Both the position numbers and the translations under genes were made by a program. A stretch of 64,000 nucleotides of DNA from Stappia sediminis (GTDB taxonomy: Bacteria; Pseudomonadota; Alphaproteobacteria; Rhizobiales; Stappiaceae). Below are positions 1 through 64,000 of the stretch, one piece after another; position 1 is the first letter of the stretch, and each line of letters starts with the position of its first letter. The stretch lies in the NCBI RefSeq assembly GCF_009826895.1, contig NZ_WUMV01000009.1, positions 62,001 to 126,000 of the forward strand, written 5' to 3'. The notes beneath the pieces are model-generated. The model made no database searches, was not told the DNA's origin, and saw nothing but the letters and a program-made list of their open reading frames with translations.

Positions 1-881
1 GCGCGATCATGGCAGGCGTCTACCCCGTCGCCATGAAGCTTTCCGTAAGCTGGGCGAAGAACGACGCGGGATTTCTCGTCGGCACGCTCGTCGGCGCGCT
101 GACCGTCGGCTCCGCCCTGCCGCATTTCTTCGCTTTCGCCGGCGACCTCAACTGGCGCGTCGTGATGACGACGGCGTCCACCGCCGCAGCCATCGGCGCC
201 TTGCTGGTGCTTGGCGTCGGAATCGGCCCGGGCTTCAAGAACGCAGGACGTTTCAACCCGCATGTCGCGCTGAGCGCCCTTAAAAGCCGCCCGCTCCGCC
301 TCGCGAATTTCGGCTATTTCGGCCACATGTGGGAGCTTTACGCCGTCTGGGCGTGGCTCGGCAGCTATATCGCGGCCAGTTTCGCCACGACCGGCATGGC
401 GGATGCGCAATCGAACGCCCGCCTTGTCGCATTCCTGGCGATCGGCTCCGGCGCGCTCGGCGCCTTCGGCGGCGGCTATCTGGCGGACCGGATCGGCAGG
501 ACGCGGCTTACTATCATAGCCCTTGCGATCAGCGGCTTCTGCTGCGTTGCCGCCGGCCCGCTGTTCGGCGCGGCACCGGGGCTGATCATCCTGCTGTCGC
601 TTGTCTGGGGCGTTTCGGTCATCGCCGATTCCGCGCAGTTTTCCACCGGAATTGCGGAGATGAGCGAGCCGGGCACCCAAGGCACGATCCTGACCATGCA
701 GACCGCAATCGGCTTTGCCATCACGGTCATAACCGTGCAGGGCCTGCCGGCATGGGTTGATCTCGTCGGCTGGCAATGGGCGTTCCTGCCGCTCGTATTC
801 GGGCCGATCTTCGGAATAGCGGCGATGGCACGTTTGAGACACGTGCCGGAAGCCGCCAAGATGGCGGGTGGCAAACGCTGA
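1..881 (+). CDS. MFS transporter, C-terminal part (5' end outside window)
   Basis: The reading frame is open to the left edge of the window, and the methionine at position 9 lies inside a transmembrane segment (AGVYPVAMK), so the true start is upstream and this is a partial gene. The visible part of about 290 residues is very hydrophobic, with roughly eight membrane segments. It has a basic cytoplasmic turn ADRIGRTR around residue 160, typical of the major facilitator superfamily. The substrate cannot be read from the sequence. It is convergent with the pdh operon and followed by a likely terminator hairpin. Family is fairly sure, function unknown. Confidence 0.75.
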   Translation, partial: AIMAGVYPVAMKLSVSWAKNDAGFLVGTLVGALTVGSALPHFFAFAGDLNWRVVMTTASTAAAIGALLVLGVGIGPGFKNAGRFNPHVALSALKSRPLRLANFGYFGHMWELYAVWAWLGSYIAASFATTGMADAQSNARLVAFLAIGSGALGAFGGGYLADRIGRTRLTIIALAISGFCCVAAGPLFGAAPGLIILLSLVWGVSVIADSAQFSTGIAEMSEPGTQGTILTMQTAIGFAITVITVQGLPAWVDLVGWQWAFLPLVFGPIFGIAAMARLRHVPEAAKMAGGKR

Positions 882-895
882 ACGAATGAGGGATC

Positions 896-930
896 GCGGC
901 GGGAAACATCCGCCGCAACCCGTTTTCGTT
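896..930 (+). terminator. Possible terminator after the MFS gene
   Basis: A 7-bp perfect GC stem (896-902 with 910-916) with a 7-base loop is followed by a T-rich stretch. It lies 15 bases after the MFS stop codon, in the gap between two convergent genes. The T tract is interrupted, so termination is plausible but not certain. Confidence 0.4.
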
Positions 931-966
931 TCCCTCGTTTCGGCCGTGGCCGGCATCGCTCCGGCC

Positions 967-2331
967 TCAGACGAGCATCGACATCGGATTTTCGATGAAA
1001 CCCTTGAAGGCCTGCATGAGCTCGGCCCCAAGAGCGCCGTCCACCGCGCGGTGATCCGTCGACAAGGTCACGGTCATAACTGTGGCGATCGCCAGCGCAC
1101 CGTCCTTCACGACCGCGCGCTGCTCACCAGCGCCAACCGCCAGAATGGTGGCGTGCGGCGGGTTGATGACCGCGCTGAAGTCCTTGATGCCGAACATGCC
1201 GAGGTTGGAAACCGCCGTCGTGCCGCCCTGATATTCCTCGGGCTTCAACTTGCGCTCGCGCGCACGCGACGCCAGATCCTTCATCTCGGTGGAAATGACG
1301 GAAAGCGTCTTTTCTTCCGCCCGGCGAATGATCGGCGTGATCAGCCCGCCGTCGATCGCAACCGCCACCCCGACATCGGCATGTTTGTGAAGTAGCATTC
1401 CGCCGTCCGTCCAGGAGGCATTCGCCGCCGGAACCGCCTTCAACGCAAGCGCCTGGGCCTTGATCACCATGTCGTTGACCGAAAGCTTGTAGGCGGGCTT
1501 TCCGTCCTTGTCCGTCGGTGCGGAAGCGTTGAGCTGCGAACGAAGCTTCAACAGCGCGTCGAGCTGGCAATCCACCGAGAGGTAGAAATGCGGAACGGAC
1601 TGCTTGGATTCCGTCAGGCGGCGGGCAATCGTCTTGCGCATGCCGTCATGCGGCACGAGTTCGTAGGAGCCTTCCTCGAAGAGCTTGAGGATTTGCTCAT
1701 CCGACGGGCCGGCGGCAACTGCCGCTTTCGGCGCTTCGGCGGCGGGTGCCGCAGCCGGGGCGGCCTTGCCGGTGCCGGCCTGAAGAGCGGCCTCGATATC
1801 CCGCTTGACGATACGCCCGTGCGGGCCGGTGCCGTTTATCGCCTTGAGATCGAGCCCGTTCTGCTGAGCAAGCCGCCGCGCGAGCGGAGACGAAAACACC
1901 CTGTCGCCCGAAGCCGTGACGGGCGCAGGTGCCGGAGCGGCGGCGGCGGGAGCGCCGACCTCGACAGCCGGAGATGCCGCGGGTGCAGGCGGAGCCTCGC
2001 GCGCCTGGTCGGCGCCATTGCCTGAAGACGAACCATCTGCCTTGGGAGCAGATGCACTTCCCGCCCCTTCAAGCGCGGAGGCATCCTCGCCTTCTTCCAG
2101 AAGAAGGGCGATCACCTCGTTGACCTTCACGCCCGAAGTGCCTTCGGCAACGACGATCTTGCCGACGGTACCTTCCTCGACGGCTTCCACTTCCATGGTT
2201 GCCTTGTCGGTCTCGATTTCGGCGATGACGTCGCCGGGGGCGATCTGGTCGCCCTCCTTGACGAGCCACTTGGCCAGATTGCCCTCTTCCATCGTCGGCG
2301 AGAGGGCCGGCATCAGAATATTGATCGGCAT
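967..2331 (-). CDS. pdhC: Pyruvate dehydrogenase E2, dihydrolipoamide acetyltransferase
   Basis: The E2 core of the pyruvate dehydrogenase complex transfers the acetyl group from the lipoyl arm to CoA in the cytoplasm. The 454 residues show one lipoyl domain (about 1-80, lipoylated lysine K43 in ETDKATM), an Ala/Pro-rich linker, a peripheral-subunit-binding domain (about 145-182, VFSSPLARRLA) and the catalytic acyltransferase domain. The latter ends in the active-site motif HRAVDG, with His427 and Asp431. It starts 14 bases after pdhB, so it is the last gene of a pdhA-pdhB-pdhC operon. A lipoamide dehydrogenase gene, often next in rhizobia, does not follow; an MFS gene on the other strand does. 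Confidence 0.95.
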   Translation of the reverse strand: MPINILMPALSPTMEEGNLAKWLVKEGDQIAPGDVIAEIETDKATMEVEAVEEGTVGKIVVAEGTSGVKVNEVIALLLEEGEDASALEGAGSASAPKADGSSSGNGADQAREAPPAPAASPAVEVGAPAAAAPAPAPVTASGDRVFSSPLARRLAQQNGLDLKAINGTGPHGRIVKRDIEAALQAGTGKAAPAAAPAAEAPKAAVAAGPSDEQILKLFEEGSYELVPHDGMRKTIARRLTESKQSVPHFYLSVDCQLDALLKLRSQLNASAPTDKDGKPAYKLSVNDMVIKAQALALKAVPAANASWTDGGMLLHKHADVGVAVAIDGGLITPIIRRAEEKTLSVISTEMKDLASRARERKLKPEEYQGGTTAVSNLGMFGIKDFSAVINPPHATILAVGAGEQRAVVKDGALAIATVMTVTLSTDHRAVDGALGAELMQAFKGFIENPMSMLV

Positions 2332-2345
2332 GGCTTCCTCCGGCC

Positions 2346-3728
2346 TCAGGACGTGTAGGTAACGGCTTTGACCGCGTCGATGACTTCACCGACATTCGGC
2401 AGCGCGAGCTTTTCGAGGTTCGCGGCATAAGGCATCGGAACGTCCTTGCCGGTAACCCTGAGGACCGGCGCGTCGAGCCAGTCGAAAGCGCGCTCCTGAA
2501 CCTGGAAGCCGATTTCCGACGATACCGAGCAGACCGGGAAAGCCTCTTCTACAGTAACGAGGCGGCCCGTCTTCTTCACCGATTCAATGACCGTGTCGAT
2601 ATCGAGCGGTCGGATGGAGCGCATGTTGACGATCTCCGCGGAAATGCCCATTCCGGCCAGTTCGTCGGCGGCTTTCACGGCATAAGTCATGCCGATGCCC
2701 CAGGAGACGATCGTCACGTCGGAGCCTTCGCGCTCGATCTTTGCCTTGCCGATCGGCAGGACGAAATCCTCCATATCCGGCACTTCGAAGGAATGGCCGT
2801 AGAGAATTTCGTTTTCCAGGAAAATGACCGGGTTCGGATCGCGGATCGCGGCCTTGAGCAGGCCCTTCGCATCCGCCGCCGAATAGGGCTGCACGACCTT
2901 GAGACCCGGCACATGGGCGTACCACGCGGCATAATCCTGGCTGTGCTGCGCACCGACGCGCGCGGCGGCGCCATTCGCCCCTCGGAAGACCATCGGCGCG
3001 CCCATCTGGCCGCCCGACATGTACAGCGTCTTGGCCGCGGAATTGATGATCTGGTCGATCGCCTGCATGGCGAAGTTGAAGGTCATGAACTCCACGATCG
3101 GGCGCAGCCCCGCCATGGCGGCGCCGACGGCGAGGCCGGTAAAGCCGTGTTCCGTGATCGGCGTATCGACCACGCGTTTCGGGCCGAATTCCTCAAGCAG
3201 ACCCTGGCTGATCTTGTATGCGCCCTGATATTCGGCGACTTCCTCGCCCATCAGGTACACATTCTCATCGCGGCGCATCTCCTCCGCCATCGCGTCGCGA
3301 AGCGCCTCGCGCACGGTGGTGGAGACCATACTGGTTCCCGCCGGGATATCCGGATCCGCGGCAGGTTTCGACGCGACCGGAGCAGCAGGCGCGGGTGCTG
3401 CGCTCGGCGCAGGCGCCTCAGTGGGCTCAGGAGCAGCCGGAGCCTCGGCTTTCGCCGCCGCACCCTCGAGGGCCGAAGCATCCTCGCCGTCGGCCAGAAG
3501 CATGGCGATCGGCGTATTGACCTTGACGTTGTCAGTACCCTCGGCAACGAGGATCTTGCCGAGCGTGCCCTCATCGACGGCTTCCACTTCCATGGTCGCC
3601 TTGTCTGTCTCGATTTCCGCGATCACATCGCCCGCGGTCACCGAATCACCCTCGGATTTCACCCATTTGGCCAGTTTGCCTTCCTCCATGGTCGGAGAAA
3701 GAGCCGGCATCAGAATTTCAATCGGCAT
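2346..3728 (-). CDS. pdhB: Pyruvate dehydrogenase E1 beta subunit with N-terminal lipoyl domain
   Basis: This is the beta subunit of the thiamine-diphosphate-dependent pyruvate decarboxylase (E1). At 460 residues it is about 130 longer than a plain E1 beta. The extra N-terminus is a complete lipoyl domain (residues 1-80, lipoyl lysine K43 in ETDKATM, almost the same as in PdhC) and an Ala/Pro linker. The transketolase-like pyrimidine and C-terminal domains follow, starting near [12 protein letters not shown]. This fused architecture is known from rhizobia and related alphaproteobacteria. The gene lies 15 bases after pdhA. The matching lipoyl domains of PdhB and PdhC suggest internal duplication. 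Confidence 0.95.
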
Positions 3729-3743
3729 CGTCGTATCTCCGCC

Positions 3744-4802
3744 TCAAAGAAGAATGTCGGTGTAAAGCTCGGACGGATCCGGCTCAGGATCGTTCTGGGC
3801 GAATTCGGCCGCTTCGTTGACGACCTCCCTCACCTTCTTGTCGATCTCCTTGAGCTCGTCCTCGCTCGCCCATTTCTTTTCGATAAGGCGGTTTCGCACC
3901 TGCTCGATCGGGTCGCGCTCGGTGCGCATCTTCTGCACCTCGTCCTTCGAGCGGTACTTCGCGGGGTCGGACATGGAATGCCCGCGATAGCGATATGTGA
4001 TCATTTCGAGAATGTAGGGGCCCTTGCCCGAACGGCAGTGCTCGAGCGCCTTCTCGCTCGCCGCTTTCACGGCGCGAACGTCCATGCCGTCGACCTGCTC
4101 GCCAGGAATGCCGAAGGACGCGCCGCGGTGCGAAAGGTCGGTCGTGGCCGAAGCACGCTCGACGCTGGTGCCCATGCCGTATTTGTTGTTCTCGATCACG
4201 AAGACGACCGGAAGCTTCCAGAGCTGGGCCATGTTGAAGCTTTCGTAGACCTGGCCCTGGTTCGTCGCGCCGTCGCCGAAGAAGGTCATCGAGACGCGCC
4301 CGTCCTCGCGATAGCGATTTGCGAAGGCGAGCCCGGTGCCGAGCGAAACCTGCGCACCGACGATGCCGTGTCCGCCGTAGAAGTCCTTTTCCTTGGAGAA
4401 CATGTGCATGGAGCCGCCCTTGCCCTTGGACAACCCGCCGCGACGGCCGGTCAGCTCTGCCATGACGCCCTTTGGATCAAGCCCCATGGCAAGCATGTGC
4501 CCGTGGTCGCGGTAGCCGGTGATCATCTGGTCACCGTCCTTCTTGGCAAGCTGCATGCCGATGACGACAGCTTCCTGACCGATGTAGAGATGGCAGAAAC
4601 CGCCGATCAGGCCCATGCCGTAAAGCTGGCCGGCCTTTTCCTCGAAACGGCGGATCAGCAGCATTTCGCGGTAGGCTTCAAGCTCCTCCTCTTTCGAGAA
4701 ATCGGCGATTGACGGCGCGGCTTTGGATTTCGACGCGCTGGAGCGGGATCGACCAGCGCTCTTGGAGCGCGTGCCGGTTGTTTTCCTTGCTGTGGCAGCC
4801 AT
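3744..4802 (-). CDS. pdhA: Pyruvate dehydrogenase E1 alpha subunit
   Basis: The alpha subunit of E1 binds thiamine diphosphate and decarboxylates pyruvate. The TPP motif GDGATNQGQVYESFN and the phosphorylation-loop-like YRYRGHSMSDP are present. I place the start at 4802 (MAATARKTTG), preceded by a purine-rich GAAGAGGG, which gives 352 residues. An upstream in-frame methionine at 4886 would add 28 residues that lack family character. The N-terminal 30 residues are Lys/Ser/Ala-rich and probably disordered. It is the first gene of pdhA-pdhB-pdhC. Confidence 0.94.
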   Translation of the reverse strand: MAATARKTTGTRSKSAGRSRSSASKSKAAPSIADFSKEEELEAYREMLLIRRFEEKAGQLYGMGLIGGFCHLYIGQEAVVIGMQLAKKDGDQMITGYRDHGHMLAMGLDPKGVMAELTGRRGGLSKGKGGSMHMFSKEKDFYGGHGIVGAQVSLGTGLAFANRYREDGRVSMTFFGDGATNQGQVYESFNMAQLWKLPVVFVIENNKYGMGTSVERASATTDLSHRGASFGIPGEQVDGMDVRAVKAASEKALEHCRSGKGPYILEMITYRYRGHSMSDPAKYRSKDEVQKMRTERDPIEQVRNRLIEKKWASEDELKEIDKKVREVVNEAAEFAQNDPEPDPSELYTDILL

Positions 4803-4947
4803 GTCCCTCTTCTCGCAAAAGGCCCGTTTCGGGCGGCGTTCCCTCACATATGATAGCGGACGGTACTTGAGGTCGCCTGTCAACAAAAGACCAATTTGAC
4901 GGGTAGCAGCTATGCATCAACGTATTGGGTAAATTCACGAATTTCAA

Positions 4948-4976
4948 ATAAACTCATTTTCGGTTGAATATGTCAA
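4948..4976 (-). promoter_or_regulatory. Candidate promoter of the pdh operon
   Basis: On the minus strand a perfect TTGACA box (4971-4976) is followed after 17 bases by GTTTAT (4948-4953), in an AT-rich 200-base gap upstream of pdhA. The -35 is excellent and the -10 weak. A second TTGACA lies closer to the gene but without a properly spaced -10. Assignment is by pattern only. Confidence 0.35.
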
Positions 4977-5007
4977 TTCTACCGGAAACAAGTTAACTCG
5001 TTACATA

Positions 5008-5334
5008 CTATGGGCGCGGGCGCAGGATCGCGAGTTCCTGAGGGTGAACGAGGTTGAGCGTTCTGCGCGCACGTTCGTCGATCATGTCGGGGTCCAGGCT
5101 TTCCGGCCGCAGGAGCGCAACGCGGTGCTGAAGCTCCTCGCGCTCTTCCCGCACGACGGCAAGCTCCGCTTCAAGCTTCTGAATCTGGTGCTCTATCCGC
5201 GCTCGCCCGACGAGGCCGAACTCGCCGTTGATCGCGTGAAAACCGAAATAGGTGACGATGGTTATGGCAATCGTCGGAATGACGAGACGTTGCCAGATCG
5301 ACTTCTTGCGGTGGCGGGTCGCTTTGAACGGCAC
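5008..5334 (-). CDS. Septum formation initiator, FtsB/DivIC family
   Basis: This is a small bitopic division protein. With a GTG start at 5334 (preceded by AAGGGA at proper spacing) the product is 108 residues: a basic N-terminus (ATRHRKKS), one membrane span (about 15-32), a periplasmic coiled coil (HQIQKLEAELAVVREEREEL) and the conserved tail ending ERARRTLNLVHPQELAIL. FtsB/DivIC proteins of this size act with FtsL and FtsQ at the septum. An open frame extends upstream to 5532 but has no family features. The gene lies just upstream of pdhA, as in many rhizobia. Confidence 0.85.
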   Translation of the reverse strand: MPFKATRHRKKSIWQRLVIPTIAITIVTYFGFHAINGEFGLVGRARIEHQIQKLEAELAVVREEREELQHRVALLRPESLDPDMIDERARRTLNLVHPQELAILRPRP

Positions 5335-5545
5335 GAACGGGTCCCTTACACAGATACAATCAGGGCCAGTAGCCTTGAGGCTGCGATGCTCAAGGTGATG
5401 ATGTGACTTTGCCCGAACAGGCTTAATGGATGGTTTCGATATTGCGTAAAATTGAAAGGTGGAGCGCTTACGGTCCCACCTGCCACCGAATACAATGTCA
5501 ACCTTGTGAATTGGAACTTTTGGAAAAACCAATGACCGTCGAACG

Positions 5546-6103
5546 ATGACCGCGCGGCGTCTGGCCGTTTATACCTTCGGCAATTTCATCAAGCCATCGG
5601 AACACCCTTCCAACCAGGGTTTCCACGACCGTAACGATCCGAATTTCGCGGCCGTCGAGATGGCCGAGGGATTTCTCGCCCGCTCAGGCTACGACGACGA
5701 GCCCGGCCCGAAACCGTGGGGCGAGCAGGTCTATCCTCGTTTTTATATCGAGCATGGCGACGGATGGGCGCCATCCACGCTGTCCCTCTGGGAAGACCTC
5801 CCCTCGATCATGGCCTTTGCCTACTCGGGCATTCATGCCGAGGCGATGAGGCACGGGCGCGAGTGGTTCATCAAGCCTGCGTGGCCGCCCTATGCGCTGT
5901 GGTGGGTGGACGGCGGGCATACGCCCTCCTGGGCCGATGCGATCAGGAGGCACGAATTCCTGCACGACAACGGGCCGACGGCTTTTGCCTTCAACTTCAA
6001 GCAACCGTTCGACGAAGCGGGTTGCCCGACGACGATCGACCGCGATGCGATGAAGCGCAAGGCGGCGAAGAACGCGGACGCGCTTCGCCGCCACGCTTCA
6101 TGA
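5546..6103 (+). CDS. DUF3291 family protein
   Basis: A 185-residue soluble protein with no signal peptide. The segment ALWWVDGGHTPSWADAIRRHEFLHDNGP (split here as ALWWVDGGHTPSW and EFLHDNGP) matches the C-terminal signature of the DUF3291 family as I know it. That family has a dimeric alpha-beta barrel-like fold and no established reaction. The N-terminus (RRLAVYTFGNF) corresponds to the family's first strand. It is divergent from the ftsB-like gene and convergent with mfd, 20 bases from the mfd stop. Nothing in the context points to a function. Confidence 0.7.
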   Translation: MTARRLAVYTFGNFIKPSEHPSNQGFHDRNDPNFAAVEMAEGFLARSGYDDEPGPKPWGEQVYPRFYIEHGDGWAPSTLSLWEDLPSIMAFAYSGIHAEAMRHGREWFIKPAWPPYALWWVDGGHTPSWADAIRRHEFLHDNGPTAFAFNFKQPFDEAGCPTTIDRDAMKRKAAKNADALRRHAS

Positions 6104-6122
6104 CAGCAGCCGGCAGACCGCT

Positions 6123-9100
6123 TTAGGCCGCCTTCGTCTCGGCTTCCGCGAGCTTGGAAAGCTTCATGAGGATCGCCGCGGTTCCCTTCAGGCGGCTTTC
6201 GGGCGTTTCCCAATCACGCGAGAGCACGACCTTCTGGTCGGGGCGAATGCGCGCAAGCGAACCCTGCTCGGAGATATAGGCGACGAGGCCCGCCGGATTG
6301 GGGAATTCGTTGTTGCGGAACTGGATGACGGCGCCCTTCGGACCGGCGTCGATCTTTTCCACATTCGCCTGGCGGCAGAGCCCCTTGATGAAGACGATCT
6401 TCAAGAGATGCTCGACCTCTTCGGGCAGCGGGCCGAAACGGTCTATCATCTCCGCGCCGAAAGCATCGATATCCTGCGGGTCGGAAAGATCGGCAAGGCG
6501 GCGGTAAAGCTGCAGGCGCAATTGCAGGTCGGGCACATAGTCTTCCGGGATCAACACCGGCGTGCCGACCGTGATCTGCGGCGACCACTGCTCCTCGCCA
6601 ACATCCTCGCCGCCCGACTTGAGCTGGGCGACCGCCTCTTCCAGCATCTGCTGGTAAAGCTCGAAGCCGACCTCCTTGATATGGCCCGACTGTTCCTCGC
6701 CAAGAAGGTTTCCGGAACCACGGATGTCGAGGTCATGGCTTGCAAGCTGGAATCCGGCGCCGAGACTGTCGAGCGACTGAAGCACCTTGAGGCGGCGCTC
6801 CGCCGTGGCCGTCAGCGTCTTGTTGGCGGGCACAGTGAAGAGCGCGTAGGCGCGCGTCTTCGAGCGGCCGACGCGTCCGCGAAGCTGGTAGAGCTGGGCA
6901 AGGCCGAACATATCCGCGCGGTGGACGATGAGCGTATTTGCCGTCGGCACATCCAGCCCCGATTCCACGATCGTGGTGGAAAGAAGCACGTCGAACTTGC
7001 CCTCGTAGAAGGCGTTCATGACGTCGTCCAGTTCGCCCGGTGGCATCTGCCCGTGGGCAACCGCGACCTTCACCTCCGGCACCATTTCATCGAGGAAGGC
7101 CTTCGTATCAGCGATATCGGCAACGCGGGGGCAGACGTAGAAGCTTTGCCCGCCGCGATAACGCTCGCGCAGAAGCGCTTCTCGCACCACCAGCGGATCG
7201 AACGGCGAAACGAAGGTGCGCACCGCGAGCCTGTCCACCGGCGGAGTGGCGATCAGCGACAATTCGCGTACGCCGGTAAGCGCAAGCTGCAGCGTACGCG
7301 GGATCGGCGTCGCCGAAAGCGTCAGCACGTGGACATCGGCCTTCAGCTCCTTCAGCCGCTCCTTGTGCTTCACGCCGAAGTGCTGCTCCTCGTCGATGAT
7401 GAGTAGGCCAAGGTCGCGGAACTTGATCGACTTTCCAAGCAGCGCATGCGTGCCGATGACGATGTCGAGCGAACCGTCGGCAATCCCCTTCTTGGCCTCC
7501 GACAGCGCCTTGGCGGAGACGAGGCGCGAAGCCTGCGCGACATTGATCGGCAAGCCCTGAAAACGCTCGCTGAAGGTACGGTAGTGCTGGCGCGCCAGAA
7601 GCGTCGTCGGCACGACGACAGCGACCTGGCGTCCGGTCATGGCCGTAACGAAGGCGGCCCTGAGCGCAACCTCCGTCTTGCCGAAGCCGACATCGCCGCA
7701 CACGAGCCGGTCCATCGGCCGGCCGGCGGAAAGATCCTCGAAGATGGAATCGATCGCGGTCAGCTGGTCGTCCGTTTCCTCATAGGGGAAACGGGCGGCG
7801 AATTCGTCATAGACGCCATCGGGCGTGGAGACGACAGGCGCATGCTTGAGCGCACGCTCGGCAGCCGTCTTGATCAGCCCGTCCGCGATCTCCAGGATGC
7901 GCTTCTTCATGCGCGCCTTGCGCGCCTGCCAGGCACCGCCGCCGAGCTTGTCGAGCTGAACGTCGACATCCTCCGAGCCGTAGCGCGTCAAAAGCTCGAT
8001 GTTCTCGACAGGCAGGAACAGCTTTGCGCTAAGCGCGTATTGAAGCTCGAGACAGTCATGCGGCGCACCCGCCGCCTCGATCGTGCGCAGGCCCAGGAAG
8101 CGGCCGATGCCGTGTTCGACGTGGACGACGAGATCGCCTTCGGAAAGGCTCGTCGCCTCGGTCAGGACATTCGCGCCCTTGGCCTTGCGCTTGCGCTGGC
8201 GCACAAGACGGTCGCCCAGGATGTCCTGCTCGCCGATAACGGCGAGATCGCCGATCTCGAACCCATGCTCGATGCCAAGCACGGCAAGGCCTGTCATGCC
8301 CGTCGGCAGCTCACGCGCCTTGGCTTCCGTCTCCACGGGCGCAACGCGGTCCAGCCCGTGATCGCCCATGACCTGGGCAAGACGTTCCCGCGAACCTTCG
8401 CTCCAGCAGGCGATGACGACCCGCTTTTCGTCTTTCGTGAGCCTGCCGACATGATCCGTCAGCGCGTCGAAGATATTGACGTCACCCGCCGCACGCTCAG
8501 CCGCGAACGAGCGGCCCTGCCGGCCGTCGAACTCGATAACCTGCTGCCCCTGGCCCGGCGGCACGGCAAAGGCTGAAAGCCGCGCCGTCGCATGGTCAGC
8601 GAGATTCTGCGCCCATTCGTTCTTGCCAAGATAAAGCTCGCGCGGCTCAATCGGCTTGTAGGGCACCGCACCCGCCGCCTTGCCGCCCTCCATGGCCTCA
8701 AGGCGGGCGGTGTAATGCTCCTCGATCTGATCCAGCCGTTCGCGAACCACATCGTCGATCGCTCCGTCGAGCACGACGGGCGTGTCGCCTGTATAGTCGA
8801 ACAATGTCTCGAGCTTTTCGTGAAAGAGCGGCAGCCAATGCTCCATGCCCGCGTAGCGGCGCCCCTCGCTGATCGACTGGTAGAGGATGTCGTCGCGGTC
8901 GCTAGCGCCGAAGCGGCTGACATAACCCTTCCGGAACCTGGACACCGCTTCTTCGGACAGCACGACCTCGCTCATCGCGACAAGCTCGATCGCCTTCATC
9001 TGGCGCGTGGTACGCTGGGTTTCCGGATCGAAGGCACGGATAGATTCAAGCGTGTCGCCAAAGAAGTCGAGGCGCACCGGCTCCTCGCTTCCCGGTGAAA

Positions 9101-9623
9101 AGAGATCGACGATACCGCCGCGAACAGCATATTCGCCGGTCTCACGCACCGTGGAGGAACGCAGGAATCCATTGACTTCCAGCCAGCCTACCAGCTCTGA
9201 CAGATCGACCCGATTTCCGGGTAGTGCGCGCCAGCTCTGCGCCTTCGAGAACTCGCGCGACGGCAGACGCTGGAGCGCGGCATTTGCCGTCGTCAGCAGC
9301 ACGACCGGGCGCTCATCCTCCACCCCGCGAGCAAGCTGACCCAAAACGGCAAGGCGCTGTGCCACCACGCCTGCGTTAGGCGACACGCGGTCATATGGCA
9401 GGCAGTCCCACGCAGGCAGCTGAAGCAGGCCTGCCTCGGGCGCGAAGAAGGCGAAAGCGTCCGCCGCCATCTGCATGTGCTGTGCATCCTGCGCAACGAA
9501 AACCAGCGCAAGGCCGCTCTTGCCCTGTTCGCGCAGGATGCGGGCGAGAGCATAGACATCCGCCCCGTCCGGGATGCCCGTCAGGACGGCATTGCCGCCG
9601 TCACGCAGGAAAGCTTCGAACAC
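6123..9623 (-). CDS. mfd: Transcription-repair coupling factor
   Basis: Mfd removes RNA polymerase stalled at DNA lesions and recruits UvrA. The 1166 residues show the UvrB-like N-terminal module, the RNA-polymerase-interacting segment (LVVHVEHGIGRFLG), then a RecG-like DNA translocase: Walker A GDVGFGKTEVAL, DEEQ box and TATPIPRTL. The TRCF C-terminal domain ends the protein. Length is normal for the family. It lies 32 bases downstream of sdhE and is probably co-transcribed with it. The pairing recG/sdhE/mfd is common in rhizobia. Confidence 0.97.
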   Translation of the reverse strand: MFEAFLRDGGNAVLTGIPDGADVYALARILREQGKSGLALVFVAQDAQHMQMAADAFAFFAPEAGLLQLPAWDCLPYDRVSPNAGVVAQRLAVLGQLARGVEDERPVVLLTTANAALQRLPSREFSKAQSWRALPGNRVDLSELVGWLEVNGFLRSSTVRETGEYAVRGGIVDLFSPGSEEPVRLDFFGDTLESIRAFDPETQRTTRQMKAIELVAMSEVVLSEEAVSRFRKGYVSRFGASDRDDILYQSISEGRRYAGMEHWLPLFHEKLETLFDYTGDTPVVLDGAIDDVVRERLDQIEEHYTARLEAMEGGKAAGAVPYKPIEPRELYLGKNEWAQNLADHATARLSAFAVPPGQGQQVIEFDGRQGRSFAAERAAGDVNIFDALTDHVGRLTKDEKRVVIACWSEGSRERLAQVMGDHGLDRVAPVETEAKARELPTGMTGLAVLGIEHGFEIGDLAVIGEQDILGDRLVRQRKRKAKGANVLTEATSLSEGDLVVHVEHGIGRFLGLRTIEAAGAPHDCLELQYALSAKLFLPVENIELLTRYGSEDVDVQLDKLGGGAWQARKARMKKRILEIADGLIKTAAERALKHAPVVSTPDGVYDEFAARFPYEETDDQLTAIDSIFEDLSAGRPMDRLVCGDVGFGKTEVALRAAFVTAMTGRQVAVVVPTTLLARQHYRTFSERFQGLPINVAQASRLVSAKALSEAKKGIADGSLDIVIGTHALLGKSIKFRDLGLLIIDEEQHFGVKHKERLKELKADVHVLTLSATPIPRTLQLALTGVRELSLIATPPVDRLAVRTFVSPFDPLVVREALLRERYRGGQSFYVCPRVADIADTKAFLDEMVPEVKVAVAHGQMPPGELDDVMNAFYEGKFDVLLSTTIVESGLDVPTANTLIVHRADMFGLAQLYQLRGRVGRSKTRAYALFTVPANKTLTATAERRLKVLQSLDSLGAGFQLASHDLDIRGSGNLLGEEQSGHIKEVGFELYQQMLEEAVAQLKSGGEDVGEEQWSPQITVGTPVLIPEDYVPDLQLRLQLYRRLADLSDPQDIDAFGAEMIDRFGPLPEEVEHLLKIVFIKGLCRQANVEKIDAGPKGAVIQFRNNEFPNPAGLVAYISEQGSLARIRPDQKVVLSRDWETPESRLKGTAAILMKLSKLAEAETKAA

Positions 9624-9655
9624 CTTCAGTCAACTCCGTGAAAAGCAGAGAAAAT

Positions 9656-9955
9656 TCAGCCGGCGACCTGTTGTTTCCGGAATTCCAGGATGCGCCTGAA
9701 AAGCGCCGTATCCCACTTGGCAGGCACTTGCGTGCGGCCTGTCATCCAGGCGTAAAGTTCCTGGTCCGGGATATCGAGCATCGCTTCGACTTCATCGAGT
9801 TCGTCGTCCTCGAGGCTCGCCACATGCTGCCTTATGAAACCGCCGAGAAGGATATCCATCTCGCGAATGCCGCGATGCGTGCTGCGAAACAAGATGCGCT
9901 TGCGGCGTGGATCCAGCGGACCTTCCACAGCGGTATTCGGGTTTTCTGCGGTCAT
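9656..9955 (-). CDS. sdhE: FAD assembly factor SdhE (succinate dehydrogenase assembly factor 2)
   Basis: A 99-residue small protein of the SdhE/Sdh5 (DUF339) family, which promotes covalent attachment of FAD to the succinate dehydrogenase flavoprotein. The family signature RGxxE is seen as HRGIREMD (residues 27-34). It is followed by the helical acidic stretch SLEDDELDEVEAMLDIPDQELYAW (read as LEDDELDEVEAML and DQELYAW). It is divergent from recG (160-base gap) and upstream of mfd. Confidence 0.93.
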   Translation of the reverse strand: MTAENPNTAVEGPLDPRRKRILFRSTHRGIREMDILLGGFIRQHVASLEDDELDEVEAMLDIPDQELYAWMTGRTQVPAKWDTALFRRILEFRKQQVAG

Positions 9956-10115
9956 TTCAGCCCCTTGCAGTGGCGAAATTACAAAACAGGCAAGTCGCCG
10001 GCGGCATATTCGCCGCCCGCGTCCACATTCGTTCGCGGGTTTATAGCTTGCCCGCCCGGCGATGTCAGCGCCGCATGGGAAGAAGATTGCCTCCTGGCCG
10101 TCCGAATGGCACTAA

Positions 10116-12224
10116 ATGGCCATGCGCCCACCGAAGCTCGATCCATTTTTCGCCGCCGTCTCCTCGCTGCAGGGCGTGGGACCGAAGACAGTGAAGTTGC
10201 TTGGCAACCTTCTCGGCACATCCGCCGAGCGGGAGGCGACGGTAGCAGACCTTCTGTTCCACCTGCCGCACGCCATGATCGACCGCAGGAAGCGGCCCGG
10301 CATCGCATTCGCGCCCGAAGGCGCGATCGTGACGCTGGATGTGCGCATCGACCGGCACGACGCCCCGCCCCGGCACAGCAAGACGCCCTACCGTATTTTC
10401 GCCCATGACGAGACGGGCGAGATCGCGCTCGTGTTTTTTCATGCGCGGCGCGACTGGCTGGAAAAGACACTACCGGCCGGCGGCAATTTCCTGGTTTCCG
10501 GCAAGGTCGAATGGTTCAACGGCCGCCCGCAGATGGTGCACCCAGACCATATGGTGCCGGCGGACAAGGCCGATCAACTCCCCATGATCGAGCCCGTCTA
10601 TGCGCTGACGGCCGGGCTTTCCGGCAAGATGTTGCACAAGGCCATCCTCGATGCCCTGCGCCATGTACCCGATCTGCCAGAATGGCTGGACCCGGCGTTC
10701 AAGGCACGGCACAACTGGCCCGACTTCATGGACGCCCTGAAGTACTGCCATGAGCCATCTGGAGAAGAAGAGTTTTCGCTCGATTCAGATTCGATTCGAA
10801 GGCTTGCGTACGACGAATATCTGGCGAACCAGCTTGCCCTCGCGTTGATACGCCGGTCATTGCGAAAGGCAGGCGGCGTGGCGCGCGCGGCAACCGGTGA
10901 TCTGAAACGCAAGGTGCTTCAGGCCCTGCCCTACGACCTGACGAACGGCCAACGCGAAGCGGTGGCCGAGATCGAGGCCGATCTTGGCGAGCCGACGCGC
11001 ATGCTCAGAATGCTGCAAGGCGATGTCGGCTCGGGAAAGACGATCGTCGCGCTGTTGGCGGCATGTGCAGTTATCGAAAGCGGCGCGCAGGCCGCGATCA
11101 TGGCGCCGACGGAAATCCTCGCCCGACAGCATCTGGCATCCATTGCGCCGCTCTGCGAGGCCGCCGGCATTCGCGCCGCCGTGATGACCGGGCGCGACAG
11201 CGCGAAACACCGCCGCGAGGTTCGCGAGCAGCTTGAATCCGGCGAAATCGACCTTGTGGTCGGCACGCATGCGATCTTTCAGGGCGACGTCGCGTTCAAG
11301 GATCTCGGACTGGCCGTGATCGACGAGCAGCACCGCTTCGGCGTTCACCAGCGCCTTGCGCTTTCGGCGAAGGGACAGGGCGTCGATGTCCTTGTCATGA
11401 CGGCAACGCCCATCCCGCGCACGCTGGTGCTCACCTTCTTCGGCGACATGGACGTGTCCCGCCTGACCGAAAAACCCGCTGGACGCCAGCCGATCAAGAC
11501 GGTGACCGTCTCGCTGGAGCGGATTGGAGAAGTGGTCGCCCGCCTCAAGGCCGCGATCGCGCAAGGCCAGAAAGTCTACTGGGTCTGCCCGCTCGTCGAG
11601 GAATCGGAGAAATCGGATCTCGCGGCTGCCGAAGAACGTTTCGGCGACCTGCAGCGCGCGCTTGGACCGGTGGTCGCCCTTGTCCACGGCCGCCAGAGCG
11701 CGGAGGAAAAGGAGGCCGCGATGACGGCCTTCAAGGCCGGCGAGGCGAAAGTCCTCGTCGCCACCACCGTTATCGAGGTCGGCGTCGACGTGCCGGACGC
11801 AACGATCATCGTGATCGAACATGCAGAACGCTTCGGTCTGTCGCAGCTTCATCAGCTGCGCGGGCGTGTCGGGCGCGGGTCGAAGCCTTCGACCTGCCTG
11901 CTCCTTTACAAGGGCCCGCTCGGCGAAACGGCTACAGCCCGCCTTGCCATCATGCGCGAAACCGATGACGGCTTCCGCATTGCCGAGGAAGACCTGCGGT
12001 TGCGCGGCGAAGGTGAAATCCTCGGCACGCGCCAATCCGGCACGCCCGGTTTCAGAATCGCGAATGTGGAGGTGCACGGAGACCTTATGGAGATCGCGCG
12101 GGATGACGCACGCCTTATCCTGGAAACCGACCCCGAACTGAAATCCCCCCGCGGCGAAGCGTTGCGGCTGCTGCTCTATCTCTTCTCGCGCGACGAGGCC
12201 GTGAGGCTTCTGCGGGCGGGGTGA
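10116..12224 (+). CDS. recG: ATP-dependent DNA helicase RecG
   Basis: RecG remodels replication forks and Holliday junctions. The 702 residues show the N-terminal wedge/OB domain, Walker A GDVGSGKTIVAL, a DEQH box (VIDEQHRFGVHQR), TATPIPRTL, and the helicase C-terminal motif QLRGRVGRG. A second methionine two codons in (10122) is an equally possible start. The gene is divergent from sdhE and ends only 5 bases from the convergent DUF502 gene. Confidence 0.97.
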   Translation: MAMRPPKLDPFFAAVSSLQGVGPKTVKLLGNLLGTSAEREATVADLLFHLPHAMIDRRKRPGIAFAPEGAIVTLDVRIDRHDAPPRHSKTPYRIFAHDETGEIALVFFHARRDWLEKTLPAGGNFLVSGKVEWFNGRPQMVHPDHMVPADKADQLPMIEPVYALTAGLSGKMLHKAILDALRHVPDLPEWLDPAFKARHNWPDFMDALKYCHEPSGEEEFSLDSDSIRRLAYDEYLANQLALALIRRSLRKAGGVARAATGDLKRKVLQALPYDLTNGQREAVAEIEADLGEPTRMLRMLQGDVGSGKTIVALLAACAVIESGAQAAIMAPTEILARQHLASIAPLCEAAGIRAAVMTGRDSAKHRREVREQLESGEIDLVVGTHAIFQGDVAFKDLGLAVIDEQHRFGVHQRLALSAKGQGVDVLVMTATPIPRTLVLTFFGDMDVSRLTEKPAGRQPIKTVTVSLERIGEVVARLKAAIAQGQKVYWVCPLVEESEKSDLAAAEERFGDLQRALGPVVALVHGRQSAEEKEAAMTAFKAGEAKVLVATTVIEVGVDVPDATIIVIEHAERFGLSQLHQLRGRVGRGSKPSTCLLLYKGPLGETATARLAIMRETDDGFRIAEEDLRLRGEGEILGTRQSGTPGFRIANVEVHGDLMEIARDDARLILETDPELKSPRGEALRLLLYLFSRDEAVRLLRAG

Positions 12225-12229
12225 TATGC

Positions 12230-12979
12230 CTATTCGACAGGCTCAAGCACCGGGGGCGGCTGCTCGCTCTTCTTGCCTGGCTTCTTGACCGGCAGCTTCT
12301 TCGGATATTCCGGGTTCACGAGGCCGGCGGAAATCACGAGCTTCGCCGCTTCCTCGACGCTCATGTCGAGTTCGATGACATCTTCCTTCGGCACGAACAG
12401 AAGGAAGCCGGACGTGGGGTTCGGTGTCGTCGGCAGGAAGACGGAAATCGTGTCGGCGGACGGCGCCAGCTTGTGCGACACTTCCCCCTTCGTGTCCGTG
12501 GCGATGAATACGATCGCCCACAGGCCCTTTCGCGGATATTCGACAAGGGCTGCTTTCTTGAAGGTATTGGAACGCTCCGCCAGCACCGTTTCGAAAATCT
12601 GCTTGAGACCGCCGTAAAGGTTGCGCACCAGCGGCATGCGCCCAAGCAGGGATTCGCCATAGGACACCAACGTCCTTCCGGCGATGTTCGCCGTCAGGAA
12701 GCCGACAATCGTCAGCGCGAAGAAGGCGACGATAAGCCCGAAACCGGGAACGGGAAACGGCAGATAGGTATCCGGGTTATAACGCAGCGGGAGGAAGGGC
12801 TTAACCCAGCCGTCGATCCACTGGATCAGCGACCAGGTGAGATAGAGCGTAATCCCGATCGGCCCCGCGATGACAAGGCCGGTCAGGAAATAATTGCGAA
12901 GTCGTGTCATCCCGGTGTGCTTCGGCAGCCTGGCGTGCGCCTGATCATCCTGACCGCCCGGGTTCTTTTTATCCGTCAT
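12230..12979 (-). CDS. DUF502 family membrane protein
   Basis: A 249-residue integral membrane protein. The family hallmark is the N-terminal LRNYFLTGLVIAGPIGITLY span, with a second span near residue 75 (GLIVAFFALTIVGFL). A conserved soluble domain (VEYPRKGLWAIVFIA, FLPTTPNPTSGFLLFVP) follows. The C-terminus is Lys/Pro-rich (KKLPVKKPGKKSEQPPP). DUF502 proteins are widespread in proteobacteria and plants, with no settled bacterial function. The position next to recG is typical for rhizobia. Confidence 0.85.
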   Translation of the reverse strand: MTDKKNPGGQDDQAHARLPKHTGMTRLRNYFLTGLVIAGPIGITLYLTWSLIQWIDGWVKPFLPLRYNPDTYLPFPVPGFGLIVAFFALTIVGFLTANIAGRTLVSYGESLLGRMPLVRNLYGGLKQIFETVLAERSNTFKKAALVEYPRKGLWAIVFIATDTKGEVSHKLAPSADTISVFLPTTPNPTSGFLLFVPKEDVIELDMSVEEAAKLVISAGLVNPEYPKKLPVKKPGKKSEQPPPVLEPVE

Positions 12980-13164
12980 GCATGCTCCGGCGACGTAAGG
13001 CCGCGGTTTTGCCGCCTATCCCGCAATATACTCCCCCGATACCCGACCCTATAGATAGTGTAGAAATCGCGAGGATGGTATCCACGCGATGCTGAAAGTT
13101 TGCACAATCCCCCAAGACAGGGTGTGTGAAGGTTCCGGCAACCTTTTCCGCCCAGCGAGGCTTC

Positions 13165-13530
13165 ATGCTGCAAAGGCCATTGTTCAAGTCGCTCGGCGCG
13201 CTTTTCGTCGCGATAGGCCTTGTCGGGATGGTGGTGCCGCTGTTGCCGACGACGATCTTCTTCATCCTTGCCGCGTCCTGCTTCGCCCGTTCCTCGCCGG
13301 AGCTGGAGCGGCGGATCATGGAACATCCGCGTATCGGCCCGACCGTGCGCGCCTGGCGCGACCACGGCGTCATTACCCCGCGCGCCAAGCTGACCGCATT
13401 TATCGGAATGGGAACGGGCTTTCTTCTGTTCCTCTACACCGCCTCGCCCGAACTTCCGCTCGCGGTCGGCGTGGCGCTGTTCTTCCTTGCCTGCGCAGCA
13501 TACGTCGCAAGCAGGCCATCACACCCTTGA
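13165..13530 (+). CDS. DUF454 (YbaN-like) inner-membrane protein
   Basis: Starting from the ATG at 13165, the 121 residues hold the DUF454 signature: LGxxGxxxPLLPTTIFFILAASCF near residues 16-38 and the arginine-rich SSPELERRI followed by HPRIGPTVRAW. Two to three membrane spans are visible. An upstream in-frame start at 13126 would add 13 residues. Function is unknown for the family. The gene is divergent from the DUF502 gene and convergent with the LysE-type gene (13-base gap). Confidence 0.85.
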   Translation: MLQRPLFKSLGALFVAIGLVGMVVPLLPTTIFFILAASCFARSSPELERRIMEHPRIGPTVRAWRDHGVITPRAKLTAFIGMGTGFLLFLYTASPELPLAVGVALFFLACAAYVASRPSHP

Positions 13531-13543
13531 GAACAAGAAGCCT

Positions 13544-14164
13544 TTACCTGACATCCTTCAGGCCGAGAAGAACCGCGGCGCCTATCATTGCCGAACCGGA
13601 GATGCGCTCCACAAGCCCATATCCGGACTGCGAAACCTTTCGAGCGACCCATTCCGCCGACTTGCCGTAAAAAGCGAGGAACATCCCGTCCATCGCCACA
13701 TAGGTCGCGCCGAGGATCAAAAGCTGCGGTGCCACCGGCTGGTTCGCGTCGATGAAGAGCGGAAAAAGGGAGGCGAAAAAGATCACCGCTTTCGGGTTCG
13801 TCGCAGAGGTGACGAAGCCGTCGAGCCACAGCTTCTTCAGGCTCTTGCTCGGCCTCGTTCCGGCGATGCCGACCTTCGCCCTCGCCATTCTGAGTTTCGT
13901 CACCCCCATATAGACGAGATAGGCGACGCCACCCCACTTCACCGCGAGAAACACGGTTTCCGAAGAGGTGATCAGCACAGCAAGCCCAAGGCCCGCCGCC
14001 AGCATCTGAAGGACATTCGCCGTCAGATCGCCGGCAGCGGTCGCAATGGACCTGCCGAAACCGTTCGACATGGAATTCGACAGCATCAATATCTGGCTCG
14101 GTCCGGGCGTCGACATCAACACCAATACCGTCGCGACATAACCAAGCCAGACTTCCAGCGTCAT
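13544..14164 (-). CDS. LysE/RhtB family amino-acid exporter
   Basis: A 206-residue membrane protein with about six spans. The family signature STPGPSQILMLSNSMSNG lies at residues 18-35, and TNPKAVIFFASLFPLF near 130 is the second conserved block. LysE/RhtB proteins export amino acids or homoserine-like compounds; the substrate here cannot be told. It begins 53 bases after the glmS stop on the same strand and could be read through from glmS. Confidence 0.88.
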   Translation of the reverse strand: MTLEVWLGYVATVLVLMSTPGPSQILMLSNSMSNGFGRSIATAAGDLTANVLQMLAAGLGLAVLITSSETVFLAVKWGGVAYLVYMGVTKLRMARAKVGIAGTRPSKSLKKLWLDGFVTSATNPKAVIFFASLFPLFIDANQPVAPQLLILGATYVAMDGMFLAFYGKSAEWVARKVSQSGYGLVERISGSAMIGAAVLLGLKDVR

Positions 14165-14217
14165 CGAATATCCCTTCCGCTCATGCGCGCAATACGTGCA
14201 ACTGTCGGAGCGGAACG

Positions 14218-16044
14218 TTATTCAACGGTAACGGACTTCGCAAGATTTCGAGGTTGATCTACATCGGTGCCCATGAACACAGCTGTGTGATAGGCAAGAA
14301 GCTGAACGGGAATCGCATGGATGATAGGTGCGGCGATCTCCGGCACGTCCGGCATCACGATCGTCTTCCAGGCGTTTATCCCGGCCTCCGCCGCGCCGCG
14401 CGCATCGGTGATCAGGATAACGCGGCCGCCGCGCGCCGCCACCTCCTGCACGTTGGAGACCGTTTTTTCGAAAATCTCATCATGCGGCGCGACGACGATG
14501 ACAGGCATCGATTCGTCGATCAGCGCGATCGGCCCGTGCTTCAACTCGCCAGCGGCATAACCTTCCGCGTGAATGTATGAGATTTCCTTCAGCTTGAGAG
14601 CGCCTTCCATGGCGAGCGGGAAGTTCGTGCCGCGACCGAGGTAAAGCGCGTGGTTCGATTTCGATAGCGGCTGGGACAGCTTCTCAAGGTCCTTTTCCAC
14701 CTTCAGCGCCTTGACCGCATAGGCGGGCACCTCCCCCAGCATGCGAACGAGTTCCGCCTCGCGCTCGGCGCTCAAAACCCCACGCGCGCGTCCGGCGTGA
14801 ATTGCAAGAGAAGCAAGAACGCTAAGCTGGCAGGTGAAGGCCTTGGTGGAGGCAACGCCGATTTCAGCGCCCGCAACGGTTGGGAACACGACATCGGCCT
14901 CACGGGCGATCGTCGATTCAGGCACATTGACCACCGCGCCGATGCGCATGCCCTGCTGCTTGCAATAACGCAGCGAGGCCAGCGTGTCCGCCGTTTCGCC
15001 CGACTGCGAGATGAACAGCGCAAGATCGCCCGCCTTGACCGGCATCTCCCGGTAGCGGAACTCGGACGCGATATCGATGTCCACCGGAATGCGGGCGTAT
15101 TTCTCAAACCAGTATTTGCCGATAAGGCCCGCATAAAACGCCGTGCCGCAGGCGGAAATCACCAGCCGGTCGAGAGCGGCGAAATCCACGGACGTTCCCT
15201 TCGGCAAGGTCGTGCAAAGTTTGTTTAAGTTCAGATAGCGCGACAGCGTATGGCCGATGACCTCGGGCTGCTCGTAGATTTCCTTCTGCATGAAGTGGCG
15301 GTAATTGCCCTTGTCGACCTGAACGGCGGTCGCCGCGCTCGTATGTTCGGGCCGCGTTACGGGAAGGTTGCTCTCGTCGAAGATTTCGAAGCTCGTGCGC
15401 GTAAGGACAACCCAGTCGCCGTCTTCGAGATAGGTGACGCGGTCGGTAAAGGGTGCGAGCGCAATGGCATCCGAGCCAAGGTACATCGCGCCGTCGCCAT
15501 GGCCGACTGCAAGCGGCGAACCCCGGCGCGCGCCGATCATAAGGTCTTCCTCGCCCTTGAAGATGATGGCGAAGGAGAATGCCCCCTTCAGGCGATGCAG
15601 CGTATCCGCAACCGCGTCCCTGGGGGTCTTGCCCGCCTGCAGAGCTTGGGTGATGAGATGGGCGACGACTTCCGTGTCCGTATCCGTTTCAAGCTCCGCG
15701 CCGCCACTCTTCACCAGCTCGCGAAGGTCGAGAAAGTTCTCGATTATGCCGTTGTGGACGACGGCGACCTGATCGGTCGCATGGGGGTGGGCATTGCGCT
15801 CGGTCGGTGCACCATGGGTTGCCCAGCGGGTGTGACCGATGCCGATCGCACCTGCGAGCGGTTCGCGCTCCAGAGCCAGCTCCAGGTTTCTGAGTTTACC
15901 TTCCGCCCGGCGGCGCAGGATCTTGCCGTCGACGATCGTCGCTACCCCGGCAGAATCATAACCGCGATATTCCAGCCGCTTGAGCGCGTCCACCAGTTTA
16001 TCGGCAACGCCCTCGCTTCCCAGGATACCGACAATTCCGCACAT
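14218..16044 (-). CDS. glmS: Glutamine-fructose-6-phosphate aminotransferase
   Basis: GlmS makes glucosamine-6-phosphate from fructose-6-phosphate and glutamine, the first step to UDP-GlcNAc for peptidoglycan and lipid A. I choose the start at 16044 so that the product begins MCGIVGI: after methionine removal the cysteine becomes the N-terminal nucleophile. The three extra upstream codons (MSC) would block this. The 608 residues contain the class II amidotransferase domain (HTRWATHG), two SIS sugar-isomerase domains (FISQSGETADT) and the conserved C-terminus AKSVTVE. No glmU lies beside it here. Confidence 0.96.
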   Translation of the reverse strand: MCGIVGILGSEGVADKLVDALKRLEYRGYDSAGVATIVDGKILRRRAEGKLRNLELALEREPLAGAIGIGHTRWATHGAPTERNAHPHATDQVAVVHNGIIENFLDLRELVKSGGAELETDTDTEVVAHLITQALQAGKTPRDAVADTLHRLKGAFSFAIIFKGEEDLMIGARRGSPLAVGHGDGAMYLGSDAIALAPFTDRVTYLEDGDWVVLTRTSFEIFDESNLPVTRPEHTSAATAVQVDKGNYRHFMQKEIYEQPEVIGHTLSRYLNLNKLCTTLPKGTSVDFAALDRLVISACGTAFYAGLIGKYWFEKYARIPVDIDIASEFRYREMPVKAGDLALFISQSGETADTLASLRYCKQQGMRIGAVVNVPESTIAREADVVFPTVAGAEIGVASTKAFTCQLSVLASLAIHAGRARGVLSAEREAELVRMLGEVPAYAVKALKVEKDLEKLSQPLSKSNHALYLGRGTNFPLAMEGALKLKEISYIHAEGYAAGELKHGPIALIDESMPVIVVAPHDEIFEKTVSNVQEVAARGGRVILITDARGAAEAGINAWKTIVMPDVPEIAAPIIHAIPVQLLAYHTAVFMGTDVDQPRNLAKSVTVE

Positions 16045-16305
16045 GCAACTCACCTTTCAGGAAATGAAATCTCTAGCGCCGTCAAAAGCTTCCATACCCG
16101 AACTAGGTTCTAGAAGGACAATCAAACCCTGTTTCGTTTCGTGACAGGCAGGCTGCCATGTGGGCGATCGGTGGATGAACGCGGCCATCGCCCCATTTCA
16201 GCCGTACACGAAACGGTGTTTCTGCGGAACCTTTAACGCTTGTTAACCATAATCGTCGTTTCCTCATAGACGTGCCCACAAGATTCGATCCCGAAAGCCC
16301 TTGAT

Positions 16306-17337
16306 GTGAAAGTGCCGTCCAACCGATCCTCCGACAAGCTCCAATCCGGCAAACGGGTGGATGTCGCGTGGGCCTTCGTCTGGGGGGCCGGCGCGGTGTT
16401 GTTTGCCGCCGTCGCGGCAGGCTCATACATATTCTCGACCACGGACCGGCCCGCCAACGGTTTTTACGCCAGCGCACCGCTGCCGCCGATAACGGGCGAT
16501 GTCACGACAACGGGCACGATCGCAGCCGACGGTGAAACGGTCGAATTCGCCGTGTATCCCTCCCGAGGCGGGCTTGTGGCCCAGCAATCGGCCTCCCGCA
16601 TGCACTCGGAGATCGAGACGCTGCGAAAGGAAATCGCCGGGCTGCGCCGCAATCTCTCCGTTCTGGAACGTCAAAACGACGAACTCTCGCGCCGGCTTGC
16701 CACGATCGAAGGCGGCGAACACGACAAGCAGCAGCCAGACGAGACACGCGAGACGACGCCTTCGACGGTTCCCCATGCTACGGCCGCCCCGGAAAAGCCC
16801 GAACCGCACGTGGAAACGCTGCCCGCGCCGGAGCTTCAAATTCTCGGCGACAGACGGCCCGCCCCGGAGATCGAAGCGCCCTCCGCCGGTGTAGACCCGG
16901 CCACGCCGGTGCGAATTGTCGCACTTCCGAAGGCGGGCGAACCTGCCACGGTCGGCTCGATCCCGGATGAAGGAACTCCGCCCGCGTCCGGCGAAGACAG
17001 GAAGGCCGTCATTTCCATCGCTCCCCCGGCGGGAAAAACCGCGGGCGAAGCGCTTTCGCGCACTGATTTTGCCGTCGATCTGGGGCTATATCCGTCCGAG
17101 GACGCCGCCCGGAAAACGCTTTCGGCAATCAAGGAGCATCTGGCGCTTCTTGAAGGAACCCTCGAGCCGCGCGTCAGGCCTGCCCCGGCCGCAAGCGGCG
17201 GGAGGAAGGATGAGGTGCGGCTGCTCATTGGCCCCTTTGCCAATGCCGCCGATGCGGCGGCTGCCTGCGTGCTTCTTTCCGCCCGCGAAGTGCCTTGCCG
17301 CCCGAATATCTTTGCCGGCACACCGTTAACGCGATGA
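16306..17337 (+). CDS. Bitopic envelope protein with coiled coil and SPOR-like C-terminus
   Basis: A 343-residue protein from a GTG start at 16306. It has a basic N-terminus, one membrane span (about 21-42, AFVWGAGAVLFAAVAAGS), a periplasmic coiled coil (about 100-145, EIETLRKEIAGLRRNLSVLE), then a long Pro/Glu/Ala-rich disordered stretch. A C-terminal domain follows, beginning FAVDLGLYPSEDAARKTL and with VRLLIGPFANAADAAAAC. That domain has the pattern of a SPOR (septal peptidoglycan binding) domain, but one with weak similarity. It is divergent from glmS, with a CtrA-like site in between. A role at the cell wall or septum is an inference. Confidence 0.65.
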   Translation: MKVPSNRSSDKLQSGKRVDVAWAFVWGAGAVLFAAVAAGSYIFSTTDRPANGFYASAPLPPITGDVTTTGTIAADGETVEFAVYPSRGGLVAQQSASRMHSEIETLRKEIAGLRRNLSVLERQNDELSRRLATIEGGEHDKQQPDETRETTPSTVPHATAAPEKPEPHVETLPAPELQILGDRRPAPEIEAPSAGVDPATPVRIVALPKAGEPATVGSIPDEGTPPASGEDRKAVISIAPPAGKTAGEALSRTDFAVDLGLYPSEDAARKTLSAIKEHLALLEGTLEPRVRPAPAASGGRKDEVRLLIGPFANAADAAAACVLLSAREVPCRPNIFAGTPLTR

Positions 17338-17435
17338 ACGATCCAGCCTGACGTGCAATTTCGTTTGCAGCGGGGTATATGCTGAGCGGGCCCGATCCCG
17401 GGGCCGACCGTTACCTCTGTTCGAGCTAAAGTTCC

Positions 17436-18368
17436 ATGCGTTTTCTGATTGATGAAAGATCGCGGGCATTCGCGCTGCTCACGGTCATGCCGCTGTTTTT
17501 CTCTTCAAATCTCATTATCGGGCGGGCCGCGGTGAATGCGGTGGAACCCTGGACGCTTGCTTTCCTGCGGTGGACACTTGCCTTTCTCATGCTGTTGCCG
17601 TTCGCGACAAGGGGCATCAAGCAGCATTCGCGCCTCTTTCGGCAGCATTGGGACATGATCGCGATCATGGGCTTTCTCGGCATGTGGATCTGCGGTGCCG
17701 GCGTATACTTCGCGCTGCGCTATACCAGCGCCACGAATGGAACGTTGATCTATACATCCTCACCGGTGCTGATCCTCCTGCTGGAATGGATCTTCCGCGG
17801 CCGGCGGATCGTTCCGCGCGAAATCATCGGCATCGTGCTTGCGATCGCCGGCGTTGTAACGATTGTGGTCAAGGGCTCTTTGTCTGTGCTTTTGGGCCTT
17901 GACCTGAATGCCGGAGACATCGTCTTCGCCTTTGCCGCGCTGAGTTGGGCGGTCTATTCGGTCCTGCTCAAGCGTCCGGAATTCATGGGCGTGCCGACCC
18001 TGTCCCTGTTCGCTGTGCTTGCGTTTGCCGGGGCGGTTACGCTGCTGCCTTTCACGATTTGGGAAATCGCGGAGACGCGACGCTTTCCAGTGAGCTTGCC
18101 CGCATGGTCCTCGATCGCGGGTATAGCGCTTATTTCTTCCGTGCTGGCGTTTTCGTGCTTCCAATACGGCGTCAAAGTGCTTGGCCCCGCCACCACGGGC
18201 GTCTTCATGTATCTGCTTCCGCCTTACGGCGTGATGATGGCGGTCTTATTCCTCGGTGAGGAGCTTCATTTCTACCATCTGACGGGTTTCGTGCTCATCA
18301 TGGCCGGCCTTGTGCTGGCCACTGCGCCCAAGGCCTTGTTCAGGCGAATTAGGGTCAGGACCTATTAA
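17436..18368 (+). CDS. DMT superfamily (EamA) transporter, 3' end replaced by a mobile element
   Basis: A 310-residue protein with ten membrane spans in two EamA repeats (NLIIGRAAVNAVEPWTLAFL in the first; SWAVYSVLLKRPEF in the second), the layout of drug/metabolite exporters. The substrate is unknown. The final codons and the TAA stop lie inside the miniature element that begins at 18351: the last residues RVRTY are encoded by the element's terminal repeat. Removing the element and one TA copy would restore a frame reading ISMVLPSSASR before TGA. The core of the protein is intact, so it is probably still functional. Confidence 0.88.
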   Translation: MRFLIDERSRAFALLTVMPLFFSSNLIIGRAAVNAVEPWTLAFLRWTLAFLMLLPFATRGIKQHSRLFRQHWDMIAIMGFLGMWICGAGVYFALRYTSATNGTLIYTSSPVLILLLEWIFRGRRIVPREIIGIVLAIAGVVTIVVKGSLSVLLGLDLNAGDIVFAFAALSWAVYSVLLKRPEFMGVPTLSLFAVLAFAGAVTLLPFTIWEIAETRRFPVSLPAWSSIAGIALISSVLAFSCFQYGVKVLGPATTGVFMYLLPPYGVMMAVLFLGEELHFYHLTGFVLIMAGLVLATAPKALFRRIRVRTY

Positions 18369-18615
18369 ATTGAGGAAAATGGTATGAGCCAATTTGGTTG
18401 GATACGAGGAGCAAAAACGCAGGAAACCGTCTGGTTTTCAAGGCTTTTCGACAAAGTAGCCGGCCAAATCGGCCATATCTGTACAGACACCGAAACGGCT
18501 TCGACCTGCCTTGTCGAAGCGCTTGGCCGGGTAGTCAACCCGCCCCGCGCCCTTCGCCTAGCATCTCTTTGCCGTTTCAGGTGCCATTTCCGTCAATTTA
18601 ATAGGTCCTGACCCT
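18351..18615. mobile_element. 265-bp miniature inverted-repeat element, copy 1 (MITE-like)
   Basis: The element starts AGGGTCAGGACCTATT and ends with its inverted complement. The terminal arms match at 30 of 32 positions, with mismatches at positions 24 and 26. It is flanked by TA on both sides (18350-18351 and 18615-18616), as expected for a TA target duplication. A second copy, inverted, of exactly the same length lies at 22556-22820. Copies align along their whole length, but a one-base insertion and a later one-base deletion break any shared reading frame, so the element is non-coding. No transposase is in the window. TA targeting suggests mobilisation by an IS630/Tc1-type transposase; this is inference. 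Confidence 0.88.
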
Positions 18616-18655
18616 AGTATGGTCCTGCCCTCTTCCGCCTCCAGGTGAGCAAATT

Positions 18656-18685
18656 AAAAAAGGCGGGCCGCTGCCCGGCCCGCCT
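18656..18685 (-). terminator. Rho-independent terminator of the ccdA-like gene
   Basis: On the minus strand, 26 bases after the ccdA-like stop codon, a perfect 8-9 bp GC-rich stem (18661-18669 with 18677-18685, loop of seven) is followed directly by six T. This is a textbook intrinsic terminator. Confidence 0.88.
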
Positions 18686-18711
18686 CTCCATCCGTCATGG
18701 ATCGTTCCCGC

Positions 18712-19449
18712 TCATCCAACCGCGGAGAACTGGGGAAACGCCTCGAGCAGCCAATAGGAAAGCGCGGCCATCTGCCCCGTCATGAAGGCGACGCCCGTGA
18801 CGATGAGGAGCACGCCCATCGCCCGTTCGACGGTCATCATGTGCCGCTTGAAGCGCCCCATGAACTTCATGAAGGGGCCTGCGAAAAGTGCCGCTGCAAG
18901 GAACGGCACCCCAAGGCCGAGAGAGTAGGCACCGAGAAGATAGGCACCGCGCAGCACGGTATCCTCCGACCCGGCAATGAAAAGGATTGCCGCGAGGATC
19001 GGCCCGACGCACGGCGTCCATCCGAAGGCGAAGGCAAGACCGATGACATAGGCGCCGACCAGGCCGGCAGGCTTCTTCTCCACCTGGAAGCGGGCTTCGC
19101 GATAGAAAAGCCCTATCTTGAAGACACCGAGAAAATGCAGGCCCATGACAATGATGATGGCGCCAGCGAAATAGGCAAGCGTCTGTACGTGCTGCGTGAC
19201 GAACTGACCGACCAGCGAAGCGCTGGCGCCAAGCGAGACGAAAACGGTCGAAAAACCGAGCACGAAAAGAAGCGCCGTAAGAAAGACGCGCCGCGAATCC
19301 GCCTTTTCCTCGCCCTCGCCCGTCAGTTCGTCCAGGCTGACGCCCGCCAGAAAACCCAGGTATGGCGGAACAAGCGGCAGGACACAGGGCGACACGAACG
19401 AAATGATGCCGGCCACGAACGCACCGAACACCGTAACTTCACTCAACAT
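18712..19449 (-). CDS. ccdA: CcdA/DsbD-type thiol-disulfide transmembrane protein
   Basis: The start at 19449 (MLSEVTVFG) is supported by an upstream AAGGGGA and gives 245 residues with six to seven membrane spans. The family's two conserved cysteines are present in SFVSPCVLPLVPPYL (about residue 22) and FGWTPCVGPIL (about 140). CcdA passes electrons across the inner membrane to periplasmic thioredoxins, for cytochrome c maturation or related reductive steps. It is monocistronic, with a strong terminator, and lies between the two miniature elements. No other cytochrome c maturation gene is nearby. An upstream extension of the frame to 19608 lacks family features. Confidence 0.88.
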   Translation of the reverse strand: MLSEVTVFGAFVAGIISFVSPCVLPLVPPYLGFLAGVSLDELTGEGEEKADSRRVFLTALLFVLGFSTVFVSLGASASLVGQFVTQHVQTLAYFAGAIIIVMGLHFLGVFKIGLFYREARFQVEKKPAGLVGAYVIGLAFAFGWTPCVGPILAAILFIAGSEDTVLRGAYLLGAYSLGLGVPFLAAALFAGPFMKFMGRFKRHMMTVERAMGVLLIVTGVAFMTGQMAALSYWLLEAFPQFSAVG

Positions 19450-19725
19450 GTAACCGCGATCCCCTTTATGGCTTTCACAGTGCCTGGGCACCATCCGCAA
19501 TCGTTCGAGGGCAGGATGCTCCAGGCAACGGTTCGACTGAATTTCCGCGTTCCTAAGGCCATCCCGCATGATCCGCAACGCGCCGAAGTGTCGCTTGGGA
19601 GCGGCCAAGGTCCGCCGGTTATTTGCCGCAGACTATAGGCAGGAGGGAAACCGCAGTCTTCTCAACCTTCTGCGAGCCGCGAGTGAGTATCATGAACCCG
19701 GCTTGCCAGACGGCGTTCGCCGGCG

Positions 19726-20706
19726 TCACTCGTCGTCCAGCCAGCCGCGTTCCACATAATAGCGCCTCGCTCCCGAATGAAGGGGGGCCGTTAGCGAGTC
19801 CCGTATCATCTCGTCGACGCTGAGCTGGGCAAGGGCTGGATGACGGCTTTTGAACGTCTCGAAATCCTCGAACACAGCCTTGACGACCTCATACACGGTA
19901 TCGTCCGAAACGTCCCTCGACGTCACGAACGTCGCACCGACGCCGAAAGTTTCAACGTCTTCGTCGTTATTGTACATGCCCGCCGGAATGACGGCCCTTC
20001 TGTAGTAGGGATATTTTTCGAGGAGATTGTCGACACCCTTTCCGTTCACCGCGACAAGTATCGCCTCGCAGGAGGAAATCGTCTCCTGCGTGAGCGCGGA
20101 CGGATGGCCCACAAGCCAGAAATAACTGTCGATCTTTCCTTCGCAAAGCGCCTGTCCGACATCTGCCGACTTGAGCTGAACGGCTTTGCCCAGCGACTTG
20201 CGATCCACGAGACCTTCGGCTTCCATCACCTCCCAGGTGCCATACTGACCCGAGCCGGGGTTGCCGATGTTGACGCGCTTTCCGGCAATATCCTCCAACC
20301 TGGATATGCCGGCGTCCGCGCGCGCCAGCATGGTCACCGGCTCGGCGTGGAGCGAGAAGACGGCCCGGAGGTCCTCGAACGCTCCTTCGCTCCATTGCCC
20401 CTTGCCCTGATAGGCGTTCGCCTGCACATCGGACTGGACGATGCCGAATTCGCGGGAACCGTCTTCGATCGCCCGGATATTGTCTATCGACCCGCCCGAG
20501 GGTTCGGCAAGGCAGCGGAAACCATGGCTGTCACGGGAATTGTCGACGAGCTGACAGATCGCCAGCCCGGCAGGATAATAGACGCCGGTCACGCCCCCGG
20601 TGCCGATGGAAACGAAATGCCGTTGGTCGACCGCCTGAGCCTGCGGTGTCTGGACGGAAGCTGCTGCGAAACAAAATGCCGCGACGGCTTTTACTATCGG
20701 CCGCAT
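19726..20706 (-). CDS. TAXI-family TRAP transporter solute-binding protein, orphan
   Basis: A 326-residue secreted protein with a signal peptide (cleavage likely after AQA near residue 25). It has the TAXI family signature at the mature N-terminus, IGTGGVTGVYYPAGLAICQLV, and conserved RVNIGNPGSGQYGTWEVM further on. TAXI proteins bind small carboxylates or amino acids such as glutamate for a fused 4TM/12TM TRAP permease. No permease gene lies beside it, so it must work with a distant one or act as a stand-alone sensor or binder. Ligand unknown. Confidence 0.85.
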   Translation of the reverse strand: MRPIVKAVAAFCFAAASVQTPQAQAVDQRHFVSIGTGGVTGVYYPAGLAICQLVDNSRDSHGFRCLAEPSGGSIDNIRAIEDGSREFGIVQSDVQANAYQGKGQWSEGAFEDLRAVFSLHAEPVTMLARADAGISRLEDIAGKRVNIGNPGSGQYGTWEVMEAEGLVDRKSLGKAVQLKSADVGQALCEGKIDSYFWLVGHPSALTQETISSCEAILVAVNGKGVDNLLEKYPYYRRAVIPAGMYNNDEDVETFGVGATFVTSRDVSDDTVYEVVKAVFEDFETFKSRHPALAQLSVDEMIRDSLTAPLHSGARRYYVERGWLDDE

Positions 20707-20891
20707 GCTCCCTCCCGCTCACTGTATTTTGTATTAACCGGTTCGAACGCCTTATCTTGTCGGGCGAACCGGGCATGGGCAACAAACAAATAGGTAAGAA
20801 ATCGCCTTTGCCGATCGGCTACGGACTATCTCGTGCAATGCATCAAAAGTCCGTTATGCTTGCGGGCCTCGTCAGCCTTAGGGTCCATCCC

Positions 20892-21188
20892 CTAACGCGG
20901 CTCATCTGATTCGATCACAGAAAGAACCCGGCTTTTCAGTTCGCCGGCCGACATGCCCTTGCGAAGATCCTCCCGCCATTGATCGATGATCAGCCGCAGC
21001 GGCAGGGTGGTCCGGTCGCTCGGCAGGTTATCGAGATAGCCGGTGAAATACCGTTCCAGCGCTTCCTTATCGAGGAGATTTTGCTCCCAAAGCCCCTGGA
21101 TGAGCACCATCGTCGCCGCGATGTGTCCCTTGACGAATTCCATCTCGACGCTGCTTGCGCCGACGCTCGTCACGTTGTCTTCACTCAT
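20892..21188 (-). CDS. Hypothetical protein, 98 residues
   Basis: I do not recognise this protein. It is small, acidic at the N-terminus and predicted mostly helical (FVKGHIAATMVLIQGLWEQNLL, LPLRLIIDQWREDLRKGMSAGELKSRVL, quoted only in part: IIDQWREDLRKGM). It has no signal peptide or membrane span, and no cysteine. Its codon use looks like that of the neighbours, and AT-richer non-coding sequence borders it on both sides. It lies between the orphan TAXI gene and tRNA-Lys, inside the stretch bounded by the two miniature elements. Confidence 0.6.
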   Translation of the reverse strand: MSEDNVTSVGASSVEMEFVKGHIAATMVLIQGLWEQNLLDKEALERYFTGYLDNLPSDRTTLPLRLIIDQWREDLRKGMSAGELKSRVLSVIESDEPR

Positions 21189-21419
21189 GCCAATTTCAGC
21201 CCCGCGAGATCATTAGACCGCATCTAGCCTTTTCTTCTGTACGGATCACATGACGACCGGATCAATTTTCCGAAATTTCACTCGGATCATGGCGATCAGC
21301 AGGGCAAACGCGAGTTCCGGCTCGATAACCACGTCTTTCGCTCATCCGGGACTTGCCCTCGCCCGAACGAGTCGCTATGTCTTCGCTCCATCGACGGACA
21401 CCGTTCCGGAGCTTGGTGA

Positions 21420-21495
21420 GAGCCTGTAGCTCAGTTGGTAGAGCAACTGACTTTTAATCAGTAGGTCCAGGGTTCGAGCCCCTGCGGGCTCACCA
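21420..21495 (+). tRNA. tRNA-Lys (anticodon TTT), CCA encoded
   Basis: A full cloverleaf can be drawn. The acceptor stem GAGCCTG (21420-21426) pairs with CGGGCTC (21485-21491), and there is a D arm with AGTTGGTAGA. The anticodon stem ACTGA/TCAGT carries loop CTTTTAA, anticodon TTT, and a T arm with GTTCGAGC follows. The discriminator A is followed by an encoded CCA (21493-21495). I looked for a repeat of its 3' end elsewhere in the window, as an integrase would leave, and saw none. Confidence 0.97.
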
Positions 21496-21815
21496 TAGTT
21501 CCCCCAAACATAACGAACAGTTGGACTTTCGGGTAACGGGAAAACCCGTGCGGCGGGTACCTTTCTTGAGGCCACCGAACGGTCATTCAACCATTCGGGC
21601 TGCGCCCAACTGCCCTACCCTCGGCTGGCTATATCCGCCATTCCGGTTTCCCCCAGCAGCCTTGCCTTTCCCACATGCCTGGCTGGCCCCCGGCACCTGC
21701 GTTTTTCGACCTCAGCATATCCCGCGAAATCCAAATCCGATTTCGCGACAAGGATTTGCTCAAGACGGAATTCCTTGCCATGCGCTGAATGGTCGAAAGC
21801 TGCAGACCGAACCGT
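21496..21815. other. Gene-free stretch after tRNA-Lys
   Basis: 320 bases between the tRNA and the 3' end of the DUF2127 gene. I see no convincing coding frame, terminator or repeat. The open frames here are short and lack ribosome sites. There is no att-like repeat of the tRNA end. Confidence 0.5.
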
Positions 21816-22298
21816 TTAATCGACTGGAAGATGCTTCCGCAAAAGCCGCCATTCATGCCAGACGAGAACGATAACGATGAGATCGAAGACAGTCAGCAGG
21901 ATCAGCCCGAAAGAGCGGGTATAGCTGTAGCGGTAGAGCTGATAGACGATGAACGCGCCGAGGGCGACCAGCGACAGGGGATAGGCGACGAGTTTCTCAC
22001 GCAACAACCCGACCACCAGGAAGATTTTGATCAAACCATGGCTGATCAGGTAGAAGGCATAAAAGGACTCGCTGGCCCCGGTCAGTTGCTGTGCCGCATT
22101 CACCAAGTGCGTGGCAACAAAATCCCTGGGATCTTCGGTCAGCTCCTCCTGGGTCAGAAAATTTACCCAATGAAGTATCTCCGGTGCCGAGACCAGATAG
22201 AACACAAATCCGCCAACGATCTCGGTCAGCGCGTGCAATCCTTTGAGAATGACACTGAATCTGAAGACTTGATGGATACGGCGCTCATTGACTTGCAT
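21816..22298 (-). CDS. DUF2127 family membrane protein
   Basis: From the methionine at 22298 (MQVNERRIHQVF) the product has 160 residues and about four membrane spans. The family features are an N-terminal RxxHxxFRxSVILKGLHALxE pattern and a central SHGLIKIFLVVGLLREKLVAYP block, ending near VWHEWRLL. DUF2127 proteins have no established function; fused versions occur with other membrane domains. An upstream extension to 22385 lacks family character. It sits in the accessory-looking stretch between tRNA-Lys and miniature element copy 2. Confidence 0.82.
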   Translation of the reverse strand: MQVNERRIHQVFRFSVILKGLHALTEIVGGFVFYLVSAPEILHWVNFLTQEELTEDPRDFVATHLVNAAQQLTGASESFYAFYLISHGLIKIFLVVGLLREKLVAYPLSLVALGAFIVYQLYRYSYTRSFGLILLTVFDLIVIVLVWHEWRLLRKHLPVD

Positions 22299-22555
22299 AC
22301 CGTGACCGACCCCATTTAACGAACTGCAAGCAATGGACGCCGCGGTCGGGCTATGCCCCAGTGCGCGCGTGAGGCATCGGAGCACTATGTGTCAGCGGTA
22401 ATACCGTGTCTGCGTGACCGACTTTCTGTTGCCGAACTGCGTGCCCCGCTCATCCTGCCCTTGGCAAGCACTCTCTTCATACCCGCATTTTCCCAACCGG
22501 TTTTCCTTTTCCGCGCCCGGAATAACCATACGGTGCTTGCGTTTTTGAATAGGCT

Positions 22556-22820
22556 AGGGTCTGGACCCATAAAATTGATGCAAATGGCACCTGAAACGGC
22601 AAAGAAGTGCACGGAGAAGGGCGCGGAGCGGGTCGGGCACCCGGTCAAGCCCTTCGACGCGGCAGATCGAAGCCGTTTCGGTGTCTCGAAGATATGGCCG
22701 ATTTGGCCGGCTACTTTGTCGCAAGATCTTGAAAACCGGCCTGGTTTCCTGCGCTCTTGCTCCTCGTATCCAACCAAATCGGCTCATACCATTTCCGTCA
22801 ATTTTATGGGTCCAGACCCT
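22556..22820. mobile_element. 265-bp miniature inverted-repeat element, copy 2 (inverted relative to copy 1)
   Basis: Same length as the copy at 18351-18615 and alignable to it over the full length when reverse-complemented. It shares the internal GCCGGCCAAATCGGCC and the block TTTGCCGTTTCAGGTGCCAT. Its ends read AGGGTCTGGACCCATA and differ from copy 1 at arm positions 7, 13 and 16, in both arms alike. TA flanks both sides (22555-22556, 22820-22821). It lies in non-coding sequence. The interior frames differ from copy 1, so no gene is proposed. Confidence 0.88.
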
Positions 22821-23130
22821 AATAGCTTGCAAATCAAAATTCTGGCTTGGGCTGCAGGTTGGTTAATTTAAAATAAGAGATGCTTTGTGGCCGTGCAATT
22901 ACTTAAGGTCTTTTACTTATTTCTGGCAATTATCGGAAAATAAAATCGCCCTGTGTGGTAAGCTGCGAAGGTAGTCCATTGTATCCGACTTGAGTGCAAC
23001 CAGAGCGTTTTCCGTAGAAGCCTGATCGCTTTCGTAACCGGATTTCGCTCCAGCATCAAAATCCTGCGCATACCCTGGTCGCTATTTCCAATTCTTGTTC
23101 GACAGGATATGCGCTAAGGGAGGATAAACC
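22821..23130. other. Gene-free leader of the GYD-domain gene
   Basis: 310 bases, AT-richer than average, between miniature element copy 2 and the GYD gene. I see no gene. A strong ribosome-binding site GGGAGG at 23118-23123 belongs to the gene that follows. The promoter could not be fixed. Confidence 0.5.
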
Positions 23131-23457
23131 ATGGCTCTTTACCTGTATCAGGGCGCTTACACCTCCGAATCCTGGGCCGCGCAGCTCGCCGATCCCCAAA
23201 ACCGGGTCGAAACTGTTGGAAGGGCGGTTTGCGAATCCGTTGGCGGCAGGCTTGTCGGCGGATGGCTCTCATTTGGCGAATTCGACATCGTCCTGATCAT
23301 GGATGTTCCGGACAATGTCAGCATCGCCGCGATCGGCATGGCCGTCGGGGCCGGCGGCGCCATGAAATCCAGCAAAACAACGGTGTTAATGAGCGGGGAT
23401 GACGGGGTGGCCGCGCTCCGCAAGGCATCTTCCGTCACCTACAAGCCGAAGAAATAG
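23131..23457 (+). CDS. GYD-domain protein
   Basis: A 108-residue protein preceded by a strong GGGAGG site. The GYD family pattern is clear: LYLYQGAYTSESWAAQLADPQNR at the N-terminus (seen as YQGAYTSESWAAQ), GGRLVGGWLSFGEFDIVLIMDVPD in the middle (GEFDIVLIMD), and a Thr-rich strand KTTVLMSGDDG. These small proteins have a dimeric ferredoxin-like fold and no proven reaction. It is convergent with the cox operon; the two 3' ends share a hairpin at 23496-23522. A link to CO metabolism is only suggested by position. Confidence 0.8.
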   Translation: MALYLYQGAYTSESWAAQLADPQNRVETVGRAVCESVGGRLVGGWLSFGEFDIVLIMDVPDNVSIAAIGMAVGAGGAMKSSKTTVLMSGDDGVAALRKASSVTYKPKK

Positions 23458-23495
23458 CATTTAAACTTCGAAACAAGCGGATACATGGCACTCTC

Positions 23496-23522
23496 CCCGG
23501 AGGCGAATGCCGCTTCCGGGGC
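23496..23522. terminator. Hairpin between the convergent GYD and cox genes
   Basis: An 11-bp stem with one G-T pair (23496-23506 with 23512-23522) and a 5-base loop lies in the 103-base gap between the two stop codons. There is no clear T run on either strand, so it may be a weak bidirectional terminator or an mRNA end-stabilising hairpin. Confidence 0.5.
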
Positions 23523-23560
23523 GCACTCAATCGTCCTTTGAAAACAGGGCGTGCAAATAT

Positions 23561-24373
23561 TCAACTTTCAGCCGAGATCAATCCGTTTTCGGCCTTTCCA
23601 GCGTTACGGCGTCGAACGATCTCGGCAAGAATCGAAATGGCGATCTCTCCCGGGTCCACCCCGCCAAGATCGAGCCCGGCAGGAGAAACCAGGCGGGCGA
23701 GACGATCGGGCGCAATTCCGCTATCCGCCAGTTTCTGCTTCAGAAATTCCGCTTTGCGCCTGCTGGCGACCATGGCCACATACTCTGCCGGAGATTCAAT
23801 CGCGGAGCGCAGGGCCGCGAGATCGCCTTCGCCCTGGGTCGCGACGACGACGAAGTCGCTCGCCGATAGCCCGAGCCCCGATAGATCGGCATTTTCAATT
23901 GGCCGGAACGTTCCGCCATGCTCATCGAGATCGCCGCTGCCTGCGATGTCGTAACCGAGCAATGCGGCATGGCGCGCTACCGCCCGGGCGATCGGCGTTT
24001 TCCCGAAGATCACCACCATTGGCGGCCTGCGGTATGGTTCGAGCAGGATATCGACGGTGCCGCCCGACGGACAGCCGCTCTTGTAAAGCCTTACCCCGTC
24101 ATCATCCTCCAGCGATACGACAGTCTCCGACGGCTTGACCCGGATGATGCCAGGCTCTCCCGATGCCAGGGCCTCCGCGGCCGCCTTGCGGGCAGCACCT
24201 TGCACGCATCCTCCACCAAGATGGCCGATGATCTCACCCGTATCCGTGATCGCCGCCTTGCAGCCGGCCTTGGCGGCCGTCACTCCGGCGGCGCGCAGGA
24301 CGGTGGCGATGCAGAACGGCTTTCCCACTGAACGGAGGCGTTCGATCGTGTCGAAGATATCGAAATTCGTCAT
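23561..24373 (-). CDS. coxF: XdhC/CoxF family molybdoenzyme maturation factor
   Basis: A protein of 270 residues from the ATG at 24373 (a TTG five codons upstream is an alternative). It has the XdhC N-terminal domain with GHLGGGCVQGAARKAA (about residue 50) and conserved CPSGG, and a C-terminal Rossmann-type domain starting VVIFGKTPIARAVARHA. XdhC-like proteins insert or protect the modified molybdenum cofactor of xanthine-oxidase-family enzymes; CoxF is implicated in CODH active-site maturation. It is the last gene of coxMSLDEF. Confidence 0.88.
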   Translation of the reverse strand: MTNFDIFDTIERLRSVGKPFCIATVLRAAGVTAAKAGCKAAITDTGEIIGHLGGGCVQGAARKAAAEALASGEPGIIRVKPSETVVSLEDDDGVRLYKSGCPSGGTVDILLEPYRRPPMVVIFGKTPIARAVARHAALLGYDIAGSGDLDEHGGTFRPIENADLSGLGLSASDFVVVATQGEGDLAALRSAIESPAEYVAMVASRRKAEFLKQKLADSGIAPDRLARLVSPAGLDLGGVDPGEIAISILAEIVRRRNAGKAENGLISAES

Positions 24374-24384
24374 GTTGCCGACTT

Positions 24385-25578
24385 TCAAAGCTTTGCGAAT
24401 TCATCCTCAAGGGCCGCCAGCGCCTCAAGGGTATTTGCAGGCAGATGCGCATCGAGATAGGGAAGTGCCGCGCTCATTCCGGCTGCGACCGGCGCGTAAT
24501 TTCGCCAGCCCTTGAGCGGATTGAGCCAGACGATCCGCCCCGCCTTCCTGCGAATGCGCGCAAGGGCGGCCGCCAGTTGCCGAGGCTGGGAAGTGCAGTA
24601 CCCATCGGAAAGAATGATCACGACCGTCCGCTTGTTAAGCGCCCTTGCGGCATAGGCGTCGGCAAAGGCGCCCAGCGAGCCGGCAATGTCCGTTCCCCCG
24701 CCGAAACCTTCCGCCATGAGGGAAAGGCGCGCTGCCGAACGCAGCGCATCCCGGTCACGCAGCGCCGGCGTTACCCTCATCAATCGCGTATGGAAAAGAT
24801 AGGCTTCGGTTGCCCCGTCAGCGCCCACAAGCCCCTTCACGAACGACAGGAATACGCGCGCATAAACCGACATCGAGCCCGAAACATCGGCAAGCGCCAC
24901 GATCCGCATCGGGCGGTCGGGCCGGCGCTTGAACGTGAGATCGACCGGGTCTCCGCCTCGCGCGAGGCTCTTGCGGATGATGCGCCGCAAGTCCGGAGCC
25001 TTGCCTCTGCGCGCGGCCTTGCGACGGCGGGAGCGCCTGTCTCGAATCGCGCGGGCAAGATCATGCGCGATGATCTCAGCCCGGCGGAGCGTGTCCTCAT
25101 CAACCAGTTCGCGCAGATCGCGGCGGGTCAGCGCATCGGTGCGCGTGGCAAGAAGGCGGCCTTCCGTGCCTTCCGTCGCTTCGTCGCCCAATCCGGTCGA
25201 GCTGGCCTCGGGTTCGGCGGGCGTATTTCCATTCGCCTCTTCGCCGAAATGCGGCTGCCAGATCGTCGGGCGGCGCGACTGTGTCCGGATATGAGCCGAT
25301 TGCCGTGCGTCCCGGCGCTGCCGGCCCGCATTGAACCAGTAGGCGTCGAACAGGTCGTCGAACTTGCGCCAATCCTCCGCACCGGCCGCAATCAGCGTCT
25401 TGAACGCCATTCGCGCCTGATCCGGATCAAGCACATCGATGCGCGTAAGTGCGGCAAGCGCATCCGCCGTTTCGCCCGGTCCCGCCTTCATGCCGTTCAT
25501 GCGAAGGTGCGCAATGAAGCCGGAAACCCGCTCCGCGACACCGGCTGCGCGCTCGGGAAAGCGGGTAATCGCGCTCAT
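24385..25578 (-). CDS. coxE: CoxE, von Willebrand factor A domain protein
   Basis: A 397-residue cytoplasmic protein with a C-terminal VWA domain. The metal-ion-dependent adhesion site is intact in ALADVSGSMSVYAR (DxSxS), with the later GGGTDI threonine and SDGYCT aspartate. In the form I CODH system, CoxE works with the AAA+ protein CoxD in building the Mo/Cu/S active site. The Arg/Ser-rich middle (about residues 175-215) looks flexible. Its start overlaps the coxD stop by four bases (ATGA), indicating translational coupling. Confidence 0.92.
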   Translation of the reverse strand: MSAITRFPERAAGVAERVSGFIAHLRMNGMKAGPGETADALAALTRIDVLDPDQARMAFKTLIAAGAEDWRKFDDLFDAYWFNAGRQRRDARQSAHIRTQSRRPTIWQPHFGEEANGNTPAEPEASSTGLGDEATEGTEGRLLATRTDALTRRDLRELVDEDTLRRAEIIAHDLARAIRDRRSRRRKAARRGKAPDLRRIIRKSLARGGDPVDLTFKRRPDRPMRIVALADVSGSMSVYARVFLSFVKGLVGADGATEAYLFHTRLMRVTPALRDRDALRSAARLSLMAEGFGGGTDIAGSLGAFADAYAARALNKRTVVIILSDGYCTSQPRQLAAALARIRRKAGRIVWLNPLKGWRNYAPVAAGMSAALPYLDAHLPANTLEALAALEDEFAKL

Positions 25579-26447
25579 GCCGCCTTGCCTATCAGTCGCT
25601 GGAGCACTTCGCCCGGCACGGCGTCCCGGTCCGCCGCCGTCTTGAGCAGGCAGACGATGCTTGCCTGTACCGCGGCCGGATCGTCATTGAGATCGTTTAT
25701 GCCGAGCCCCGAGATCGCCGCCGCCCAGTCGAGCATTTCCGCGACACCCGGTTTCTTCTCCAATTCCTCACGCCTCAGCGCCTGAACGACACCGACGATC
25801 TGCGCGGCAAGGCGCGGTTCCAGTTCCGGCCCGCGCCGGGCCAGGATCGCCAGTTCCGTCTCCCGGTCGGGATAGGAGATATAGGCGTAGAGGCAGCGCC
25901 GGCGCAGCGCGTCGGAAAGGTCGCGCGCTCCATTCGCCGTCAGGATGACCATCGGGCGTGATTTGGCTTGAATCGTGCCGAGCTCCGGAACGGAAACCTG
26001 AAAATCGGACAGAATTTCGAGCAAATAGGCTTCGAATTCCTCATCCGCACGGTCGATCTCGTCGATCAGCAGAACGGGAGGCTCATCTTGTGAAATCGCC
26101 TCAAGGAGCGGGCGCCGAAGCAGGTATTTTTCCGAAAAAAGCCGTTCTTCGACGGCATCGGCCGCTTCATTCTCTCCGGCCGCGCGGATCGCCAGCAACT
26201 GGCGCTGGTAGTTCCATTCGTAGATCGCCGCCGAAGCATCGAGCCCTTCGTAGCATTGCAGCCTGATCATCCGCGCGCCGCGCACGTCCGCCAAAGCCTT
26301 GGCGATTTCCGTCTTGCCGACGCCTGCCGGCCCCTCCAGAAGAAGCGGCCGCCCAAGAGACAGCGCCAGATAGAGCGCCATGGCAAGGCTTTCATCCGCG
26401 ACATAGCCTGCCTCGGCAAGTTGTGATTGCAGTTCCCTATGGTTCAT
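25575..26447 (-). CDS. coxD: CoxD, MoxR-type AAA+ ATPase
   Basis: A 290-residue AAA+ ATPase from the ATG at 26447. Walker A is LLLEGPAGVGKTEIAKAL (about residues 35-52) and Walker B VLLIDEIDRAD, with sensor 1 in MVILTANGARDLSDALRRR. CoxD is the membrane-associated chaperone ATPase that, with CoxE, is needed for sulfuration and copper insertion at the CODH active site. It lies 59 bases after coxL and overlaps coxE by four bases. Confidence 0.93.
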   Translation of the reverse strand: MNHRELQSQLAEAGYVADESLAMALYLALSLGRPLLLEGPAGVGKTEIAKALADVRGARMIRLQCYEGLDASAAIYEWNYQRQLLAIRAAGENEAADAVEERLFSEKYLLRRPLLEAISQDEPPVLLIDEIDRADEEFEAYLLEILSDFQVSVPELGTIQAKSRPMVILTANGARDLSDALRRRCLYAYISYPDRETELAILARRGPELEPRLAAQIVGVVQALRREELEKKPGVAEMLDWAAAISGLGINDLNDDPAAVQASIVCLLKTAADRDAVPGEVLQRLIGKAA

Positions 26448-26506
26448 TCCAGGCAACCTTTCAGGCGGCGCACGCCCGCAAAACGCGGGCGTGCAGCCGC
26501 TGGTTC

Positions 26507-28927
26507 TCAGCCGTGAAGGCCAAGGTCATGGGCGACCTTCCAGACCCGCCAATGGTCGTGCGGCATATTCGTCTGCGTCAGTCCGAACGGGCGGAAGGCG
26601 TCGTGCACGGCGTTGGAGAAACAGGGAACGCCGCCCACGTTCGGGCTTTCGCCGACGCCCTTCGCGCCAATCGGGTGATGCGGCGATGGCGTGGTGGTCC
26701 AGTCGGTCTGGTAGTTGGGCGTCTCGAAGGGCGACGGCCAGAAGAAGTCCATCAGCGTCGCCGTCTTGACGTTGCCTATCTCGTCGTAGGCCATTTCCTG
26801 GCCCATCGCGATGGCGAGGGCTTCGGTCAATCCGCCGTGGACCTGTCCTTCGATGATCATCGGGTTGATCCGCGTGCCGCAATCATCCAGCGCATAGAAC
26901 TGGCGGATGTCGGTAACGCCGGTATCGACATCCACATCGACGACACAGACATAGGCTCCAAACGGGTAGGTCATGTTCGGCGGATCGTAATAGCTCACCG
27001 CTTCAAGGCCGGGTTCCACGCCCGGTATCGCCTGGTTGTAGGAAGCGAAGGCGATCTCCTTCATGGTCTTGAAGCGCTCCGGCGCGCCCTTGACCACGAA
27101 ACGATCCACGTCGAACTCGACGTCGTCGTCGTGAACTTCAAGCAGGTAGGCGGCGATCATCTGCGCCTTGGCGCGGATCTTCCGCCCCGCCATTGCGGTT
27201 GCCGCACCGGCCACCGGCGTGGAGCGCGATCCGTAGGTGCCAAGACCATACGGAGCCGTATCCGTGTCGCCTTCCTCGACCGTGATGTCATCGGCCGGTA
27301 TGCCGATCTCCGATGCAAGGATCTGAGCGAAGGTGGTCGCATGCCCCTGCCCCTGGCTGATCGTACCGAGCCGCGCGATTGCCGATCCCGTCGGGTGAAT
27401 GCGAATCTCGCAACTGTCGAACATGCCTAGTCCCAGGATGTCGCAGTTCTTTACCGGGCCGGCACCGACGATCTCGGTAAAATGCGTCAGGCCGATCCCC
27501 ATCAGCTTGCGGGTTTTGCCTGCCTTGAAATCCTCAAGGCGCTTTGCCTGTTCGGCCCGCAGGCCCTCGTAATCGACGGCCTTCATCGCCTTTTCCCAGG
27601 CGGCGTGATAGTTGCCGGAATCGTATTCCCAGCCGAGCGCCGACTGGTACGGGAACTGGTCGGCGCGGATGAAGTTGATCCGCCGCAGTTCGGCGGCATC
27701 CATGCCGAGCTTGATTGCAAGCACCTCGATCATCCGCTCGATGAAATAGGCCGCCTCCGTCACCCGGAACGAACAGCGGTAGGCAACCCCGCCCGGCGCC
27801 TTGTTGGTGTAGACGCCGTCGACGGAAAGATAGGCCGTCGGGATATCGTAGGATCCGGTGCAGATGTTCATGAAGCCGGCGGGAAACTTCGTCGGGTCCG
27901 CGCAGGCGTCGAATGCGCCGTGGTCGGCGGTCGTATGACACCAAAGCCCGGTGATCTTGCCGTCTTTGGTCGCGGCGATCTTGCCCTTCATCCAGTAATC
28001 GCGGGCAAAGGCCGTCGACGTCAGGTTCTCGATCCGGTCTTCCACCCATTTCACCGGCTTGCCGGTCACGATGGAGGCGACGACGGAACAGATATAACCC
28101 GGATAGACGCCGACCTTGTTGCCGAAGCCGCCGCCGATATCGGGCGAGATCACGCGAATATTGTGCTCGGCGATGCCTGAAATGAGCGAGGCGACGGTTC
28201 GCACCGCATGGGGTGCCTGGAAGGTGCCGTAAAGCGTGAGCTTGCCGTTCACCTTGTCCATGGAGGCAACGCAGCCGCATGTCTCGAGCGGGCAAGGATG
28301 CGTGCGATGATAGTAGACCATCTCCTCGGCCACGACATCGGCACCGGCAAGCACCGCCTCCGTCGCCGCCTTGTCGCCCTGCTCCCAGGTGAAGATGTGG
28401 TTGTTATGCTTGCGAGGGCCGTGAGCGCCCTCCAACTGGTCGCGAATGTCTTCCCGCAACACGGGCGCATCTGGTTCAAGCGCCTTGAAGGGGTCGACGA
28501 TGACGGGTTGTTCTTCGTATTCGACCTCGACCAGTTCCACCGCATCCGCAGCGATATAGCGATCTTCGGCGATGACGAAGGCCACTTCCTGTCCCTGGAA
28601 AAGGACCTTGCCGTCGGCAAGCACCATCTGCTTGTCACCCGCAAGTGTCGGCATCCAATGCAGGCCGAGCGGTTCCAGATCGGCGGCGGTGAGCACGGCG
28701 ACAACGCCTGGAAGCGCGGTTGCCGCCTCCGTATTTATCGAAAGCACTTTCGCATGCGCGTAAGGCGAGCGGACGAAATCGCCGAACAGCATGCCGTCCA
28801 GCTTGATATCGTCGACATAATTGCCCTTGCCCTGCGTGAAGCGGACGTCCTCGACGCGCTTTCGCGCGGTGCCGAGACCTTTGAGCGCGGTTGCGCGTTC
28901 TTCTCTGGTTTGCGCTGCCTCGGTCAT
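26507..28927 (-). CDS. coxL: Aerobic carbon monoxide dehydrogenase large subunit, form I
   Basis: The catalytic Mo-Cu subunit of CODH oxidises CO with water to CO2 and passes electrons on via CoxS and CoxM. The start at 28927 overlaps the coxS stop (ATGA) and gives 806 residues, close to the roughly 809 of known form I enzymes. The diagnostic form I loop AYRCSFR is present at residues 382-388, with Cys385 as the copper/sulfur ligand. The catalytic glutamate is in GAKGVGES near the C-terminus. Molybdopterin motifs GGGFGNK (265-271) and QGQGH are intact. An open extension upstream of 28927 runs through coxS and is not part of the protein. Confidence 0.97.
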
Positions 28928-29418
28928 TGCGCAGCCTCCCTTGCCGCGTTCAGTTCGGCCGCTGCGGCCAGGATCGCCTTGACGATATTCTGATAACCCG
29001 TGCATCGGCACAGGTTGCCCGACATGCCGAAGCGAACCTCCTCCTCGCTCGGGTTCGGGTTTTCCTGAAGCAGACGGTGCGCGCGGGTGATCATCCCCGG
29101 CGTGCAGAAACCGCACTGGAGGCCATGGTGCTCGCGAAACATCTCCTGGAGAACGCTCAAGGAGCCGTCGTCATTCACCAGTCCCTCGACCGTGGTGACA
29201 TTCGCTCCGTTCGCCTGGGCGACGAACACCGTGCAAGCCTTCACCGACTTGCCGTCGAGGTCCACCGTACAGGCTCCGCAATGCGTGGTTTCGCAACCGA
29301 TATGCGGCCCTGTGATATTCAGTTCCTCGCGCAGGAAATGGATCAGCAGCATGCGCGGCTCGGCCAGCGCTTCCACTTCCTTTCCATTCACCGTCATCTT
29401 GACATGCATCTTCGACAT
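28924..29418 (-). CDS. coxS: Carbon monoxide dehydrogenase small subunit, 2x[2Fe-2S]
   Basis: A 164-residue iron-sulfur subunit. The N-terminal plant-type ferredoxin domain has its cysteines in [13 protein letters not shown] plus the later KACTVF. The C-terminal all-helical domain has CGFCTPGM and CRCTGYQNI for the second cluster. It moves electrons from the CoxL molybdenum site to FAD in CoxM. A strong GGGAGG ribosome site precedes the ATG; the stop overlaps the coxL start. The gene order M-S-L is the form I order. Confidence 0.97.
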
Positions 29419-29431
29419 CTGCCCCTCCCGC

Positions 29432-30265
29432 TCAGTTGGCGCGGCCTTGCGCGCGCTCGATCGCGCGGCGGAGAATGACGCCCGCGAGGTGTTTCTTGAA
29501 TTCCGCCGGTCCGCGATTGTCCGATGCAGGTGAAATAGCGGCCATCACCGCGTTGACCGCACCATCCACGTCACCTTTTGCCAGCGCGTCGTTGGCGCCG
29601 GCAGACCATATCGGCGTATCGCCAAGGTTCGTCATGGCTATGGAACCAATGCCCGGACCAACAATGACCGCGGCAGCGGCAGTGGCGTAATCTCCTATCT
29701 TGCGCTTCTGTTTTTCGTAAGCGTATCCGCTTCCAGCCTGAGGCTTGGCGATGACGATTCTGGTCAGAATCTCGTCGTCGGCAAGGGCGGTGAAAAACGC
29801 GCCTTCATAGAACTCGCGCGCCGCGATGCGCCTTGTACCCTTATCGCCGGCGACCTCATAGGATGCGTCAAGACATTGCATGAGCCCCGGCATGTCGTTG
29901 CCCGGGTCGCCATTGGCGACATTGCCGCCGATAGTGCCGACGTAACGAACTTGCGGATCGGCAATCTGCAGCGCGGCCTCGCGAATGATAGGCACTGCCG
30001 AGGCGAGCGCGTCATTTTGGATCAGTTCATGCTGGGTCACCATCGCGCCGATGGAAATTTCATCGCTCGTAATGGAAACGCCCTTGAGCTCGCCCACATC
30101 CTGAAGGTCGATCAGATGCTCGGGATTCGCCACTCGCAGCTTCATCATGGGGATCAGGCTGTGCCCTCCCGCCAGCACGCGCGCATCGTCGCCGAACCGG
30201 GTCAACAATCCGGCTGCCTCAGTTATGGTCGACGGTCGGTGATATTCGAAAACACCAGGAATCAT
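29432..30265 (-). CDS. coxM: Carbon monoxide dehydrogenase medium subunit, FAD-binding
   Basis: The start is set at 30265 ([13 protein letters not shown]) by a GGAGG site about ten bases upstream, giving 277 residues; a longer frame to 30394 runs into AT-rich leader. The FAD-binding signatures of the xanthine-oxidase-family flavoprotein are both present: [13 protein letters not shown] (about residues 32-44) and [16 protein letters not shown] (about 110-125). It takes electrons from CoxS and delivers them to the quinone pool or respiratory chain. It is the first gene of coxMSLDEF. Confidence 0.95.
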
Positions 30266-30666
30266 GTCCCTGTTTCCTCCCTGCCGGCGCGCCATTGTCC
30301 GGCGCTTGCAATCGCTCTGCGTATCCCCCCGGATTTCACCGCATCGCAATTTGTATGATGTTGATCTTACTTGCGGTCCGCATGCAATACGCACTGCACC
30401 AATGCAACTACATCTTTTTCATCAAACATATCTTGGCGTTACGTAAATTCATATCTGAATATTATTATGATAGCGTCCAAATATATTAATGATTACAATA
30501 TCATAATACTTATGCACGCGCCACCGTAGCACAAATAACCTTTTTCGCATTTGGCCGTCGAAATAGACGTAGAATTCCAAAAATCCGAAGAATGTCAGCG
30601 CCCATGGACTTGATAACCCATGAGGGAGTCGGGCGTGAATAGCGGCTTCTTCCTCAGGGATGTTAT
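30266..30666. promoter_or_regulatory. AT-rich upstream region of the cox operon
   Basis: 400 bases between the RND pump stop and coxM. The central part (about 30360-30560) is far more AT-rich than anything else in the window and has no coding frame of note. It holds an inverted repeat, TATTATGATA (30463-30472) and TATCATAATA (30499-30508), 26 bases apart. Near 30525 the minus strand has TTGTGC and a downstream TAAGTAT that could form a promoter. I checked for a sigma-54 site and the GG/GC spacing does not fit. This region most likely carries the cox promoter and operator; no cox regulator gene is in the window. Confidence 0.6.
30463..30508. repeat. 10-bp inverted repeat, possible operator upstream of coxM
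   Basis: Two perfect 10-base arms, 30463-30472 and 30499-30508, with centres 36 bp apart, lie about 200-240 bases before the coxM start. They could bind a dimeric regulator on one face of the helix. In AT-rich DNA such repeats also arise by chance. Confidence 0.4.
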
Positions 30667-33600
30667 TCAGCTCGCCGGCGCTTCGGCCGTTTCACTCTCC
30701 CCGGGCTTCGCCTCCACCTGATCGGCGGGCGTATCCGCGCCCTTGTATTGCCCTTTTACGCGCTCACGGAGGATCTGCATGACGACGTAAAGTACCGGTA
30801 TCAGGATCACACCGATCGTAGTGGCCATGAACATGCCCCCGAAAACGGCAAAGCCGATGGCTTTCTGGCTGGCCGCGCCAGCGCTCGACGCCGTCATAAG
30901 CGGAACGACGCCGAGCAGGAACGAAAGGGCCGTCATCATCACCGCCCGAAAGCGCAGATGCGCGGCCTCAGCCGCCGCCGCCACGATGGATTTTCCTTCG
31001 CTGCGCTGCTCCATGGCGAATTCGACGATCAGGATCGCATTCTTCGCGCCAAGACCGACAAGCATCACCATGCCGATCTGCGTATAGAGGTTGACGTCGC
31101 CGCCCGTGGCGAGCACGGCAAGGAACGCGCCGAAGAGCGCCACCGTGACGGACATCAGGATCGCCACCGGCATCGACCAGCTTTCATACTGAGCAACCAG
31201 GAAGAGATAGGCGAAGAGGATCGACAGCATCAGGACGAAGACGACGATGGCCCCGGCCCCCTTCTGCTGCAGCGCCGTGCCCGTCCATTCATATGCATAG
31301 CCCGGCGGAAGGGCCTCGGTCGCCGCGCTTTCCATGCTGTTGATCACGGTGCCGGTCGAAGCGCCGGGCTTGGGCTCCGCGTTCACGGATGCCGCGCGGA
31401 ACATGTTGTAGCGGTTGATCATTTGCGGGCCCAGAACGTTCTCCACCGTAACGAGAGTGCGCAGCGGAACCATTTCGCCCGTGCCTGAGCGCACATAAAG
31501 CTGCGAGATGTCCTCCACGCGGTTTCTGAAAGCACCCTCCGCCTGGATCATGACCTTGTAGACACGCCCGAAGAGATTGAAATCGTTTACGTAATAGGAA
31601 CCGAGATAGGCCTGCAACGTCAGAAACACGTCGGAAACATTTACTCCAAGGGTCTTCGCCTTCTCGCGGTCGAGGTCCACGAAGACCTGGGGGACGTTCG
31701 AGCGGAAGGTCGAGTAGGCCTGCCCGATCCCGGGAGACTGGTTGGCCGAATAAACCAGAGAACCCGCGGCGGACGCGAGATCCTGCGGTGTACCGCCGCC
31801 CGTTTGCTGCAGCTTCATCTCCACGCCGCCCGTCGTTCCAAGGCCGGGGATCGGCGGCGCATTGAACGCGATGATATTAGCGCTGGCGATGGTGGAGAAT
31901 TCCTGCCAGAGCCGCGCCAGGATGGAATCCACCTTCAGCGAGGGTTCCTGCCGTGCGTCCCAGGGCGTCAGCGTCACGATAATCATCGCGCCGTTGGGCA
32001 AAAGGCCACTGTTCAGGATGCTGTAGCCGTTCACCGTCACGACATGGGCGATCCCTTCGACCTTCTCGAGCCGTGCCTCGATATCCTGCGTTACCGCTTC
32101 GGTGCGTCCTAAGGCGGAACCGTCGGGAAGCTGTACATCGACCATCAGGTAGCCTTGATCCTCTAGCGGCAGGAAACCCGACGGAAGGCGTCCGCTCAAA
32201 AGCACGATACCGCCGATGATGACCGCAACGGCGACAAGCCCGACGAATGACCGCTTGACGAGACGGCTGACAATGCCGGTGTAACCATTTCGGACACGGT
32301 CTATCCCCCGGTCGAAGACCGCGAAGATTCCTTTTGCCTGCGCGCGCTGTTTCAGCACGAGGCCGCAAAGCGCCGGCGAAAGCGTGAGCGCGTTGATCGA
32401 GGAAATAACCACGGAAACGGAGATGGTGACGGCGAATTGCGAATAGAGCCTTCCGGTAATGCCCGGCATGAAGATCGTCGGGACGAAGACGGCCAGAAGC
32501 ACCAGCGTCGTCGCGACGACGGGACCGGTGATCTGGACCATGGCCTTCGCGGTCGCTTCCTTGGCGGCGAGCCCCTCCTCCGCCATGATGCGCTCCACGT
32601 TTTCCACGACGACGATGGCGTCATCCACGACGATGCCGATAGCAAGCACTAGCGCGAACAGGCTGATCGTGTTGAGCGACATTCCGAACGCCAGCAGCAC
32701 GGCGAACGTACCGATCAGCGAAACCGGGATCGCCACGACGGGAATGATCGTTGCCCGCCAGTTTCCAAGGAAAATGAAGACGACGGAAACCACGAGCATG
32801 AATGTCAGCATCAGCGTGGAGATCACATCGTTGAGCGATTGTTCCACGAAATCCGTCGTGTTGAACGGCACGGAATACTCGATGTCGTCGGGGAAGGACT
32901 TCGACAGGTCCTCAAGGCGGCTCAGAACACCTTCCGCAACCGCAAGCGCATTGGCGCCAGGCGCCTGGTAGATCGCGAGAACCGTGGAAGACTGGCCGTC
33001 GTATTTGCCGCTCGCGGCGTAGATCTGGGAACCGAGATCGACCCTTGCGACATCGCCGATGCGCACGATCGCGCCATCGCTGCCGGTCCGCAGGACGATA
33101 TTCTCGAATTCTTCCACCGAATCGAGGCGCCCTTTAGCCTTGATCGTGTATTGGAACTGCTGGCCTTCGGGAACCGGCGGCGCGCCGATCTCACCGGCCG
33201 CCACCTGGATGTTCTGGTCCTGAATGGCCGTTATGAAATCCGAAGGCGTCATGCCAAGGCTCGCCAAACGGTTCGGGTCGAGCCAGATGCGCATGCCATA
33301 GGCGAAATCCGTCAGCACCTCGGCCTTGCCGACGCCGGTTACACGGGCAAGCGAATCCTTCAGGTTGATCGAAGCGTAGTTCGATAGAAAAACTTCGTCG
33401 TATGTTCCATTCGGCGAATAAAGCGTGATGACGAGCAGCATGTTCGTGCTTGCTTTTTGCACGGTCACACCGTTCTTCGTCACTTCGCTCGGCAGTTGGC
33501 TTGTCGCCTGGCTCACCCTGTTCTGCACGTTGACGGTGGCGATATCGGGATCGGTGCCGACGTTGAAGGTCACATTGAGGGAATAGTTGCCTGAGTTGGT

Positions 33601-33849
33601 GCTGTTGGACGACATGTAGATCATGTTGTCCACGCCGTTGACTTGCGCTTCGATCGGGGCTGCGACCGTTTCTTCCAGAACTTCGGAGTTGGCGCCAGTG
33701 TAGGTCGCGCTGACGTTCACCACAGGCGGCGTGATTTCCGGAAACTGGGCGACGGGAAGCGCGATATAACCAAGAATGCCGGCAATGGTAATAACGAGCG
33801 AAATCACCAGCGCGAATTTCGGCCGGTAGATGAAGAATGAGGACAACAT
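30667..33849 (-). CDS. RND efflux permease, hydrophobe/amphiphile exporter (AcrB/MexF type)
   Basis: A proton-driven inner-membrane efflux pump of 1060 residues with the twelve-span RND layout and two large periplasmic loops. The proton-relay aspartates are seen in LAIGIVVDDAIVVVENVE (TM4) and the lysine partner in GLGAKNAILIVEFA (TM10). GFLPLEDQG and PLMTASSAGA are HAE-1 family motifs. The substrate range cannot be predicted beyond hydrophobic drugs or solvents. It follows the adaptor gene by six bases. No outer-membrane channel or local repressor gene is next to it, so a distant TolC-like protein is probably used. Confidence 0.95.
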   Translation of the reverse strand: MLSSFFIYRPKFALVISLVITIAGILGYIALPVAQFPEITPPVVNVSATYTGANSEVLEETVAAPIEAQVNGVDNMIYMSSNSTNSGNYSLNVTFNVGTDPDIATVNVQNRVSQATSQLPSEVTKNGVTVQKASTNMLLVITLYSPNGTYDEVFLSNYASINLKDSLARVTGVGKAEVLTDFAYGMRIWLDPNRLASLGMTPSDFITAIQDQNIQVAAGEIGAPPVPEGQQFQYTIKAKGRLDSVEEFENIVLRTGSDGAIVRIGDVARVDLGSQIYAASGKYDGQSSTVLAIYQAPGANALAVAEGVLSRLEDLSKSFPDDIEYSVPFNTTDFVEQSLNDVISTLMLTFMLVVSVVFIFLGNWRATIIPVVAIPVSLIGTFAVLLAFGMSLNTISLFALVLAIGIVVDDAIVVVENVERIMAEEGLAAKEATAKAMVQITGPVVATTLVLLAVFVPTIFMPGITGRLYSQFAVTISVSVVISSINALTLSPALCGLVLKQRAQAKGIFAVFDRGIDRVRNGYTGIVSRLVKRSFVGLVAVAVIIGGIVLLSGRLPSGFLPLEDQGYLMVDVQLPDGSALGRTEAVTQDIEARLEKVEGIAHVVTVNGYSILNSGLLPNGAMIIVTLTPWDARQEPSLKVDSILARLWQEFSTIASANIIAFNAPPIPGLGTTGGVEMKLQQTGGGTPQDLASAAGSLVYSANQSPGIGQAYSTFRSNVPQVFVDLDREKAKTLGVNVSDVFLTLQAYLGSYYVNDFNLFGRVYKVMIQAEGAFRNRVEDISQLYVRSGTGEMVPLRTLVTVENVLGPQMINRYNMFRAASVNAEPKPGASTGTVINSMESAATEALPPGYAYEWTGTALQQKGAGAIVVFVLMLSILFAYLFLVAQYESWSMPVAILMSVTVALFGAFLAVLATGGDVNLYTQIGMVMLVGLGAKNAILIVEFAMEQRSEGKSIVAAAAEAAHLRFRAVMMTALSFLLGVVPLMTASSAGAASQKAIGFAVFGGMFMATTIGVILIPVLYVVMQILRERVKGQYKGADTPADQVEAKPGESETAEAPAS

Positions 33850-33855
33850 CGCGCC

Positions 33856-35013
33856 TTACCCCGCCGGCTGATCGCTCAATACAGCGTTTACCGGCACGCC
33901 GGGCCTCACCTTCTGCAGGCCTTGCACGATAACGCGGGTGCCTTCCTGCAGGCCGTCCTTCACCACAAAGTCGCCTTCGACCTGCTCGCCGAGGTCCACG
34001 TAACGCTGCTCGACCATTTCCTGGTCGTTGATCGCAAGCACGAAGGGGCCTTTCTGGTCGCGCTGGATCGCTGCTTGCGGAATGACGATGGCTTCCACCG
34101 TGGCCGGCGCTTCAATGGTGACCGTCACGAAGGTTCCGGGGACAAGAGTCTTGCTCTTGTTCTCGAATTCACCACGGATCGAGATCGTGCCCGTGTTGGG
34201 GTCGACGACATTGTCGATGAAGACGATACGTCCGCTTTCATCGAAGGTGTCGCCATTCGGCAGCAACAATTTCAGGTTCGGCAATTCGTCTTTTGCGTTG
34301 GGATCGTTTGGATCCGTGCCGGCATTCTTGAGGGCGTTCAGCAAATCCCGCTCGCTGACGGAAAAACCGACATAGACAGGCGCTTGGCTTATCAATCGGG
34401 TGACCGGTTCCGCGGTCGGCCCCACCACATCGCCGACGCTATAGACCACCTTGCCGATGCGCCCGTCGAAGGGCGCTTTTATGTCAGTGTAACCAAGGTT
34501 GAGCTCAGCCTGCGTTTGCGCTGCTTGCGCCGCTTCCACAGCAGCATCCGCCTGCTCCTTGGAAGCCAGTGTCGCCTCGTATTTGGCCTTCGAGACATGG
34601 CCCTTCTGGTAGAGGTCCTCATCCCTCTCCAGATCAGCAACCTTTAGCGCGGCATCCGCTTCAGCCTTGGCAACTTCCGCCTTGGCGGACAGGAGAGCGG
34701 CTTTATAAGGCGCCTTCTCGATCGTGAAGAGCAACTGGTCTTTCTTGACGACGGCGCCGTCCTTTACGTCCTTCGTCTCCAGAAACCCCGAAACCCGAGC
34801 CACCAGTTCTGCGTCATCGACAGCCTGTATCTGTCCGACGAACTGGGCGGAGCGGCGCACTTCCTGCTCCCGGGCCGCCGCGACCTGTACAGACGGGGCT
34901 TCCGGCGTGCTTTCCGCCTGCTGCTCGCCTTGGCACCCCGCCAGGATCGCAGCGGCAATCATCAACGGCAGGAAACGCAAGGCTCCGGAATTGAGAAATG
35001 AGTTTTCAGGCAT
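33856..35013 (-). CDS. RND efflux periplasmic adaptor, lipoprotein
   Basis: A 385-residue membrane fusion protein. A lipoprotein signal ends at LAGCQ (cysteine near residue 28), so it is probably anchored to the inner membrane by lipid. Then come the HlyD-type barrel-sandwich halves (VARVSGFLETKDVKDGAVVKKDQLLF, seen as VKDGAVVKKDQL; and NLGYTDIKAPFDGRIGKV as YTDIKAPFDGRIG), an alpha-helical hairpin with coiled-coil Ala/Glu/Lys repeats, and a beta-barrel. It is the first gene of the two-gene efflux operon. Confidence 0.93.
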   Translation of the reverse strand: MPENSFLNSGALRFLPLMIAAAILAGCQGEQQAESTPEAPSVQVAAAREQEVRRSAQFVGQIQAVDDAELVARVSGFLETKDVKDGAVVKKDQLLFTIEKAPYKAALLSAKAEVAKAEADAALKVADLERDEDLYQKGHVSKAKYEATLASKEQADAAVEAAQAAQTQAELNLGYTDIKAPFDGRIGKVVYSVGDVVGPTAEPVTRLISQAPVYVGFSVSERDLLNALKNAGTDPNDPNAKDELPNLKLLLPNGDTFDESGRIVFIDNVVDPNTGTISIRGEFENKSKTLVPGTFVTVTIEAPATVEAIVIPQAAIQRDQKGPFVLAINDQEMVEQRYVDLGEQVEGDFVVKDGLQEGTRVIVQGLQKVRPGVPVNAVLSDQPAG

Positions 35014-35203
35014 CTCTTTTCGCGCCCTTCCCTTTCCGACGTGCGAAGCAGATAATTACGCGACGTCAGATTATTCGGGAAGCAGCGGAACACAAACCTA
35101 AAAATTCACTATTCGTCATGCCTTAGGCAAAACTGCGCAAGCAGCCTCATGGGCCTTGCGGACGGATCTCTGCCTCTGAGGGTTTTGTGTGTTCTTTGGC
35201 GGA

Positions 35204-36076
35204 TCAGTCGAAAATCAGAGAGAGGCCGAAGCAACCTTCGGCAGGAATGACCAGGCCGCCCTGTGAGCGATAGTGATTGACGCCCGCACCCCGCAGGCAT
35301 GCTTCCAGGGTGCCACGATCCGTCGCCTTCATTCGAATGGCAGCAATCGACGGGGATAAAACGGCACTGCTGGTGTTGGCATCACCATACAGAGCCCGGT
35401 AGCCGGCGGGCGTGAACAGGTCGACGTCTCCGCGCGGCGTGGCAATCTCGATGCCGAGGCTCGTCGTGCGGGTTTCGCGAACGCCGGTGAAAGCGGAATA
35501 GAAGATGTGGTGATCCGCCGGTTCGGCAACGGCAATGACCGCTGCGGATATTTCATTCACCGAATTCGGATGCTTTTGGAACCTTTCTTGCCAGAAATTC
35601 TCCGGAAATCGATGGTGGCACGTAAAGAAACCTATATCCGGCGCATGCTCGTCCCGCGTGAACGTGAGATCGAAAGCGACCTTGCGTTCGCTGCCATCCG
35701 GGCTTTTCGCGATACGTTCGAACGAAAACGGCTTGAACGTCGGAAGTCCCGCCTTTTCAAAGGCTTGCCTGTCATCATCCGGATCGCGGCTTTCCATCAC
35801 AAGCATCGAGCCGCCCTCGCGCTGCTTCAGGAAATCGCGGTTGAACGCGCCGAAGGAAAACGCCCCATTACCCGCATCGGGAATGAGTGCTTCATCGCCG
35901 ACCGACAAAAGCTCGATGAAGAATCCGTTCAGTTGGATCAGCCGGTTCACCGTTCCCCACGGATGGCGCGCCAGCGGTGTCAGTGTAAAGCCAATGCCTT
36001 CCAGAAACCGTGAGGCTGCATCGATATCACGCACCGCCCAGACGACATGATCCAGACCGCGGGCAAGGATTCCCAT
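35204..36076 (-). CDS. VOC superfamily (glyoxalase-like) protein
   Basis: A 290-residue soluble protein. The N-terminal VOC module opens LDHVVWAVRDIDAASRFLE, the typical first strand and helix with a metal-binding histidine (His10). A second half contains DIGFFTCHHRFPENFW and HHIFYSAFTG. It resembles the glyoxalase-like Glyoxalase_3 domain proteins, for which no common substrate is established. It begins 11 bases after the pyrG stop, so it is likely co-transcribed with pyrG. A functional link to CTP synthesis is not evident. Confidence 0.75.
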   Translation of the reverse strand: MGILARGLDHVVWAVRDIDAASRFLEGIGFTLTPLARHPWGTVNRLIQLNGFFIELLSVGDEALIPDAGNGAFSFGAFNRDFLKQREGGSMLVMESRDPDDDRQAFEKAGLPTFKPFSFERIAKSPDGSERKVAFDLTFTRDEHAPDIGFFTCHHRFPENFWQERFQKHPNSVNEISAAVIAVAEPADHHIFYSAFTGVRETRTTSLGIEIATPRGDVDLFTPAGYRALYGDANTSSAVLSPSIAAIRMKATDRGTLEACLRGAGVNHYRSQGGLVIPAEGCFGLSLIFD

Positions 36077-36087
36077 CGCTTATCCCC

Positions 36088-37722
<1,635 letters not shown>

Positions 37723-37776
37723 TTACCATATCGCTTCGCGACGGAATTAACCGCCCGAAATTTACGTAACACACAG

Positions 37777-37807
37777 AAAAGCGCCCCGCGAAACGCGCGC
37801 AGGGCGC
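37777..37807 (-). terminator. Probable terminator after secG
   Basis: On the minus strand a 6-bp GC stem (37802-37807 with 37781-37786) encloses a shorter inner hairpin and is followed by TTTT. It lies 31 bases after the secG stop and 61 bases before pyrG, so it may limit read-through from secG into pyrG. Confidence 0.6.
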
Positions 37808-37837
37808 CCTGATCGAACTTAGAAGGATCCCCGCCGC

Positions 37838-38224
37838 CTACTGTGCGGCGGGCACCTGCGGACCGCTCGGCGCCGGAGCCTGCTGTGGCTGGCTCTGCCC
37901 CTTGAGCTGATCCAGAATCCCCTGGCCGCTGCCCGAAGTATCGCCTGCCGGAGCGGTTGCTCCATTCGGAGCGGCATCGAGGATCGACGAAGGACGATCG
38001 TCATTGCGCGCAAGAATAGCGAGCGCCAACGACGTGATGAAGAAGAGCAGTGCGAGCACCGCGGTCGCGCGGGTGAGCACGTTCGCGCTGCCGCGGCTCG
38101 ACATGAGGCCGCCGCCACCGCCGCCGCCGATCCCCAGAGCGCCACCTTCGGAGCGCTGCAGCAGGACCACGAGAACGAGCGCGAGCACGACCATCAAATG
38201 TATGACGATGATTACGGTTTCCAT
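37838..38224 (-). CDS. secG: Preprotein translocase subunit SecG
   Basis: A small inner-membrane partner of SecYE that aids protein export. The 128 residues begin with a membrane span (VIIVIHLMVVLALVLVVLLQ). The family's conserved glycine-rich loop follows, GALGIGGGGGGGLMSSRGSANVLTR in short as GLMSSRGSANVLTR, and then a second span (LALLFFITSLALAIL). The C-terminal 45 residues are Pro/Gly/Gln-rich, as usual in alphaproteobacterial SecG. It lies between tpiA and pyrG. Confidence 0.95.
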   Translation of the reverse strand: METVIIVIHLMVVLALVLVVLLQRSEGGALGIGGGGGGGLMSSRGSANVLTRATAVLALLFFITSLALAILARNDDRPSSILDAAPNGATAPAGDTSGSGQGILDQLKGQSQPQQAPAPSGPQVPAAQ

Positions 38225-38324
38225 CGCAGGCCATTCTTGTCCGTGGAATTGAGGCGCCTTCTACACGAATGCTCCGGGGCTTTCCACCCTTGCCACGAAT
38301 AAATGATCACACGTCGGGCAATCT

Positions 38325-39077
38325 TCAACGGTAGGCGGCGACGATGCCCAGAAAATCCGCCGCCTTCAGGCTGGCTCCGCCCACAAGCGCACCGTTTACG
38401 TTTTCCACACCCATGAGCTCTTGGGCATTGGCGGGCTTGACCGAACCGCCGTAGAGAATGCGCATGGCCGCGCCCTCCTCGCTGAAGCGCTCGGAAAGTT
38501 TCTGCCTGATGAAGGCGTGAACCTCGGCCACATCGCCGGCGGTAGGTGTCAGGCCGGTCCCGATCGCCCAGACCGGCTCATAGGCGATTACCGTGTTTTC
38601 GGCTCTCGCCCCCTCAGGAACCGAGCCGGCAAGCTGCACCGCCACGACGTCGAGCGTTGCCCCGCTTTTACGCTCCGCTTCGGTCTCGCCGATGCAGATG
38701 ATTGCGACAAGGCCCGCACGCCACGCGGCCTGCGCCTTTTTCATAACGATTTCATCGCTTTCGCCGTGGTCGGCGCGGCGCTCGGAATGGCCGACGATCA
38801 CAGCACTTGCGCCGGCGTCGGCCAGCATTTCAGCTGAAATATCGCCGGTGTGAGCGCCCTTTTCCGCAAAGTGGCAATCCTGCCCTCCGATCGCGATGCT
38901 TGCGTTCGCGGCTTTCGCGGCGGCGGCGACAAGAGTGGCGGGCGGACAGATCATGATGTCCGCATTCAAGCCATCGCCGGACAGGCCGGCCTTTACCGCG
39001 TCCAGTTCGCCAAGGCTCCCGGCAAGCCCGTTCATCTTCCAGTTCCCCGCGACCAGCGGCCTGATGGTGCCCGACAT
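38325..39077 (-). CDS. tpiA: Triosephosphate isomerase
   Basis: TpiA interconverts dihydroxyacetone phosphate and glyceraldehyde-3-phosphate. The 250 residues show the substrate lysine in AGNWKMNG (Lys14), the electrophile histidine in VIVGHSERR and the catalytic glutamate in [11 protein letters not shown]. The phosphate loop [10 protein letters not shown] and GALVGGASL close the barrel. It is divergent from the ppiD-like gene and 100 bases upstream of secG. Confidence 0.97.
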
Positions 39078-39301
39078 GCGCCTTTATCCCGTTTCCCGAT
39101 TGTCTTGCGGCAAAGTGCTATCAGAATCGCGAAACGGATCAAGCTTCAGCCGCTGGAAAACGCGTTACGGCAGCCAATGAGATTTCCCTTCCAGCGCGCC
39201 TTGCCCCGTCAAGGCCGCCTCACTATTATCCGCCCACTTTCCAGCCTGCCGACAACTTTGCCGGCGGGCCTGCCCAGACTGTCCAGGAACGGAATTCGGA
39301 A

Positions 39302-41197
39302 ATGCTCGATACACTGCGCAACAGCGCGAAATCATGGCTTGCGAAGCTCTTGATCGGCCTGCTCGTCCTGAGTTTCGCCATATGGGGGATATCGGGCAAC
39401 CTTTTGACCGTCGGAGGCGGCAACATCGCCACCGTCGGCGGCCAGAAAGTCACCGCGGTCGAATTCGAAAACGCCTACCGCCGCAGGCTCGATGCGCTTG
39501 GCCGGCAGCTCGGCCGCCCGGTCACTCCGGCGCAGGGAGCCGCGTTCGGCGTACCGGGCCAGGTCCTCGGGCAGCTCGTGGCGGAAGCCGCGCTCAACGA
39601 GGTCGCGCAAAACCTCAACCTCGGCATCTCGGACGAAGAACTTCTGAAGCTCATTCAAAAGGATCCCTCGTTCCAGAACGCCTCGGGCGGATTCGACCGC
39701 AACCGGCTGGCTCAGCTACTTGCGGCCAACCAGATAACGGAAGACGAGTTCGTCGAAAGCCGCCGGCTGCTGGCACGCAGGCAACAGCTTGCCGAAGGTC
39801 TCGCCGGCAGCGTCACCGCGCCCGAAGCTTTCGTTGAAGCGATTCACAGACACGCAACAGAAACGCGCGTGGTGCGTTACGTTGACCTTGGTCCGGACCT
39901 CGCCGGCGAAATTGCGGATCCGGACGAGGCAACGCTCGAAGCCTTCTATGAAGAAAACAAGGGTGAATTCCGCGCGCCGGAATACCGGACCGTGAGCATT
40001 CTTGAAGTGACGCCGGAGAAGATAGCCCGCCCGGAGGAAGTTTCGGCGGACGCGGTTCGCGACGCTTATGAGCGTTCGCAAAACCGCTTCGGCGAACCCG
40101 AGAAGCGGCGCATCCTCCAAATTACGTTCGATAGCGCGGAAGCGGCTGCGGAGGCGGCAGCGAAGCTCGCATCTGGAACGACCTTCGAAGACCTGCTCGA
40201 AGAGCGCTCGCTGACGGTGGAAGATGCCGACCTGGGTTTGATCGCCAAGGACGCCTTGTTCGATTCCGCCATCGCCGATGCCGCCTTTGCGCTGAAAGAA
40301 GATGAGACGTCAGGCGCAATCGACGGCCGCCTTTCAAATGTGATTGTGAAGGTGAGTGAAGTTCAGCCTGCCCGTATTCGCCCTCTCGAGGAAGTCGAGG
40401 ACACGCTGCGTCAGGAACTTGCCGAAGCAACGGCGGAGCGCGAAGTGCTGGACCTGCACGATGAGGTTGAGGATGCCCGCGCCGGCGGCGCCACCCTTGC
40501 CGAGGTTGCCGGCCGCTTCAGCCTTGAGGTTGAGAAGCTCGCCCCCTTCGACAGCGCGGGCAAGGACAAGGACGGAAACGAGGTCAAGCTGCCGGAAGTG
40601 CGAGATTTCATCTCCGAAGTGTTCCAGAGCGATGTCGGGGTGGAAAACGATCCTCTCCAGGTCGGCCGGCGTGGCTTCCTCTGGTTCGAGGTCGATGAGG
40701 TGACGCCGGAGCGCGACCGCGAACTCGGCGAAGTGCGCGACCGGGTCGTCGAACGCTGGAAGAGCGACGAACGCGCGGAAAAGCTGGACGAAATCGCTAA
40801 AACCGCAAAAGATGAACTCGATGGCGGCAAGGCGCTGGAAGACGTCGCTACCGGTCTTGGTGTGGAGGTAAAGACTTCCGAACCGGTTACCCGAGGAAAT
40901 CCTTCGGGCGATCTGACAGCGGAGGCAGTTACGGCCGCTTTTTCCGGACCAAAGGGCACGATCGCCAGCACCGAGGGCAAGGACGGGCATCGTCTGTTGC
41001 TTGTCGTAGACGAAATTTCAGCGCCCGCATTTTTCGCCGAAGCCGGTGACGTTGCTCAACTCGGCCAACGCCTGGCGCAGGGCCTGCAGGATTCCATCGT
41101 TGCGCAATACGTTGGCACAATGGAAAGCCGTATCGGGGTCAGTATCGACCAGGCGGCCCTGTCACGAATCCTCGGCCTGGGCAACACCGATGGCTGA
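39302..41197 (+). CDS. PpiD-like periplasmic peptidyl-prolyl isomerase
   Basis: A 631-residue membrane-anchored folding factor. One N-terminal span (about 14-34, AKLLIGLLVLSFAIWGISG) anchors it in the inner membrane. A SurA/PpiD chaperone-like N-domain (about 40-170) follows, then a parvulin-type rotamase region (about 250-370) and a helical C-terminus. The parvulin domain is divergent, so isomerase activity is uncertain, while chaperone activity at the Sec exit is likely for the family. It is the first gene before trpD, a usual arrangement in alphaproteobacteria. Confidence 0.85.
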   Translation: MLDTLRNSAKSWLAKLLIGLLVLSFAIWGISGNLLTVGGGNIATVGGQKVTAVEFENAYRRRLDALGRQLGRPVTPAQGAAFGVPGQVLGQLVAEAALNEVAQNLNLGISDEELLKLIQKDPSFQNASGGFDRNRLAQLLAANQITEDEFVESRRLLARRQQLAEGLAGSVTAPEAFVEAIHRHATETRVVRYVDLGPDLAGEIADPDEATLEAFYEENKGEFRAPEYRTVSILEVTPEKIARPEEVSADAVRDAYERSQNRFGEPEKRRILQITFDSAEAAAEAAAKLASGTTFEDLLEERSLTVEDADLGLIAKDALFDSAIADAAFALKEDETSGAIDGRLSNVIVKVSEVQPARIRPLEEVEDTLRQELAEATAEREVLDLHDEVEDARAGGATLAEVAGRFSLEVEKLAPFDSAGKDKDGNEVKLPEVRDFISEVFQSDVGVENDPLQVGRRGFLWFEVDEVTPERDRELGEVRDRVVERWKSDERAEKLDEIAKTAKDELDGGKALEDVATGLGVEVKTSEPVTRGNPSGDLTAEAVTAAFSGPKGTIASTEGKDGHRLLLVVDEISAPAFFAEAGDVAQLGQRLAQGLQDSIVAQYVGTMESRIGVSIDQAALSRILGLGNTDG

Positions 41198-41251
41198 CGT
41201 TCGCCCGACCAGTAAAACAGGACGAACCGCTGGAACGGAAGGGGGGCGATC

Positions 41252-42265
41252 GTGACCAATCTCAAGGCGTTGATAGGACGCGTGGCGGGAGGCGCCGCGC
41301 TAACGCGCGAGGAAGCCGAAAGGGCTTTCGATATCATAATGTCGGGCGAGGCAACGCCAGCGCAAATCGGCGGCTTCCTGATGGCGCTGCGGGTACGCGG
41401 CGAAACCGTCGACGAGATTGCGGGCGCTGTCGCCACCATGCGCGCCAAGGCCTTGCCGGTGGAAGCCCCGGCAGGCGCTGTCGACGTTGTGGGGACCGGC
41501 GGCGACGCCTCTGGCACCTACAATATTTCCACCTGTTCGGCCTTTGTCGTGGCAGGTGCCGGCGTACCTGTCGCCAAGCACGGCAACCGTTCACTCTCCT
41601 CAAAATCGGGCGCGGCCGACGTTCTGATGGCGCTTGGCGTTGACGTGAACATTCCGCCGGAAACCATATCCGCCTGCATCCGTGAGGCGGGCCTCGGATT
41701 CATGTTCGCGCCGAACCATCATTCGGCAATGAAGCATGTCGGGCCGGCGCGCGCGGAACTTGGTACGCGAACGATCTTCAACCTCCTCGGACCGCTGACC
41801 AATCCGGCCGGCGTGAAACGGCAGATGGTCGGCGTCTTCGCTGAAGAGTGGGTCTTGCCGATTGCCGAAGTCTTGAGAAATCTGGGCACGGAAGCCGCGT
41901 GGGTGGTGCATGGTGCCGGCGGCCTTGACGAGATAAGCACCATTGGCCCGACGACGGTCGCCGCCCTCAAGGACGGCGAGATCACCCAATTCGCGATTTC
42001 GCCGGAGGAAGTCGGGCTTCCGGTTGTGGAACCTGCCGCACTCAAGGGCGGTGAAGGTCCGGAGAATGCGCGTGCCCTGCTCGATGTTCTTGACGGCAAC
42101 CAGTCGCCCTATCGTGACGTCGTGCTGATGAATGCGGGCGCAACATTGGTCGTCGCCGGGAAGGCGGCGGATCTTGCCGAAGGTGTGGAGCTTTCCAGAA
42201 AATCGATTGACTCCGGCGCGGCGCGCCAAAGCCTGAAGCGTCTGGTCGCCATATCGAACGGTTGA
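41252..42265 (+). CDS. trpD: Anthranilate phosphoribosyltransferase
   Basis: TrpD joins anthranilate to PRPP in tryptophan synthesis. The 337 residues carry the PRPP loop [14 protein letters not shown], the [17 protein letters not shown] block and the anthranilate-site region [19 protein letters not shown]. It starts 54 bases after the ppiD-like gene and is followed by trpC after five bases. The trpE/G and trpB/A/F genes are not in the window, matching the split trp organisation of rhizobia. Confidence 0.97.
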
Positions 42266-42270
42266 GGCAG

Positions 42271-43080
42271 ATGGCCGATATTCTGAAAAAAATCGAAGCC
42301 TACAAGCGCGAAGAGATTGCTTCCGCCAAGGCCGTATTTCCATTAGAAGAGATCCGCAATCGCGCGGAAGAGGCCGAGCCGACGCGCGGGTTCATTCGCG
42401 CTCTCGAAGCCAAACACGCTTCAGGTGAATACGCGCTGATTGCCGAAATCAAGAAGGCGAGCCCATCCAAAGGCCTGATTCGGGAGGATTTTGACCCGCC
42501 CGCGCTTGCCAGGGCCTATGAAGCAGGCGGTGCCGCCTGTCTCTCGATCCTGACGGACACGCCTTCGTTTCAGGGTAAGCCGGACTTTCTGACAAAAGCG
42601 CGAGCTTCCGTATCCCTTCCCGCCCTCAGGAAGGACTTCCTGTTCGATCCTTACCAGGTCTTCGAAGCGCGGGCCTGGGGTGCGGATTGCATCCTGATCA
42701 TCATGGCGGCGGTTGACGATGCGGTCGCGGCCGAGCTTGAAGACGTGGCAACCGGCCTCGATATGGACGTTCTCGTAGAAGTCCACGACGAGGCCGAACT
42801 TGAGCGGGCCCTCAACCTAAAATCGCGCCTCATCGGCATCAACAACCGCAACCTGAAGACCTTCGAAACGAACCTGGAAACGAGCGAACGGCTGGCGCCG
42901 AAGGTGCCAAAAGAGCGGATTGTCGTGGGAGAATCGGGCCTCTTCACGCCGAGCGATCTTGCGCGAATGGCGGCTGTCGGTATCGAAACGTTCCTTATCG
43001 GCGAAAGCCTGATGCGGCAGGCAGACGTCGAGGCGGCAACGCGCACGCTTCTCGTCCGCACCTGTGAAACGGCGAATTGA
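42271..43080 (+). CDS. trpC: Indole-3-glycerol phosphate synthase
   Basis: TrpC closes the indole ring in tryptophan synthesis. I choose the ATG at 42271, with GAGG just upstream and in line with homologues ([16 protein letters not shown]). The product has 269 residues. Active-site motifs are [10 protein letters not shown] (Lys near 55), [12 protein letters not shown] and [12 protein letters not shown]. It lies five bases after trpD and six before moaC, within one operon. Confidence 0.97.
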
Positions 43081-43086
43081 CCCGCA

Positions 43087-43599
43087 ATGGCCGAGGAAAA
43101 ACCGGAACTTACCCATATCGACAAGACCGGCGCCGCCAGCATGGTCGATGTGTCTGAAAAGGACACGACATCCCGAACGGCAGTCGCCCGCGGCGAAATC
43201 CGCATGAAGGCGCAAACGTTACGTATGATCCTTTCCGGCAACGCAAAGAAGGGCGATGTTCTGGGAGTTGCCCGCGTCGCCGGGATCATGGCGGCAAAGC
43301 GCACGCATGAGCTCATCCCGCTCTGCCATCCCCTGCCCTTGTCCAAAGTTTCGATAGAGATCGATCCTGACGACACGCTTCCGGGCCTCGTCGTCACTGC
43401 GACAACAAAGGTCTCCGGCCAAACCGGCGTGGAGATGGAGGCGTTGACCGCCTGTTCGCTCGCGTGTCTCACGATCTACGACATGGCGAAAGCGGTCGAC
43501 CGTGGCATGACGATCGGCGAAATCCGGCTCGTGGAGAAAATGGGCGGCAAATCGGGACACTGGCGCCTTGCCGATGAACCCGATCAGGGAGTTGAGTGA
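43087..43599 (+). CDS. moaC: Cyclic pyranopterin monophosphate synthase
   Basis: MoaC makes cyclic pyranopterin monophosphate, the first stable intermediate of molybdenum cofactor synthesis. The 170 residues include the catalytic segments [24 protein letters not shown] and KAVDRGM. It is followed by moeA, whose ATG lies four bases after the moaC stop. The cofactor made through MoaC and MoeA is required by the CO dehydrogenase encoded about 13 kb away. Confidence 0.97.
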
Positions 43600-43603
43600 G
43601 CCC

Positions 43604-44818
43604 ATGGCGCTGATTTCCGTCGACGAGGCTCTTGCCCGGCTGCTCCGCGACGTAAAACCGCTGGAAACCGAGGCGATCCCACTTGCCAGGGCGAACGGGC
43701 GGGTATTGGCCGCACCACTTTTTGCCCGTCGCACACAACCTCCATTCGCCGCATCCGCGATGGATGGTTATGCAGTCCGCGCTGCGGATATCGCGCAGGT
43801 TCCGGCAACATTGGAAATCATCGGCGAGGCGCCTGCCGGGCACGGGTTTTCCGGCTCCGTCGGGCCGGGCGAAGCGGTGCGCATCTTTACCGGCGCACCG
43901 GTACCGGACGGTGCGGATGCCATCCTCATCCAGGAAGACACCGAACGGAACGGAAACCGGGTGACTGCACTGGAATCCGTTCCGCAGGGAAATTTCGTGC
44001 GCAAGGCCGGTCTCGATTTCACCGAAGGCCAGGAACTCATTGCGGCAGGGCGCCGTCTGAATTTCCGCGATATCGCACTGGCGGCGGCGATGAACCATGC
44101 AAAGGTTCACGCGGTGCGCAGGCCTCGTGTTGCCATCCTCGCCACCGGTGACGAGCTTGTTCTTCCGGGCCAGGAACCGGGTCCCGATCAGATTATCGCA
44201 TCGAACAGTTTCGGCGTAGCCGCCTTCGTGGAGGACTGCGGCGGAAACCCGATCGACCTCGGGATTGCCGCCGATACGGAAGAAGCCCTCGCAATCAAGA
44301 TTGGCAAAGCCGTCGAGGAAAAGGCCGACGTGCTCGTAACGCTTGGCGGCGCATCGGTCGGCGATCACGATCTTGTACAGGATGTCCTGGGCTCGCAAGG
44401 TATGGAGCTTGCTTTCTGGCGCATTGCCATGCGTCCCGGCAAGCCGCTTATGGCCGGCCATATCGGTCCTGTGCGTGTGCTTGGATTGCCCGGCAACCCG
44501 GTGTCGAGCCTTGTCTGCTCGCTTCTTTTCCTGAAACCCTTGCTTCTGACGCTTCAGGGCGCGCAGATACCGCCAAGGACAATGGAAACAGCCCGGCTTG
44601 GAGCAAGCATTGCCGAAAACGACCGGCGTGAGGACTATATCCGAGCACGCCTCTCCTTCGACGAACAAGGCAATGCCGTCGTCACGGCCTTCGAGCGGCA
44701 GGATTCTTCCATGCTCGCCACGATGACGGCAGCCGACGCCCTGATCGTACGCTCCCCCCACGCCCCTGCCGCCAGCGCAGGCGAAATCGTGCCGATCCTG
44801 CGCCTCGACATTCGGTAA
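43604..44818 (+). CDS. moeA: Molybdopterin molybdotransferase
   Basis: MoeA inserts molybdate into adenylylated molybdopterin. From the ATG at 43604 the protein has 404 residues with AMDGYAVRA, the MoCF-fold motif ILATGDELV, VTLGGASVGDHD and the late LPGNPVSS. A TTG upstream at 43568 is open but would overlap moaC by 32 bases and lacks family residues. It precedes lexA, as in many Hyphomicrobiales. Confidence 0.96.
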   Translation: MALISVDEALARLLRDVKPLETEAIPLARANGRVLAAPLFARRTQPPFAASAMDGYAVRAADIAQVPATLEIIGEAPAGHGFSGSVGPGEAVRIFTGAPVPDGADAILIQEDTERNGNRVTALESVPQGNFVRKAGLDFTEGQELIAAGRRLNFRDIALAAAMNHAKVHAVRRPRVAILATGDELVLPGQEPGPDQIIASNSFGVAAFVEDCGGNPIDLGIAADTEEALAIKIGKAVEEKADVLVTLGGASVGDHDLVQDVLGSQGMELAFWRIAMRPGKPLMAGHIGPVRVLGLPGNPVSSLVCSLLFLKPLLLTLQGAQIPPRTMETARLGASIAENDRREDYIRARLSFDEQGNAVVTAFERQDSSMLATMTAADALIVRSPHAPAASAGEIVPILRLDIR

Positions 44819-44832
44819 CCGGTCCTTAACGG

Positions 44833-44861
44833 TTGCAGAACACAGTAGGAACAGCTAGGGT
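44833..44861 (+). promoter_or_regulatory. lexA promoter with LexA box in the spacer
   Basis: TTGCAG (44833-44838) and TAGGGT (44856-44861), 17 bases apart, form a plausible sigma-70 promoter upstream of lexA. The LexA box occupies the spacer, which fits autorepression. The -10 is weak and was chosen mainly by spacing. Confidence 0.5.
44838..44852 (+). promoter_or_regulatory. LexA operator (SOS box), GAAC-N7-GAAC
   Basis: An exact GAAC (44838-44841), seven bases, GAAC (44849-44852). The alphaproteobacterial LexA box described for Rhizobium, Sinorhizobium and Rhodobacter is the direct repeat GTTC-N7-GTTC, which this is on the other strand. Twelve bases on, GTTC-N7-GTTT (44864-44878) could be a second, weaker box in the opposite orientation. 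Confidence 0.85.
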
Positions 44862-44982
44862 ACGTTCATGATTTGTTTCAACTGAGTCTCATGCTGCAAA
44901 GGGCATGGGGCCGCCCCGGGGCTGGTGGATCGCACTCGCAATCACAAGGCTTTCCGGCAATTGAAGCGTGGGGACGGCGCAT

Positions 44983-45699
44983 ATGCTGACGCGCAAGCAG
45001 CACGAACTATTGATGTTTATCCATGAGCGATTGAAGGAGACAGGCGTTCCTCCTTCGTTCGATGAGATGAAGGAAGCCCTGGATCTTCGGTCGAAGTCGG
45101 GTATTCACAGGCTCATCACGGCTCTTGAGGAACGTGGCTTCATCCGCCGGCTGCCGAACCGCGCGCGTGCATTGGAGGTTCTGAAACTTCCGGAGTCCTA
45201 TCAGCCCGGCCTGGCAGCCCAGCGTGGAGGTGGGTTTTCCCCCGCAGTTATCGAAGGTTCGCTCGGTAAGCCCAGGGAGCGTGAGTTCATCGAGGATGTA
45301 GACGCGTCGGGAAGCGATGTCGTTTCGATACCGGTTATGGGCCGGATCGCCGCGGGTGTACCGATAGAAGCCATCCAAAACCACAGCCACTCGGTGCCGA
45401 TCCCGGCAGATCTTGTTGGAGGTGGCGAGCATTTTGCCCTGGAAGTGCGCGGCGATTCGATGATCGAAGCCGGCATCCTCGATGGCGACACGGTGGTCAT
45501 CCGCAAATGTGATAGCGCAGACAGTGGCGATATCGTCGTGGCCCTGGTCGATGACGAGGAGGCGACGCTCAAGCGCTTGCGCAAGAAGGGCGCCTCAATT
45601 GCGCTTGAAGCCGCCAACCCTGCCTATGAAACGCGCATTTTCGGCCCCGGCCGCGTTCGAATACAAGGACGGCTTGTCTCGCTCTTCCGTCGTTATTGA
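44983..45699 (+). CDS. lexA: SOS-response repressor LexA
   Basis: LexA represses DNA-damage genes and cleaves itself when bound to RecA filaments. The start at 44983 ([10 protein letters not shown]) follows GGGGA at good spacing and matches homologues; 238 residues. The N-terminal winged-helix domain is followed by a linker and the peptidase domain. The cleavage site is Ala-Gly in GRIAAGVP, the nucleophile serine in [11 protein letters not shown] and the base lysine in [12 protein letters not shown]. The 3' end overlaps the convergent comEC gene by seven bases. Confidence 0.97.
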
Positions 45700-47849
45700 G
45701 GCGGCCGAGACCAGCGTCGGCCGCTTCTCCTGGCGACATCGACCGACTTCACGACGGTGGCTCCATTGGCGCGTGTCAACCAAATCGTTTGCGCCCCCTC
45801 GTGTTTCAAAGTTTCCCTGTCCAGGACCATCGGCGCCTGACAGTCGATGGGAGCTGAAATGCGGGCGACAACGATATCCGCACGCCTGCAGTCTTCGGTA
45901 AATGCCCTGGCGCCTTCGACCAGCGACAGGATGAGTGGAGCAGGCCCCGCAGCCGAGGCGGATATGGTTTCACCATTGTCTGGCGGATAGGCCCTGATGA
46001 TACAGGCATCCTCATCGCACGCCTGAAACGACTGCCCGATCAGGCGGCTCTTCCGATCATCCGTGGCGACACCTTCCATACGCAGCCAGGTATCGGTTTC
46101 GAAACTGCTGCGGCTGCCGACTACCCTCATAATCCCGGTGGTATCGCGATAGGCGACTTTATTGCCGCGCTCGGAGATATAGATATCGGCGGGCCGGAAA
46201 GTCGCAAACGCCATCACCGCGCATACAAGCGGTATCACCGACAATCGCCGATATCTCCGCGGAAAGAAGCAAAGCATCAAACCGGAGGCTATCGTCAGCA
46301 AAACGCCCGGAAGCGACTGCGCTCCGACGATGCCTTCGTTGGGCGTGTTTTCCGCACCGAGTTCAGCCACGACATAAAGCGCCTCAAGGCCGTAACCCAT
46401 GACGGGTAAGGTGAGGCCATCCAGGCCGAACGGCATGAGTGCAAGCGATAGAACGCCCAAGGGCATTACCACCAGCGATGCTATCGGCATGGCTGCGATG
46501 TTTACCAGGAGGCCGAGGGGGGCAACGCGGTGAAAATGATAAGCACCGATAACTCCGGTTGCGGCACCCGCGACCAATGACGTCAACGCAAGTGCCGCGA
46601 TGGAGAAAAATAACGTTTTCAAGGCCCCCGCAAATATGCCGGCCTCTGGACGGTGACCATTGCGCCCTCTGATTTTGCCGAGACGCGTAACCTCTCCATA
46701 GGCTGCGATAAGAACGATGACGGCTGCGAACGACATTTGAAAACCCGGCGCAAGCAACGCTTCGGGCGAAAGTGTGAGGATGAGGATAGCCGCCAGGGCT
46801 ACGCTGCGATAAGTGATCGCATTACGGCCAAGCAGCCGGCCGACGAGAACGAGCGCGATCATGACAAATGCGCGCTGAGTCGCGATGGAAGCGCCCGAAA
46901 GGACGAGATAGAATGCCGCAGCAACAAGTGCGGCACCCGCGCCCCATGCATCGATCGGAAACCGGAGCGCCAGACGCGGAAACAAGGCGAGTATTGCGCG
47001 CACGGCGAAAAAGACCGAGCCGGCAAACAGCGCCATGTGAAGTCCGGAGATCGCGAGAATGTGGGCTAATCCAGCGGTACGCAGCGTTTCTTCCGTACCT
47101 TCGTCGATCGACGCCCGGTCCCCGACCAGAAGGGCGACCGCGAGTGCTCCGGCGCGTCCGTCTCCGAGGACGGATTCTATCCGTTTTGCAAAGCCTTTTC
47201 TGATCGAATCGACCTTTCGCTTGAGACGCAAGTCCCATGGCGCAGCGAGGGATGCGGCTTCGGGTTTGCCGAAGACATATCCCGTTGCGCCGACGCTTTC
47301 GAAAAACATCCGAAACGCGTAGTCGTAGCCTCCGGGAACCACCGCGCCCGGCAGTGGAAGCAGACGAGAACGCACAGCGATCGCATCGCCGGCCGAAAAG
47401 CTTGGCACCTGCCCCCGCACGGAAACGCGAACTTTTTCGGGCCAGTCTTCTTCCTCCAACCCGGCAAGTTTGACGACACGGATCTGCAGACGCGTGGAAG
47501 ATCTTCGTGCCTCCGCGCTCTCCACAAAGCCCGTCAAATCGACCGATCGTGAGCGTTCGAGGATCGGCGCTTCGGCCGCGAGCGTCCGCAGGAGTGCGAT
47601 GGAAAGCCCGAGGACCAACGCCAGCACGAGGCCGGAAACACGCGAGTAATCCGTATGCGAATAAGAAATGAGGTGCCCCGCACCGGACCCGAGTGCCAAC
47701 GCGGCTATGGCAAAGGGCGATGGTTCTGCGGGCAGCTCAAAATAGAGTAATATGCCGAGTGCGTAGCAAAGGGCCGCCCACACGAGGCTTTGACCCCGAT
47801 CGAAATCCGTCGCGAATGCTTGCGGCAGGCCTGCGATGTAGTTCCGCAC
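45693..47849 (-). CDS. comEC: ComEC/Rec2 family DNA-uptake channel protein
   Basis: A 718-residue polytopic membrane protein. It has an N-terminal DUF4131-like part ([16 protein letters not shown]), the ComEC channel core with [31 protein letters not shown] (short forms LLVGDRASI and [15 protein letters not shown]), and about ten spans. A C-terminal soluble tail of about 170 residues is shorter than the metallo-beta-lactamase domain of classical ComEC and shows no HxHxDH motif. In competent bacteria ComEC moves single-stranded DNA across the inner membrane; whether this strain is competent is unknown. It is convergent with lexA and divergent from gltX. Confidence 0.88.
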
Positions 47850-48096
47850 TCTTTCGGAGTGCGAACCGCCCTTGCTCTCTCTTGGGTTGCCGGAATCGCG
47901 GCCGTACTTCTCCCCACGATCCGTCGGCTCGCCTGCGAAACGCCCGGATCGTTCGGCATGGAGAGAAGCTGTTGATCTTCCCGGCGGTATTGCGCCTTCC
48001 TTCCGTTGCCATCTCTTGGGCGGATAATCGGCTTATGCTACATGAGCCGCCAACGGACGAACATCCCCACTGAACGATGAGAAAGACCGCTTCTCC

Positions 48097-49521
48097 ATGA
48101 CCGAGACTGTGATCACGCGTTTCGCCCCCTCGCCTACGGGTTTTCTGCATATTGGCGGCGCCCGCACGGCGCTCTTCAACTGGCTTTATTCACGCGGCCG
48201 AAGCGGCAAGATGCTGCTACGCATCGAGGACACGGACCGGGAACGCTCCACGCAGGAGGCCATCGACGCAATCCTCGATAGCCTGCAGTGGCTCGGGCTT
48301 GATTGGGACGGTGAACCCCTGTCCCAATTCGCCCGTGCAAACCGTCATCGCGAGGTCGCGCAGCAGATGGTCGATGCGGGAAAGGCCTATTACTGCTACG
48401 CCTCACAGGAAGAACTGGCGGAAATGCGCGAAAAGGCCAAAGCGGAAGGCAGGCCCCCACGCTACGATGGGCGTTGGCGCGATCGTGATCCTTCGGAAGC
48501 GCCAGCAGGCGTAAAGCCTGTCGTTCGCATTAAGGCTCCGCTAGACGGCGAAACCGTCGTCGACGACAAGGTGCAAGGTCTGATCCGGTTTCCGAACAAG
48601 GATCTTGACGATTTGATCCTGCTCCGGTCCGACGGGACGCCGACCTATATGCTCGCCGTCGTCGTCGACGATCACGACATGGGCGTCACGCACATAATCC
48701 GTGGGGATGACCATCTGACGAATGCCGCCCGGCAGACGCTGATATTCCAGGCGATGGGATGGGATGTGCCGGTGATGGCTCACATTCCGCTCATATACGG
48801 TCCGGACGGAGCGAAACTTTCGAAGCGGCATGGTGCAGTCGGTGCCGAAACCTATCGCGCCATGGGGTATTTGCCCGCGGCGATGAGAAACTATCTCGCA
48901 CGCCTGGGCTGGAGCCATGGCGATGACGAGATATTTTCGACAGAACAACTCATCGAGTGGTTCGACATCGATGCGATCGGCCAGTCACCTTCGCGCTTCG
49001 ATTTCCAGAAGCTTGAGAACCTGAACGGCCACTACATGCGCTCCACCCCCGATACGGAGCTGCTTGAGGCTTTCAGGTCGTTCCTGCCTCATATCGAGGC
49101 TGGAAACACGGTCATGCGCTGGCTGGAAGACACCGGCAATGAAGCCAGCTTTCTCGCGGCATTGCCCGGCCTGAAAGAGCGTGCCAAGACGCTTGTGGAA
49201 CTTCTTGAAAGCGCGCGCTATCTGTGGGTCCAGCGGCCGCTTGATCTGGACGAGAAAGCGTCGAAGATCCTGAACGAGGATGCGCAGGGGGTGCTGGCTC
49301 GCCTTTTGCCCGCGTTCGAGAATTTGGATGTCTGGAGCGCTGAAGCCACGGAAGCGGCCGTAAGAGCCTTCGCGGAGGCGGAAAATTTGAAGCTCGGAAA
49401 GGTTGCCCAGCCTCTTCGCGCCGCATTGACGGGAAGGTCGACTTCGCCGGGCATCTTCGATGTGCTGGATGTTCTGGGCCGCGATGAATCCCTGGCCCGC
49501 ATTCGTGACCAGGCCAGGTGA
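48097..49521 (+). CDS. gltX: Glutamate-tRNA ligase
   Basis: Class I aminoacyl-tRNA synthetase of 474 residues. The HIGH-type motif is [20 protein letters not shown] (HIGG at residues 17-20) and the KMSKS-type loop is [11 protein letters not shown]. The C-terminal anticodon-binding domain is complete. Alphaproteobacteria often carry two gltX paralogues, one also charging tRNA-Gln ahead of GatCAB; which one this is cannot be told. It precedes gltA, the usual order. Confidence 0.95.
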
Positions 49522-49752
49522 AACGTCACGACTGTTCTGCATGCAACTATTTTAGGCAGACCTTGGAATTCCGCGCATTATGTGACCAAAGCGCTATCTG
49601 GCCAAGCTTGCGGGAGGGCTGTAAATGGGCTACGCAGTCCGCGATCAGTCCTCCCGCCGCCGCCGGGGGCCGGATTGGGCATGACCAGGCCGAAGCGCCG
49701 GTCACCCGGGCTTCACGGCGGATAGGCCGAACTCCAAAAGGGGGTATCCTGA

Positions 49753-51045
49753 ATGAGCGACACCAATGCGAAGCTGACGATCGGCGACGAATCCTGGGAC
49801 CTGGCCCTGCAGGAAGGATCCGTCGGACCGAGCGTTCTCGACATCGCTGCTCTTTACAAGAATACGGGTCATTTCACCTATGATCCGGGCTTCACGTCGA
49901 CCGCGTCATGCGAATCCAAGATCACCTATATCGACGGTGAGCAAGGCACCCTTCTCTATCGTGGGTATCCGATCGAGCAACTGGCCGATCATGGCGACTT
50001 TCTGGAGACTTGCTACCTGCTCCTTTACGGCGAACTGCCGACGAAGGCACAGAAGGACGACTTCGTACATCGGGTGACCTACCACACGATGATCCACGAG
50101 CAGATGAGCCGCTTCTTCACCGGGTTCCGCCGCGATGCGCACCCGATGGCGATCATGGTCGGTACCGTGGGCGCGCTGTCCGCCTTCTATCACGATTCCA
50201 CGGACATCTCCGATCCGCATCAGCGCATGGTCGCAAGTCTCAGGATGATCGCGAAGATGCCGACGCTCGCCGCCATGGCGTACAAATATCACGTCGGACA
50301 ACCCTTCGTTTATCCGCGCAACGATCTCGACTATTCGTCGAACTTCCTGCACATGTGCTTCGCCGTTCCTTGCGAGGACTACAAGGTGAACCCGGTGCTG
50401 GCGCGCGCAATGGACCGGATCTTCATCCTCCATGCGGACCACGAGCAGAACGCTTCGACCTCGACTGTACGCCTTGCCGGTTCCTCGGGCGCAAACCCCT
50501 TCGCCTGCATCGCGGCCGGCATTGCCTGCCTCTGGGGCCCCGCCCATGGCGGCGCGAACGAGGCTGCTCTCAACATGCTGGCGGAGATCGGCTCCGTAGA
50601 CAACATTCCGGAATATGTCCGCCGCGCCAAGGACAAGGACGATCCGTTCCGCCTGATGGGCTTCGGACACCGCGTCTACAAGAACTACGACCCGCGCGCG
50701 CGCATCATGCAGAAGACCACGCATGAAGTGCTGGCGGAGCTTGGCATGCGCGACGATCCACTGCTCGAAGTTGCCATCGAGCTCGAAAGGATCGCGCTCA
50801 ACGACGAATATTTCGTCGAGAAGAAGCTCTACCCGAATATCGATTTCTATTCGGGGATCACGCTTCGTGCGCTCGGCTTCCCGACCACGATGTTCACCGT
50901 GCTGTTCGCGCTGGCGCGTACCGTCGGCTGGATCGCGCAGTGGAAGGAAATGGTGGAGGATCCCTCACAGAAGATCGGCCGCCCGCGCCAGCTTTACACG
51001 GGCTATCCCTCGCGCGACTATATGCCGATCAGCCAGCGGCGTTGA
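49753..51045 (+). CDS. gltA: Citrate synthase, type II
   Basis: GltA condenses acetyl-CoA and oxaloacetate, the entry to the TCA cycle. The 430 residues show the hexameric, NADH-sensitive bacterial type: an N-terminal beta domain, then the catalytic histidines in [24 protein letters not shown] (His in DHEQNAST) and [14 protein letters not shown], and the aspartate in NIDFYSG. A 231-base leader separates it from gltX, with no other gene in it. An intrinsic terminator follows. Confidence 0.97.
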
Positions 51046-51072
51046 TGGATTGCAAAACGCAATGTTTACCGG

Positions 51073-51099
51073 AAGGGGCGTCTCAGGCGCCCCTTTTTT
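51073..51099 (+). terminator. Intrinsic terminator of gltA
   Basis: A perfect 8-bp stem (51073-51080 with 51088-51095) and 7-base loop run into six T (51094-51099), 27 bases after the gltA stop and between the convergent gltA and lpxB genes. Confidence 0.92.
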
Positions 51100-51132
51100 A
51101 CAGCCGCCGTGTCCGTTCAGGAGATCGGCGGC

Positions 51133-52332
51133 TTATCGTCTGGATCGCGCCAGTTCGGTCACGATCCTCGCCGCTTCGCCCGACTGGCTGAGATTGTCGG
51201 GCAGGCGCATCCTGTCTTCCAGAGTCGCGAACTCCCTGAGCTGCCGGGTGCGGGCCTCGCCTTCGTGCAAAAGATCCAGAACCACCTTCGCAAGAGACTC
51301 CGCTGACGCCTCGTCATCAAGGAATTCGGGAACGACGTTCTTACCGAGAATGATGTTCGGCAATACCATGGAATCAACGCCGGCAAACTTGATAATCCGA
51401 TTCAAGTCCTTGATGCGCCGGTAGAACCAGTCGAGCTTGTAGGCGACAGCCATCGGTATGGCGGAAATCGCAAGTTCGAGCGAAACCGTGCCGGACGCCG
51501 CAAGGGCTGCGTGTGCGCGGCGGAATGCACGAAATTTCGCATCCTCTCCGACCACGATATCGACTGCGACAGGCCAGTTCGCGGTGTTCTTACGGATCTC
51601 ACCTTCCAGATGCGGCACCGCCGGCAAGGTCACCTGAACTTCCGGTCGTTCGCGGTGGACGATCTCAAGCGCTTTTCCGAAAGGCTCAAGCAATCGGCTG
51701 ACCTCGCTACGCCGGCTTCCAGGAAGGATCAGCAACGTCGGACGTTCCGTTTCGGCCAGTGCGGGGCGCTCTCCCGGGGCCGGCCGCAGGTCTTGAAGCC
51801 TCTCGACAAGCGGATGACCGACATAGGTGGTAGGCGGCCCGCCGAGCCGTTTGTGGACGTCCGGCTCGAACGGAAGGATCGCCAGAAGATGGTCCACGTA
51901 GCGCGCCATTTTCCGTGCCCTGCCGGGCCGCCACGCCCATACGGACGGCGATACGTAGTCGACGATGGGAATTCCCGGTGCCCGCTTTCGCACGCGCTTG
52001 GCGACATTATGCGTGAAATCGGGGCTGTCGATGATGACAAGCACATCCGGCTTCGCGGCAACCGCCGCATCCACCGTCTCATGCACACGGCGGATGATCG
52101 TCGGCAGGGTCTGCAAAACCGCCGTCAGTCCCATCACCGCGATGTCCGAGAGCGAGAAGATGGATTGAAGTCCCTCTCGCGCCATCCGTTCGCCGCCGAC
52201 ACCCTGGAAGGAGACGTTTTCTCGGTGAATGCCCTTCAAAGCATGCATCAGCCGTGCGCCGAGCTGGTCGCCGGACTCCTCCCCTACGACAATGAACACC
52301 TTGAAGGGCGGCGGAGCGGTTTCATCCGCCAT
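51133..52332 (-). CDS. lpxB: Lipid-A-disaccharide synthase
   Basis: LpxB joins UDP-2,3-diacylglucosamine and lipid X into the lipid A disaccharide at the inner membrane. From the ATG at 52332 there are 399 residues, with the GT19 motifs VFIVVGEESGDQLGARL, IDSPDFTHNVAKR, YVSPSVWAWRPGR and VGHPLVE. The start overlaps the end of lpxI by 11 bases. It is the last gene of the lpxD-fabZ-lpxA-lpxI-lpxB series. Confidence 0.95.
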   Translation of the reverse strand: MADETAPPPFKVFIVVGEESGDQLGARLMHALKGIHRENVSFQGVGGERMAREGLQSIFSLSDIAVMGLTAVLQTLPTIIRRVHETVDAAVAAKPDVLVIIDSPDFTHNVAKRVRKRAPGIPIVDYVSPSVWAWRPGRARKMARYVDHLLAILPFEPDVHKRLGGPPTTYVGHPLVERLQDLRPAPGERPALAETERPTLLILPGSRRSEVSRLLEPFGKALEIVHRERPEVQVTLPAVPHLEGEIRKNTANWPVAVDIVVGEDAKFRAFRRAHAALAASGTVSLELAISAIPMAVAYKLDWFYRRIKDLNRIIKFAGVDSMVLPNIILGKNVVPEFLDDEASAESLAKVVLDLLHEGEARTRQLREFATLEDRMRLPDNLSQSGEAARIVTELARSRR

Positions 52333-53212
52333 GGGCCGTGGCCTTGTCTGCCCCAACGGCATCGAAGCCAAAGATGAAGATCCGTTTGCTTTCCGCAAGG
52401 GACAGGGTCCGCTCCTTCTCCGCGATCAGCACGCGCCCGGCTTCGATTGCAATACCGGCCAATCCTGCTTCGGCAGCCGCTTCGACAGTCTGGGGCCCGA
52501 TCGCCGGCAGATCTACGCGAAGGTCCTGGCCTGGCTTCGGGCGCTTGACGAGAACGCCGGATGGCGGCTTGTCCCTTATGCGCCTTATGCGGCGCAGCTC
52601 CGCGCAGCGCGAAATCATCGCATCCGTGCCTTCCGCCCCTTCGATCGCAACGATTCGGCCGCCAACGGCGATGGCTGCCTGCCCGACATCGAGATGTCCG
52701 ATCGCCGATACGGCCTCGTAGGCAAGCGACAGATCCGCATTGTTCTCTGCGAGCGGTTCCGGGCCGCAGATAAGACCGGATGCCGCGAGCAACTGCGGCG
52801 CAACTTCATGCGCCCCCACCACGGAGAAGCCTTCTTCTTCGAAAAGCCCTATGACCTTGACGAGAAGGCTGTCATCCCCCCCCTTCAAAGCGCTCAGGAT
52901 GCGCGGAAGACGGCGTATCGTCCCAAGGTCGCCGGCGACGGCGCGAAAGTCAGGCCGCTTGGTTACGCTTCCGATAAGAACGACATCACGGCACCGCGCG
53001 CGTTTCAAGGTATCGAACAGCTTGCCGATCTGCCCCCAGCCAAGTTCCACCGGCTGATATTGCTCAAGCGCCGGATCGGCTTCGCCCTTGATGCCGACAA
53101 CCTTCACTTCGCGCCCCGTACGACATGCCGCTTCCACGACTGCCGGCGGAATCGTCCCCCCGCCGCAAATGATCGCAACGGGAGAATCGGTCGATGCCGC
53201 GCCTTTGCCCAT
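52322..53212 (-). CDS. lpxI: UDP-2,3-diacylglucosamine pyrophosphatase LpxI
   Basis: LpxI (DUF1009) hydrolyses UDP-2,3-diacylglucosamine to lipid X and UMP, in place of LpxH in most alphaproteobacteria. The 296 residues begin with the Rossmann-like VAIICGGGTIPPAVVEAA. The C-terminal catalytic domain has VGGRIVAIEGAEGTDAMI and LAGIAIEAGRVLIAE (as GLAGIAIEAGRVL), with the conserved DLPAIGPQTVE. It lies between lpxA (11-base gap) and lpxB (overlap), as in Caulobacter and rhizobia. Confidence 0.93.
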   Translation of the reverse strand: MGKGAASTDSPVAIICGGGTIPPAVVEAACRTGREVKVVGIKGEADPALEQYQPVELGWGQIGKLFDTLKRARCRDVVLIGSVTKRPDFRAVAGDLGTIRRLPRILSALKGGDDSLLVKVIGLFEEEGFSVVGAHEVAPQLLAASGLICGPEPLAENNADLSLAYEAVSAIGHLDVGQAAIAVGGRIVAIEGAEGTDAMISRCAELRRIRRIRDKPPSGVLVKRPKPGQDLRVDLPAIGPQTVEAAAEAGLAGIAIEAGRVLIAEKERTLSLAESKRIFIFGFDAVGADKATAHGG

Positions 53213-53223
53213 TCGCCGCCCCG

Positions 53224-54024
53224 TCAGTCCTGCCCGGTTCTCGGTGTGCAGAACTTTCGGTCTTCTTCGCTCAGGATGAATTCGACGAGTTGCATTACCA
53301 GCGGCTGCTCAGGAAATTCCCGCCGCACACCCTCGGCGCGTGACTTCAATGTTCCTTCAGCGGATTCAAACAGCACCTTGTAGGCGTTGCGTAACGCGTG
53401 AATCTGGTCGCGCGGATACCCACGCCGTTTGAGGCCTACGAGATTCAACCCCTGCAGACGCGCCCGGTTCCCGGTCACCATGCCGAAAGGTATGAGGTCG
53501 TTCTCAAGTCCCGCCAGGCCGCCGATGAAAGCATGGGCGCCGATCCTCGTGAACTGGATAACCGCAGCGCCGCCACCGAAAATCACGTTGTCCTGCACCG
53601 TGACATGGCCAGCGATCATGACGTTGTTCGACAGGATGATGTTGTCGCCGAGAATGCTGTCATGGCCGACATGCGAATTGGCGAGAAAAGCGCAGTTGTC
53701 GCCGATCACGGTCTTTCCGCCACCGCCTTCCGTACCGGAATTCAGCGTGACGCCTTCGCGAACAAGGCAGTTCGCGCCAACTTCCAGCGTCGCCTTCTCA
53801 CCGCGATACTTCAGGTCCTGCGCCTGATGGCCGACGGACGCAAAGGGAAAGATCGTCGTATTTGCGCCGATTGTCGTGTGGCCTGCAACGACCACGTGAG
53901 ACTTCAGATCCACGCCGTCGCCAAGCCGCACATTCCCTCCGACATGGCAGAACGGGCCGACCACGACATCGGCGCCGAGTACGGCGCCGTCCTCAACCAC
54001 CGCGCTTGGATGTATCTTCGTCAT
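53224..54024 (-). CDS. lpxA: UDP-N-acetylglucosamine O-acyltransferase
   Basis: LpxA adds the first 3-hydroxyacyl chain to UDP-GlcNAc. From the ATG at 54024 (MTKIHPSAVVEDGA) there are 266 residues: left-handed beta-helix hexapeptide repeats with the catalytic histidine region NSHVGHDSILGD, then a helical C-terminus. The gene starts 10 bases after the fabZ stop. An in-frame TTG further upstream would overlap fabZ and is less likely. Confidence 0.95.
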   Translation of the reverse strand: MTKIHPSAVVEDGAVLGADVVVGPFCHVGGNVRLGDGVDLKSHVVVAGHTTIGANTTIFPFASVGHQAQDLKYRGEKATLEVGANCLVREGVTLNSGTEGGGGKTVIGDNCAFLANSHVGHDSILGDNIILSNNVMIAGHVTVQDNVIFGGGAAVIQFTRIGAHAFIGGLAGLENDLIPFGMVTGNRARLQGLNLVGLKRRGYPRDQIHALRNAYKVLFESAEGTLKSRAEGVRREFPEQPLVMQLVEFILSEEDRKFCTPRTGQD

Positions 54025-54034
54025 TCGTTCCGGT

Positions 54035-54499
54035 TCAATCGTCAACAAGCATCGCGCTGATTTCAGCTTCCGCCACTTTCACGCCCTCCACGAGCGCTAC
54101 AGCGTCGTACTTCCAGATATTGGCGCGATTGCGGATCTTGGTTACGTGGTATTCGACCCGATCACCAGGCATGACAGGCTTGCGGAATTTCGCCCGGTCG
54201 ATCGTCATGAAGTAGACGAGCTTAGGCGGGTTGTCCTTGCCTCTCGCCGCCACGCACATGGCCCCGGCCGTCTGGGCCATACCCTCGATCATGAGCACGC
54301 CCGGCATGACCGGCTGGTTCGGGAAGTGTCCCATGAACTGAGGTTCGTTCGCCGTCACGTTCTTGATGCCGACCCCGGATGCATCTCCATTCATGTTGAT
54401 GATCCGGTCGACCATCAGGAACGGATAGCGGTGTGGCAAAAGCTCCAGAAGGCGCATGATGTCTGCGCTCTCCAGTGTCGTGTCTCTTACTTCGCTCAT
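54035..54499 (-). CDS. fabZ: 3-hydroxyacyl-ACP dehydratase
   Basis: FabZ dehydrates 3-hydroxyacyl-ACP in fatty acid synthesis and so competes with LpxA/LpxD for acyl chains, which explains its place among lpx genes. The start at 54499 has AAGGA upstream and gives 154 residues. The hot-dog fold motifs are [14 protein letters not shown] with the catalytic histidine and [19 protein letters not shown] with the glutamate. Confidence 0.95.
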
Positions 54500-54632
54500 T
54501 CGTCTGTCCTTCAAGACCGCTTCCCGCGCGATCCTGCCCCCAACTCACGCCTTTAAGTATATTCCGTTCGGCTTTGAATCAGTCCGAACGACAAGAATAT
54601 GCTCAAGACATTGATCCCAAGCCGTTTTCCTA

Positions 54633-55709
54633 TCAATCGGGCGTTTCAGCCCGATTGGAAGGCGCTTTAGGTACGGAAGTGCCCCTTTCCGCAAGTTTCC
54701 GCAACGCCGTGATTTCGCGGAACCAAAGCTTTACCGGTTTAGCGGGTACACCGCCATAGCGCGCACCTCTCGGTACGTCACTTTCCACCACGCTCACCGC
54801 TGCGATCTGCGCTCCCATGCCAATCGTGACGTGCCCCCGCACGCCTGTCTGGCCGCCGATCGCAACATAGTCCTCAAGGGTGCAGCTTCCCGACAGGCCA
54901 ACCTGGGCAACGATCACGCAGTGACGCCCGATAACGACGTTGTGGCCCACCTGAACCTGATTGTCGATCTTCGTTCCCTCTCCAATGATCGTATCGCGGT
55001 TGGCGCCACGGTCCACGGTTGAGTTCGCGCCGATTTCCACATTGTCTTGTATGATCACGCGCCCGATCTGCGGCACCTTCAGATGGCCTTGCGCTCCCAT
55101 TGCGAAACCGAAGCCGTCCTGACCGACCTTGACCCCCGGATGCAGGATAACGTTATTGCCGATCAGCGCATATTGAACGGTGACATTCGCCCCGATATCG
55201 CAAGATCGCCCGATACGCACTCCCGCCGCAATTACCGCATTCGCGCCAATGCGGCTGCCGGAGCCGATTTCCGCTCCCGGGCCGATCACGGCACCAGCCT
55301 CGACAACGACGCCATCCTCAAGATGCGCCGCGCCATCCACGTGAGCGGCGGCGGAAACCGCGGTCTCGCCGGTCGCGCCCGGCGGGCGCAGGCCTTGCGG
55401 ATAGAGCCTGCCGAGGATGATGCCCCAGCTCCTGTAGGGATCGGCAACGACGATCGGCACGATGGATGCGGGAACCTTGCCGACGTGCTTCTTCGCGATC
55501 AGGCAGGCCGTCGCCTTCGTCGTCTCGAGATGCGGGACATATTTCGGATTGTCGAGAAAGACGAGTTGTCCCTCCCTCGCATCGTCAAGAGGGCCGACAC
55601 CATCGATGATCTTTTCGCCGCCGCCAGCCGGCAGTTCCCCATTGGCCAACGCCGCAACATCGGCAACACTCAGAGGCGCAAAAACTTGGAAGAAGACGGG
55701 ATCGCTCAT
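54633..55709 (-). CDS. lpxD: UDP-3-O-(3-hydroxyacyl)glucosamine N-acyltransferase
   Basis: LpxD adds the N-linked acyl chain in lipid A synthesis. The 358 residues have an N-terminal uridine-binding domain (about 1-110, VFLDNPKYVPHLE-like segment), a long run of hexapeptide repeats forming a beta-helix, and the catalytic-histidine loop in DNQVQVGHNVVIGRHCVI. It is preceded, in the gap after bamA, by an 18-bp perfect hairpin. Confidence 0.95.
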   Translation of the reverse strand: MSDPVFFQVFAPLSVADVAALANGELPAGGGEKIIDGVGPLDDAREGQLVFLDNPKYVPHLETTKATACLIAKKHVGKVPASIVPIVVADPYRSWGIILGRLYPQGLRPPGATGETAVSAAAHVDGAAHLEDGVVVEAGAVIGPGAEIGSGSRIGANAVIAAGVRIGRSCDIGANVTVQYALIGNNVILHPGVKVGQDGFGFAMGAQGHLKVPQIGRVIIQDNVEIGANSTVDRGANRDTIIGEGTKIDNQVQVGHNVVIGRHCVIVAQVGLSGSCTLEDYVAIGGQTGVRGHVTIGMGAQIAAVSVVESDVPRGARYGGVPAKPVKLWFREITALRKLAERGTSVPKAPSNRAETPD

Positions 55710-55760
55710 CTCAAACTTTCGAATGTTTGACGGACAGGCCGAGACGCGCCCCTTTTAACG

Positions 55761-55798
55761 AATGATCCGGCGAAGTGAAATCACTTCGCCGGATCATT
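55761..55798. repeat. 18-bp perfect hairpin between bamA and lpxD
   Basis: Arms 55761-55778 and 55781-55798 are exact inverted complements with only two bases between them. The hairpin lies 46 bases after the bamA stop and 51 bases before lpxD. Neither side carries a run of T, so it is not a standard terminator; mRNA end stabilisation or partial termination is more likely. Confidence 0.85.
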
Positions 55799-55844
55799 GG
55801 TCATAAAAATTGTATCAGATGCGGCCGGGCGTAATCCGGCCGGA

Positions 55845-58259
55845 TCAGAAGCGCGTGCCGCCGCTCAGGCGGAAGATCTCGGTCTTGTCCTCGTCTTCCT
55901 TGAGCACGGCCCAGGCAAAGTCCATGCGCAGCGGGCCGAAAGGCGAAATCCACTGGATACCCGCACCGATCGATGCGCGCGGTGCGAAGCCGTTGGATTG
56001 AACAGTATCACCGCTATAAGCTGTATCGCTAGGCACATTTGGTACGGACGCGACAAAACCGCAAGAAGCCGGAGTCGTGACGCAGTCGTTGATCGAAGGA
56101 TCGACATCCCACAGCGCGCCGGCATCCGCGAATACGGCGCCCGAAAGCCCGAGTTCCTTCGGAATCCAGGGGAACGGGAAGCGGCCTTCCGCATTCACAT
56201 GCGCATACCAGCGCCCGCCGAGCGCATCTCCGGTCAATGCGTCTCGCGGGCCAATGCCGCGCGTCTGGAAGCCACGCAGCCAGTCCTGACTGTGCTGGAA
56301 CTGCTCCTGAACGCGCAGATCGTTGCCGATGCTGGTGATATAACCACCGCCGGCACGCAACTGCCCGATCAGGCCCCAATCCGAGTAGATTTCCTCATAG
56401 GCGCGTACTTCGGCAGTCGTGCGGATGTATTGCGCATCGCCACCGGCCCCTGCGATCTGCTGGTCGAACTTGGCGTAGATGCCCTCGTTCGGATTGAAGT
56501 TCTGGTCGAGCGTGTTGTAGACGATCGAATAACCCGGCGCCGACGTCAGAACCGTTCCCAAGCCATCGCGAATGGCCGCGGAAACGTTGATATTGTTGAT
56601 CGTGGTGTTGTCCAGCTCCACATCACGATTGAAAATCGCGTAGTAGAGGTTCAGCCGCAGTTCATCCTCGCGAAGCGGCAGGCCGAAGGCAACGCTACCG
56701 CCCGTCGTCGTCTCGTCGTACTGGCGGAAATCATTGGCATCATAGGACCGCTGATACGCTTCCAGCGACATGGAGATGCGGCGGCCGAGGAAGAACGGCT
56801 CGGTAAAGGCGAACTCGTAAGTCTGCTGGGATTCGCCGAGGCCGAATTTCGCGCGGACGAACTGTCCACGGCCGAGGAAGTTCTTCTCCTGGATGGTGAT
56901 ATCACCCAGAACGCCGTCCGAGGTGGAGTAACCGATGCCGAAGGAGACCTCACCCGTCGGCTGCTCGACCACATCGACATTGATGATAACGCGGTCAGGC
57001 GCGCTGCCGCGTGACGTCGTCACCCGCACTTCCTTGAAGAAACGCAGGTTCTTGAGCCGGCGCTCCGCCTTGTCGATGAGAACGCGGTTGAACGCGTCGC
57101 CTTCGGCAAGGTCGAACTCACGGCGGATAACATAGTCGCGCGTGCGGTCGTTGCCGCGCACGTTGATCCGTTCCACGTAGGCGCGCGGGCCTTCCTCGAT
57201 GAAATAGGTGATCGAGATCGTGCGGTTTTCAAAATCGCGGTTGGCGCGCGGACGCACCTGGGCGAAAGCGTAACCCTGCTTGGAAACCTCGACGGTCATA
57301 TCCTCGAGCGTCTTCTCGACGTCGAGCGAATCGTAGGTATCGCCCGAATCGGTTCGCACGACGCCGCGCAACTCTTCCGGGTCGACAGCCGACAGCGAAG
57401 TCTGCACGTCGATATCGCCGAAGGTGTATTGATCGCCCTCTTCCACCGTGAAGGTCACGTAGAAGACGTTCTCCTCGCGATCGAGGTCCGCCACGGCGGA
57501 AACGATGCGGAAATCGGCATAACCATGCCGGTAATAGAACTGACGGATCAGCTCCTGGTCGGCATCCAGCCTGTCGGGATCGAATGTGTCGGTCGTGCGC
57601 AGGAAGCCGAGCAGTCCGGTTTCGCGGGTGCGGATCACGTCGCGAAGGCGGCTGTCGCTGTATTTCTCGTTGCCGATGAAAGTGATGCGCTCGATGCCGG
57701 TCTTGTCGCCCTCGTTGATCTCGAACACGAGATCGACGCGGTTGTTGTCGCGGCTGATGATCTTCGGCTCCACGGAGGCGCGATACCTTCCGGAGCGGCG
57801 ATAGGCCTCCAGGATGTTCTGCACATCCGACTGAACTTTCGCCTTCGTCAGCACGGAACGCTCGGTCGTTCTGACGACGGCTGTCAGCGACTCGTCGGAA
57901 ATCTTGTCGTTTCCTTCGAACGAGATGCGGCTGACGATCGGATTTTCGACGACACGGACGATCAGGGTGCCGCCGCTCTGCGAAATCGAGACGTCTTCGA
58001 ACAGGCCGGTTGCGAACAGTGCTTTCAGCGATTCATCGACATCGGACGGGCCATAGGGCTGTCCGGGACGGATCGTGATGTAGCTTTCGACGGTCGCATC
58101 CTCGATGCGGGTCGTCCCTTCAACCTGAATCCTGCTTGCGACGGCAGCCTGAGCGGCCTTGATACCAATGACGGGCACTCCCTCGGGAGCGACGGCACCG
58201 ACACCCATGGCCACGGTTGCCAGCAGAAACGCCCTGGTCAAAGTCTGGAAACGCTGCAT
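55845..58259 (-). CDS. bamA: Outer-membrane protein assembly factor BamA
   Basis: BamA is the core of the machine that folds beta-barrel proteins into the outer membrane. The 804 residues show a signal peptide (to about residue 38), five POTRA domains, and a 16-strand Omp85 barrel with the characteristic late motifs FGPLRMDFAWAV and a C-terminal phenylalanine (GGTRF). A barrel loop near residues 735-765 carries two close cysteines (CVTTPASC), which could form a disulfide. It lies downstream of rseP. Confidence 0.96.
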   Translation of the reverse strand: MQRFQTLTRAFLLATVAMGVGAVAPEGVPVIGIKAAQAAVASRIQVEGTTRIEDATVESYITIRPGQPYGPSDVDESLKALFATGLFEDVSISQSGGTLIVRVVENPIVSRISFEGNDKISDESLTAVVRTTERSVLTKAKVQSDVQNILEAYRRSGRYRASVEPKIISRDNNRVDLVFEINEGDKTGIERITFIGNEKYSDSRLRDVIRTRETGLLGFLRTTDTFDPDRLDADQELIRQFYYRHGYADFRIVSAVADLDREENVFYVTFTVEEGDQYTFGDIDVQTSLSAVDPEELRGVVRTDSGDTYDSLDVEKTLEDMTVEVSKQGYAFAQVRPRANRDFENRTISITYFIEEGPRAYVERINVRGNDRTRDYVIRREFDLAEGDAFNRVLIDKAERRLKNLRFFKEVRVTTSRGSAPDRVIINVDVVEQPTGEVSFGIGYSTSDGVLGDITIQEKNFLGRGQFVRAKFGLGESQQTYEFAFTEPFFLGRRISMSLEAYQRSYDANDFRQYDETTTGGSVAFGLPLREDELRLNLYYAIFNRDVELDNTTINNINVSAAIRDGLGTVLTSAPGYSIVYNTLDQNFNPNEGIYAKFDQQIAGAGGDAQYIRTTAEVRAYEEIYSDWGLIGQLRAGGGYITSIGNDLRVQEQFQHSQDWLRGFQTRGIGPRDALTGDALGGRWYAHVNAEGRFPFPWIPKELGLSGAVFADAGALWDVDPSINDCVTTPASCGFVASVPNVPSDTAYSGDTVQSNGFAPRASIGAGIQWISPFGPLRMDFAWAVLKEDEDKTEIFRLSGGTRF

Positions 58260-58447
58260 AGAAACGCTATGCCTTTTCTTCTTCGCCTCGCAGCGGTCCG
58301 TCCTGCGGTCCGCGGTGCGGAGACTCCCATTGGAGATTCTTTAATGTCGTCAGCCGTTTTACAGGCTTTTGGCGATGACGCAACCGCTGTCGTGAGGGCT
58401 GTGTATTTTCGTTTTGAAGCGTTGCCCCGGTGACACGCCGATACACG

Positions 58448-59584
58448 CTAAAGCGAACTCAAGTGCATGACATCGTTCCATGTTGCGAAGATCATGAGCA
58501 TCAGGACGATCGCGATCCCGATTCGGAAGCCGTAGTCCTGGATCCGCTCGCTGAGCGGTTTTCCGCGGATTGCTTCCGCGGCATAGAAAAGCAGGTGCCC
58601 GCCGTCGAGCATCGGAATCGGAAGCAGGTTCAACAGTCCGATGCTGACCGACAGGATAGCGGTCAGGTTGATGAGAGCGGCAAACCCCAGCGTAGCCACC
58701 TGTCCCGATATCTGGGCAACGCGGATCGGCCCCCCGAGTTGATCGGCGGATTCGCGCCCGACAATGATTCCAGCGAGATAGCCGCCGGTCCGTTCCACGA
58801 CGAACCAGGTTTCCTTCACGCCTTCGCCAAGCGCCTCGATGGGCCCGTAGGTCCGTTCCACGATATCTTCCGGCGATGGGCTGCGGCTCACGCCGAGGAC
58901 GCCGATTTTCTGGACGTTTCCGAACGGATCCTCGATTTCCCGCCGCTGCGGCGTCACGGGAAATGTCAGGAGTTCGCCGTTCCGCTCGACCGTGACATCC
59001 AGCCCTATATCTGCGCTCGCGGAGATCAGGCGTTGCAGGTCGGTGAAGGTTTCTATCGGCGAGCCGTCTATGCGAACGATCAGGTCGCCCGGCTGCAATC
59101 CCGCTTCGGCCGCGGCACTTCCCGGTTGAACCGCATCGACGCGCGGCGCGATTTCCGCACGCCCCATTATTCCGAAGATGAGCGCGAAAAGCACGATGGA
59201 CAGGATGAAATTGGCAATTGGCCCGGCGGCAACGACGGCAGAACGTTTTGCAACACTCTTGGTCTGAAAGGCGCCGCGCAGCTCTTCCTCGCTCATCCGC
59301 TCCAGCGCCTGATGGTCGGGAGCGCTCGCCTCGTTCTCGTCGCCAGCGAACTTCACATATCCGCCAAGCGGGATGGCTGAAAGTTTCCAGCGGGTTCCCT
59401 TTCGGTCGGTCCAGCCGACCAACTCCCGCCCGAACCCGACCGAGAATGCCTTGACGGTTACGCCGCACCAGCGCGCGACAAGGAAGTGTCCGAGTTCATG
59501 GAAGAAGACAACGATCGTAAGCACAAAGAGGAACGGCAATATATAGCCGAACGCCGTGCTGAAGATCGATTGCAGAAAATCCAT
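58448..59584 (-). CDS. rseP: Site-2 intramembrane metalloprotease RseP
   Basis: RseP cleaves anti-sigma factors and signal peptide remnants within the membrane. The start at 59584 (MDFLQSIFSTAF) leaves 378 residues; an upstream extension would overlap dxr. The zinc site is VFFHELGHFLVARW (HExxH at about residues 27-31), with the partner aspartate in IPMLDGGHLLF. There is one PDZ domain in the middle (GSAAAEAGLQPGDLIVRI). Four membrane spans are visible. It lies between dxr and bamA, as usual. Confidence 0.94.
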   Translation of the reverse strand: MDFLQSIFSTAFGYILPFLFVLTIVVFFHELGHFLVARWCGVTVKAFSVGFGRELVGWTDRKGTRWKLSAIPLGGYVKFAGDENEASAPDHQALERMSEEELRGAFQTKSVAKRSAVVAAGPIANFILSIVLFALIFGIMGRAEIAPRVDAVQPGSAAAEAGLQPGDLIVRIDGSPIETFTDLQRLISASADIGLDVTVERNGELLTFPVTPQRREIEDPFGNVQKIGVLGVSRSPSPEDIVERTYGPIEALGEGVKETWFVVERTGGYLAGIIVGRESADQLGGPIRVAQISGQVATLGFAALINLTAILSVSIGLLNLLPIPMLDGGHLLFYAAEAIRGKPLSERIQDYGFRIGIAIVLMLMIFATWNDVMHLSSL

Positions 59585-59645
59585 GACCTGTCCCCATTCC
59601 TCCGCTGCAAGTTTCCGTAACAGCGGTAAATACTTTGTTGCCGGC

Positions 59646-60890
59646 TCAGCTGCGCGAAAAACCTTCCGCCAGACGTCTCGCCGCTCCATCGACGTTCATT
59701 ACGTCGAATATAGAACCGCAGCCCGACAAATCACCCGCGCGCTCAAGCGTTTCGATCGTTCTCTCGACGATCGCGGTGATGTCGAGGAAACCGATCCTGC
59801 GGCGAAGGAACGCATCGACGGCGACTTCGTCCGCGGCGTTGAGCGCCGCCGTGGCCGCCATGCCCGTCTCCAGCGCCCTGTAGGCCAGTGGCAGCGCCGG
59901 AAAACGCAAGCCGTCCGGCTTCTCGAAGGTGAGCGATCCCAATGCGGCAAGATCAAGGCGTTGCGTGGCAACGGGGATGCGTTCAGGCCATGCGAGGCAG
60001 TGGGCGATCGGCGTGCGCATGTCCGGGGTGCCCATCTGGGCAAGCAAGGACCCGTCGCGGTATTGGACAAGGCCATGCACTGCCGATTGGGGATGCACCA
60101 GAACCTCAAGGCGCTCGGCGGGCAGGCCATAAAGATGGTGCGCCTCGATAACCTCGAAGCCCTTGTTCATCATCGTCGCACTGTCGATGGATATGCGCTG
60201 CCCCATGTCCCAGTTGGGATGCTTCAGCGCCTCTTCCGGCGAAACACTGCGCATTTCTTCCAGGGTCTTGTCGCGAAACGGACCGCCGGATGCCGTGAGG
60301 ATCACCTTTTCGACCTGCTCCGCGTTCCGCGCCTCCAGAACCTGGAATATGGCATTGTGTTCCGAATCCACCGGCAGGATCGTCGCCCCGTGCCGATCGG
60401 CCATTTCCATGAAAAGCGAACCGGCACAAACAAGGCATTCCTTGTTGGCAAGCGCGATCGCACGTCCCTTCTTGACGGCGGCAAGGGTGGGCGCGAGGCC
60501 CGCCGCGCCGACAATCGCGGCCACGACCATCCCGGCATCGCACGTCGCAGCCTCCTCCACCGCTTCCGGCCCGGCCGCAACCCCGATCCCGGTTCCGGCC
60601 AGCAGGTCCTTGAGCAGACCGTACCCTTCGGCATCCGCCAGCACGGCGCGTTCCGCCCCGACCCTGATCGCGGCATCGGCCAGCCCATGCGCATTCCTGT
60701 TGGCGGTTACGGCGGCGACGGCAAAGCGTTCCGGATTGTGCGTAATTATGTCCAGCGTGCTCTGGCCGATCGATCCGGTCGCGCCGAGTATCGACAGCCG
60801 CAGCTGGCCATGCTTTTGCTTTGGTGCCGCTTGCGCGCCAACCTTGCGGGGCACCGCCAGTTTAAGCGAATTGCCGTGTTCATGTGCCAT
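59646..60890 (-). CDS. dxr: 1-deoxy-D-xylulose-5-phosphate reductoisomerase
   Basis: Dxr carries out the committed step of the MEP isoprenoid pathway, NADPH-dependent conversion of DXP to MEP. The 414 residues have an N-terminal extension of about 25 residues, then the NADPH motif SILGATGSIGQSTLD, LANKECLVCAG, the metal site PVDSEHNAIFQ and the loop HPNWDMGQRISID. Its start overlaps the cdsA stop by 11 bases. Products feed UppS, encoded two genes upstream. Confidence 0.96.
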   Translation of the reverse strand: MAHEHGNSLKLAVPRKVGAQAAPKQKHGQLRLSILGATGSIGQSTLDIITHNPERFAVAAVTANRNAHGLADAAIRVGAERAVLADAEGYGLLKDLLAGTGIGVAAGPEAVEEAATCDAGMVVAAIVGAAGLAPTLAAVKKGRAIALANKECLVCAGSLFMEMADRHGATILPVDSEHNAIFQVLEARNAEQVEKVILTASGGPFRDKTLEEMRSVSPEEALKHPNWDMGQRISIDSATMMNKGFEVIEAHHLYGLPAERLEVLVHPQSAVHGLVQYRDGSLLAQMGTPDMRTPIAHCLAWPERIPVATQRLDLAALGSLTFEKPDGLRFPALPLAYRALETGMAATAALNAADEVAVDAFLRRRIGFLDITAIVERTIETLERAGDLSGCGSIFDVMNVDGAARRLAEGFSRS

Positions 60891-61743
60891 AGAGTGCTAC
60901 CAACTCGCCAATTGGATCGGCAAAGTTCCCGGTCGCGGCAACTGCCAGAAAATAAAGAACCACACCCCCGGCGACGAGCCCGTCCACCCGGTCCATGATG
61001 CCGCCGTGTCCAGGGATCAGGGTGCCAGAGTCTTTCACGTCGAACCGCCTTTTGACAGCGGATTCAAACAGGTCTCCGAATTGTGAAGCGACCGAAAGCA
61101 CCAGCGCGGCGCCAATCCAGGCCACCGGAAATCCCGCCCCGGTGAAATAAGAAAATATCGCTCCGACGATGAGGGCCGCCATCAATCCGCCAAGTGCCCC
61201 GCTCCAGGTCTTTTTCGGCGAAACTTTCGGCCAAAGCTTCGGCCCTCCTATGGAACGTCCGGCGAAATAGGCTGCGATATCCGTCGCCCATACGATTCCG
61301 AGCAGGAAGAAAATGACGACCAGCCCGTGCTCTCCAGTTCGCAGGGCGATTAGCGAAATTCCAGAAAGCCCTGCATAAACAAGACCTTCCGCCATCCATT
61401 TATGGGATGCGTTGAAGCGCAGGACGACAGCGACAAGAAGCGCTCCCGCAAAGAGCAGCACCACCGCAGGAAGATACTGCCCTACATGGCCAAGCACGAG
61501 CGCGCCGAAAAGGGCGATGAAACTCGCAATGGCATCCACCTGCGGGAAACTTCCCCCGACGATTTTCATCCATTCGTGAAGAAGCAGAAGACAGGCGGCC
61601 GCCACGAAAACGGAATATACGAGACCACCGAACCAGACGGCCGCAAGCGCTACGGGAGCAAGGATGAGGGCCGAAATCACACGAAGCCGAAGGTTGGACG
61701 GCTGGCCCGTGCCTTCAGATTCTGTCCTTCTTTCAGCGTTCAT
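60880..61743 (-). CDS. cdsA: Phosphatidate cytidylyltransferase
   Basis: CdsA makes CDP-diacylglycerol from phosphatidate and CTP for all phospholipids. The 287 residues have about eight membrane spans and the C-terminal family signature, here KDSGTLIPGHGGIMDRVDGL, with SPKKTWSGALGG before it. The gene overlaps uppS by four bases and dxr by eleven. Confidence 0.95.
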   Translation of the reverse strand: MNAERRTESEGTGQPSNLRLRVISALILAPVALAAVWFGGLVYSVFVAAACLLLLHEWMKIVGGSFPQVDAIASFIALFGALVLGHVGQYLPAVVLLFAGALLVAVVLRFNASHKWMAEGLVYAGLSGISLIALRTGEHGLVVIFFLLGIVWATDIAAYFAGRSIGGPKLWPKVSPKKTWSGALGGLMAALIVGAIFSYFTGAGFPVAWIGAALVLSVASQFGDLFESAVKRRFDVKDSGTLIPGHGGIMDRVDGLVAGGVVLYFLAVAATGNFADPIGELVALYGT

Positions 61744-62510
61744 CCGCCTGCCTGTCCGGACAATCCGCCATAGCGGCGCTCGCGTCCGGCAAAGACGGCA
61801 AGTGCCTCGTCGAAGGCATCCTCATTGAAGTCCGGCCAGTTAGAGCTTGGAAACAGGAATTCCGCGTAAGCGGCTTGCCACAAAAGAAAATTGGACAGGC
61901 GCTGTTCTCCGCTCGTGCGAATGATCAGATCGGGATCCGGAAGGCCGGCCGTGTCCAGCCGGCTTGCGATCATGGTCTCATCGACCTCCTCCGGTGCGAC
62001 TTCGCCCCGGCTAACGGCTTCGGCAATCGACCTGACGGCGCGCGTCAGCTCATTTCTGGCGCCATAGTTGAACGCGACGACGAGCACCAGTCCCGTGTTC
62101 TTGCCGGTAACCGTTTCCGCCTCTTCCAGAAGGCTCAGAATGTCCGGGGAAAGCCCCGTTCGCTCACCAATGATCCGCACCTTGATGTTGTTACGGTCAA
62201 GATCGGCAAGGTCTCGCTGCACGAACCGCTGCAGCAGCCCCATCAGGAAGCTGACTTCGGCTTCCGGCCTCGTCCAGTTTTCGGACGAAAAACTGAACAG
62301 CGTGAGATAGCCAATTCCCCGTTTTGCGGCATGACGCACGATCTTTCGCAGCGTATCTACGCCTTTTCGGTGACCCTCCGTGCGTGGAAGATCTCGCTCG
62401 CGCGCCCAACGTCCGTTGCCGTCCATTATGATGGCGACATGGCGCGGAAACGCTGCCTTCCCGTCGGGGCAGGCATTGTCAAATGCGTTTCGCTGCGCCG
62501 TCGCCGTCAT
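61740..62510 (-). CDS. uppS: Undecaprenyl diphosphate synthase
   Basis: UppS extends farnesyl diphosphate to the C55 carrier used for peptidoglycan and O-antigen. The 256 residues show the cis-prenyltransferase motifs IIMDGNGRWARERDL, EGHRKGVDTLR, FSFSSENWTRP and DLIIRTSGEQRLSNFLLWQ (as RTSGEQRLSNF). It lies between frr and cdsA, the conserved order in bacteria. Confidence 0.96.
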   Translation of the reverse strand: MTATAQRNAFDNACPDGKAAFPRHVAIIMDGNGRWARERDLPRTEGHRKGVDTLRKIVRHAAKRGIGYLTLFSFSSENWTRPEAEVSFLMGLLQRFVQRDLADLDRNNIKVRIIGERTGLSPDILSLLEEAETVTGKNTGLVLVVAFNYGARNELTRAVRSIAEAVSRGEVAPEEVDETMIASRLDTAGLPDPDLIIRTSGEQRLSNFLLWQAAYAEFLFPSSNWPDFNEDAFDEALAVFAGRERRYGGLSGQAGG

Positions 62511-62565
62511 TTCAATCCCTCACGTTCAGCACCGCACTGAGCCAATGCCGATGCAGGAGCACGCT

Positions 62566-63129
62566 TCAGATTTGCGAGATTTCCTGCTCTTTCTTCGCAA
62601 GCACCGCATCGATTTCGGCAATCATGTCATCGGTCAGTTTCTGAACCTTGTCCGAAGAGGCGCGGCCATCGTCCTGGCTTAGGTCGCCATCTTTTTCCAG
62701 TTTCTTGATCATGTCCATTCCATCGCGGCGGACGTGGCGAACGGCAACCTTCGCCTGTTCGGCATATTTGTGCGCCACCTTGATCAGTTCCAGGCGTCGT
62801 TCTTCGTTGAGTTCGGGAATCGGCAGCCGCAGGTTCTGCCCGTCGACGACCGGATTCAGGCCAAGGCTCGATTCGCGGATTGCCTTTTCGACGGCCGCAA
62901 CCATCGAGCGGTCCCACACCTGCACGGAAATCATTCTAGGTTCGGGCACGCTGACCGTCGCCACCTGGTTGAGCGGCATCGAGCTGCCGTAGGCATCGAC
63001 GGAGATCGGGTCAAGCATGCCGGCAGACGCACGCCCTGTGCGCAAGCCGGCAAGTTCGGTCTTAAGCACACCTATGGCGCCATTCATCCGGCGTTGCAGG
63101 TCACTATAGTCGACATCCTGGTCGGGCAT
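62566..63129 (-). CDS. frr: Ribosome recycling factor
   Basis: RRF splits post-termination ribosomes with EF-G. The start at 63129 has a clear AGGAGA site and gives 187 residues, the normal size; a longer frame to 63273 is not supported. Conserved parts are [14 protein letters not shown], the [17 protein letters not shown] block and [21 protein letters not shown] (short: [15 protein letters not shown]). Confidence 0.96.
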
Positions 63130-63316
63130 GGATCTTCTCCTGCGATTCTTATTGCCGCCACATTCTTGCATGTGGCGGGATAGCCATGAAACTCCCGTTC
63201 CGGCTAATCGTTTCAGTACGTGAAGGCATCCTTTCACCGAAAAGGCCGGTTCATCAACCGCGCGATGGTCCAAACCTGAACGTAAGCCACGCTATCGACA
63301 GGAAAGGCGGCACCTG

Positions 63317-64000
63317 TCAGCCTTCAATCACCGTATAGCGGCCCTCGCCGTTCATGACATCGACCAGTGCACCGGGAGTACGAATTGAAAAGACGATTAC
63401 CGGAATTGCATTGTCCCGGGCAAGTGCAATCGCTGTTGCGTCCATAACCTTGAGGTCGCGCTCGAGCACTTCCTGTGGCGTCAACGTCTCGTAACGTTCG
63501 GCATCTGCATTCGTCTTGGGGTCGTCCGAATAGACGCCATCCACGCTGGTCCCCTTCAAAAATGCATCGCAGCGCATTTCCGCCGCGCGCAGCGCGGCGC
63601 CGCTATCGGTGGTGAAAAACGGATTGCCCGTGCCGCCGGCGAAAACGATAACATCGCCATCTTCCATGTAGCGATCGGCACCACGCTGCGTAAACGTTTC
63701 GCAGATCGAAGGCACAGGCACGGCAGAAAGCACGCGCGCTTGCACACCGAAACGGCGCAGGGCGTCCGCAAGCGTCAGGCTGTTCATCACTGTGGCGAGC
63801 ATGCCCAGGTGATCGCCCGTCACCCGGTTGCCACCCTTCGCCGCAACAGCCACGCCGCGAAATATATTGCCGCCGCCCACGACGACTCCGACCTGAGCGC
63901 CAAGGCGCACAGCTTCGGCAATTTCCTTCGCCACCCGATCCACGGTTTCCGGATCGATTCCGAAGTCCTGCGAGCCCATCAATGCCTCGCCGGAAAGCTT
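63317..64000 (-). CDS. pyrH: UMP kinase, N-terminus cut by window edge
   Basis: PyrH phosphorylates UMP to UDP. The frame is open to the right edge: the last bases encode KLSGEALMGSQDFG, the conserved N-terminal block of the family, so about 15 residues are missing. Visible motifs are VVGGGNIFRG, DHLGMLATVMN, FAGGTGNPFFTTD and MDATAIALARDN. It is followed by frr after a 187-base gap. The pyrH-frr-uppS-cdsA order is highly conserved. Confidence 0.95.
   Translation of the reverse strand, partial: KLSGEALMGSQDFGIDPETVDRVAKEIAEAVRLGAQVGVVVGGGNIFRGVAVAAKGGNRVTGDHLGMLATVMNSLTLADALRRFGVQARVLSAVPVPSICETFTQRGADRYMEDGDVIVFAGGTGNPFFTTDSGAALRAAEMRCDAFLKGTSVDGVYSDDPKTNADAERYETLTPQEVLERDLKVMDATAIALARDNAIPVIVFSIRTPGALVDVMNGEGRYTVIEG

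Follow-up and report, generated by a model that had tools for sequence, protein, structure and literature searches.

Comparison with an element-free relative confirms that insertion of a MITE gave an EamA/DMT-family transporter gene of Stappia sediminis a new end, and that the old 3' end of the gene now lies beyond the element. The case is a documented replacement of a protein end by a mobile element, in which the predicted pre-insertion form is borne out by a relative in length and stop. The stop-codon pattern across the element family is more interesting than the focal gene itself. The explanation that best accounts for all of these observations, and which is held with high confidence, is a MITE, presumably mobilised in trans, whose end would act as a phase-dependent portable stop and whose insertions are tolerated at the ends of genes.

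The window, the whole stretch of 64,000 nucleotides that was analysed, belongs to a genome of 4.79 Mb in 22 contigs. The transporter ORF encodes 310 amino acids (17,436–18,368, plus strand) and carries two EamA repeats, matched in two stretches by PF00892 (E 2e-39; 135.4 bits against a cut-off of 28.2). Its last five codons and its stop are inside the element. The gene ends CGA ATT AGG GTC AGG ACC TAT TAA, which reads RRI-RVRTY-stop, and the RVRTY codons and TAA occupy positions 18,351–18,368 of the plus strand. The first-pass annotation had assigned all 18 of these bases to the terminal repeat. The positions are correct, but the first A is part of the duplicated TA and the remaining 17 bases are repeat. 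The MITE spans 18,350–18,616, or 267 bp from TA to TA, which is the 265-bp insert that had been annotated plus the duplicated TA. Its left terminal inverted repeat (18,350–18,382, plus strand) has 94% identity over 33 bp to the reverse complement of the right one (18,584–18,616, minus strand). The left part of the target (T-TA, 18,349–18,351) and the right part (TA-G, 18,615–18,617) together give the YTAR site TTAG.

The displaced former 3' end of the gene follows on the plus strand at 18,617–18,648, up to the old TGA at 18,646–18,648. A GC-rich hairpin (18,662–18,684) separates the transporter gene from a convergent neighbour, and has a terminator-like score on the minus strand only. The neighbour encodes a CcdA/DsbD-type membrane protein (longest ORF 18,712–19,608, minus strand; PF02683, E 1.9e-21). 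A search of the region for sigma-70-type promoters found none. The element contains a 75-aa ORF (18,384–18,611, plus strand) that was considered as a gene. Among the copies aligned, the 75-aa frame is found at the matching place in five near-identical copies and has 77 aa in the more diverged copy L017. The ORF has no Pfam match and is probably not a gene. A second copy of the element lies within the window at 22,555–22,821 on the minus strand and is called intergenic.

The window's genome contains 19 further near-full-length copies of the element, with 79–100% identity, one of which equals the focal element at 266 of 267 positions. With its matched 33-bp ends and its many copies, the element is not a chance palindrome. 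Genomes of the family yielded 90 distinct copies with paired ends; copies were dropped if TA was missing at either end, if the repeats had more than seven mismatches in all, or if they fell outside the length limits. The survey kept 16 of the 20 near-full-length copies of the window's genome. TA at both ends was a condition of entry, whereas the outer Y and R were free. A YTAR target is present in 85 of the 90 copies, and is CTAG in 57 of the 85.

Two of the 90 copies are full-length partner IS, of 843 bp (G040) and 837 bp (G073). The left end of the partner IS differs from the MITE end by one base of 19, and the right end by four of 19. Each partner has two overlapping frames with matches to PF13340/PF01609 and to NF033580, an IS5 transposase model whose cut-off is exceeded by the second halves and narrowly missed by the first. 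The element itself, with only its internal frame in 267 bp, has no transposase of its own. No complete partner IS was found in the window's genome, where partner ends with transposase sequence lie only at contig edges (L104:1-180, L200 and L202). Repeated IS copies break assemblies, so full copies are probably hidden there. Three further IS5-like matches are present in the same genome. Based on these sequences, the element appears to be a MITE of an IS5-family, IS427/IS711-like IS, with the group placed by size, the two ORFs and the target alone. An IS630-type origin, suggested by the TA duplication, was dropped because the full-length partners carry the halves of an IS5_3 transposase. The window's genome also harbors shorter repeats (L175, L176, L177, L180 and L181; e.g. 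G000:C10:307979-308191) that have the interior of the element and other ends (about AGGTCACGGACCCATAA). These are apparently a second MITE family with a common core.

Removal of the insert and one TA from the transporter locus joins the flanks as ATT AGT ATG through AGG TGA. The joined sequence reads RR|ISMVLPSSASR-stop, with the stop at the old TGA, exactly as the first-pass annotation had reconstructed it. The closest relative among the genomes compared is Hongsoonwoonella zoysiae SY4-7 (Stappiaceae, Hyphomicrobiales; G002), with a transporter that is 87% identical and free of the element. This transporter ends RR|VIALLPLPTAR-TGA. The tail has the same length as the reconstruction, places TGA at the same position and is followed by a similar GC-rich hairpin. 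It had been proposed that an 11-residue tail was replaced by five residues, and that an element-free orthologue would end in the predicted sequence. The length, the stop and the context of the relative agree with this proposal, but the residues have diverged, and only 3 of 11 are shared.

That low identity would also fit the view that no tail was replaced, either because the lineage always ended in RVRTY or because the old 3' end lay elsewhere. Such a history is extremely improbable. When the joined sequence is aligned to H. zoysiae, the match extends over the junction, the TGA and the next hairpin, with short gaps only. The joined codons match at 21 of 36 bases, a value reached by 3 of 20,000 random 36-mers from the window. 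Moreover, RVRTY lies inside the end of a multicopy repeat. The difference in global alignment score between the versions with the insert and without it was dropped as evidence, because gap cost alone accounts for it.

The transporter gene is likely to have survived the insertion, as judged from its intact frame, its two EamA repeats, a dN far below dS and the variable ends of its relatives. Over 304 codons compared with H. zoysiae, dN is 0.084 and dS 0.871, values that point to purifying selection on the transporter. The element copy is nearly identical to others, so the ratio would cover mostly the time before the insertion. A transporter match was found in 33 genomes, 3 of which yielded no locus and do not figure in the tail reading. 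In the 29 relatives read, including H. zoysiae (about 53–88% identical), 4 to 44 residues follow the aligned part, indicating that the end of the transporter is free to vary.

An amidohydrolase (PF04909) of another genome, G031, provides a second and exact case. This gene is ended by the element repeat and reads KKL|LRVRTH-TAA, while its joined flanks predict LRL-TGA. At E 1e-100 or below, 5 of 86 genomes match, G031 itself among them, and the other four are all without the element at this locus. The amidohydrolase of G071, 84% identical, ends in LRL-TGA as predicted, and those of G041, G068 and G049 end in LKL-TGA. The difference between LRVRTH and the observed LRL indicates that an RVRT[Y/H] tail is a repeatable product of insertion in the phase where TA straddles two codons. 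The suggestion of the first-pass annotation that such elements can rewrite protein ends thus holds beyond the focal gene, and an RVRT[Y/H] tail close to such a repeat may not be native. Of the phase-1 and phase-2 frames among 108 rows of frames that enter the element, Pfam was applied to those of the window and L114 and to five others. These five, in L115 (264 aa), L086 (264), L187 (140), L041 (128) and L132 (125), lack a Pfam match and were left out of the tally of replaced gene ends.

The phase in which translation enters the repeat determines the outcome. Read in its three phases, the focal copy yields an immediate TAG, RVRTY-TAA, or a stop after 12 (left) or 19 (right) residues, counting the split codon. 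The first two phases have the same outcome from either side of the element; in diverged copies, the third can run much further. When the TA of YTAR occupies codon positions 1 and 2, the codon hit is by definition a TAG or TAA stop, and the TAGG of the element rebuilds the stop in place. The focal insertion, with TA straddling two codons, is of the less frequent kind. In the proposed mechanism, an IS5-family (IS427/IS711-like) transposase would act in trans on a non-autonomous MITE, inserting it at YTAR with duplication of TA. For the focal copy, the target would have been a TTAG about 34 bases short of the end of the EamA gene. With TA across two codons, translation would enter the repeat and stop after five residues. 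More generally, the repeat may be regarded as a portable stop cassette that works in both orientations, and its insertions presumably survive since gene ends tolerate them.

Of the 90 copies of the family set, 31 coincide exactly with stop codons, 10 fall inside coding sequence and the other 49 are called intergenic. Genes were called on the joined loci with a simple codon-usage caller, and background YTAR sites were taken from the same loci. Stop codons hold 31 of the 85 copies at YTAR compared to 61 of 756 background sites (Fisher p 2e-11). The excess persists when only sites outside coding sequence are counted (31/76 vs 61/449, Fisher p 1.4e-7), when these are restricted to CTAG (22/53 vs 13/88, p 4e-4), and when the two full-length IS copies are removed (30/83 YTAR copies in stops, p 5e-11). 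All 31 stop-hit sites have a Pfam match on the gene ending there. These genes are distinct rather than repeats of a single gene: only one pair within the set is similar at E 1e-3, through 24 residues of an AAA-protein match.

The excess recurs in a second set, drawn from other families of the order. Sixty order-level stretches gave 27 qualifying copies, 11 of which are in stop codons. At YTAR the counts are 11/26 vs 18/413 background sites (p 5.7e-8), and outside coding sequence 11/23 vs 18/180 (p 3.4e-5). The comparison limited to CTAG outside coding sequence is not significant (6/10 vs 8/25, p 0.13). Five of the 27 copies are 652–849 bp long, including one stop hit, and without these five 10 of 21 YTAR copies are in stops (p 5e-8). 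A Pfam match is present on the gene ending at each of the 11 sites; in one case it falls under the curated cut-off. Two proteins of the second set resemble family-set proteins, with about 30% identity.

A rebuilt stop ends, among others, the genes for LpxK, a YfiO/BamD-type lipoprotein, adenylosuccinate synthetase, a GyrB/ParE-type subunit and ThiS. In E. coli, genes of the first four kinds are either essential or important. ThiS needs its Gly-Gly end. The element directly follows thiS (L238:2474-2976), and the C-terminal Gly-Gly is kept because the stop is rebuilt by the element. At two loci a single target serves two genes. RecQ and a convergent alpha/beta hydrolase share a single TTAA as their stop (L257:2509-2776), and a methyltransferase and a protein with a tRNA-binding domain both end at one CTAG (L098:1501-1768); at both loci, the inverted ends in the palindromic YTAR supply TAG to the two convergent genes. 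Orthologues were looked up for two of the stop-codon cases. A ClpA-like gene of G001 ends VPKVPLAD-TAG at the element, and its element-free orthologues in the window's genome and in H. zoysiae end VPKVPLAD-TGA. SURF1 of the window's genome has 247 residues as called and ends in TAG at the element; it is about one residue shorter than its orthologue in H. zoysiae and two longer than that in G001, both of which are element-free. A transposon can thus enter genes, even important ones, and leave the protein unchanged.

It is reasonably probable that the excess reflects survivorship only: the element would hit any YTAR site, insertions in coding sequence and promoters would be purged, and those in stop codons and quiet intergenic DNA would remain. 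Only 10 of 90 copies are in called coding sequence compared to 307 of 756 background YTAR sites, so selection clearly acts, and an insertion in a stop codon leaves the protein unchanged. Copies in stop codons seem, if anything, older than the others, with a median identity to the nearest copy of 0.970 vs 0.981, a difference that is not significant (p 0.077). However, YTAR sites between convergent genes are expected to be about as harmless, and stop codons show an approximately 3-fold excess over them (31:8 vs 61:44, p 0.013; this is one of three comparisons, all in one direction, and is uncorrected).

This enrichment, together with the recurrence in other bacterial families, is consistent with a transposition complex whose preference goes beyond YTAR to stop codons or gene ends, guided by local DNA structure, supercoiling or the termination of translation. 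Such targeting is possible but rather unlikely. A 24-base profile beyond YTAR has mild skews only, such as a scarcity of T at -6 and of C at -4, the control numbers are small, and selection alone may explain the excess. Survivorship is more likely than targeting, and the excess over convergent sites hints at more. A doubtful further idea is that the IS711-like system treats stops as safe sites, with a target that includes TAG and TAA, TAGG ends that rebuild the codon even where two convergent genes have a palindromic stop in common, and insertion that is steered beyond selection, perhaps through the termination of translation or the DNA structure of gene ends. Independently of that idea, the pattern is a testable case of a genomic safe harbour, built from the target consensus and the element's own end.

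The stability of the element RNA raises the question of whether copies are kept as a functional part of the 3' UTR, as a terminator, an RNA stabiliser or a regulatory RNA. The RNA is predicted to fold at -126.5 kcal/mol (z -9.4 compared to shuffles), with interior hairpins in addition to the paired ends. However, the long inverted ends of any MITE make it fold stably, 59 of the 90 copies are outside stop codons, and no Rfam family reaches its gathering score in the element. A function of this type is quite improbable.

The partner IS resembles known insertion sequences. As described in passages of PMC3163539, PMC2266754 and PMC3281130, IS711/IS6501 and the IS427 group of the IS5 family are about 830–865 bp long, with two overlapping transposase ORFs and inverted ends, and IS711 makes a 2-bp TA duplication at YTAR. 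The partners of 837 and 843 bp share the size, the two ORFs, the TA duplication and the YTAR target with the elements so described. The likeness is by description, and the element studied here is a MITE whereas those are IS. The term 'stop codon' is absent from the main texts of the three papers. Among the matches listed, which cover open-licence papers only, none reports a MITE/stop-codon pattern of this kind, with ends that rebuild stops and about a third of the copies exactly there.

Rewriting of C termini by MITEs is known in kind, from RU-1 in PMC2759123 and from Rickettsia palindromic elements in PMC10969869. RU-1 and RU-2 are described in the former as TA-flanked, MITE-like repeats, and RU-1 at the 3' end of an enterobacterial amidase gene removed the normal stop and altered the C terminus (PMC2759123). 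RU-1 lengthens the protein through its own ORF, whereas in two of its three phases the element here brings translation to an end immediately or five residues on. MITEPsy1 of Pseudomonas syringae, as portrayed in part of PMC3189936, is also a small IS-linked MITE, with CTAG or YTAA as its target. It differs in its length of 100 nt, in the duplication of four bases and in its 18-nt repeats of other sequence (PMC3189936). Finally, the Rickettsia palindromic elements are, in the relevant portion of the review, likewise small repeats that alter host proteins (PMC10969869). Those elements are in-frame insertions within coding sequence, whereas the element described here acts by termination at the ends of genes.
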